Shown here piece after piece: positions 1 to 32,937 of a stretch of DNA of 32,937 bases. The translations under genes and the position numbers were made by a program. The DNA comes from Prevotella sp. (lineage in GTDB: Bacteria; Bacteroidota; Bacteroidia; Bacteroidales; Bacteroidaceae). Position 1 is the first letter of the stretch. Every line of letters starts with the position of its first letter. Under the pieces are notes generated by a model, which saw only the letters and a list, made by a program, of their open reading frames with translations, was not told where the DNA came from and made no database searches. Location: positions 1 through 32,937 of the forward strand of contig JAFUFD010000084.1 of assembly GCA_017470055.1 (NCBI GenBank), written 5' to 3'.

Positions 1-49
1 AAGTGACGATATCGAAGCCCCGTAAATTCCTCGCGGTAGAAATACGTTG

Positions 50-81
50 CAAAAATATACTGAAATTCGGTAACTACCAAA
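50..81 (-). promoter_or_regulatory. Leftward promoter at window edge
   Basis: On the minus strand, TTTG (81-78), a 20-base gap and TATTTTTG (57-50) match the Bacteroidetes -33/-7 promoter arrangement. No ATG lies between it and the window edge, so the gene it serves would start to the left of base 1. Confidence 0.5.
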
Positions 82-190
82 TTCCAACCATCAAGTGTTA
101 AAAATCAAAAGTGATTGAAAATGAGCAGGATATAAATAGTTGTTAGTGGTCTTTCATGGTAATTATGCCCTATCTAAATACAGTCACGGA

Positions 191-463
191 ATGCTTGAAA
201 TAAGGACTCATGACTACATTCCTCAAGATTCTACGGCAGATTATGCAGAGTCTGGTTCTCTATTCACACATAACAAAGAACATAAAGCATATCTCTTTAT
301 CATTAAGTTGGAGACAGCACGGAATCACACTTGGACTGAGATATGTAAAGAGCATTTTTATGACACATTGTTTGTCACTCGCGAGATGTTGAAACAAGGG
401 AATCGAATAGAGTATCATGGTAACAAGACAGAGAAAACGTCGGAAATCGGTGACTCTCAATGA
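191..463 (+). CDS. Hypothetical protein, possibly a gene remnant
   Basis: This is a short open frame of 90 residues from the ATG at 191. It can be extended to a TTG at 140, directly after a stop codon at 137-139. No signal peptide, membrane segment or recognisable motif is visible. The product is hydrophilic, with many His, Lys and Glu residues. There is no clear ribosome binding site and no clear promoter. It could be a genuine small gene, the 3' end of a decayed gene, or chance. I do not recognise it. Confidence 0.3.
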   Translation: MLEIRTHDYIPQDSTADYAESGSLFTHNKEHKAYLFIIKLETARNHTWTEICKEHFYDTLFVTREMLKQGNRIEYHGNKTEKTSEIGDSQ

Positions 464-543
464 TCCACTAATTATTTTGTGCGGTGGGATAAATACCCCT
501 TGCACGATCAAAGAAAAATACACAAATAAAAGTAATATAAGTT

Positions 544-981
544 ATGAAAAGACACATTATTAAAAACAGTATTCTATTGGCAGTTATGCCATTATTCTTC
601 TCGTCTTGCGCCACACTCTTTGCAGGTGGTAACCCCAAAATCCTTATAGACGGTGCCGTGGATGAGCCTGTGACAATCACAACGGAGAAGAACGTGTACA
701 GCGATGTCGTATTACCATATATGGTTGAGGTGAATCGTCATAAGATTGACGGGCAACGAATTAATATCAAGTCCGAGCACCACCAGTATAAGGATATCGT
801 GTTAGAAAAGGCTGTCAATGCCTGGACGTTCGGGAATATCCTCATTGGAGGGCTCATCGGATGGGGGGTCGATTTAGGAACCAATTGCGTTAGCAAGCCT
901 GCACAAGACCACTACTTTATACAAGAACTTTTCATGAAGCCCAAAGAGTCAGATTCTCCAGAGACTGCAGAGGGAGATTAA
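544..981 (+). CDS. Putative lipoprotein of unknown function
   Basis: The 145-residue product starts with a charged MKRH segment, a hydrophobic stretch and the lipobox FFSSC (Cys22), so it should be lipidated and envelope-anchored. After the Cys comes ATLFAGGNPKILIDG, followed by a beta-rich region. A Gly-rich hydrophobic segment, GNILIGGLIGWGVDLGTN, lies at about residues 97-114. Lipoproteins with this pattern (CAT-I/L-F-x-GG near the Cys and a GWGxDLGTN segment) are common in Bacteroidales and have no established role that I know. The acidic C-terminus is probably disordered. It appears monocistronic: 250 bases and a separate promoter precede the next gene. Confidence 0.75.
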   Translation: MKRHIIKNSILLAVMPLFFSSCATLFAGGNPKILIDGAVDEPVTITTEKNVYSDVVLPYMVEVNRHKIDGQRINIKSEHHQYKDIVLEKAVNAWTFGNILIGGLIGWGVDLGTNCVSKPAQDHYFIQELFMKPKESDSPETAEGD

Positions 982-984
982 AAA

Positions 985-1035
985 AGTAGTGGTGCATTTC
1001 CACAATTATCCACAACTCACAGAAAAGCGAAATAG
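985..1035. repeat. Dispersed intergenic repeat, right-part copy
   Basis: This stretch matches the right part of the complete copy at 5632-5747. The shared core is ATTTCC, AATTATCCACA and TCACAGA in the same order and spacing, with AAAGCGA after it. It contains one TTATCCACA (1006-1014). The second arm of the hairpin seen in the full copy is missing here. Confidence 0.5.
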
Positions 1036-1073
1036 GGTACTCTAAGTGTTTCGTGCAAAAACTCCTAAATATA

Positions 1074-1105
1074 TTTGGTGTTTTCTATACTTATTCGTAA
1101 CTTTG
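1074..1105 (+). promoter_or_regulatory. Promoter of the outer-membrane protein gene
   Basis: TTTG (1074-1077), a 20-base gap and TAACTTTG (1098-1105) fit the Bacteroidetes consensus exactly. The -33 box sits in AAATATATTTGG, and TTCG precedes the -7 box. The same arrangement occurs at 32220-32260. The leader to the ATG at 1232 is about 120 bases and holds no other gene. Confidence 0.7.
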
Positions 1106-1231
1106 CCAAGACTTTCTTCTTTGAATAAAGATGCCTTGGCTAACAAGGGTAAATTAATAAAATAGTTTCTATGATCCATTTTGGGTTTAAAACCAAATAG
1201 TCAGCAAAACATTACAACTAAAAGGAGAAAG

Positions 1232-2341
1232 ATGAAAACAATATTACTAATCATTTTGGATCTAATTACAATTCAGATCTATGCCCAAAACAATCCGAGA
1301 GGGGGCTATATCATCACGAATGAGAATGACACCATTTTCGGAAGAATTGACTATTTGTCTGGTGCAAAGAATGCTGAAGTCTGTCACTTTTGCGCTGATG
1401 GGGAAAGTGCTTTTCGTACTTATTATCCCACAGAGATTAAAGGCTATCGCTTTAAGAGTAATGGCGTATATTATGTTTCATGTCACCTTCCTGTCGCTGA
1501 GACTGACTCCCTTCTGTTTGCCGAGTGTCTGTTGCAAGGTGGGATAAGCCTGTATCGATATATAGGGATTGACGATGATGAGTTGTTTTTCCTTGCAGAT
1601 GACAAAGGGAACATTGCCAGTGTCAAAAAAGAATCCTACGGTCATCTGGATCCGTATGTAGCCTCCAAGGCAAGGAGAGGAAACGTACGGAATGCAGCCA
1701 TGATGCTGAATAAGAGTGATGATGCGGTAAAGCAGTTGTGGAAGAAAGATATCACGGCTGACAATCTGGTTGAGATTATCCGTAAGTATAATGAGGATTT
1801 CTGCACTGACAGTGGAAAGTGTGTCCAATTCCAGTATAGTGCTAAGGAGTCCAATAACGAGAAATCACGTTTTCACATGGAGGCTGGCGCAGGCTATTTC
1901 AGGAATAATGATGATCAGATATATAATTCCATGCTTCTGCGTCTTGGACTGGGAGGAGAAGTGTTCTTCACCCGCACCAATCCCTATCTGTCTGTTCTCT
2001 TGATGGCACGACTAGGTTTCTATAGAAAGACAGAGGAAAGAACCGAGATAATTTGGAGAGAACTAGATGAGGGAGGAGGTAGTGAAACAATCAGAAAGAC
2101 AGAGAAGAAAATGAAGGTGTGGCCTGATGTTGACTGCGGAGGTGTCTACCGTTTCACCCCTTTTCAACCATCCAGTGTCTTCATTCGTGGAGGCTTGTAT
2201 GTCTTTACACTTTGCGCTTATGCAGGTGGAGGCTACGAGATGAGAATCAACAAACAGCGTCTGCAACTGATGGGAACTGTCGGATATAGTCCTTTCGCAA
2301 AAGTTTTCTATGCTTCTGTTGATATTGGCATTAACATTTAA
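1232..2341 (+). CDS. Outer-membrane beta-barrel-like protein
   Basis: The start is placed at the ATG at 1232 because an AAGGAG stretch lies just before it and a Sec signal peptide ending near YAQ (about residue 18) follows. An upstream in-frame start at 1181 would bury the signal peptide. The mature N-terminus has GYIITNENDTIFGRIDY, a pattern typical of a Bacteroidales family of exported proteins. From about residue 210 the sequence becomes alternating, beta-strand-like and Gly/aromatic-rich (EAGAGYFRN, RLGLGGEVFF, ARLGFY, GGGYEM). It ends in short strands with a final Ile, as outer-membrane barrels do. Function is unknown. It probably forms an operon with the two following secreted proteins (gap 23 bases). 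Confidence 0.75.
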   Translation: MKTILLIILDLITIQIYAQNNPRGGYIITNENDTIFGRIDYLSGAKNAEVCHFCADGESAFRTYYPTEIKGYRFKSNGVYYVSCHLPVAETDSLLFAECLLQGGISLYRYIGIDDDELFFLADDKGNIASVKKESYGHLDPYVASKARRGNVRNAAMMLNKSDDAVKQLWKKDITADNLVEIIRKYNEDFCTDSGKCVQFQYSAKESNNEKSRFHMEAGAGYFRNNDDQIYNSMLLRLGLGGEVFFTRTNPYLSVLLMARLGFYRKTEERTEIIWRELDEGGGSETIRKTEKKMKVWPDVDCGGVYRFTPFQPSSVFIRGGLYVFTLCAYAGGGYEMRINKQRLQLMGTVGYSPFAKVFYASVDIGINI

Positions 2342-2364
2342 GAAAAAATAAAATAGACTAAGAT

Positions 2365-2925
2365 ATGAATAAAATGTTTTTCGAGAGAGGATTTATCTCT
2401 ATTATAACAGGTATGTATTTATTGATGTTTGTATCCGATGTTGCCGCCCAAACTTCCACCCGTACAATCAAGGACGGGAACAGAACAATTATAGAGGAGA
2501 AAAGGAACGGCAAAGAGAATACCTACTATTACTATACCGTAGCAGATATTACGGAGAGAGTGAATATCATAAAGAAACAAAAGAAGGAGTTCAATTACAA
2601 TGCAAAATATACTTATCCCATAAAGAATAACCCCCAACAACTGCAAAGAGAGACAAACAGCCTTGACAGCCTGTATGTCTCGTGCATGAGTCAAAATAAG
2701 AGGAATCTGTCTCATAACGAGATACAATACTTTGCAGAGTCACTCATAGTTGATGACGGTAGTGTCATCTGTTATAAGATTAGGACAAAGATACCGTTGC
2801 TGGAGTTGTTTACAGCAAGGGAAATTCTGAATATATTTGATACGGTCAACTCTTTCCGTTTTACTACACCACTGATGAAATATGAGAAAACAGGCTATCT
2901 TCCTATAGATCTTGGTTATTTTTGA
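2365..2925 (+). CDS. Secreted protein of unknown function
   Basis: The 186-residue protein has an N-terminal hydrophobic segment (about residues 9-25) ending near DVAAQ, consistent with Sec export. A Tyr-rich ENTYYYYTV stretch follows, then charged helical sequence. The C-terminal third (about 130-178) has the order D-G-S, hydrophobic strand, a helix, then SFRFTTP. The next gene shows a similar order (PDGTT ... SYRFTAS), so the two appear to share a domain. Its stop lies four bases before the next ATG, so they are probably co-translated. No catalytic motif is visible. Confidence 0.65.
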   Translation: MNKMFFERGFISIITGMYLLMFVSDVAAQTSTRTIKDGNRTIIEEKRNGKENTYYYYTVADITERVNIIKKQKKEFNYNAKYTYPIKNNPQQLQRETNSLDSLYVSCMSQNKRNLSHNEIQYFAESLIVDDGSVICYKIRTKIPLLELFTAREILNIFDTVNSFRFTTPLMKYEKTGYLPIDLGYF

Positions 2926-2929
2926 AAAT

Positions 2930-3478
2930 ATGAACTCGAAATTAAATATTTATATTGTAAGAACTATTGTGTTGTTTGTCATCTCTGTTAGTGGAATCAC
3001 ATACAGTATGGCAAAGGGTACTGTTTTAGTCGACGGTGTACTAAAGAGTCGTGTTGACTTGCCAAATAATGGCAAATTTTTCGAATATACAACACCAGCC
3101 AATAGAACACTCTATCACAACCTAAATAATACGTCGCAACAGGTTCCTTACGAGAAGTTATTTCCTGAAGGCACAGAGCATATAGGACCAACAAAGAAAC
3201 TATTGGCATTCAGGGATTTTGTTTATGATTCATTCTGCAGAAGTTATAATATAAAAAAACAACTTGCTGGTAAAAGGATACGAATTACTATCTGCGTTAA
3301 GCCCGATGGTACTACATTGCTTAAAGGGATAATATGTGCAGACGATCTTCTGAACTACGTGTCAGCAGAAAGCATCAAGCAATTAATCTCAATAGTGACA
3401 TCATATCGGTTTACTGCCTCAAACGTTTCAGGAAATTATTATATAATGATGAGTGCAGTAATTACTGTTTCTAATTAA
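2930..3478 (+). CDS. Secreted protein, shares C-terminal domain with previous gene
   Basis: The ATG at 2930 is preferred over a TTG at 2912, which overlaps the previous gene. It gives a 182-residue protein with a signal peptide of about 29 residues ending near SMAKG. The C-terminal region has ITICVKPDGTTLLKGI, then a helix and SYRFTAS. This beta-helix-beta order recalls small energy-transducer-like (TonB C-terminal-like) domains, but that resemblance is weak and is inference only. It lies immediately after the related secreted protein and probably ends the operon. Function is unknown. Confidence 0.6.
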   Translation: MNSKLNIYIVRTIVLFVISVSGITYSMAKGTVLVDGVLKSRVDLPNNGKFFEYTTPANRTLYHNLNNTSQQVPYEKLFPEGTEHIGPTKKLLAFRDFVYDSFCRSYNIKKQLAGKRIRITICVKPDGTTLLKGIICADDLLNYVSAESIKQLISIVTSYRFTASNVSGNYYIMMSAVITVSN

Positions 3479-3484
3479 AAATTC

Positions 3485-3540
3485 AAAACAGCACGAATCT
3501 TATATTGCAAACATCCACGAAGACTAATAAAGGTATAGTA
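3485..3540. repeat. Dispersed intergenic repeat, left-part copy
   Basis: It contains CACGAA, TCTTAT, TTG and AAACATCCACGAA in the same order as 5632-5687, with only scattered differences. It lies just after a gene end and upstream of the toxin-antitoxin promoter. Confidence 0.5.
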
Positions 3541-3584
3541 AAGTGTATGCAAAATAAAGAAATCTTTTCAAAAATGCAAAAAAG

Positions 3585-3616
3585 TTTGGATATATCCGAA
3601 CATTTTTGTACCTTTG
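3585..3616 (+). promoter_or_regulatory. TAC operon promoter with palindromic operator
   Basis: TTTG (3585-3588), a 20-base gap and TACCTTTG (3609-3616) form a consensus Bacteroidetes promoter. A 16-base near-perfect palindrome, TTTGGATATATCCGAA (3585-3600, one mismatched pair), covers the -33 box. That is where a repressor of the HigA type would be expected to block transcription. The toxin ATG follows about 22 bases after the -7 box. Confidence 0.7.
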
Positions 3617-3637
3617 CAGCCTAAATGTATTATAAAG

Positions 3638-4102
3638 ATGGAGTTCGACCTTAAAGAGATAGAGGAATTGTCAGGAGCAAAGGCTCATGTCTATTCTGTC
3701 GTCTTCGAAAGTGAAGAAGACTCCCTACTAGAACAATTTGTAAAAGAAAATGCCCAACAATACTCCAAAGAAATGAAGAAGATCTTTGCTAAAATAAAAA
3801 AGATGGCTGACATTACTGGGTGTAGAAAGAACTTTTTTAAAGAAGGAGAGGGTGTGTGGGCTGACGGTGTTGTTGCATTGAATCATACGGGTCGCCTCAG
3901 ATTGTATGGTATCTATTTCAATGACACGGTGATTCTCTTCGGATCGGGTGGATATAAACCACCCCATGTGAAATCCTATCAAGAATATCCGCCACTCAAT
4001 ACGAAAGCGCAGCAAATTAAAGACATTGCCCAAGAAATCATGAAACTTATTAAAAGTGGCGAATTGCGAATAGAAGAAGATGGAACACTAATAAAGATTT
4101 AA
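3638..4102 (+). CDS. HigB/Gp49-like toxin of a TAC module
   Basis: The ATG at 3638 (154 residues) is chosen because the TTG at 3614 overlaps the -7 box. The N-terminal half is helical and Lys/Glu-rich. The C-terminal half has GRLRLYGIYFNDTVILFGSG followed by GYKPP and a final helix. That order (basic strand, turn, strand, then a helix with many Lys) resembles the RelE/ParE-fold toxins of the HigB/phage Gp49 type, which commonly act as ribosome-dependent mRNA endonucleases. The assignment rests mainly on this pattern and on the next two genes, an HTH antitoxin and a SecB-like chaperone, with gaps of 3 and 2 bases. It is longer than typical HigB (about 90-125 residues). Catalytic residues cannot be assigned by eye. 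Confidence 0.65.
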   Translation: MEFDLKEIEELSGAKAHVYSVVFESEEDSLLEQFVKENAQQYSKEMKKIFAKIKKMADITGCRKNFFKEGEGVWADGVVALNHTGRLRLYGIYFNDTVILFGSGGYKPPHVKSYQEYPPLNTKAQQIKDIAQEIMKLIKSGELRIEEDGTLIKI

Positions 4103-4105
4103 AGT

Positions 4106-4513
4106 ATGAAAGTAATTACAGGAAAGACCTCAAAAGTAATAGCAGATGTCCTGGCGCAAATAGATCAGAAAGAATTTGCCAGGACACAGAAGCGATTAAT
4201 GCTCGCTGCCAAAATTGATGAAGCCATGAGAAGAAAAGGCTATAATCAAAGACAATTTGCAAAACTGATGGGGAAATCCACTACGGTTATTTCTGAATGG
4301 CTTTCTGGAGAACGCAATTTTACTTCTGACACTTTAGTTGACATTGAAGAGGCTTTGGGAATACAATTGCTAGATGTAACTACCATGACAACTGTCAATG
4401 CAAAAACAGAAAGTGTGATTAAAGCACAAAGAAATGCCAGAAAGATTGCTATGCGTCCTCGATCCTCCTGGACCCTCACCAATATTTTAAGTCAAACACT
4501 AGATGCTGTTTAA
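4106..4513 (+). CDS. HigA-like XRE antitoxin with C-terminal tail
   Basis: The 135-residue protein has an XRE/Cro-type helix-turn-helix at about residues 33-90. It is recognisable by YNQRQFAKLMGKSTTVISEW followed by LSGERNFTSDTLVDIEEALG. About 45 residues follow the HTH (95-135), ending RSSWTLTNILSQTLDAV. TAC antitoxins carry a C-terminal chaperone-addiction extension that makes them unstable unless bound by their SecB-like partner. This tail is in the right place and of the right size, but its role is inferred. Expected roles are neutralising the upstream toxin and repressing the operon through the palindrome at 3585-3600. It lies between toxin and chaperone with 3- and 2-base gaps. Confidence 0.8.
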   Translation: MKVITGKTSKVIADVLAQIDQKEFARTQKRLMLAAKIDEAMRRKGYNQRQFAKLMGKSTTVISEWLSGERNFTSDTLVDIEEALGIQLLDVTTMTTVNAKTESVIKAQRNARKIAMRPRSSWTLTNILSQTLDAV

Positions 4514-4515
4514 TT

Positions 4516-4956
4516 ATGGAAATAAAATATAAAATTCTGACGATGGATGAGGCAGAATTCAAATACAAACCCGAATTCGATTATCAATCCATTAATAAAG
4601 ACCAAATAGCCTATCAGTTTGCCCACGAAATGATTCCTAATAAAGAAAAAGGGGAAATAGCACTGAAATTATTTGTGGAAATAACCCCAGAGGAATCAAA
4701 CGAAGTGATAGTTAAAGAGGTTGTATATTGTGTTTTCCAAATTGATCCCTTTGACAAGGTCGTGCAAGTACAAGAGAAAGGATTCAGAACAACTGAGCCT
4801 CAATTAATAAATACTTTTATCAGTGTGGCTTTAGGTGCTTTACGTGGAATGCTCGTAAAGAACTTAAAATCCACACCTCTTGCAGGTTGTGTAATGCCTT
4901 TAATACCGATGAGTATTATTAGCCAAAACGTTGTCAAACCTGACAAATCACAATAA
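4516..4956 (+). CDS. SecB-like chaperone of a TAC module
   Basis: The 146-residue product is close to SecB in length (about 155). Its N-terminal two thirds is beta-rich and acidic (EIALKLFVEITPEE, VVYCVFQID). The C-terminal part, about residues 98-136, reads as a helix with ALGALRGMLVKN, then STPL, then MPLIPMSII. This matches the SecB pattern of a long helix with a conserved Arg, a Thr-x-Pro-Leu-like turn and a Leu-Pro-containing end. In known TAC systems such as Mycobacterium tuberculosis HigBA-SecB, the chaperone binds the antitoxin tail and protects it from degradation. The same gene order and tight spacing support that role here. General SecB duty is possible but less likely given the location. 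Confidence 0.7.
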   Translation: MEIKYKILTMDEAEFKYKPEFDYQSINKDQIAYQFAHEMIPNKEKGEIALKLFVEITPEESNEVIVKEVVYCVFQIDPFDKVVQVQEKGFRTTEPQLINTFISVALGALRGMLVKNLKSTPLAGCVMPLIPMSIISQNVVKPDKSQ

Positions 4957-4979
4957 GTTATAATTTAAATTATTAATTT

Positions 4980-5195
4980 ATGAGGAAGTATTTATTTTTA
5001 TTGGCAATTAGTTTTTTCTTCACGAATCGTGTTATTGCCCAACAGATTATAGACGATGGTCCCATTGTTGATAAAACAATTAACACGTCGTTGTGTTCAT
5101 ACAACATTGATTTAAACTCTCTGCCAGCAGACTTCTATATCATCAAAGTGATTAAAGAAGGGCGAATCATCAATCAGATTAAAGTCATAAGATAG
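4980..5195 (+). CDS. Tiny secreted protein, sorting-domain-like end
   Basis: The product has 71 residues. A signal peptide covers about residues 1-20 (ending near VIAQ), leaving a mature peptide of about 50 residues. The end, LNSLPADFYIIKVIKEG, resembles the last strands of Bacteroidetes beta-sandwich domains such as the type IX secretion sorting domain or DUF3244 (SLPxGxYIVKV pattern). There is no room for the rest of such a domain, so this may be a remnant or a true mini-protein. It lies 23 bases after the SecB-like gene and could be read through from that operon, but nothing links it to the TAC function. Confidence 0.5.
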   Translation: MRKYLFLLAISFFFTNRVIAQQIIDDGPIVDKTINTSLCSYNIDLNSLPADFYIIKVIKEGRIINQIKVIR

Positions 5196-5263
5196 AAATC
5201 TTGTGAAATTATATAATAACACCAGTATTGACTTCGTTGAAATTATATATGAGAAAAAAGAAT

Positions 5264-5614
5264 ATGAAAAAAACAATGTTTATTTCTATCGTTCTGCTGC
5301 TGATAGGTACAGTCAGCATGACGGGATGCGGTGATGACAACAGTTCAGATAACAATGAAACTGTCGTGAGTAATCTGCAAGGTGAGGTGCGTTTCAATAG
5401 TGGAAACAGTATGTGGTATCTTTACACTGTCGAAGAAGGAAGTATAGATTTGGTGAAAGACTACTATCCTGTTGAACTTAATGAGGCATTTCAGGAAGTA
5501 GGACTGGAGGTCATGTTCTCTGGTAGATGTAAAAAGATGAATACATCTGATGCTCCCGTAGGTACCGAGTCTTTTATAATCACGCTCACTTCCATTACTA
5601 AAAAGAATCAATAA
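5264..5614 (+). CDS. Small lipoprotein of unknown function
   Basis: The ATG at 5264 gives 116 residues with a short charged start, a hydrophobic core and the lipobox MTGC (Cys22). ATGs or other starts further upstream would put charged residues before the signal. After the Cys there is a DDNSSDNNE linker typical of surface-exposed Bacteroidetes lipoproteins. A compact domain of about 80 residues follows, with alternating strands (GEVRFNSGNSMWYLYTVE, GLEVMFSGRC). This could be an OB-like or small beta fold. No family is recognised. It converges with the TPR regulator, and a large hairpin lies between them. Confidence 0.65.
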   Translation: MKKTMFISIVLLLIGTVSMTGCGDDNSSDNNETVVSNLQGEVRFNSGNSMWYLYTVEEGSIDLVKDYYPVELNEAFQEVGLEVMFSGRCKKMNTSDAPVGTESFIITLTSITKKNQ

Positions 5615-5631
5615 TCTTACGTTCTTTGAGA

Positions 5632-5747
5632 AGCAACACGAAGTCTTATGTTGTAAACATCCACGAAAGACAGATAGAGGTGTTGTATTTCCAAAATTAT
5701 CCACAGTTCACAGATAGCAAAAGCGACTCTGTGCATTGTGGATAATT
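5632..5747. repeat. Dispersed intergenic repeat, complete copy with hairpin
   Basis: This is the longest copy of a repeat also seen in part at 985-1035 and 3485-3540. Its right end is a hairpin: 5695-5714 pairs with 5728-5747 (18 of 20 bases) around a 13-base loop. Each arm carries a TTATCCACA (5697-5705, and inverted at 5737-5745). It lies between two convergent genes, so it may end transcription from both sides, although there is no long T-run. Confidence 0.6.
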
Positions 5748-5749
5748 GT

Positions 5750-7315
5750 TTACTTCTTCGCATTCTTGCTAATCCTATATCGTATGGAACGGATCGCCTC
5801 TTGGGTGATACCCATGATTTGTCTTATCTCTGTGTCCTTTTTCCCGATGTCACACAAGATGAGGAAGAAAATATTGTGGGCTGTCTTAGGATGGTATTTC
5901 TTGGTGATACGGGTATAATTGGCAATATGGGTCGCCTTATAGAAGTCAATGAAACATCGATAGTCTTCTTGAGACCATGTGACGGTTGTCCCATTCTCCA
6001 TTATTTGGTCATACAACATCTTGCCATTGTAAAGTCTCGGAGAATCCTGCTCTAACAGATCTATAATCTTCTGGTTAAGGTCTGTTATTTGCTGTTCTGT
6101 CCCTTCTTGGTTATTCTTCAGACTATTGATTTCACTTTGATAGTTGGAGATAAGCATCTGGTGCTCTGCCAACAGTATCCTTGCTTTGTGTCGACGATAT
6201 TGGATATAACTTAATAATAAAAGGATAATAACGACTAGCGCCAATGCTATGGTAGTCCATTTGAACACAATCCGCTCATGTCTTTCTTGCACTACTTTCT
6301 CGTCAAAATCCTGTTGTATCTTTTGGATGCTCCTGTCTTTCAAAACGTTGTTGAGGCTATCCTTGATGCTGACAATATCCCCTAATCGCTCACACGCCCC
6401 TTCAATATTATGATGCTCCAGATCATATTGGAGAAGGTTATGCAAGATATTTGCTTTAGGAACGTTGTCTTCCGCTAGCAACGCTTGTTTCCAATATTCA
6501 TATGCCTTATCCTCGTTTCCTTCCATGTGGTAAACCCATGCAAGATTCTCTAATGTTCTAGTTAAAGGCTTGTATGAAAGAGATTTCTCAAAATATTCTT
6601 TTGCCTTTTGAGAATCTTTCTCCAGATATGCAAATCCAATAGTATTTAAATAGTAAGGTAAGTCGGCTGTATCTGCATTTTCTATACATTCTAAAGCGTT
6701 ATCTGCATAAAAGATGGCACTATCTGTATTCTCTAAAATCTGATATGCCTCACATATTCTACAATAAGAGGATGCTACCCAACTCATCTTCTCTGCCTTT
6801 AATGCATATTCTAAAGATTGTTTTGCATATTGCAGTTCCAAATCATAATTGCCACATATACCATTAATATAAGCGATGCTGTCAACAACTTTGAATAATA
6901 GATGGCTATTTCCTATTTGATTTGCTAACTTTTCTGCTTTTTTACATAATGCAATTGCTTGATCATAGTCTTTTTGGAATATACATAACTCCGCTTTATA
7001 ATATAGTGCATCACATAATTTTTCATTATCATCTATCTTCTCATAGAAAGAAATAGAAAAGTCTATCAAAGAATCAGAAAGACATGGCTTCCCTATGAGG
7101 CAACTTGTCTGGGTCAAAAGCAGATTATAGTGTGCCTTGTCCTCTGGATCGAGAATCGCTTGTGGATTAATCATTAGTACTTCATGATAAGCAGAGTCGT
7201 ATTTCTCCGCACTTACTAATGAATCTATCTTGCTAAGGTCACTTGAAGTAAAGTGTTTTCCACATCCAAAAGATAAAATGACAATAGCAATACCAATAAA
7301 TAACTTTTTATACAT
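5750..7315 (-). CDS. Membrane-anchored TPR protein with C-terminal HTH
   Basis: The 521-residue protein begins with a lipoprotein-like signal, LSFGC (Cys18). TPR-type helical repeats follow at about residues 25-320 (for example ALYYKAELCIFQKDYDQAI and AKEYFEKSLSYKP). One membrane helix lies at about 352-371, followed by basic residues, a coiled coil (about 378-422) and a C-terminal segment of about 90 residues. That segment ends in an HTH-like part, GKKDTEIRQIMGITQEAIRS (491-510). The layout is TPR sensor outside the cytoplasm, membrane helix, then DNA-binding output inside. Such TPR/LuxR-like regulators are frequent in Bacteroidales next to small secreted proteins. It diverges from the DUF3244-like gene at 7595, a likely target. 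The lipobox and the internal membrane helix may both anchor it. Confidence 0.75.
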   Translation of the reverse strand: MYKKLFIGIAIVILSFGCGKHFTSSDLSKIDSLVSAEKYDSAYHEVLMINPQAILDPEDKAHYNLLLTQTSCLIGKPCLSDSLIDFSISFYEKIDDNEKLCDALYYKAELCIFQKDYDQAIALCKKAEKLANQIGNSHLLFKVVDSIAYINGICGNYDLELQYAKQSLEYALKAEKMSWVASSYCRICEAYQILENTDSAIFYADNALECIENADTADLPYYLNTIGFAYLEKDSQKAKEYFEKSLSYKPLTRTLENLAWVYHMEGNEDKAYEYWKQALLAEDNVPKANILHNLLQYDLEHHNIEGACERLGDIVSIKDSLNNVLKDRSIQKIQQDFDEKVVQERHERIVFKWTTIALALVVIILLLLSYIQYRRHKARILLAEHQMLISNYQSEINSLKNNQEGTEQQITDLNQKIIDLLEQDSPRLYNGKMLYDQIMENGTTVTWSQEDYRCFIDFYKATHIANYTRITKKYHPKTAHNIFFLILCDIGKKDTEIRQIMGITQEAIRSIRYRISKNAKK

Positions 7316-7374
7316 AGACGTTCATTTGGGGCTATAAAGTTACAAAGAATTATTAAGTTTTTTCATATTTTCTG

Positions 7375-7382
7375 CAAATTTA
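7375..7382 (-). promoter_or_regulatory. Possible -7 box for TPR regulator
   Basis: TAAATTTG on the minus strand, 60-67 bases upstream of the regulator ATG, is followed by CAGAAA. No good -33 box is present at the usual distance, so the assignment is tentative. Confidence 0.3.
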
Positions 7383-7490
7383 GTCATAAAAACAATACAT
7401 TATAAGTATCTCGGGGCGTAAAAAGCGTTGCTTATTCACGTATAAATATTCTGTTTATAAATGTAATTGGCTGAAAACATGTCTTTTACA

Positions 7491-7512
7491 ACCCGTTTTT
7501 GGTGAAACGGGT
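7491..7512. promoter_or_regulatory. Inverted repeat, candidate operator
   Basis: ACCCGTTT (7491-7498) and AAACGGGT (7505-7512) are a perfect 8-base inverted repeat around TTGGTG. It lies between the divergent regulator and the secreted-protein gene, about 50 bases upstream of the latter's -7 box. No T-run follows, so an operator is more likely than a terminator. Confidence 0.5.
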
Positions 7513-7561
7513 ACAGATGAAAGTTTTTTAGAAGATACTTCGAGAATTACATTGAAATTGA

Positions 7562-7569
7562 TACTTTTG
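7562..7569 (+). promoter_or_regulatory. -7 box of DUF3244-like gene
   Basis: TACTTTTG followed by CAGCG matches the TAnnTTTG consensus, 25 bases before the ATG. A clear TTTG -33 box is missing at the usual distance, which would fit a promoter that needs an activator. Confidence 0.55.
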
Positions 7570-7594
7570 CAGCGAAAACTAAAAAAAAGAAATT

Positions 7595-7981
7595 ATGAAA
7601 AAAGTATTTGTAACATTATTAGTAGGAGTTGCACTTCTACTTTCGGGAAATCTTTATGCTGGTAATAAGGTTTATAGCCTTAACCATTTAAAACCTTATC
7701 CCACTCCCATTAGACCCAAAATCCCTGCCAATCATCCTGTCCTTGCAAATATTGACGAAGAGACGGGCGAGTTGTCAATTTTGTTTAACACCACTATTAA
7801 CTCTGTCAATATCTCTATTTCACAAAATGGAGTAACGATTGAAAGTGATAACACCAGCGTTGTGTCTGGTCAGGTGGTTGTGTACGACCTGTCGACATAC
7901 GCTGTTGGAGAATATACGCTATCTGTAGAAACAGGAGGAGATGTAATTACGGAATTTTCAATTACGGTTGAAGAAGAGTAG
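7595..7981 (+). CDS. DUF3244-like small secreted protein
   Basis: The 128-residue product has a signal peptide ending near LYAG (about residue 23). A Pro-rich stretch (YPTPIRPKIPANHP) and one beta-sandwich-like domain follow. The domain pattern is SVNISISQNGVTIES, then VVYDLSTYAVGEYTLSVETG, then FSITVEE. The NG turn, the Y-x-x-G-x-Y strand and the final FxI strand match the small DUF3244 family of secreted Bacteroidales proteins, whose function is not established. It stands alone, divergent from the membrane TPR regulator, with an inverted repeat between them. An extracellular or periplasmic role is inferred. Confidence 0.7.
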   Translation: MKKVFVTLLVGVALLLSGNLYAGNKVYSLNHLKPYPTPIRPKIPANHPVLANIDEETGELSILFNTTINSVNISISQNGVTIESDNTSVVSGQVVVYDLSTYAVGEYTLSVETGGDVITEFSITVEEE

Positions 7982-8104
7982 TTTCTCCTAAGATTTATTA
8001 AAAAAGAATAGTTGATTTTGAAATCAAAAATCTCCTGTGTCGTGAGATACGGGAGATCTTTTATCACATTGTTCACATTTATTACTTATTATATAATTAA
8101 AACT

Positions 8105-8302
8105 ATGAATTGTTTAAAAGAAGAGGAGGTCTTGATGGAACTTCTTAATGAAAGTCTAAAGAACAGTCCTCAGATTCTAACTCTGGATTTCAACTTTCAC
8201 ATCCAGATTCCTATTGTGTTTAATATTATTTCCTACAATGCACCTGTAGGAAGAGTTTCTGACTATTTTGGCGACGGAAAGGAGGATAGATATGCATCGT
8301 GA
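8105..8302 (+). CDS. Small protein of unknown function, coupled to next gene
   Basis: The ATG at 8105 gives 65 residues. Upstream in-frame codons encode an implausible hydrophobic stretch. The N-terminal half is an acidic helix (CLKEEEVLMELLNESL). The C-terminal half contains FNIISYNAPVGRV, similar in form to NINFHGPIGNY in the next protein. Its last 11 bases overlap the next gene (8292-8302), which implies translational coupling. I do not recognise a family. Regulatory or phage-related small proteins with an N-x-P-V-G element are common near mobile DNA in Bacteroidales, but this is only an impression. Confidence 0.5.
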   Translation: MNCLKEEEVLMELLNESLKNSPQILTLDFNFHIQIPIVFNIISYNAPVGRVSDYFGDGKEDRYAS

Positions 8303-8744
8303 ACTTAAAACAACGATAGTCAATAACATCAACTTTCATGGTCCAATCGGGAACTATCAGTATATTGAGCACGTGGATAACTACCATCATTATAAAGATG
8401 GGGAGTATGTGGAGGCTGAAGAAGTAAAAGAAGAAAGAGTTAAGAATCTTCAGGAGGTTGTATGGTTATCAATGTCTGAAGGACTTTGGTGGGCAAGTAC
8501 AGCATGGGCTGTCGTCTATCGAATCTATCAGATGAAGGGGTATAAAGGTAACATCAGCCAATTTATCTTAGCGGTATCTCAATGGGTATGGAACAAAGAA
8601 CCTGATTTCGCCTGTACTTATGATGCTATCCAAAAACCCATAGCATCAGGAAAGATGATAGGGAACATAGAAAAGTGGCAAGGGAATGGCGCTACCGAGC
8701 AGATGATAAGATTAGGAAATTATCTCTTGGAACATCTAAAATAA
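8292..8744 (+). CDS. Hypothetical protein, coupled to previous gene
   Basis: The ATG at 8292 is chosen because GGAGG (8281-8285) lies seven bases upstream. A TTG at 8268 lacks this. The 150-residue product begins with NINFHGPIGNYQYIEHVDNY, His- and Tyr-rich. A charged linker (EEVKEERVK) follows, and then a helical domain rich in Trp (SEGLWWASTAWAVVYRIYQM, VSQWVWNKEPDFACTY). There is no signal peptide, so it is probably cytoplasmic. The function is not recognised. The gene ends before a strong terminator and follows the 65-residue partner with an 11-base overlap. Confidence 0.6.
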   Translation: MHRELKTTIVNNINFHGPIGNYQYIEHVDNYHHYKDGEYVEAEEVKEERVKNLQEVVWLSMSEGLWWASTAWAVVYRIYQMKGYKGNISQFILAVSQWVWNKEPDFACTYDAIQKPIASGKMIGNIEKWQGNGATEQMIRLGNYLLEHLK

Positions 8745-8791
8745 AATTGCCGAGTTCTGAAAAACATTCTAAATGTTCTGAAAAATCGTCT

Positions 8792-8824
8792 GAGGCTCCG
8801 ACAAAACTTGTCGGGGCTTCTTTT
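8792..8824 (+). terminator. Rho-independent terminator
   Basis: A 13-base-pair stem (8792-8804 with 8808-8820, two G-U pairs) with a 3-base loop is followed by TTTT. It ends the two-gene unit 8105-8744 and separates it from the phage-like pair. Confidence 0.8.
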
Positions 8825-8830
8825 ATGCCT

Positions 8831-8838
8831 TAATTTCG
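8831..8838 (+). promoter_or_regulatory. Possible -7 box of the M15/lysozyme pair
   Basis: TAATTTCG is one base off the TAnnTTTG consensus and lies 38 bases before the ATG at 8877. A TTG at 8808-8810, inside the preceding terminator stem, is at the right distance for a -33 box. Confidence 0.35.
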
Positions 8839-8876
8839 CACCGTCAATAGTGACACAGAACAAAACTCAAAAAACA

Positions 8877-9371
8877 ATGAATGAACGTATCAGTAAGCAT
8901 TTCACGCTGGCGCAGTTAACGGCAGTCAATATCAAGGGAGCCAAGAAGGTCCGAGTGCCCGCACGACCGCCTTCACAGTCTATCATATGCCATCTACGAG
9001 TACTATGCCAGTATTTTCTGGAACCGCTATGTGAGGATGACTATATTCCCATGATCCGTTGTGCCTATCTGGATCCCATGACCAATGATGATATCATCGA
9101 GCGGGAAAGAGACTGGCATACCAAAGGGTCTGCCGTGGATATCAACTGTGACGGATTGCCACATGCCGTCAGCCTGTTCGACAAGATACACAAACGGTTT
9201 CTTTATCAGGGTGTAGGATATGACGAACTGTATATCTTTATCCGTGGTAACATGGTATGGCTACACATCGGCTTCAACTACTCCTGTCACCCTTGCCAGC
9301 AGACAGGGAACCTGAACGAGTTACAACACAGAATTTATAAATATAACTACAAGAAAAACAGATATGAGTAA
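8877..9371 (+). CDS. Peptidase M15 family, phage-type cell-wall hydrolase
   Basis: The ATG at 8877 gives 164 residues. The zinc-peptidase M15 pattern is visible. His81 and Asp88 stand in HTKGSAVD (H-x6-D), and WLHIGF carries the third ligand, His130. This family cleaves peptidoglycan cross-bridge or stem peptides (D-Ala-D-Ala carboxypeptidase or endolysin type). No signal peptide is present, as expected for a phage endolysin or for an element that relies on a holin. It overlaps the next gene, a P5/lysozyme-like protein, by 8 bases, so the two probably act together. The same small M15 domain occurs in Bacteroidetes prophages and also as an isolated chromosomal gene. Confidence 0.75.
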   Translation: MNERISKHFTLAQLTAVNIKGAKKVRVPARPPSQSIICHLRVLCQYFLEPLCEDDYIPMIRCAYLDPMTNDDIIERERDWHTKGSAVDINCDGLPHAVSLFDKIHKRFLYQGVGYDELYIFIRGNMVWLHIGFNYSCHPCQQTGNLNELQHRIYKYNYKKNRYE

Positions 9372-9801
9372 ACAAGCAAGAGGATTGCGCAACAACAATC
9401 CGTTAAATATCAAAAAGAGCGACAAAGTGTTTTGGCTGGGAGAGGTTGTTCCTGGCAGGGATGAGACCTTCAGCCAGTTTGAGACCATGGGACTCGGTTG
9501 TCGGGCAGCCTTAAAACTATTGAGAGCCTACCACCACAAGTACGGTTGCACCACCATCCGACAGATCATCCGACGATGGGCACCAGAGACGGAGAACCAG
9601 GTAGAGGCATATATCAAGACCGTGAGCAAGTTGACGGGCATCGCCCCCACAACGCCACTGCCACCCATGAAAAAGGAGTCGAGGAGCGTCTGGTGCGACC
9701 TCGTCCTTGCCATGGCGAGTGTGGAGTGCGGCTTAGACCAGCAAGGACGTGAGCAGATGGCGATGTCTGTCGACATCGGTTGGCGGTTGCTGAATCCCTA
9801 A
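9364..9801 (+). CDS. Phage structural protein P5-like, lysozyme-family
   Basis: The 145-residue protein opens with RGLRNNNPLNIKKS. It continues with W-x-G, a D-x-x-F-x-x-F segment, then GCRAALKLLRAYHHKYG, TIRQIIRRWAPETEN and a Y-I-x-x-V helix. This set of motifs is characteristic of proteins annotated as structural protein P5 (after phage PRD1) in Bacteroidetes prophages, which are lysozyme-like. It overlaps the M15 peptidase gene by 8 bases. No capsid, tail or integrase genes lie nearby, so this is either a prophage remnant or a domesticated cell-wall cassette. Confidence 0.75.
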   Translation: MSKQARGLRNNNPLNIKKSDKVFWLGEVVPGRDETFSQFETMGLGCRAALKLLRAYHHKYGCTTIRQIIRRWAPETENQVEAYIKTVSKLTGIAPTTPLPPMKKESRSVWCDLVLAMASVECGLDQQGREQMAMSVDIGWRLLNP

Positions 9802-9816
9802 ATGGGTTAAGTCGGT

Positions 9817-10458
9817 TTACAAATAGAACACGGATTCGGGTCCCATGCAGAAAAGGAGATCGAGGATAGAGAGGTTGGGTTGGAAGCCATAGCGATGCTG
9901 GAACACCTGCCAGTAGGGCTTCGCCTCAAAGTCGGGGTCTGGCTGCGGATGCTTGGCGTGGATGATATCACGGAAGTCTTTAATGGCTGCCAGACTTTGG
10001 CTGTTAGCCATTGGCTTTTGATATTCTGTCGTATATTCTACCTTTGGATGGAGATCTATCAACTCACAGATCTTTTGCCGTATCTCCTCGTTGAAATCGA
10101 CCAAAAAGTCGTATTTGCGCTCAAAGAACGGTCGGAGGTCATCCACGTAATACTCGAAGAAAGGACTTTCGCTATAGGCACTCTGCAAGGCATTCCAATG
10201 AATGCGCCGCCATTGGTTGTGGTCGCTGATGCGGAGGTCCTTGACTAACGGACAATTGACAATTGATAATTGAGCGTTATGCTCCACAGGTACGGTGAGT
10301 GCCTGCAGCCCATTCGCCGTGGCGATGACACAGCGGTTTCGGTAGGTCTGTTTCTGGTAGGAGTCGCACTGCTCTATCAGGCAATGGTCATAGCGGTACA
10401 GTTTCTGATACCACTGTACGGGACCGAAATAGGTGGTTTGCAATAGGGCGGTAGTCAT
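9817..10458 (-). CDS. WbqC-like family protein
   Basis: The 213-residue protein begins with TTYFGPVQWYQKLYRYD and has QKQTYRNRCVIATANGLQAL, then LRISDHNQWRRIHWNALQ, SPFFEYY, and a C-terminal half typical of the WbqC family. Members are associated with surface polysaccharide or amino-sugar genes in other bacteria. In Bacteroidales the gene follows the signal peptidases. The biochemical role is uncertain. Its ATG overlaps the stop of the preceding signal-peptidase-like gene (ATGA), so it is translationally coupled. Codons for about seven residues in HNAQLSIVN are made by a 7-base repeat (10252-10272) that looks like an in-frame insertion. Confidence 0.85.
   Translation of the reverse strand: MTTALLQTTYFGPVQWYQKLYRYDHCLIEQCDSYQKQTYRNRCVIATANGLQALTVPVEHNAQLSIVNCPLVKDLRISDHNQWRRIHWNALQSAYSESPFFEYYVDDLRPFFERKYDFLVDFNEEIRQKICELIDLHPKVEYTTEYQKPMANSQSLAAIKDFRDIIHAKHPQPDPDFEAKPYWQVFQHRYGFQPNLSILDLLFCMGPESVFYL
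10252..10272. repeat. Three 7-base repeats inside wbqC
   Basis: ACAATTG, ACAATTG and ATAATTG stand in tandem, 21 bases or exactly seven codons. The composition is AT-rich in a GC-richer gene. Confidence 0.6.
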
Positions 10459-10988
10459 TGGAGCATCCTTTCCTTACGATAGCCCTCCAAGAAATTCTTG
10501 CTGTCGTCATGACTATAGAGGATGGTCACGACACGTCCGATAATCTGCTGCTCCGAGATAAACCCCAGATGACGGGAGTCGGCAGGATTCTTGGGATGGA
10601 TGGACTCCAGCCAGTAGTAGTCAGCGTCGGCACAGTCTCTCAACCCTGGGACGACGACCACTCCGTCCTGCATCCGTATCGTATCGCCAGGCACCGCCGT
10701 ACAACGGGCGATAAACTCGCCTTGTATGGAGTCGCCAGGCAGGTCGAAGAGCACGATATCGCCACGCTCTACGGGTTGGCGCAGCATCCTGCTATACGGC
10801 AGCAGTCCATTGCCATCCACCCGCAAGCCATAACTCCATCTGTTGACCAGCAGACGGTCGCCACTGATGTAGACAGGTTGCAGTCCGGCACCCTCGACGG
10901 TATATACGGAAAAAGCCAAAGCACGGAAAGCAAGCACCAGCACGAACGCTGATGCAAGTGCTATCACGAACTTCAGCCTGTCAGACAT
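10455..10988 (-). CDS. Signal peptidase I homologue lacking catalytic residues
   Basis: The 177-residue S26-family protein has one N-terminal membrane helix (about residues 6-26). The family boxes are present (GDRLLVNRWSYGLR, RGDIVLFDLPGDS, VPGDTI, and DSRHLGFISEQQIIGRV at the end). The nucleophile box normally reads I-P-S-G-S-M-x-P. Here it is VEGAGLQP, placing Gly35 at the catalytic Ser position. The general-base Lys box, normally Y-I-K-R, reads FIAR, so the Lys is Ala. Both dyad residues are therefore missing and the protein should not cleave signal peptides. It lies one base downstream of the active enzyme and overlaps wbqC. It could be a regulatory or scaffold subunit of the active peptidase. 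Confidence 0.85.
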   Translation of the reverse strand: MSDRLKFVIALASAFVLVLAFRALAFSVYTVEGAGLQPVYISGDRLLVNRWSYGLRVDGNGLLPYSRMLRQPVERGDIVLFDLPGDSIQGEFIARCTAVPGDTIRMQDGVVVVPGLRDCADADYYWLESIHPKNPADSRHLGFISEQQIIGRVVTILYSHDDSKNFLEGYRKERMLQ

Positions 10989-10989
10989 C

Positions 10990-12423
10990 TTATTTGATAT
11001 TGTCTACGAAGCGGAACAGACGGTTCCATCGGATGCCAGAGAAGCCACCACGGTCCGGGTCGCTGCTCCACCAGATGAAGATAGGCTTACCCACGATATG
11101 GTCTTCCGGCACAAAGCCCCAGTAACGAGAATCGAGAGAGTTATGACGGTTGTCACCCATCATCCAGTAGTAGTCGAGTGTAAAGGTATAGGACGTGGCG
11201 ACCTTGCCATTGATGAGGATCTTGCCGTCCTTCACCTCCAAGGTGTTTCCCTCATAAGTCCGGATGCATCGCTCATAGACAGGCAGGTTCTCCATCGTCA
11301 ACTGGATGCTCTTGCCCTTGGCGGGAATCCAGACGGGACCGTAGTTGTCACGTGTCCAGTGCATATTCCCGTTAAGGGGATAGACATCCAGTTCGCTTGC
11401 CTCGGTATTCAAGGTGACCGTCTCCGCATAGCCTCTCTTCTTCAGTTCCTCTGCCGCATGCTGGGTCAATGGCATGTATCCTGCCGTATTCAGCGACATG
11501 ACATCCTCCATGGTGATACCCAGTTCCTTCATGACATCATCATCCAGGCGCTGACGGAGTTTCACCTTATAAGTGTACTGTACGTTATCTGGCTCCTTGT
11601 TAGCCTTGCCATCCAGATAGATGATGCGATCCTTGATCTGCAAGGTCTGTCCAGGCAATCCCACGCAACGCTTGACATAATTCTCACGACGATCGGTGGG
11701 ACGGGTGTCTATCAGGCCGTATTCCTGCTGGTTGCGTACGATCTCACTACGTCCTGACTGATAGAGGAAATTGAAGTATTGCTGACGCTGCTCCACCGTC
11801 AGGGAATCAGGATTCGGACGCTGCGGATACATCTGATAACCCAGTTGGTAGCACATCTGATAGAAGTCGTAAGCCTGATACTGCGGGGCACTGCACAGAG
11901 TATCGCCTGCCGGATAGTTGAACACCACGATGTCATTCAGTTCCACCTTCCCCAATCCTTTCACACGACGATAGTCCCAATGAGGCCACTCGATGTAACT
12001 TTTGCATTGGAACAAAGGGAGCGTGTGCTGTGTCAGAGGCATCGTCAGCGGTGTCTCTGGGATACGGGGACCATAACTCACCTTCGACACGAAGAGGTAG
12101 TCGCCCGTCAAGAGACTCTTCTCCAAGGAACTGGAGGGAATCACATAGTTCTGGAAGAAGAACAGGTTGATGAAATACACGGCGACGAGGGCGAACACCA
12201 GTGCGTCGACCCACGACATCACGAACTTGACGGGTCCCTCCGCGTCTTTCCACCACTGCCAACGTATCTTCTTCGAGATATAGACATCATAGATAAAGGG
12301 TACTACCAATAGTCCCCACCATGACTTCACCCAGTAGAGGAAAAGGAGGTATAATACCAATACGATGATGAACTTAGTCCACTGGACTTTCATGTTCAGT
12401 TTTTTCTTCTCTCTGTCTTCCAT
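10990..12423 (-). CDS. lepB: Signal peptidase I, active long form
   Basis: The start is taken at the ATG at 12423 rather than a GTG at 12426, giving 477 residues. Membrane segments lie near residues 17-45 and 70-92. The nucleophile box is IPSSSLEKSL (Ser at about residue 99) and the base box is YVKRCVGLPG (Lys at about 251). The conserved end is MMGDNRHNSLDSRYWGFVPE. It cleaves Sec signal peptides at the outer face of the inner membrane. It is longer than the E. coli enzyme (324 residues) because of an insertion at about residues 120-245, as usual in Bacteroidetes. The neighbours are dapB upstream (touching) and an inactive homologue downstream. Confidence 0.93.
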   Translation of the reverse strand: MEDREKKKLNMKVQWTKFIIVLVLYLLFLYWVKSWWGLLVVPFIYDVYISKKIRWQWWKDAEGPVKFVMSWVDALVFALVAVYFINLFFFQNYVIPSSSLEKSLLTGDYLFVSKVSYGPRIPETPLTMPLTQHTLPLFQCKSYIEWPHWDYRRVKGLGKVELNDIVVFNYPAGDTLCSAPQYQAYDFYQMCYQLGYQMYPQRPNPDSLTVEQRQQYFNFLYQSGRSEIVRNQQEYGLIDTRPTDRRENYVKRCVGLPGQTLQIKDRIIYLDGKANKEPDNVQYTYKVKLRQRLDDDVMKELGITMEDVMSLNTAGYMPLTQHAAEELKKRGYAETVTLNTEASELDVYPLNGNMHWTRDNYGPVWIPAKGKSIQLTMENLPVYERCIRTYEGNTLEVKDGKILINGKVATSYTFTLDYYWMMGDNRHNSLDSRYWGFVPEDHIVGKPIFIWWSSDPDRGGFSGIRWNRLFRFVDNIK

Positions 12424-12426
12424 CAC

Positions 12427-13143
12427 TTAGAATTTAAACATGTCTGAAATGGTGAGCAGTCCCTGATGCTCCTTGGTATATTCTGCGGCAAGCACGGCAC
12501 CGAGGGCAAAGCCCTTACGGCTATGGGCATCGTGGGTGATCGTAATCAGGTCGGCATCGGAGTCATAACGGATGGTATGGATGCCAGGCACCTCCCCACG
12601 ACGGATATGGTCGACACGGAGGAACTGCTTGTCTGTCGTATCCTCTTTCCAAGCCTCTTTACGGTCAATACGCTCCACAATCTCCTCAGCGAGGGTGATT
12701 GCCGTACCACTGGGATGGTCGAGTTTATGCACATGGTGCGTCTCCTCCATCTCCACATCGTACTGGGGGAACTGGTTCATAATCTTGGCAAGATACCTAT
12801 TGACTGCGGAGAAGATGGCAACACCGATGCTGAAGTTCGACGCCCAGAACAAAGTCTTACCGCCCTCCGTACAAGCCTTGCGCACGTCATCACCGTGCTC
12901 TGTCATCCAGCCTGTACTGCCCGATACTACTTTCACGCCTTTCTCCCAAGCCTTCAGATAGTTGCCATAGGCAGCCTGCGGAGCCGTAAACTCAATAGCG
13001 ACATCCGCTGAGGCAAAGGCGGGAGCGTCAAAATCCTCCTGATTGTCGATATCAATGATACTCACGATCTCATGACCACGGTCAAGGGCGATCTGCTCAA
13101 TCATCTTGCCCATCTTGCCATAGCCTATCAATGCTATTTTCAT
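12427..13143 (-). CDS. dapB: 4-hydroxy-tetrahydrodipicolinate reductase
   Basis: The 238-residue protein starts with the NAD(P)-binding GYGKMG loop (residues 7-12). It contains the family signature HHVHKLDHPSGT (136-147), which includes the catalytic His and Lys and the substrate-binding Ser-Gly-Thr. It reduces dihydrodipicolinate in the diaminopimelate/lysine pathway and so feeds peptidoglycan synthesis. It lies directly upstream of lepB with no gap and 67 bases after the TonB-dependent receptor gene. The length is normal for Bacteroidetes DapB, slightly shorter than in E. coli (273). Confidence 0.95.
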   Translation of the reverse strand: MKIALIGYGKMGKMIEQIALDRGHEIVSIIDIDNQEDFDAPAFASADVAIEFTAPQAAYGNYLKAWEKGVKVVSGSTGWMTEHGDDVRKACTEGGKTLFWASNFSIGVAIFSAVNRYLAKIMNQFPQYDVEMEETHHVHKLDHPSGTAITLAEEIVERIDRKEAWKEDTTDKQFLRVDHIRRGEVPGIHTIRYDSDADLITITHDAHSRKGFALGAVLAAEYTKEHQGLLTISDMFKF

Positions 13144-13210
13144 AAACCTATATACCTATTATTATATAATGTGAATTATTCGGCAAAGTTTATCAGTATT
13201 CTCTCTCGTA

Positions 13211-16200
13211 TCAGTTGAACAGATAGCGGATGGTAAACATGATCTGGTAAGTAGAGGCGGCACTGAGGAAATTCTGTGTAGTGCTGAGGTGACGGGCTCC
13301 ATTAACGGTGTTATAGGTGTATTTGCCGTCCTTGAAGGTCAGCAAGTCGTTGCCTGTAACCTGCTTGAAGAGTCCCCAGTCCTTGCAGAGGAAGTTGGGC
13401 AGGTTGAGGATATCGAGCCCTAACTGCAAGGTATGCTTCTGCTTGCCCAACATGATGCTCATGTCACGGGTATATTTGAAGTCGAGTTGATGGTGCCAAG
13501 GCATCTTCGCTCCACCACGTTCGGCATACTGTCCCTTTCGGTCTTTCAGATAGTCGTCTTGATTGATGAACGCCCAGAAGTCGTCACGCTGCATGTTGGC
13601 GGTATAGGTCTCGCCATCGACGGTGCCGTTGTCGGCAAAGTCCCAACCGTTCAGTTCCTCACGGGAGGCAGGCACGTAGATAAGGTTGCCTGGTGCGGAG
13701 GGGTCACTGTTGACATTACTGCTGAAGATATAGGAATAACGGCTATAGGAGTAGTTGCCTAAATAACCATATTGGTAGCCGTCGTAGATGAGGCTGAAGG
13801 TGGAGGTGGCGTTCTTCGACTCCTTCAGTTTGTAACTTGCCGACAGCAGGAGACGGTTAGGAGCCACATAGGTAGCATAGCCTGTCTCGTTGTCATTGAC
13901 GGCATTGATGGAGTTTCGGTAGTTGTTATAGGCGGATGACACCTGATCGCCAATGCCCTCGGTATATGCCTTTGCCTTGGAGATAGTATAGGATGCAGAG
14001 AGGTCGAGTCCAAAGTCGAATGACTTACGGAGTTGTGCTGTCAGTGACATATAGTATGCCTTAGAGCCTGCATTCTCCAATACGTAGGCAGAGTGTCCTG
14101 CATCGTAGTATGACATCTTATGGCGCACATCGCCATGACCGAGGTCAACGGTAGAGGTGCCATCCCAGTAGATATCAGCATTAGAGACAACCACAGGGTT
14201 CAGGTCTTTGTTAAGGATACCCTCCAAGGTGAAGTCGATATCGCCAGGCAGTTTGGCATCGAAAGCGAGAGACGCCTTCCAGGTCTTGGGCATACGGAGG
14301 TCATCGCTTAGGATAGTGGGACTGGCAGGTACGGTAGTACTACTGGTAGCGTTGATCTGTTGCAGCATCTCCTGCTGGCTCATCGTGAAGGAGGGCATGG
14401 TCTTTCCGTTGGCGGCAGTAGCCACGTAGGAGGTCTGTCCCATACCAGAGTTACCGACTGCGGAGACGAGCCATACGAACGGCATACGACCTACGAAGAG
14501 ACCCGTACCACCACGAAGGATGTACTTACGGTCGCCTGTGATGTCCCAGTTGAAGCCCACACGTGGTGAGAAACTAACACTGGCATCGGGTACGTTGTCT
14601 GTACGGAAATGACGCCCGCCGAAGTCAATATTATAATATTCCTCGTTGAAGTTGTTTTTCAAAGAGGGGTAGGAAGGCAACTCGAAACGCACACCAATGG
14701 AGGTGCGGAAACGGTCAGACCAACTGATATTATCCTGCAGATAGAACGACCATTGGTTGGTCTTCATCTCGGAGGTGAACATGCTATGCCCCTCGTTATT
14801 ACCATAGGTGATGCCGAACACACGTGGCTGGCGTCCGAAGACAGCGGCCCAGTTGCCTGCGGCAGCCTCCTCAGGAGTAGCCTCGTAGGCATAATAGCCT
14901 GCGGCAGCCTGTGCATAGCCGTTAGCGGCATAGTTATGCTCGAACTGGATACCTGCGAACAGGTTATGCTTGCCGAGAGTGACATTCAACTCATCCGTGA
15001 TCACGGTGTTCTTCGTCTGAGCGAGATTGCCAAGGGTGAACACATCGCCCATGAGCGCCCATGAGGGATAGTGGTCTTGCCCGTCGTTCATGACAATCTC
15101 TACAACAGGAGCGGCATCGTTATACTCGGTAGAGCGTGGCTGGTCTTGGAAAGAGTAGGTGCCACGTAGCGTGTTATTGAACTTTCCGAACTTACTATTC
15201 AGTTCGGCAGCGAAAGAGGTGAAACGGTATTCAGCATAGTAACGGCTGGACAAAGAGTTCATACTGTAGTTGGTCAAACTACCGTAACTGTTCTGGTTAC
15301 CACCATAGATCGCCGTTGCCTGGTTGCTGCCGATGGAGCGTGAGGCTGAGGCAGAGTTAGACACCTTACGGTTGGATTTCGTGAAACGGATATTGAACTT
15401 ATGATTGTCATTGATATTCCAGTCCAGACGAGCGAGGAAACGGTAGGCGGGAGTCTTCACGTTATAGCCCTGCCAAGGACCCGTTGTCAGCCCGTAGGTA
15501 TTCTGCATATAAGAGGACAGACTTTCCAGTTCCTCAATCCGTGGACGGCGGTTGGTTGCCGTATAGGGAGTACCGCCATTACCAGCACGTGCCGCAGGAC
15601 CTGTAGTGATATTATCCTCTATCTCGCCGTTGACGAAGAAGAAGAGTTTGTCCTTGAGGATAGGACCGCCCAGAGACAGTCCGTAGGTGTCGTTGTGTCC
15701 GCTGTCGACGGTCAGGGTCGCATCGCCTACACGAGAACCTTGCAAACTGGTGCTGGTGATATAAGTATAGGCACTGCCCTTGAACTCATTGGTACCACTC
15801 TTGGTAACGGCATTGATACCACCACCTGTAAAACCGCTCTGACGAACGTCATAGGGAGTGATGCTGACAGTCATCTGGTCAAGGGCATCCAAAGAGATTG
15901 GAGTACCACCGCCAGGCAGTGGGGTAGAACCCAGTCCGAAAGCATTATTGAAAGAGGCACCGTCGATGGTCACACTCGACTGACGGTAGTTACCACCACC
16001 GATAGCCATTCCACTTGCGGAACTACTCTGGGGGGTCAACTTCATAATATCTGTCATGCTACGACCTACTGTGGGGATGACTGACATCGCAGCGCTATTC
16101 AGGTTGGTCACGGCACCAGAGCGGTCGCTGCGCATCGTATTATTTGCCTGAGCCGTCACTACCACCTCCTGCAGCAACTCACTGCCTTGGGTGAGGGTGG

Positions 16201-16510
16201 CGTCCACTACTGTGTTCTGTCCGAGCGAGAGTTGGAAACCAGTCATCTTACTCGTCTGGTAACCGATATACGACACCTCTACCTCGTAAGGACCGCCACT
16301 GCGCATACCTGTAATAGTATAACGACCATTGATATTGGTCACAGTACGATAGATAGTCCCTGAAGGGATGTGACGGGCAGTGACTGTGGCACCTATTGCC
16401 TCCTCATCATCTGCAGTAACAATACCTGTTATGCCTGATGTCGTCACTTGTGCCATTGACATCAGAGATGCCATCATGACAACAGCCAAAAGAATTAATT
16501 TTTTGCTCAT
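13211..16510 (-). CDS. Oar-like TonB-dependent receptor
   Basis: The 1099-residue protein has a signal peptide (residues 1-20, ending SMAQ). A carboxypeptidase-regulatory-like beta sandwich follows at about 24-108 (GITGIVTADDEEAIGATV ... NGRYTITGMRSGG ... VSYIGYQ). A plug domain lies at about 115-240 (LQEVVVTAQ, VTIDGASFNN, TPYDVRQSGFTGGGINAVTK), and then a long outer-membrane barrel ends in IRYLFN. The plug and barrel pattern, and the lack of an adjacent SusD-like gene, point to the Oar/TonB group rather than SusC glycan importers. The substrate cannot be told from the sequence. It may be transported by TonB-ExbBD energy. It lies 38 bases after the Na/Pi transporter gene. Confidence 0.9.
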   Translation of the reverse strand: MSKKLILLAVVMMASLMSMAQVTTSGITGIVTADDEEAIGATVTARHIPSGTIYRTVTNINGRYTITGMRSGGPYEVEVSYIGYQTSKMTGFQLSLGQNTVVDATLTQGSELLQEVVVTAQANNTMRSDRSGAVTNLNSAAMSVIPTVGRSMTDIMKLTPQSSSASGMAIGGGNYRQSSVTIDGASFNNAFGLGSTPLPGGGTPISLDALDQMTVSITPYDVRQSGFTGGGINAVTKSGTNEFKGSAYTYITSTSLQGSRVGDATLTVDSGHNDTYGLSLGGPILKDKLFFFVNGEIEDNITTGPAARAGNGGTPYTATNRRPRIEELESLSSYMQNTYGLTTGPWQGYNVKTPAYRFLARLDWNINDNHKFNIRFTKSNRKVSNSASASRSIGSNQATAIYGGNQNSYGSLTNYSMNSLSSRYYAEYRFTSFAAELNSKFGKFNNTLRGTYSFQDQPRSTEYNDAAPVVEIVMNDGQDHYPSWALMGDVFTLGNLAQTKNTVITDELNVTLGKHNLFAGIQFEHNYAANGYAQAAAGYYAYEATPEEAAAGNWAAVFGRQPRVFGITYGNNEGHSMFTSEMKTNQWSFYLQDNISWSDRFRTSIGVRFELPSYPSLKNNFNEEYYNIDFGGRHFRTDNVPDASVSFSPRVGFNWDITGDRKYILRGGTGLFVGRMPFVWLVSAVGNSGMGQTSYVATAANGKTMPSFTMSQQEMLQQINATSSTTVPASPTILSDDLRMPKTWKASLAFDAKLPGDIDFTLEGILNKDLNPVVVSNADIYWDGTSTVDLGHGDVRHKMSYYDAGHSAYVLENAGSKAYYMSLTAQLRKSFDFGLDLSASYTISKAKAYTEGIGDQVSSAYNNYRNSINAVNDNETGYATYVAPNRLLLSASYKLKESKNATSTFSLIYDGYQYGYLGNYSYSRYSYIFSSNVNSDPSAPGNLIYVPASREELNGWDFADNGTVDGETYTANMQRDDFWAFINQDDYLKDRKGQYAERGGAKMPWHHQLDFKYTRDMSIMLGKQKHTLQLGLDILNLPNFLCKDWGLFKQVTGNDLLTFKDGKYTYNTVNGARHLSTTQNFLSAASTYQIMFTIRYLFN

Positions 16511-16548
16511 TTGTTTTTGTTATGGTTATTATGTTATAAATTCCTTAA

Positions 16549-18276
16549 TTAGCGTATTCCCATACGTGCCTCCACCACATTCACCACGTAGTCGCCGAGT
16601 TTCTCACACTCGTTGACAATATCCATATAGATAGTGCCTACGGCATAAGTGTACTCGTGGTTGTTCACATCATTGATGTTCTGCGACTTCAACTGGTTGC
16701 GGTAGTTATTGATTTCACTCTCGATATTGAAGGTACGATTGACATCATATGCCTCCTTACGTCCTGCCAAGAGCGCATTCATCTGAGTCAATGCCTCGTC
16801 AGTGAGTTCCATCATTTGATGGATATGGTCATACTGCTTGTCGCTGAAGTGATCTTGTTTGCCTTGATACTTACGGGAGATAGTGCGCGCCATGTTATAG
16901 CAAGCGTCGCCGATACTCTCCAACTCAGATATCTCACGCAGCATGGCACGGATTTTCGCCTTCGTCTCATCAGAGAGATGGGCATCGCCCACCTGATCGA
17001 GGTATTTGGCAATTTCCAGTTCCATATTATCAGAGATACCCTCGTATTTCTCAATACGGGTGAAGAGTTTGTTGAAATCACCCGTCTGTGCGTCATTTTT
17101 CTTCGCCGTCTCACTGCTGCTCAAGGTAAGTAACTCACGAACCATGCCGAACATGCGTTGCATACGCTCGGAGAAAGAGCGTATTTCTTTCTGTGCCTCC
17201 AGCACGGAGAGTTCTGGAGTTTTCATGATACCAGAAGTGATAAAGTGCAGTCGGAAGTCTTCCTCCTCGTCCACCTTCTTAGGCTTGATCACCCAGCAGA
17301 CGAAGCGCTCAATATATTGTACGAACCATATCTGTAGGAACGTATTGGTGACATTGAATGCGGAGTGGAAGGTGGCAAGTACCATCGACGCCTTGATAGC
17401 GAAGCCTGGTGTCGCCGCTGACATAGAGGGGTCGAAGCCTACTACATGGCAGACTGCTCCATAGAAAGGTTTCAGTAGGATAAGTGCCCATGTAACACCG
17501 ATGACATTGATGGTAAAGTGGGCGAAAGCGGCACGACGAGCCTGTACGTTGGCACCGGCAGCCACGATATTGGCGGTGATGGTGGTACCGATATTCTCAC
17601 CCAGTACCAGCATGATGCCTTGGTCGATGTGTAGGACACCCGTAGAGCACAGCATCATCGTGATAGCCATAATAGCGGCACTGGACTGTACGCAGAGGGT
17701 GAGAATAGTACCCATGAGCAAGAAGAACAACGAGTTCCAGAAATTAGCCTCATTGAAATTGGCGAAGAACGCACTTATGCTCTCACTGGTCGCAGGATCT
17801 TGTACCAGCATAAAACCTGTGTCCTTCAAGGTGCCTAATCCCAAGAACAGGAAAGCGACACCAAACAGGAAGTCACCTATGATGCGGCGCTTCTTCATAT
17901 AGATAAGGATAATACCTATGAAGAAGGCGGGGTAGACAAAGTCTGTGATGTTGAAAGAGAATCCCAGCGACATAATCCATGCGGTGACCGTGGTACCAAT
18001 GTGTGCTCCCATGATGACGGAAATAGCCTGCAACAATGTCAGCAGACCTGCGTTGACAAACGAGACGGTCATCAGGGTTGTAGCCGTAGACGACTGCACC
18101 GCCGCTGTGACGAACATACCTGTCAACATTCCTGTAAAACGATTGGTGGTCATTGCACCAAGGACGTGGCGCAATTGTGGACCAGCCATTTTCTGTAATG
18201 CCTCACTCATTGCCTTCATACCGAACATCAGCAGGGCAAGTGAGCCTAATAGTTTAAAAATTAACAAAAATGACAT
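16549..18276 (-). CDS. Na/Pi cotransporter family protein with PhoU-like tail
   Basis: The 575-residue protein has two inverted membrane repeats of the NptA/PNaS family, each with the QSS signature: AAVQSSTATT (58-67) and CVQSSAAIM (195-203). About eight membrane helices span residues 1-315. The C-terminal region (about 345-575) is a helical PhoU-like domain. The family carries out sodium-coupled phosphate transport, and the bacterial PhoU-fused form (YjbB-like) has been linked to phosphate export. Direction cannot be inferred here. It is divergent from the nucleoside kinase gene with a 74-base spacer. The following TonB-dependent receptor may be co-transcribed. Confidence 0.92.
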   Translation of the reverse strand: MSFLLIFKLLGSLALLMFGMKAMSEALQKMAGPQLRHVLGAMTTNRFTGMLTGMFVTAAVQSSTATTLMTVSFVNAGLLTLLQAISVIMGAHIGTTVTAWIMSLGFSFNITDFVYPAFFIGIILIYMKKRRIIGDFLFGVAFLFLGLGTLKDTGFMLVQDPATSESISAFFANFNEANFWNSLFFLLMGTILTLCVQSSAAIMAITMMLCSTGVLHIDQGIMLVLGENIGTTITANIVAAGANVQARRAAFAHFTINVIGVTWALILLKPFYGAVCHVVGFDPSMSAATPGFAIKASMVLATFHSAFNVTNTFLQIWFVQYIERFVCWVIKPKKVDEEEDFRLHFITSGIMKTPELSVLEAQKEIRSFSERMQRMFGMVRELLTLSSSETAKKNDAQTGDFNKLFTRIEKYEGISDNMELEIAKYLDQVGDAHLSDETKAKIRAMLREISELESIGDACYNMARTISRKYQGKQDHFSDKQYDHIHQMMELTDEALTQMNALLAGRKEAYDVNRTFNIESEINNYRNQLKSQNINDVNNHEYTYAVGTIYMDIVNECEKLGDYVVNVVEARMGIR

Positions 18277-18317
18277 AAATATTTATTATCAAATTACCAA
18301 TTGTCAGTTATATTCTG

Positions 18318-18325
18318 TATCTTTG
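18318..18325 (+). promoter_or_regulatory. -7 box of nucleoside kinase gene
   Basis: TATCTTTG followed by CC lies 25 bases before the ATG and matches TAnnTTTG. No good -33 box is seen at 19-21 bases upstream. Confidence 0.5.
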
Positions 18326-18350
18326 CCAAAACTTTATTAAAACTGGAGTT

Positions 18351-20012
18351 ATGGAACAAAAAATCCAAATCCGTTGCAAAAATAATAAAAAAAACTTAGA
18401 AATCAGCATCGGAAGCACACTTTCTGAAATATTTTCTCAGGCAGGGCTTCAGATGGACTATGGTCCTATCACGGCAAGAGTCAATAACAAAGTGGAGGGA
18501 ATGCACTTCAGAGTATATAAACCAAAGGAGGTGGAGTTTCTCGATATGCATGACGGCTCAGCCCTACGAACCTATACCCGAAGCCTGTTCTTCGTGCTCA
18601 ACAAGGCTGCCCATGAACTATACCCCGACTGCACGGTAGTGATCGACATCCCTGTGTCAAACGGCTATTATGTAGACCTTCGCCTCGACCGCCCCGTGAC
18701 GACGGAGGATGTAGACGCTATTCGCCAGCGAATGCGGGAGATCATTGATGCCGCCATCCCCATCCATCGCCATGAGACAACCACGGAGGACGCCATCCGG
18801 ATGTTCCAAGAGAGCAAGTCCTACTCTAAAGTGCGCCTCTTGGAGAGTTCAGGGAGTCTGTATACCACCTATTATGATATTGACGGGTACATCGACTACT
18901 ACTATGGCAGTTTGTTGACGAACACCTCACAACTTTACCTCTTCGGACTGGAGCCTTATTACGACGGAATGCTGTTGCGCATCCCCACCGCCTCTGACCC
19001 CTCCAAGTTGGGCGAACTGGTAAGACAAGACAAGATGTTCGAGATTTTCAAAGAGCACCATCGCTGGCAGGACATCTTGAAGATGCGCACGGTGGGCGAC
19101 CTGAACCGTGCCATCCAAAGCGGACATTCCGCCCAACTGATACAGGTCAGCGAGGCATTGCAGGAGAAGAAGATCGCACAGATTGCCGATGAGATAGCAT
19201 CCCGCAAGGAGGTGAAGATGGTACTGATAGCAGGACCGTCGAGCAGTGGTAAGACAACCACCTGCAAACGCCTCTCCGTACAACTTGCTGTCAACGGCAT
19301 CCAACCTGTGCAGATTTCCCTCGACGACTATTTCCTCTCTCGCGAGCAGACGCCAAGGGACGAGAAAGGCGACTATGACTTTGAGCACCTGCACGCCTTG
19401 AACATCCCCTTGCTCAACGAACAGATGAACGCCCTGCTACGTGGCGAGGAGATAGAATTGCCCCGCTATGACTTCCAGTCGGGGCAAAATCGCCCAAGCG
19501 GGAAGAAACTGCGACTAAAAGGCAATGAGGTCCTGGTGGTGGAGGGAATCCATGCGCTAAATCCAGAACTGACCGCACAGATACCTGACAACCAGAAATT
19601 CCGCATCTATGCCTCAGCACTGACCACGATCCTACTTGACAATCACAACTATATCCCTACGACGGACAACCGTCTGTTGCGACGCATCATCCGCGACTAC
19701 AAGTATCGTGGCACCTCTGCCCAAGAGACAATCCGTCGCTGGCCGTCTGTCAGACGTGGTGAGAACCGTTGGATATTCCCCTATCAGGAGAATGCCGATG
19801 CCATGTTCAATACTGCCATGCTGTTCGAACTCGCCGTGATTCGCGGACAGGCGATTCCTGTGCTGGAGCAAGTGCCAGAGAACTGTGTCGAGTATGCAGA
19901 GGCATACCGTCTCTTAAAGTTCCTGCGCTATATCCAACCTATTCCCGAAGACCATATCCCACCCACCTCTCTTCTCAGAGAATTCCTGGGAGGCAGTTCG
20001 TTCGACTATTAG
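18351..20012 (+). CDS. Nucleoside kinase with TGS-like N-terminus
   Basis: The 553-residue protein has an N-terminal TGS/ubiquitin-like part (about 1-65), then a region like the second domain of threonyl-tRNA synthetase (about 70-200, with NKAAHELYPDCTVVIDIPVS). A uridine-kinase/phosphoribulokinase domain starts at about 285, with Walker A GPSSSGKT (295-302), QISLDDYF, and PRYDFQSGQNRPSG. This three-part layout is the standard Bacteroidetes and Firmicutes nucleoside kinase often annotated as uridine kinase. It phosphorylates a nucleoside with ATP in the cytoplasm. The exact substrate is uncertain. It converges closely with the Sir2-like gene. Confidence 0.9.
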   Translation: MEQKIQIRCKNNKKNLEISIGSTLSEIFSQAGLQMDYGPITARVNNKVEGMHFRVYKPKEVEFLDMHDGSALRTYTRSLFFVLNKAAHELYPDCTVVIDIPVSNGYYVDLRLDRPVTTEDVDAIRQRMREIIDAAIPIHRHETTTEDAIRMFQESKSYSKVRLLESSGSLYTTYYDIDGYIDYYYGSLLTNTSQLYLFGLEPYYDGMLLRIPTASDPSKLGELVRQDKMFEIFKEHHRWQDILKMRTVGDLNRAIQSGHSAQLIQVSEALQEKKIAQIADEIASRKEVKMVLIAGPSSSGKTTTCKRLSVQLAVNGIQPVQISLDDYFLSREQTPRDEKGDYDFEHLHALNIPLLNEQMNALLRGEEIELPRYDFQSGQNRPSGKKLRLKGNEVLVVEGIHALNPELTAQIPDNQKFRIYASALTTILLDNHNYIPTTDNRLLRRIIRDYKYRGTSAQETIRRWPSVRRGENRWIFPYQENADAMFNTAMLFELAVIRGQAIPVLEQVPENCVEYAEAYRLLKFLRYIQPIPEDHIPPTSLLREFLGGSSFDY

Positions 20013-20013
20013 G

Positions 20014-20706
20014 CTACTTCATCAAGATGGCGGAGAGTTCCTTCATGCCCTCACTGGCTCCCTTCTGTATCTGCTGGACATTGGCTCCAGCAGAGACGGG
20101 TTTGGGGTCAATGAGATAGACGGGTACGCCAGGACGCACATACTGTACCAAACCTGCGGCAGGATAGACATTAAGAGAGGTGCCAATGATGATAAAGATA
20201 TCAGCCTGCATCGCTTCTGCCGCGGCGGCACTAATCATGGGGACACCCTCGCCGAAGAAAACGATGAAAGGACGTAGCAAGGAGCCGTCGCCCGCCTTCG
20301 TACCTGGCTCCACCTCGCAATTCTCTGGAGTCAGTGTGATCTGATAACGAGGATCGTCCACGTCACGACTGCTACATACCTTCATCAACTCACCATGCAG
20401 ATGGATGACCTTCGTAGAGCCAGCCATCTCATGGAGGTTATCCACATTCTGGGTGACAACCGTCACCTCATACTGCTCCTCAAGTTTTGCCACTAAGCGA
20501 TGTCCCTCGTTGGGTTGCGTCCCCACACACCTCTTACGCAGCATGTTATAGAAGTTCGTGACTAACGTGGGGTCTGCCTCCCACCCCTCATGGGTGGCAA
20601 CCTTAGCCACAGGATAGTTCTCCCATAAGCCATCTGCGTCACGAAACGTTTTCAAACCACTCTCCACGGACATTCCCGCACCTGTCAAAACAACAATCTT
20701 CTTCAT
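20014..20706 (-). CDS. Sir2-family NAD-dependent protein deacylase
   Basis: The start is set at the second ATG (20706), giving MKKIVVLTGAGMS as in relatives. A start at 20712 is also possible. Signatures seen are the NAD-binding GAGMSVESGLKTFR, TQNVDNLHE, the catalytic His in HLHGE, and GTSLNVYPAAGL. The enzyme removes acyl groups from lysines using NAD. The usual four zinc cysteines are not present in order: only two Cys (CSS and NC) lie in the small domain. FYNMLRKR occupies the place where CobB/SIRT5-type desuccinylases have Y-x-x-R, but the spacing to Arg is one residue longer. Deacetylase or deacylase specificity is therefore open. It is divergent from the xanthine salvage genes. Confidence 0.88.
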   Translation of the reverse strand: MKKIVVLTGAGMSVESGLKTFRDADGLWENYPVAKVATHEGWEADPTLVTNFYNMLRKRCVGTQPNEGHRLVAKLEEQYEVTVVTQNVDNLHEMAGSTKVIHLHGELMKVCSSRDVDDPRYQITLTPENCEVEPGTKAGDGSLLRPFIVFFGEGVPMISAAAAEAMQADIFIIIGTSLNVYPAAGLVQYVRPGVPVYLIDPKPVSAGANVQQIQKGASEGMKELSAILMK

Positions 20707-20757
20707 AAGCATTGAATTTTATTCCGCAAATATAGCAAATAATTGGGAAGAATTTCG

Positions 20758-20765
20758 TAATTTTG
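20758..20765 (+). promoter_or_regulatory. -7 box of xanthine salvage operon
   Basis: TAATTTTG, preceded by TTCG and followed by CAAAA, lies 21 bases before the xpt ATG. The -33 region is poor. No purine-riboswitch-like structure was recognised in the 80-base leader region. Confidence 0.5.
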
Positions 20766-20786
20766 CAAAAATAAACAAATAAAACC

Positions 20787-21356
20787 ATGAAAGTATTACG
20801 TGACAGAATCATGCAAGATGGACGCTGCCTGGAGGGCGGCATCCTAAAAGTGGATCGTTTCATCAACCACCAGATGGACCCTTATTTGATGAAGCAAATC
20901 GCCATTGAGTTTATCCGCCGTTTCGCCAACGAGGACATCAACAAGATTATTACGGTGGAGGCATCAGGCATCGCCCCCGCCATCATGCTGGGCTATCTGA
21001 TGGAGTTGCCCGTGGTCTTCGCCAAGAAGAAAAAGCCCTCTACCATGAGTGACTTCTACCAGTCGACCGTCCATTCGTTTACCAAGCAACGTGAATATCC
21101 GTTGACCGTCAGTCGTGAGTATCTGACGAGTGACGACCGTGTGTTGTTCGTTGACGATTTCCTTGCTTACGGCAATGCGGGACTGGGCATCATCGACCTC
21201 TGTCGTCAGGCTGGTGCCACCATCGTCGGCATGGGCTTTATCATCGAGAAAGGTTTCCAGCATGGAAGGAAAGTGTTGTTGGAGCATGGCATCAAACGCA
21301 TTGAGTCACTTGCCATTATAGAGTCTTTAGAGAATAATGAAATCAAACTGAAATAA
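20787..21356 (+). CDS. xpt: Xanthine phosphoribosyltransferase
   Basis: The 189-residue protein matches Xpt in length. It contains the PRPP-binding loop [13 protein letters not shown], an upstream VEASGIAPA loop, and the family N-terminus [20 protein letters not shown], all typical of the type I xanthine enzymes. It converts xanthine and PRPP to XMP in purine salvage. Only five bases separate it from the nucleobase permease, the same pairing as xpt-pbuX of Bacillus subtilis. That context strongly supports the substrate. Confidence 0.93.
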
Positions 21357-21361
21357 TTATC

Positions 21362-22687
21362 ATGGAAAATAAGAGTAATCTTTATCAATTGGATGGCAGG
21401 GTACCCCTCCTGCAGGCTGTCCCCTTTGGACTGCAACACGTGCTTGCCATGTTCGTTGCCAATATCACCCCTATCATCATCCTTGCGAATGTGGTGGGCA
21501 TCGACCCCACCGTGAGCGCCACCTTGATTCAGAACTGTATGATCATCGCTGGTATCGGAACACTCGTACAACTCTATCCTATCTGGCGCATCGGTTCCCG
21601 TCTGCCTATCGTCATGGGAATCAGTTTCACCTTCCTTTCTCTTGCCCTTTTCATTGGTTCCACCCAAGGAATGGGCGTGCTGATGGGAGCAGTCATCATA
21701 GGTGGTATTGTCGAGGGTTTGCTAGGACTCTGTGCGCACTATTGGCTTAAACTCATCCCCCATATCGTGGCGGCTACCGTCGTGACAGCAATCGGTTTCT
21801 CGCTGTTGCCGATTGGTGCCAACTCTTTTGCGGGAGGACAAGGTGCCGCCGACTTTGGAGCAGCCCATAACTGGATCGTAGGTAGTTTTACCCTCCTCGT
21901 TTGTCTGGGTTTCCAGATCTTCGCCAAAGGATTCCTTCGCTCCCTCTCCGTACTGATCGGCTTGGTGTTGGGTTATATCCTTGCCATTTGCATGGGGATG
22001 GTCGACTTCTCTGGTTTCCAGCAGGTAGGTATTGTATCACTACCCAATTTCCTGCCTTTCAAGCCAGAGTTCAACATAGGAGCCATCCTCTCTATCGTCG
22101 CCATCTATCTGGTGTCTGCCACTGAGACGATAGGTGATACCAGTGCGCTCTGCGAGAGTGCGTTGGGTCGCCAGCCACATAAGAGAGAGTTGGGAAATAG
22201 TATCACCTGTGACGGCTTTGTAAGCAGTTTCGCAGGACTCTTCGGATGTACGCCCATCACCTCGTTCAGTCAGAACGTAGGTCTTGCCGCCATGTCGGGC
22301 GTTGTCAACCGTTTCGCTATCGCCACAGGAGCCTGTATCATGATCTTAGGTGGCATCTTCCCCGCTGTCGGATTCCTGCTGACAACCATTCCTCAGGCGG
22401 TGCTGGGAGGTTGTACTATCATGATGTTCGGCTCGATTATGTTTGCTGGTTTCCGCATGATGGCAAGGTGTGGCTTCAGTGACCGTAACATGATTATCGT
22501 GTCCCTCTCGCTGAGTGTCGGATTAGGATTCACACAGGCAACGGAGATGTTCCAGATATTCCCGAAGATCGTACAGACCGTCTTCGCAGAGAACTGTGTT
22601 GCCGTCGTCTTCATCCTCGCTGTCATTCTCAATTTGGTTTTACCTAAGGACGGTAAGGAGAATCCGGAATTGGCAAAGGATGAGTGA
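21362..22687 (+). CDS. NCS2-family xanthine/uracil permease
   Basis: The 441-residue membrane protein has about 12-14 helices of the nucleobase-cation symporter-2 family. It begins with PFGLQHVLAMFVANITP and has IYLVSATETIGDT and the conserved SFSQNVGLAAMSGV segment. It probably imports xanthine (PbuX-like) given the adjacent xpt. Uracil is the alternative. Its last 8 bases overlap the radical SAM gene (ATGAGTGA), so that gene is probably translated from the same message. Confidence 0.92.
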   Translation: MENKSNLYQLDGRVPLLQAVPFGLQHVLAMFVANITPIIILANVVGIDPTVSATLIQNCMIIAGIGTLVQLYPIWRIGSRLPIVMGISFTFLSLALFIGSTQGMGVLMGAVIIGGIVEGLLGLCAHYWLKLIPHIVAATVVTAIGFSLLPIGANSFAGGQGAADFGAAHNWIVGSFTLLVCLGFQIFAKGFLRSLSVLIGLVLGYILAICMGMVDFSGFQQVGIVSLPNFLPFKPEFNIGAILSIVAIYLVSATETIGDTSALCESALGRQPHKRELGNSITCDGFVSSFAGLFGCTPITSFSQNVGLAAMSGVVNRFAIATGACIMILGGIFPAVGFLLTTIPQAVLGGCTIMMFGSIMFAGFRMMARCGFSDRNMIIVSLSLSVGLGFTQATEMFQIFPKIVQTVFAENCVAVVFILAVILNLVLPKDGKENPELAKDE

Positions 22688-23768
22688 ACTGGGGCTCCGC
22701 AAGCGCATTGCGCTGGAACTAGCAGCACAGATCGGCAGCAACATCCGTAAGGAACATCCGCTCAGACAATTGTTCTGGGAGTGCACTCTGCGTTGTAATG
22801 TCAGTTGCCGCCATTGTGGCAGCGATTGCAGGAAACTCTCAGAGGTCAAGGACATGCCTCGGGAGGACTTTCTCAAGGTTCTGGATAGTATTGCGAGGAA
22901 GACGGATCCCCATCAGGTCTTTGTCACCATCACGGGGGGAGAGCCACTACTGCGTGACGACCTGGAGATTTGTGGAGAGGAGATCTTCAGGCGAGGGTTC
23001 CCCTGGGGACTGGTGACGAACGGACTTGCCCTCACTCCTGCGCGTTTCGAGTCGCTACGCAAAGCGGGCATGCACAGCATCACTGTCAGTATGGATGGAC
23101 TGGAAGACAGCCATAACTGGATGCGCCGTCATCCACAGAGTTTCCAGATGGTCAGCCAGTCGTTAGACCTCTTAGTGGCAAACCCGCAGATCGCCTCCGA
23201 TGTCGTGACCTGCGTCAACCAGCGTAACTACGACCAGTTGCCTGCCATACGGGATTTCCTCATTAGCAAAGGCATCGGCTATTGGCGCATCTACTCCATC
23301 TTTCCTGTAGGACGTGCGGCAAAAGACCCGATGATGCAAATCAGCAACGAGCAGTTTCGGGGCATGCTTGACTTTATCCGTCAGACCCGTCAAGAAGGCA
23401 GGATCAACGCCTCGTATGGCTGTGAGGGATTCCTTGGACGCTATGAGGGAGAAGTTCGTGAGATGTTCTTCGACTGTCAGGCTGGTGTGACCGTAGGCTC
23501 TGTGATGGCTGACGGCTCGATAGCGGCATGTGCCAGTATTCGTGCCGACTACCAGCAGGGAAACATCTATGAAGATGACTTCATGGAGGTATGGGAAAAG
23601 CGCTATGCGCCCTATCGGCATCGAGACTGGATGCGCAAGGGCGAGTGCAAGGATTGCCGTTATTGGCGTTATTGCCGAGGGAACGGCATGCACCTCCGTG
23701 ACGAAGAGGGTAACCTCATCTTGTGTCACCTGAAACGAATTCAAGAGCCTAACCAGACAGTTAAATAA
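22680..23768 (+). CDS. Radical SAM/SPASM enzyme, probable lipoprotein modifier
   Basis: The ATG at 22680 gives 362 residues. Upstream starts would lie inside the permease gene. The radical SAM cluster motif is CNVSCRHC (Cys39, 43 and 46), followed by TITGGEPLLRDD and the later VSMDGLEDSH. The C-terminal region carries SPASM-type cysteines, including CKDCRYWRYC (C-x2-C-x5-C) and further Cys before and after. Such enzymes modify peptides or proteins using extra Fe-S clusters. The next gene is a lipoprotein of 88 residues. From memory, NCBI models describe a Bacteroidales pair of this kind (rSAM/lipoprotein system, TIGR04133/TIGR04134). The reaction is unknown. Confidence 0.88.
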   Translation: MSELGLRKRIALELAAQIGSNIRKEHPLRQLFWECTLRCNVSCRHCGSDCRKLSEVKDMPREDFLKVLDSIARKTDPHQVFVTITGGEPLLRDDLEICGEEIFRRGFPWGLVTNGLALTPARFESLRKAGMHSITVSMDGLEDSHNWMRRHPQSFQMVSQSLDLLVANPQIASDVVTCVNQRNYDQLPAIRDFLISKGIGYWRIYSIFPVGRAAKDPMMQISNEQFRGMLDFIRQTRQEGRINASYGCEGFLGRYEGEVREMFFDCQAGVTVGSVMADGSIAACASIRADYQQGNIYEDDFMEVWEKRYAPYRHRDWMRKGECKDCRYWRYCRGNGMHLRDEEGNLILCHLKRIQEPNQTVK

Positions 23769-23801
23769 TCTTTATTTAACCGTTTATTCAATAATAATCC
23801 A

Positions 23802-23809
23802 TAATTTTG
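23802..23809 (+). promoter_or_regulatory. -7 box of small lipoprotein gene
   Basis: TAATTTTG followed by CACCC lies 29 bases before the lipoprotein ATG, so this gene can be made independently of and in excess over the radical SAM enzyme. The -33 box is unclear. Confidence 0.55.
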
Positions 23810-23837
23810 CACCCGAAATCATCAAAACGCTTGAGTT

Positions 23838-24104
23838 ATGAAGAAAATTCGTCAATCTATCAACCTCGTGCTCTCCGCCATTATCGTGGCTTTGGGCTTT
23901 GGTTCCTGTGTCTCTCAGAAGACCTACAAAGCCGCCCAAGAGGAAATAGGAGTGCTGAAGGCTGAGAATGGAGCATTAAAAGCAGAGAATGCGAATTTGC
24001 AACAGGAAATAAGTAAAATCAGGGATTATCAGAAACGAACAGAGGAGCGTAGGGTGGTTTATGGTCCTCGTCCTACCAACTATAACGAGAACATCAACAA
24101 ATAA
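23838..24104 (+). CDS. Small lipoprotein, probable radical SAM substrate
   Basis: The 88-residue protein has a signal peptide and lipobox GFGSC (Cys24). A coiled coil with heptad Leu/Ala spacing follows (about 30-66, with the repeated LKAEN motif: VLKAENGALKAENANLQQE). The tail is basic and polar and contains VVYGPRPTNYNEN (74-86). The Y-G-P element near the C-terminus is a plausible modification site. The layout is a lipid anchor, a rod and an exposed tail, like a small Lpp-type surface or periplasmic lipoprotein. It lies 69 bases after the radical SAM/SPASM gene with its own -7 box. The substrate role is inferred from the pairing. Confidence 0.8.
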   Translation: MKKIRQSINLVLSAIIVALGFGSCVSQKTYKAAQEEIGVLKAENGALKAENANLQQEISKIRDYQKRTEERRVVYGPRPTNYNENINK

Positions 24105-24140
24105 GATACACATTATTATAATATATAGAGAAAGTAAAGA

Positions 24141-24746
24141 ATGGATAAAGTAAGTTATGCACTGGGCTTAGGCATTGGTCGCCAACTTGCCCAGATGGGT
24201 GCTACCGAGTTGAATATCGACGATTTTGCCACCGCTATTAAGGATGTGATTGCTGGTAATGATTTGAAAGTATCCAACCGTGAGGCACAACAGATAGTAC
24301 AAGACTATTTCGCCGCGCAAGAGGAGAAAATCAACAAGCAGCGTGCTGAGCAAGGCAAGGCACACAAGGAGGCTGGTGAGAAATACCTCGCTGAGAACGC
24401 CAAGAAAGACGGAGTGATTACCCTGCCTAGTGGACTGCAATATCAGGTATTGAAGGAAGGTAACGGCAAGAAGCCAACGGCAAAGGACAGCGTGAAGTGC
24501 CACTATGAGGGATTCCTGATTGACGGCACCGTATTCGACAGCAGCGTAGAGCGTGGCGAGCCAGCAGTCTTCGGATTGCAGCAGGTCATCGCCGGTTGGA
24601 CGGAAGGCCTGCAACTGATGCAGGAGGGTGCAAAGTACCGTTTCTTCATCCCCTACCGTCTTGCCTATGGCGAGGGTGGCGCAGGCGCCTCCATTCCTCC
24701 GTTTGCCGCTCTTATCTTCGATGTGGAGTTGATTCAAGTGATGTAA
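24141..24746 (+). CDS. FKBP-type peptidyl-prolyl isomerase, cytoplasmic
   Basis: The 201-residue protein has no signal peptide. An N-terminal FklB/FkpA-type helical dimerisation region (about 1-90) begins VSYALGLGIGRQLAQ. The FKBP domain (about 95-201) keeps the usual pocket residues: HYEGFLIDGTVFDSS, VIAGWTEGL, and LAYGEGGAGASIPPFAALIF. It should catalyse proline cis-trans isomerisation and act as a folding helper in the cytoplasm. It is the first of three tandem paralogues (gaps of 24 and 3 bases). Confidence 0.92.
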   Translation: MDKVSYALGLGIGRQLAQMGATELNIDDFATAIKDVIAGNDLKVSNREAQQIVQDYFAAQEEKINKQRAEQGKAHKEAGEKYLAENAKKDGVITLPSGLQYQVLKEGNGKKPTAKDSVKCHYEGFLIDGTVFDSSVERGEPAVFGLQQVIAGWTEGLQLMQEGAKYRFFIPYRLAYGEGGAGASIPPFAALIFDVELIQVM

Positions 24747-24770
24747 CGAGATAACGAAATAATAAGAAAA

Positions 24771-25655
24771 ATGAAAAAGTTTACTTTTGCTGCTATTGCA
24801 GTTGTAGCCGCTGTGACTTTGTTCTCTTGCGGCAATGGTGCTCCCAAGGCAAACCTGAAGAGTGATGTTGATACCCTCAGTTATGCTATTGGTATGGCAC
24901 AGACCAATGGTCTGAAAGATTACCTGGTGAATCGTCTGGACATTGATACTGCCTATATGGACGAGTTTATCAAAGGTCTGAACGAAGGTGCTAATGCTGG
25001 TGACGACAAGAAGAAGGCTGCTTACTATGCCGGTATTCAGATTGGTCAGCAGATCAGCAACCAGATGGTAAAAGGTATCAACCACGAATTGTTTGGCAAT
25101 GACTCTACCAAGACCATCTCGCTGAAGAACTTTATGGCTGGATTTATCAGTGGTACTACTGGCAAGGGCGGTCTGATGACTGTTGACTCTGCCCAGGTGG
25201 TAGCCCAGGCGCTGATGCAGAGCATCAAGGAAAAGACCATGGAGAAAGAGTTTGGTCCTAACAGAGAGGCTGGAGAGAAGTTCCTCGCTGAGAATGCCAA
25301 GAAAGAGGGAGTGAAGACCCTTGAGGGCGGTGTTCAGTATAAGGTCATCAAGGAGGGTACTGGTGCCATCCCTGCTGATACCTCTCGTGTGAAGGTTAAC
25401 TATGAGGGTCGTCTGCTCGATGGCACTATCTTCGACAGCACTTATAAGCGTGGTGAGCCTGCTGAGTTCCGTTGCAACCAGGTTATCAAGGGTTGGACAG
25501 AGGCTCTTATCCACATGCCCGCAGGTTCTGTCTGGGAAATATATGTTCCTCAGGAGAAGGCATACGGTGCTCGTCAGCAGGGTAATGACATCAAGCCATT
25601 CTCTATGCTGATCTTCAAGATTGAACTGTTAGAGGTTAACCCTAAGAGAAAGTAA
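24771..25655 (+). CDS. FKBP-type peptidyl-prolyl isomerase, lipoprotein
   Basis: The 294-residue protein has a signal peptide with lipobox LFSC (Cys20), so it is membrane-anchored in the envelope. A helical dimerisation region (about 33-170) begins DTLSYAIGMAQTNGLKDY. The FKBP domain (about 180-292) has NYEGRLLDGTIFDST, VIKGWTEAL, KAYGARQQGNDIKPFSMLIF. The pocket residues Tyr, Phe-Asp, Val-Ile and Trp are kept. It probably helps fold exported or outer-membrane proteins. It is the middle gene of the three-gene FKBP cluster and closely related to the third. Confidence 0.92.
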   Translation: MKKFTFAAIAVVAAVTLFSCGNGAPKANLKSDVDTLSYAIGMAQTNGLKDYLVNRLDIDTAYMDEFIKGLNEGANAGDDKKKAAYYAGIQIGQQISNQMVKGINHELFGNDSTKTISLKNFMAGFISGTTGKGGLMTVDSAQVVAQALMQSIKEKTMEKEFGPNREAGEKFLAENAKKEGVKTLEGGVQYKVIKEGTGAIPADTSRVKVNYEGRLLDGTIFDSTYKRGEPAEFRCNQVIKGWTEALIHMPAGSVWEIYVPQEKAYGARQQGNDIKPFSMLIFKIELLEVNPKRK

Positions 25656-25658
25656 TCG

Positions 25659-26387
25659 ATGAGAAGAATCATCATGGTAGCACTCATCCTTGCGATGGGT
25701 GCTACTTTCCATTCCGCAAAAGCCCAGCGACTTGAGTCACGTGCAGACTCGCTGAACTACTGTTTCGGTATGGCACAGTCACAGGGACTGTTACGCTTCC
25801 TGGAGCAGTTCCGACAGGATGTCTATGGCAACGACTCGACGAACACCGACGGGTTTAATATCGACCTCTTTATGAAGGGCTTTAACGATGGTGTGAATAA
25901 CAACCACCAACTGATGACCTACGAACAGGCTAACGCCGTCCTGCCTGGATTGATTAATACGGTCAAGGCAGAAACGACACTCAGACAATACGGCTACAAC
26001 AAGGAGGCTGGAGAGAAGTTCCTTGCTGAGAACGCCAAGAAGAAAGGTGTCAAGGTGCTGCCCAGTGGCGTACAGTATAAGGTGCTGCAGAAAGGAACGG
26101 GAGCCATTCCCGCTGACACCTGCCGTGTAAAGGTCAATTACGAGGGGCACACCATCGATGGTAAGGAGTTCGACAGTTCCTATAAACGTGGGAAACCCGC
26201 TGAGTTTGGCTGTAAACAAGTCATCAAAGGCTGGACGGAGGTACTCACCCACATGCCTGTCGGTTCTATCTGGGAGGTGTATATTCCCCAAGAGTTAGCC
26301 TATGGTGAGCATAAACAGGGTAACGACATCCTACCCTTCTCCATGCTGATCTTCAAAATAGAACTTCTGGAGATTGTCAACAAATAA
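25659..26387 (+). CDS. FKBP-type peptidyl-prolyl isomerase, periplasmic
   Basis: The 242-residue protein has a cleavable signal peptide ending near AKAQ (about residue 23) without a lipobox, so a soluble periplasmic location is expected. A helical part starts [19 protein letters not shown]. The FKBP domain has [24 protein letters not shown] and [20 protein letters not shown]. It begins three bases after the previous stop and is followed by a terminator, so it ends the operon. Its C-terminal domain is very similar to that of the lipoprotein paralogue, which suggests duplication. Confidence 0.92.
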
Positions 26388-26395
26388 AAAACAAG

Positions 26396-26424
26396 GAGAG
26401 CAGACCATCAATCTGCTCTTTTTG
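26396..26424 (+). terminator. Rho-independent terminator of FKBP operon
   Basis: AGAGCAGA (26397-26404) pairs perfectly with TCTGCTCT (26412-26419) around a 7-base loop. A run of T follows. Confidence 0.85.
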
Positions 26425-26455
26425 TTTAATTACACACAATTTTTCGAGCAAAATG

Positions 26456-26486
26456 TTGCCTATATCGATTAAAATGCTTACTTTTG
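26456..26486 (+). promoter_or_regulatory. Promoter of lrp-like operon
   Basis: TTG (26456-26458), a 20-base gap and TACTTTTG (26479-26486) fit the Bacteroidetes promoter, 34 bases before the ATG. Confidence 0.6.
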
Positions 26487-26520
26487 CTTACAATTTGTAA
26501 ACTTAGCAACCATTTAAGAT

Positions 26521-26994
26521 ATGGCAACAGCAGAAAAAATTGACAATCTCGACAAGAAAATCTTGAATATCCTGTCGAAGAACGCACGCATCCCTTTCAA
26601 GGATGTCGCTGCGGAATGTAACGTGTCACGTGCCGCCATCCATCAGCGTGTGCAGCATCTGATAGAGGCAAATGTCATTATGGGTAGTGGCTTTGATGTC
26701 AACCCCAAGAGCCTGGGTTACAGCACCTGCACCTATGTGGGCATCACCCTTGAGCGTGGCTCGATGTACAAAGACGTGGTAGAGCGGCTACAACACATCC
26801 CAGAGATTGTAGAGTGCCACTTCACCACAGGTCCATACACCATGCTGGTGAAACTCTACGCCCGTGACAACGAGCAGTTGATGCATTTGCTTAACGGTCG
26901 TTTACAGGACATTCCCGGTGTGGTGGCAACAGAGACTCTCATCTCTCTGGAACAGAGCATCAAACGTGAGATTCCCGTCAGTATAGAAGAATAA
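26521..26994 (+). CDS. Lrp/AsnC-family transcriptional regulator
   Basis: The 157-residue protein has an N-terminal winged HTH (about 8-60: LDKKILNILSKNARIPFKDVA, here cut by the family motif SRAAIHQRVQ). A RAM ligand-binding domain (about 68-145) has GPYTMLVKLYARDNEQL. The family senses amino acids or related metabolites and binds DNA as dimers or octamers. It lies six bases upstream of the fused glutamyl hydrolase/dipeptidase gene, so it may control that peptide-degradation gene or be autoregulated with it. The effector is unknown. Confidence 0.92.
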   Translation: MATAEKIDNLDKKILNILSKNARIPFKDVAAECNVSRAAIHQRVQHLIEANVIMGSGFDVNPKSLGYSTCTYVGITLERGSMYKDVVERLQHIPEIVECHFTTGPYTMLVKLYARDNEQLMHLLNGRLQDIPGVVATETLISLEQSIKREIPVSIEE

Positions 26995-27000
26995 GAGAAT

Positions 27001-28707
27001 ATGAATCGTTTCGACTGGCAGTCGCAGTTGGCGGAGAAAGCCTATGCGACATTTCCTGAGGCAACCTTTAAACCTGTCATTGGCATAACGGGCAATTATG
27101 CGGAACTCACCTGTAAACTGGCAGAAGGCTACTATAAGTCTGTCGCAAAGGCTGGAGGCGTACCCGTTATCATCCCGCCTCTCGCTGATACTGATGTGAT
27201 CATCAATACTTTGGGAAAAATCGACGGTCTGATTCTCAGTGGCGGAGGTGATTATGACCCCCACTATGCTGGGGAGGAGCCAGACCCCAAGTTAGGAGAG
27301 ATCAACGAGGAGCGTGACCTTCCCGAATTGTTTATCACCCGCCTTGCCTACAATAGGCAGATTCCCATTTTGGGAATATGCCGTGGTATTCAGACGCTTG
27401 CCATGACATTGGATGGGAAAGTCAAGCAGGACATTACGGATATAGCAACTATCAATCATTCCCAAAGTGAGGAGCGTTCCGTGGCTACGCATCAGGTCAA
27501 TATCGAGAAAGACTCCATTCTCTATCAACTCTATGAGAAGACACAACTTGCCGTCAATTCGTTCCACCATCAGGCGGTATGCGAGTGTGGTGAAAAGTTC
27601 CGTGTCGTAGCGACATCGGAAGACGGTATCATCGAGGCGATGGAGAGCGCGGAGTTCAAACCCATCCTTGGTGTACAATGGCATCCTGAGTGTCTGGAAG
27701 AAGGACTTCCCATATTCAAGTGGATTGTTGAGGAGGCGAAACTATTCCGTCAGGCATGCGCCCTCCATCAGGACATGATAACCCTCGACTCCCATTGTGA
27801 TACCCCGATGTTCTTCCCACAGGGTATTGACTTTGGGAAACGAGACGACAGGATTCTGGTTGACCTTCATAAGATGGAGGACGGACACCATGACGCTGCC
27901 ATCATGGTCGCCTATCTGCCCCAGCCCACGGAGAATCCCACTGCCTATGCCGATGATATCTTCGACAAGATAGAGGAGATTGTCAAGCAGCATAAGGATC
28001 ATCTCGCCCTTGCCAAGAGTCCTACCGACCTCTATTTCTACAAAGCACAAGATAAGAAAAGTATTCTCTTAGGCATAGAGAATGGTATTGCCCTTGACGG
28101 AAAACTGGATAACCTGAAGCACTTCGCCGACCGTGGCATCGTATATATGACCCTTTGCCACAATGGCGACAATGACATCTGCGACTCCGCCAAAGGCAGT
28201 CAGACCCATAACGGTGTCAGCAAGTTTGGGAAGAAAGTCATTAAGATGATGAACAAACTGGGCATCGTCGTCGACCTCAGCCATGCCTCCGAGAAGAGTT
28301 TCTATGACGCCTTGGAAATCAGCAAGAAACCTATTGTGTGCAGCCATAGTTGCTGCCGTGCCCTTTGCGACCATCCCCGCAACCTCACTGACGACCAAAT
28401 GCGCGCCCTTGCCAAAAAGGACGGCGTGTTGCAGATTACCTGTTATCCTGGATTCCTGCGCAGTGACGGGAAAGCGACTGTCGAAGATGTCCTTGCCCAT
28501 CTGGAGCATGCCATTGAGGTGATGGATATCGATCATGTGGGAATAGGTACTGACTTCGACGGTGACGGTGGTGTACCGGGCTTTGCCGACGCTTCGGATG
28601 TCATCAATCTCACACGCCTGTTAATAAAGCGTGGCTATTCCTCCCTGGATATCCAGAAGATCTGGGGAGTGAATTTCCAGCGAGTGATACTCGATTCACA
28701 AATGTAA
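27001..28707 (+). CDS. Fusion: C26 gamma-glutamyl hydrolase plus M19 dipeptidase
   Basis: This single 568-residue frame joins two enzymes. Residues about 22-250 are a class I glutamine-amidotransferase-like C26 domain with nucleophile Cys127 in GICRGIQ and the His-x-Glu pair in GVQWHPE (His228, Glu230). It resembles gamma-glutamyl-GABA hydrolase (PuuD). Residues about 258-568 are a membrane-dipeptidase (M19) domain with metal-binding DSHCDTP (263-269), DLSHAS, CSHSCCRAL, and GTDFDG. There is no signal peptide, so it acts in the cytoplasm. Together the halves could remove a gamma-glutamyl group and then split the resulting dipeptide. That is inferred from family chemistry. It follows an Lrp-like regulator by six bases. 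Confidence 0.9.
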   Translation: MNRFDWQSQLAEKAYATFPEATFKPVIGITGNYAELTCKLAEGYYKSVAKAGGVPVIIPPLADTDVIINTLGKIDGLILSGGGDYDPHYAGEEPDPKLGEINEERDLPELFITRLAYNRQIPILGICRGIQTLAMTLDGKVKQDITDIATINHSQSEERSVATHQVNIEKDSILYQLYEKTQLAVNSFHHQAVCECGEKFRVVATSEDGIIEAMESAEFKPILGVQWHPECLEEGLPIFKWIVEEAKLFRQACALHQDMITLDSHCDTPMFFPQGIDFGKRDDRILVDLHKMEDGHHDAAIMVAYLPQPTENPTAYADDIFDKIEEIVKQHKDHLALAKSPTDLYFYKAQDKKSILLGIENGIALDGKLDNLKHFADRGIVYMTLCHNGDNDICDSAKGSQTHNGVSKFGKKVIKMMNKLGIVVDLSHASEKSFYDALEISKKPIVCSHSCCRALCDHPRNLTDDQMRALAKKDGVLQITCYPGFLRSDGKATVEDVLAHLEHAIEVMDIDHVGIGTDFDGDGGVPGFADASDVINLTRLLIKRGYSSLDIQKIWGVNFQRVILDSQM

Positions 28708-28719
28708 AAGGTAGAGAGA

Positions 28720-29136
28720 ATGATCACTTACAATACAGAAAATGTCCGTTTCCCGAATATCAAGCGGCGTGAGACCACCGCTTGGATTCGTCGTGTGGCA
28801 GCCACCTACGGTAAGAAAGTGGGGGAGGTGGGTTACCTCTTCTGTGATGATGAGCATATCCTGGAAGTCAACCGACAATATCTGGGACATGACTACTATA
28901 CCGATATCATCACCTTTGACTATGACGAGGGAGACATACTGAATGGCGACCTCGTCATCTCCCTTGACACCGTACGCTCCAATGCCGAACTCTTCCATAA
29001 GGAGTACGACGAGGAACTGCATCGTGTCATCATCCATGGAATTCTCCATCTCTGTGGCATTAACGACAAAGGACCAGGGGAGCGTGAGATCATGGAAGCC
29101 GCTGAGAACAAGGCATTAGCCCTTCTGAAAGGCTAA
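28720..29136 (+). CDS. ybeY: Endoribonuclease YbeY / rRNA maturation factor
   Basis: The 138-residue protein has the YbeY core: YLFCDDEHILEVNRQYLGHD, then TDIITFDY, then GDLVIS, and the metal site HGILHLCGINDKGPGEREIM. The first two metal-binding His (106 and 110) are present. The usual third His, in G-Y-D-H of the E. coli protein, aligns with Asp116 here. It takes part in 16S rRNA 3'-end maturation and ribosome quality control. It lies 12 bases after the fusion enzyme and overlaps the end of the convergent LruC-like gene by a few bases. Confidence 0.9.
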   Translation: MITYNTENVRFPNIKRRETTAWIRRVAATYGKKVGEVGYLFCDDEHILEVNRQYLGHDYYTDIITFDYDEGDILNGDLVISLDTVRSNAELFHKEYDEELHRVIIHGILHLCGINDKGPGEREIMEAAENKALALLKG

Positions 29137-30410
29137 TACACAGCCCCCGTGGCAGGGTAGAGATACCAGTCCTGTGCTTTGGCGTGGTCAAGAATCCACT
29201 CACCCCAAGAGTGCCCACTCTCCTGATAAGCGCCAGCCACTATCGTGTTCTTGCGCTCGCCAATAGCCTGTTCCTCTAAAGGGTAACGGAACTTGCCATA
29301 AGGAACGGTGAGCGCCCAACTGAATCCGTTGTTGTAACTCTGGGCGGCTCCGTTGTAGTAGTTGAAGAGCACCTCAGACAGTTTATAGGGATAGGTATGC
29401 ACCTCCCAGAAATTATCACCCGTCTGTCCATACTGCACGACGATAAAGGGGTCAATCTCAGCAAGGGTGAAATTACGTGCCTGATAGGCATCGTGAAAAT
29501 TGATATAGTAAGTAACTATAACTGGAGGCTGTACGGCTCCGTTATTGCTGGAGGTAGGATTTTGTATTGTGTTGAAATAGCGGCGATAGACAGAGCCGTC
29601 TGCTGCGAGGTGGAACATGGCGAGATGAGCATCGTCGAAAAGGTTGATAACAGCATTGCCATTAAGTGCCTTCAGTTTCACATCACTCTGCTTAATGAAG
29701 AGACGCTCACGATCTGGTTCACGCACAAAGGTAGTAGCCTCGTCTTGTGTAATATCCACTGACTCATAGGAATAGCCCACCAAACGGATTGCCGCAGCAA
29801 TCTGGGAAAGATAGCCCACCGCATCAAGCCTCACCTTCAAAGCAACCACCTCCTCGTTGTCTGTTGGCTCCTTGGTGATACTCATCACGACATCATTATA
29901 GTCCCAGTCACCTGGATTGGGGTAGTCGGCCTCGAAACAATAAAAGATACGCTGACGGCTGACAGCATTGGGAGTACCTGTAGGTTCTGTAGTACCTAAA
30001 GTGATGGTCTCCTGATTGGTGGAAGCCTGTGCTATACGCAGATAATTGCCATCTTCGTCAAGCACTACGGCAAATATCCTCGACTGTGCAGAAGGCACCA
30101 TATAATTTAACTGCTTGCTAACCCTTGAGTTCGTAGAGGCTTCTGCAAGAATTTCCACACCTGTGGACGTAAAGGGGTCACCTGAAAGAATACAGACCTT
30201 GGCAGCACCATTCACATCACCTCTTACGAAACTTGTGCAATTATTTGTTAGCGTCCATGTGTGTCCTTTCTCAATGGAGTCCACAGGAAAATAGCCTTCC
30301 AACTGGTCTTCATAGCCATAATATCTGAATTTGTCTCTAACGCAAGCCGTTAAGACACTGACAATTACAATTGTTACCAATAATATATTTCCAAGAATCT
30401 TTCTCATCAT
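29133..30410 (-). CDS. LruC/DUF4842-like lipoprotein
   Basis: The 425-residue protein has a lipobox VLTAC (Cys23). The ATG one codon later is an equally possible start. A beta-rich N-terminal part (about 45-140) with TWTLTNNCTSF follows. The LruC/DUF4842-type domain then begins with CFEADYPNPGDWDYNDVVM (158-176). Its DWDYND acidic cluster probably binds calcium. Proteins of this kind are exported cell-surface lipoproteins in Bacteroidetes with no firm function. It converges on ybeY with overlapping stops and is divergent from a second protein carrying a DWDFND cluster, so the pair probably works together. Confidence 0.8.
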   Translation of the reverse strand: MMRKILGNILLVTIVIVSVLTACVRDKFRYYGYEDQLEGYFPVDSIEKGHTWTLTNNCTSFVRGDVNGAAKVCILSGDPFTSTGVEILAEASTNSRVSKQLNYMVPSAQSRIFAVVLDEDGNYLRIAQASTNQETITLGTTEPTGTPNAVSRQRIFYCFEADYPNPGDWDYNDVVMSITKEPTDNEEVVALKVRLDAVGYLSQIAAAIRLVGYSYESVDITQDEATTFVREPDRERLFIKQSDVKLKALNGNAVINLFDDAHLAMFHLAADGSVYRRYFNTIQNPTSSNNGAVQPPVIVTYYINFHDAYQARNFTLAEIDPFIVVQYGQTGDNFWEVHTYPYKLSEVLFNYYNGAAQSYNNGFSWALTVPYGKFRYPLEEQAIGERKNTIVAGAYQESGHSWGEWILDHAKAQDWYLYPATGAVY

Positions 30411-30553
30411 CGTTCTATTTTTGGGGTGTAAAATTACAAAAAATGGTTGAAGTATGAATCATTTTAACATTAAAAAGTTGACCCGTGCAAACGATTCCGT
30501 ACAATTTTATATTTTTTAACTTTATATTGTCATAATTTATTAAATAAATAATG

Positions 30554-30561
30554 TATTTTTG
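30554..30561 (+). promoter_or_regulatory. -7 box of second LruC-like gene
   Basis: TATTTTTG followed by CAGCAC lies 66 bases before the ATG and fits TAnnTTTG. The AT-rich upstream DNA has no TTTG at the ideal distance. Confidence 0.5.
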
Positions 30562-30627
30562 CAGCACTTATTTAAGAGAGACTATATTCTTAATAACAAA
30601 ATTTATAATCATTAAAAAATCGGAAAG

Positions 30628-31932
30628 ATGAAAAAGTTATTTTTGATGGGTTTCGTAGCCCTTGCTTTCGCAAGTTGCGTAAGTGACAAGGAAGTGACTC
30701 CACTGACTCAGGAGCAGAAGTATGAGGCTGCTTTCGAGGAACTTGTTGGTGGTCAGATTAATGCTAGTGTAAATTGGGGATTTGTTAATGTACAGGCTAC
30801 TGCTTTTGACGCAGACGGCAAATACATTGGTATGCGTGATGCCAATGTAAACGGCAACGAATGGGCAAATTATATGGAGGTTCCTGCTGCTTTGACAGAA
30901 ACTCAGAAAGCAGTCGTACGTGATTGGTTCCAGACTCATCCTAACTATGAGGGTGCTTCTGTAAACTGGTCTGAGTTCTGGGTAGAGCAAGTTTACAAAG
31001 GAGGCACGAATCCTACAGAGGCTTGTCCTGAGGCATATACTGCAGGTAATGGCTCCACAGGTATCATAGGTTCCGCTCACATGGATAAATTAACTTGTGG
31101 AACAGGTGATGAACACATCAACAACTTCAACTATGGCGATAACAAGAACTGGAATGGTTTCACTCTGATGCAAAACTCAAGTTCAGAGTGCTTCGGCTAT
31201 ATTACCAGCGAGAGTTCTGAGCAGAAGGATGATAAGTACATCATCGTTTCTGGTGACGAGATTGACGAGAGTGTAGCAGGTATGTATTTCGTAGGTTTCG
31301 ATTTCGAGTCAACAGGTAATGAGCCTAACCAACAGATTGCTGCTGACGGCTACTACAGTGACTGGATTGTACGCATCGTTCCTGGACTTTATAAGAATCG
31401 CCAGCGTGTGATGGTTGAGGACTTGATTGCAACTGACCTCTCTCAGATTGACAAGAGTGACTGGGACTTCAACGATGCCATATTTGATGTTAACTTCATT
31501 GACGCATACGAGAATAATACCAATGTGAAATATGCTGTTATCACACTTTGGGCTGCTGGTGGTACCAAATCTCTGACCATTGAAGGCAAAGAAGTTCACG
31601 AGTTGTTCGGACAGGCTACTTCTAAGATGATTAACACCAACGCAAGTAATGGTATAGATGGTCTAACTCCTGTTATCTTCCGTGTATACTTGGGTAGCAC
31701 AGATTATAGCAAAGAGTATAATGCAAACTTGATTACTGTCAAGGTTGGTGGCACAGTTTTGGATGCTCCAGAGGGCAAGGCTCCTCAGAAGATTGTTGTT
31801 TCCAGCAATACTAAGTGGATGCAGGAGCGTGTTATCATCACTGAGGGTTATGCTAAGTTTGCTGAATATGCAAAGACAAATGCTCCAGCAGACTGGTATA
31901 AGACAGTTACTGATGCTTCTAAATTGTATTAA
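30628..31932 (+). CDS. LruC-like surface lipoprotein
   Basis: The 434-residue protein has lipobox FASC (Cys17) and a mature N-terminus with a helical start (EQKYEAAFEELVGG), then INASVNWGF. It is otherwise beta-rich and acidic. SDWDFNDAIFDV (277-288) corresponds to the DWDYND motif of the divergent neighbour and is the probable calcium site. The end has a WxxE-like helix and DWYKTVTDASKLY, comparable to the neighbour's DWYLYPATGAVY. It probably sits on the cell surface. Function is unknown. A strong terminator follows 39 bases after the stop, so it is a single-gene unit. Confidence 0.8.
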   Translation: MKKLFLMGFVALAFASCVSDKEVTPLTQEQKYEAAFEELVGGQINASVNWGFVNVQATAFDADGKYIGMRDANVNGNEWANYMEVPAALTETQKAVVRDWFQTHPNYEGASVNWSEFWVEQVYKGGTNPTEACPEAYTAGNGSTGIIGSAHMDKLTCGTGDEHINNFNYGDNKNWNGFTLMQNSSSECFGYITSESSEQKDDKYIIVSGDEIDESVAGMYFVGFDFESTGNEPNQQIAADGYYSDWIVRIVPGLYKNRQRVMVEDLIATDLSQIDKSDWDFNDAIFDVNFIDAYENNTNVKYAVITLWAAGGTKSLTIEGKEVHELFGQATSKMINTNASNGIDGLTPVIFRVYLGSTDYSKEYNANLITVKVGGTVLDAPEGKAPQKIVVSSNTKWMQERVIITEGYAKFAEYAKTNAPADWYKTVTDASKLY

Positions 31933-31968
31933 TTTGACCCATCAAATACAATCATAAACAATCTTTCT

Positions 31969-32002
31969 AAGGAGCGCCTGCGTGATGTAGGCGCTCTTTT
32001 TT
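31969..32002 (+). terminator. Rho-independent terminator
   Basis: GAGCGCCT (31972-31979) pairs with AGGCGCTC (31989-31996) around a 9-base loop. TTTTTT follows. It ends the LruC-like gene. Confidence 0.88.
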
Positions 32003-32020
32003 GTAAGTTCCTCAGGAAAA

Positions 32021-32101
32021 TTCCCACGTTGGGAATCCATTATTCCCACGCTGGGAATCCTACTTTCCCACATTGGGAATCTTACTTTCCCACGTTGGGA
32101 A
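32021..32101. repeat. Four 22-bp-spaced palindromic repeats
   Basis: TTCCCA-nnn-TGGGAA occurs at 32021, 32043, 32065 and 32087, each 15 bases long and exactly 22 bases apart. The centres vary (CGT, CGC, CAT, CGT) while the six-base arms of all copies are intact apart from the central pair of copy 2. The spacers resemble each other (ATCCATTA, ATCCTACT, ATCTTACT). Confidence 0.85.
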
Positions 32102-32139
32102 TATTTGCAAATGATAGGATTTCTCTCTTTCAACAAAAG

Positions 32140-32333
32140 AAATTCATTTATTCTGTTCACACTTCATCGATTTTTTCGTAACTTTGACTTCGTCGAACTT
32201 ACTCGGCACTCGGAAAAGTCCAAATATATTTGGCTTTTCTCTCGTTTTTTCGTAACTTTAGATAAGTTACTCCGTCTCGGAAGAAAAAACAAATGAATTT
32301 GTTTTGTTCTTCTCTCGACTTTTCGTAACTTTG
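32140..32333 (+). repeat. Tandem promoter-like repeat units
   Basis: The -7-like boxes TAACTTTG (32179-32186), TAACTTTA (32253-32260) and TAACTTTG (32326-32333) are 74 and 73 bases apart. Each is preceded by TTTTTCG or TTTTCG. Units two and three also have TTTG 20 and 19 bases upstream and share CTTACTC/GTTACTC and CTCGGA upstream. CCAAATATATTTGG, a perfect palindrome, overlaps the -33 box of unit two. Confidence 0.7.
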
Positions 32334-32494
32334 TAGGAATTCTCAGCTTTTCTTTATCTAAAGGCAGTCTGGGGGATTGAGGAAAATCTGGGTTACGAAT
32401 TGGCAACCGTACTCAATTCCACATTCTGCTATAAACTGCATCAAAGAACACCTGATGCTGAGCCTGCAACCATACTATGACTCATCATCGAGTG

Positions 32495-32525
32495 CAAAGG
32501 TAATCATTTCTTTGGATACAACAAA
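32495..32525 (-). promoter_or_regulatory. Leftward promoter-like site
   Basis: On the minus strand TTTG (32525-32522), 19 bases, and TACCTTTG (32502-32495) match the consensus. Downstream (leftward) only a frame of 27 codons starting MQFIAECGIEYG is seen, so its product may be a short RNA or a tiny peptide. Confidence 0.45.
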
Positions 32526-32600
32526 ATGTTATGCTACTTTTTTTATGAGTTTTGTATTATTCATAGAACAGATGGAACATAATACCCTTCCCGTCCACTT

Positions 32601-32757
32601 CACCTCCTCTGCCGATGCAAAGGTAGCACGGGCTTTATACGAAACGGGCGATACTTGCATGGAAAATCTTCCTCTCCACAGGCTCCGAGCGTATTTCCCA
32701 CACAAGCCCCGCCCGTTTCAAGCCCATGCTCTTTTCCACGCATCAGCAGAGGGGATG
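32601..32757. repeat. Long imperfect inverted repeat (hairpin)
   Basis: The arm at about 32601-32667 pairs with about 32693-32757. The best blocks are CCTCTGCCGATGC with GCATCAGCAGAGG (12 of 13), GGGCTT with AAGCCC, and GAAACGGGCG with CGCCCGTTTC (10 of 10). The loop is about 26 bases. The arms are only partly identical, as in an old mobile-element remnant or a structured RNA. Confidence 0.65.
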
Positions 32758-32788
32758 AACGACGGACGGAATAGCACATCATAAAAAA

Positions 32789-32833
32789 CAGAAAGACGGA
32801 GACACTGATTGATTTCAGTTTCCCGTCTTTCTG
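32789..32833 (-). terminator. Leftward Rho-independent terminator
   Basis: CAGAAAGACGG (32789-32799) pairs perfectly with CCGTCTTTCTG (32823-32833). An inner stem (32801-32808 with 32815-32822, one mismatch) closes a 6-base loop. On the minus strand a T-run follows, so it ends a gene coming from the right edge. Confidence 0.8.
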
Positions 32834-32878
32834 CTTCTACTCCCATTGTGAAGGGGAATCACTCTGGCTGGAATATCA

Positions 32879-32937
32879 CTTGTCCGTTATCCGATAGGCA
32901 GGGTGATAGCATTTTTCCAATAGTTCTTCCAGGTCTC
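32879..32937 (-). CDS. 3' end of a gene entering from the right edge
   Basis: The minus-strand frame read from 32935 gives DLEELLEKCYHPAYRITDK and a stop at 32879-32881. That is 46 bases before the leftward terminator, a natural spacing for a gene end. A second minus frame, from 32937, ends ETWKNYWKNAITLPIG at 32887 and cannot be excluded. The fragment is too short to name a family. Confidence 0.35.

Follow-up and report, generated by a model that had tools for sequence, protein, structure and literature searches.

What does a radical SAM/SPASM enzyme do beside the gene of an 88-residue lipoprotein? This question is raised by two genes in a 32,937-nucleotide stretch of Prevotella sp. DNA (contig JAFUFD010000084.1), the whole of which is called the window here (Table 1). 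The answer that we favour, with a probability of roughly 0.6 for the reading as a whole, is that the enzyme, a member of family TIGR04133, acts in the cytoplasm on an X-Tyr-Gly site of the lipoprotein in the manner of a splicease.

Table 1. Features of the enzyme-lipoprotein locus (positions in the window)
Feature	Position	Strand	Basis or detail
TIGR04133 radical SAM/SPASM enzyme (P0002)	22680..23768	+	362 aa, ATG 22680, stop 23768
CNVSCRHC, radical SAM CxxxCxxC (C39, C43, C46), codons 39-46	22794..22817	+	Translation
SPASM region, C266 to C349	23475..23726	+	Pfam SPASM match, invariant cysteines
-7 box TAATTTTGC (Bacteroidetes type) before the lipoprotein gene	23802..23810	+	Motif scan
88-aa coiled-coil lipoprotein (P0001), proposed substrate	23838..24104	+	ORF; found in genomes with the enzyme only
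Lipoprotein signal peptide ending ALGFGSC, lipobox Cys24	23838..23909	+	Sequence, conserved in 7 orthologues
Coiled-coil stalk, about residues 26-66	23913..24035	+	Heptads by eye, weak sub-cut-off HALZ/bZIP/DivIC matches
Tail motif VVYGPRP, residues 73-79; proposed modification site V74-Y75-G76	24054..24074	+	Invariant in 7 orthologues

The first-pass annotation had recognised a CxxxCxxC core and SPASM-type cysteines in the enzyme, and profile searches bore this out. The protein matches NCBIfam TIGR04133 over model positions 1-350 of 350 with 578.5 bits (cut-off 425), making it a full-length member of the family, and it also matches Pfam Radical_SAM (62.8 bits, cut-off 29.5) and, over residues 266-326, Pfam SPASM (30.1 bits, cut-off 21.5). 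The cluster cysteines of CNVSCRHC were unchanged in 120/120 aligned TIGR04133 proteins, across which C266, C284, C323, C326, C332 and C349, as well as C50 and C248, were likewise invariant. The usual SPASM cysteine run is CX2CX5CX3C; the enzyme lacks the final cysteine of this run and has G336 there instead. Its gene adjoins those for a xanthine permease (21362-22687), with whose 3' end its start shares 8 bases, the lipoprotein and an FKBP. The NCBIfam entry is a hypothetical equivalog with a number as its sole name, and Parabacteroides distasonis and Phocaeicola massiliensis are among the carriers named. A defence system was considered and rejected: the PADLOC matches of the enzyme were confined to viperin models and to residues 32-231 (68.5 bits at best), and the lipoprotein had none.

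The lipoprotein ORF follows 69 bp downstream of the enzyme gene and has the coil, YGPRP tail and -7 box of its own that had been ascribed to it, together with a GSC lipobox. Read by eye, the lipobox makes Cys24 a putative signal peptidase II site, here beside a predicted modifying enzyme. ALGFGSC is kept in the 7 orthologues (one has MLGFGSC), the leucine-zipper-like coil differs in length among them, and the fuller tail, VVYGPRPTNY, spans residues 73-82. We take TAATTTTGC to fit the Bacteroidetes-type -7 box consensus; TANNTTTGC occurs 18 times in the window versus 4.15 times expected by chance, and it lies upstream of the gene in 7/7 lipoprotein orthologues. The full pattern TTTG-N(17-21)-TANNTTTG was looked for at the lipoprotein promoter site and was not found there.

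The first-pass annotation described such pairs of enzyme and lipoprotein as catalogued in Bacteroidales. This holds for the enzyme; the catalogued lipoprotein, TIGR04134, is a different protein. Identity of P0001 with TIGR04134 could be ruled out, as it scored 13.3 bits (cut-off 39.8) over signal peptide residues 4-28 only, and a profile search of the whole genome gave no TIGR04134 match above the cut-off. Both systems join a full TIGR04133 enzyme to an adjoining lipoprotein gene, but the present lipoprotein has a coiled coil where TIGR04134-type proteins have a beta domain (CarboxypepD_reg passed its cut-off in one annotated protein of this type, P0009, and narrowly failed it in another, P0008), and its motif sits close to the C-terminus, whereas theirs comes shortly behind the lipid anchor. 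Two sub-cut-off TIGR04134 matches in the genome both fall within 657-aa frames.

The enzyme and the lipoprotein travel together within the genus. Among 249 same-genus genomes the lipoprotein occurred in 10 (in 3 of them weakly), and 10/10 were among the 66 enzyme-positive genomes; the wide occurrence of the lipoprotein without the enzyme, which the first-pass annotation had named as counter-evidence, was thus not seen. In 7/7 clear orthologues the two genes shared a contig and were separated by 92-1,045 bp. At the site upstream of the first FKBP gene, compared for loci from 30 of the 50 matching genomes (one locus with 310 upstream bases only), both genes were present in 2/30 loci, neither in 28/30 and a single gene in 0/30. 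The VVYGPRP codons of the 7 clear orthologues differed by 79 synonymous and 0 non-synonymous changes (21 pairs), and mean pairwise identity was 0.80 for the tail versus 0.62 for the whole signal peptide and 0.61 for the coil. The codon differences show the lipoprotein tail to be under purifying selection. That the signal peptide as a whole is no more conserved than the coil counts against the splicease-like reading.

The Tyr-Gly motif of this tail recurs beside TIGR04133 enzymes at large. We collected 120 loci with matches above the TIGR04133 cut-off, with flanks of about 1.5 kb or 5-6 kb, some of which stop at contig edges. At 99/120 of these loci, which are not independent events because they are related, a small ORF that looks exported and contains Y-G-x(1,2)-P lay within 1.2 kb. 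The filter accepted small ORFs (<=330 aa) with an N-terminal hydrophobic segment on the enzyme strand only. Counted per ORF, YG.{1,2}P was present in 123/317 near ORFs versus 1/323 distant ones and 0/229 in a background control covering both strands of 200 kb of another genome (G405). A motif-free comparison of residue pairs in exported-looking ORFs within 300 bp of the enzyme returned YG at 103/110 loci versus 51/522 control ORFs, and Y..P and G.P at 94/110 loci each. When signal and motif were masked, the partners fell into 38 groups without detectable similarity, of which two are probably due to chance, leaving about 36; because the groups come from BLAST clustering (E 1e-4) of short masked proteins, some of them may still be remotely related. 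The residue before YG is mostly E, M, C or K, and an aromatic residue at Y+7 is frequent (Y 44 and F 33 of 145 distinct contexts). The partner ORFs of two loci (L028, -551; L097, +240) look chance-like and were kept among the 123.

By the same filter 21/120 loci were without a partner, and 13 of them were inspected ORF by ORF. This inspection gave no convincing partner at five (L115, L123, L130, L133 and L134). Among the other misses, L110 encodes ACYGTP in an ORF that the signal filter passed over, L084 has a proline-free YGSW, the motif protein of L114 is 2.4 kb off, and at L119 and L121 the sole motif ORFs measure near 480 aa, above the size limit. Taken together, the co-occurrence in 10/10 genomes, the selected tail and the motif at 99/120 loci lend good support to the earlier proposal that the enzyme modifies the lipoprotein, and on this sequence evidence the tyrosine of the tail motif is very probably the residue modified.

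As for the reaction, PlpX-type spliceases cut tyramine out at X-Tyr-Gly, with a mass change of -135.07 Da, and we know of no other radical SAM family that targets X-Tyr-Gly. We compared the two systems. At 80 loci of the splicease family TIGR04103, precursors chosen by leader profiles were present at 77/80, and a Nif11/NHLP precursor with YG in its core at 76/80 (118/128 precursors); the Gly-Gly-pattern selection that these profiles replaced had given precursors at 34/80 loci, 11 with a core YG. One Nostoc precursor core ends in LYGLPPELF, the pattern of the lipoproteins. The cyanobacterial precursors mostly have L, M or I before YG, and only 34/128 have YG.{1,2}P. Both systems thus place a radical SAM/SPASM enzyme beside small X-Tyr-Gly proteins (here V74-Y75-G76), sometimes in several copies. 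They differ in that no PlpY-like gene adjoins the enzyme among the immediate neighbours inspected here, in the lipoprotein signal peptide, which takes the place of the Nif11 or NHLP leader (the lipoprotein matched no NCBIfam leader model), in the SPASM cysteine pattern, and in the proposed substrates, which would be envelope proteins and mostly have a proline 2-3 residues past the glycine.

Against TIGR04103 the enzyme scored 111.4 bits over residues 29-355, far below the membership cut-off of 725, and its scores for heme enzymes were similar (NirJ2 113 and AhbD 109 bits, versus 111). It aligns with a splicease over 354 residues at 27% identity, and W202, G253, Y255-E256 and G47-S48 are common to both enzymes and atypical of 11 other SPASM proteins, 7 of which cover the G47-S48 positions; 4/5 AhbD-like alignment rows lack the N-terminus owing to the start chosen. 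H338 was dropped as a common residue because it pairs in one alignment but is shifted by a column in a second. In the sequence trees the TIGR04133 proteins stand apart as a clade on a long branch. One tree placed it beside the spliceases with moderate support (96/74), and an unrooted tree with the AhbD-like rows added did not decide this grouping, so that the trees were set aside as proof of common descent. A DNA pattern scan of the genome contigs for a published splice tag gave 0 matches; such tags were tried in FtsZ, where the entries consulted for the scanned tag are marked unmodified.

On this basis we lean slightly towards tyramine excision as the way in which the tyrosine is modified. 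The same Tyr-Gly could instead undergo another reaction, such as a C-C or C-O cross-link to the aromatic residue at +7, epimerisation or C-beta oxidation. SPASM enzymes catalyse many such reactions, the aromatic residue at Y+7 is common and TIGR04133 enzymes form a clade of their own, all of which fits such chemistry. Several partners, however, lack the aromatic residue or have it elsewhere (MYGTPNVN at a C-terminus, CYGTPQDMAND, YGSPEVLQQY), so the common part is Tyr-Gly, usually with Pro, and this is the target for which we can name only the spliceases; a different reaction therefore seems rather unlikely.

It is also conceivable that the enzyme leaves the lipoprotein untouched, the two merely sharing a pathway in which YG is a binding site for an envelope partner. 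Modification is deduced here from sequence comparison, and as the lipoprotein gene has its own promoter-like box, co-transcription with the enzyme is not required. Such a binding site would nevertheless have to account for some 36 dissimilar partner groups with the same type of signal and the same motif, for the rarity of this motif in ORFs away from a TIGR04133 enzyme and for the same Tyr-Gly in the RiPP cores of the splicease family, and we regard it as quite improbable. Least of all do we expect the genes to be neighbours by accident, the radical SAM enzyme having nothing to do with what would be a generic FtsL/DivIC-like coiled-coil envelope protein: the coil does give weak matches to FtsL (25.1 bits, cut-off 42.45) and DivIC (27.8 bits, cut-off 28.9), but the co-occurrence within the genus, the joint presence or absence at the FKBP site, the close spacing on one contig and the invariant tail make coincidence hardly credible.

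In the splicease-like mechanism that we propose, the TIGR04133 enzyme would act on the lipoprotein in the cytoplasm, before export, recognising X-Tyr-Gly-(x)-Pro (V74-Y75-G76-P-R-P) and perhaps also the end of the signal peptide. Radical SAM chemistry would take place at the tyrosine of V74-Y75-G76, most likely as excision of tyramine. Sec export, lipidation of Cys24 and cleavage by signal peptidase II would then deliver the lipoprotein to the envelope, where an electrophilic ketoamide would end up at the tip of the coiled-coil stalk. Both the timing before export and the function in the envelope are what we infer. That TIGR04133 enzymes are lipoprotein spliceases acting in dozens of dissimilar Bacteroidales lipoproteins, with a stalk-held reactive group in this one, is a broader claim that we hold tentatively, at a little under even odds.

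For the TIGR04133 family, the proposal comes down to one site and one mass shift that are now open to testing. Were the lipoprotein-splicease reading true, X-Tyr-Gly sites of envelope proteins would gain an electrophilic alpha-keto-beta-amino acid, and beta-amino acids and reactive ketoamides would be part of lipoproteins in the periplasm or outer membrane of such bacteria, with consequences for protease inhibition and envelope structure. A stalk-held group in the periplasm could capture a protease or serve as a covalent tether whose chemistry differs from that of Braun lipoprotein, and the enzymes might offer splicing tools that work without a PlpY-type partner.

Scott et al. 2022 (Chem) reportedly found ribosomal beta-amino acid peptides and proteins to be widespread, and may already treat the TIGR04133 family. 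The excerpts of the literature citing that study name neither TIGR04133 nor lipoprotein substrates, and among the literature matches listed there was no mention of TIGR04133 or TIGR04134 and no paper on the pair. A related concept is that of the DAG-RiPPs, for which MNIO enzymes (dyb cluster) act on RiPP-lipoprotein hybrids whose precursors are, according to the authors, modified in the cytoplasm and then lipidated via the lipoprotein pathway (PMC12636315). These precursors resemble the present lipoprotein in joining a lipoprotein signal peptide to a conserved core motif, and differ in that an iron-dependent MNIO acts on CPxCGxG there and a radical SAM enzyme is found here (PMC12636315). 'Radical SAM' and 'rSAM' have 0 occurrences in the main text of PMC12636315; our reading, if true, would extend RiPP-lipoprotein hybrids beyond MNIO to radical SAM enzymes. 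Finally, the GDL-motif system (a TIGR03913 radical SAM enzyme with DUF1843 peptides) differs from the present pair in that no signal peptide was seen in the 5 DUF1843 peptides inspected; it groups with TIGR04103 in the trees, and 2/5 of these peptides have PYG near the N-terminus.

The radical SAM/SPASM enzyme (P0002) and the neighbouring lipoprotein gene were found at the coordinates given in the first-pass annotation, and its description of the pair was borne out by the ORFs, the family match, the domains and the -7 box. P0002 matched NCBIfam TIGR04133 over its full length with 578.5 bits (cut-off 425), and the Pfam domains Radical_SAM and SPASM were both above cut-off.

Features around the enzyme/lipoprotein pair in the window
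Feature	Position	Strand	Remarks
Xanthine phosphoribosyltransferase gene	20787-21356		precedes permease gene
Xanthine permease gene	21362-22687		3' end overlapped by enzyme start
TIGR04133 enzyme (P0002), 362 aa	ATG 22680 to stop 23768	+	translation, NCBIfam
-7 box TAATTTTGC of lipoprotein gene	23802-23810	+	
Lipoprotein, 88 aa	23838-24104	+	
FKBP-type peptidyl-prolyl isomerase genes, three in tandem	24141-26387		3' of proline-rich tail gene

The phosphoribosyltransferase, permease and enzyme genes (20787-23768) all point in the same direction, and another -7 box is located 5' of the phosphoribosyltransferase gene (20758-20766). This arrangement suggests that the enzyme may be expressed together with purine salvage, and the lipoprotein from its own box. 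The -7 boxes, together with the known carriers of the enzyme family, point to a Bacteroidales origin of the genome. Further upstream, a 553-aa protein (18351-20012) resembles threonyl-tRNA synthetase in its N-terminal part and uridine kinase in its C-terminal part.

The enzyme/lipoprotein pair is real. Enzyme family matches were present in 66 of 249 same-genus genomes (63 above cut-off), and the lipoprotein (E up to 1e-4) in ten, all among these 66; in one of the ten (G767) the enzyme is a fragment below cut-off. The possibility that the lipoprotein occurs widely without the enzyme, raised in the first-pass annotation, was thus not borne out in these 249 genomes. All seven clear orthologues (E < 1e-20) are encoded downstream of the enzyme on the same contig; the enzyme match ends 92-103 bp before the lipoprotein gene in six of them and 1,045 bp before it in G719. 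For the three weak matches (35-49% identity) the enzyme was on a different contig. The 5' neighbour in the orthologue loci was the permease in four and directly the phosphoribosyltransferase in one; neither was found within 1.5 kb upstream in G915, and the flank of G719 was too short to cover this gene order. FKBP genes follow the pair in all seven loci. Upstream of the first FKBP gene, 30 genus loci had either both genes of the pair (2) or neither (28), and never one alone. Since the first two FKBP genes remain together without the enzyme in the genus loci examined, their link to the proline-rich tail gene may be accidental.

Alignment of the lipoproteins, which had been suggested as a way to find invariant tail residues, revealed that VVYGPRP is identical in all seven orthologues, while the coil differs in sequence and length. 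Over these seven codons, all 79 differences in the 21 pairwise comparisons were synonymous. The tail (15 residues) had a mean pairwise identity of 0.80, the coil 0.61 (calculated from the five proteins of 88 aa) and the signal peptide 0.62, a value perhaps lowered by the L267 start being one codon off. As judged from these comparisons, the tail is the part of the lipoprotein kept by selection.

The sharing of this motif was analyzed in 120 enzyme loci above the TIGR04133 cut-off, with their flanks. In 99 of them, a small ORF located up to 1.2 kb away on the same strand as the enzyme encodes a hydrophobic N-terminal segment followed by YG.{1,2}P. Counted per ORF, the motif occurred in 123/317 near ORFs versus 1/323 far ORFs and 0/229 background ORFs (ten 20-kb stretches of genome G405). 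With no motif preset, YG was the most enriched residue pair (gaps 0-7; 103/110 loci versus 51/522 control ORFs), followed by Y..P and G.P; the near sets comprised 148 residues versus 61 for control ORFs, which inflates every pair, and this length difference alone should not rank YG first. When the signal and motif of the 123 partner ORFs were masked, clustering gave 38 groups: a large one of 71 members, which contains the TIGR04134-type proteins, and 37 small groups, of which two resemble chance matches. A motif partner was also found in 18 of 19 further genus loci (best TIGR04133 matches), the exception being L252. No convincing motif partner was seen at L115, L123, L133 and L134, where the enzyme gene adjoins one for a membrane protein (MELIATYMFLALAISAMCSVLEATLL... 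or similar). The pattern [LI]G[FLIMYV] precedes the lipobox Cys by 1-4 residues in 56 of the 94 partners with a recognisable lipobox, compared to 1/17 background lipobox ORFs (a small control), and may be a recognition element.

Some partners carry two or three motif copies. The source genome has a second TIGR04133 enzyme (587.8 bits; contig C95), whose 79-aa lipoprotein partner contains CYGPAPRDY, with Tyr-Gly directly after the lipobox-like Cys. In one partner group, the hydrophobic segment ends in a Cys that directly precedes Tyr (FQACYGTP) and does not form a standard lipobox; FQACYGTPQD recurs in many partners of L089-L111, a divergent TIGR04133 subgroup (43-51% identity). Lipidation and splicing at this Cys, if both take place, would put the lipid on the beta-amino acid. 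In a few partners, AQYG follows a signal peptide that lacks a lipobox, and the larger motif partners at L066 and L076 (about 260 aa) carry AQYGAP directly after such a signal peptide, so that the system may extend beyond lipoproteins.

TIGR04134 is the lipoprotein partner named for the TIGR04133 enzyme in NCBIfam. The proposal of an already catalogued pair held for the enzyme but not for the lipoprotein, which scored 13.3 bits against TIGR04134 with the signal peptide alone covered and therefore does not belong to it. No TIGR04134 protein above cut-off was detected in the source genome (completeness 95%, contamination 7%). Two annotated TIGR04134-type plasmid proteins, with CarboxypepD_reg above cut-off in one and just below in the other, are not coiled coils, unlike the window lipoprotein. 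Among 295 same-order genomes, TIGR04134 was above cut-off in 42 and TIGR04133 in 68; comparison of both lists by hand placed 39 of the 42 among the latter, the others being G247 (TIGR04133 match of 355 bits) and G263 and G199 (weak general matches only).

Tyramine excision at X-Tyr-Gly is the reaction of the splicease PlpX (TIGR04103). We take IPR026482 to be the same family as TIGR04103. PMC11002830 gives the splicease family as IPR026482, and the Nif11/nitrile hydratase leaders described there are consistent with this equation. On a Nostoc plasmid, a TIGR04103 enzyme (853 bits) adjoins a Nif11 precursor ending in ALYGLPPELF, the same pattern as in TIGR04133 lipoproteins such as VLYGPPPAQY. 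Among 80 TIGR04103-like loci from named genomes, known here from sequence, 77 had a Nif11/NHLP precursor and 76 had YG in its core; of 128 precursors, 118 contained YG and 34 YG.{1,2}P. Usually L, M or I stands before Tyr, and often V or I after Gly. The YG contexts of these precursors and of the lipoproteins, compared in this way, are overlapping but not identical.

P0002 is 27% identical to the Nostoc enzyme over 354 residues. Comparison of 120 TIGR04133, 21 TIGR04103, 3 GDL and 11 other SPASM proteins revealed residues conserved in TIGR04133 and TIGR04103 but untypical of the other 11, including W202, G253, Y255 and E256; G47 and S48 are likewise shared, in a column present in 7 of the 11. 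In trees, TIGR04133 formed one clade (support 100/100) that joined the splicease/GDL group (96/74) when heme enzymes were left out, but its placement beside the spliceases was not fixed in an unrooted tree with AhbD-like rows added. In addition, P0002 scored no closer to TIGR04103 (111) than to NirJ2 (113) and AhbD (109). For these two reasons we do not class the TIGR04133 enzyme as a splicease, but argue that it probably works like one. DUF1843 peptides beside GDL/TIGR03913-group enzymes (L150 3287-3742; L149 4189-4902) have PYG near the N-terminus in two of five cases, hinting that a Tyr-Gly target could be common to a wider clade including GDL/TIGR03913.

Enzyme and lipoprotein are linked by co-inheritance, adjacency, selection on the motif and motif sharing. 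As the enzyme has no apparent signal peptide, it would modify the lipoprotein in the cytoplasm before export, most likely reacting at Y75 with loss of tyramine, and lipidation would follow. A close precedent for this route, according to PMC12636315, is provided by the MNIO-made RiPP-lipoprotein hybrids of Bacteroidota. The residues CVSQKTY make a periplasmic location more likely. Spliceotides inhibit proteases, as stated in PMC11117315 and PMC10373908. Databases already list the enzyme family and some of its partner lipoproteins, and both splicing and lipidated RiPPs have been described, each on its own; the features that appear to be new are the presence of one motif over many dissimilar envelope proteins, a coiled-coil candidate substrate outside TIGR04134 and a testable prediction of splicease activity for TIGR04133.

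Outside Bacteroidota, a TIGR04133 enzyme and lipoprotein are encoded on Treponema saccharophilum plasmid pTS1 (L146 3752-6044). This pair adjoins an annotated Mpi-family DNA invertase, and perhaps reflects horizontal transfer or phase variation.
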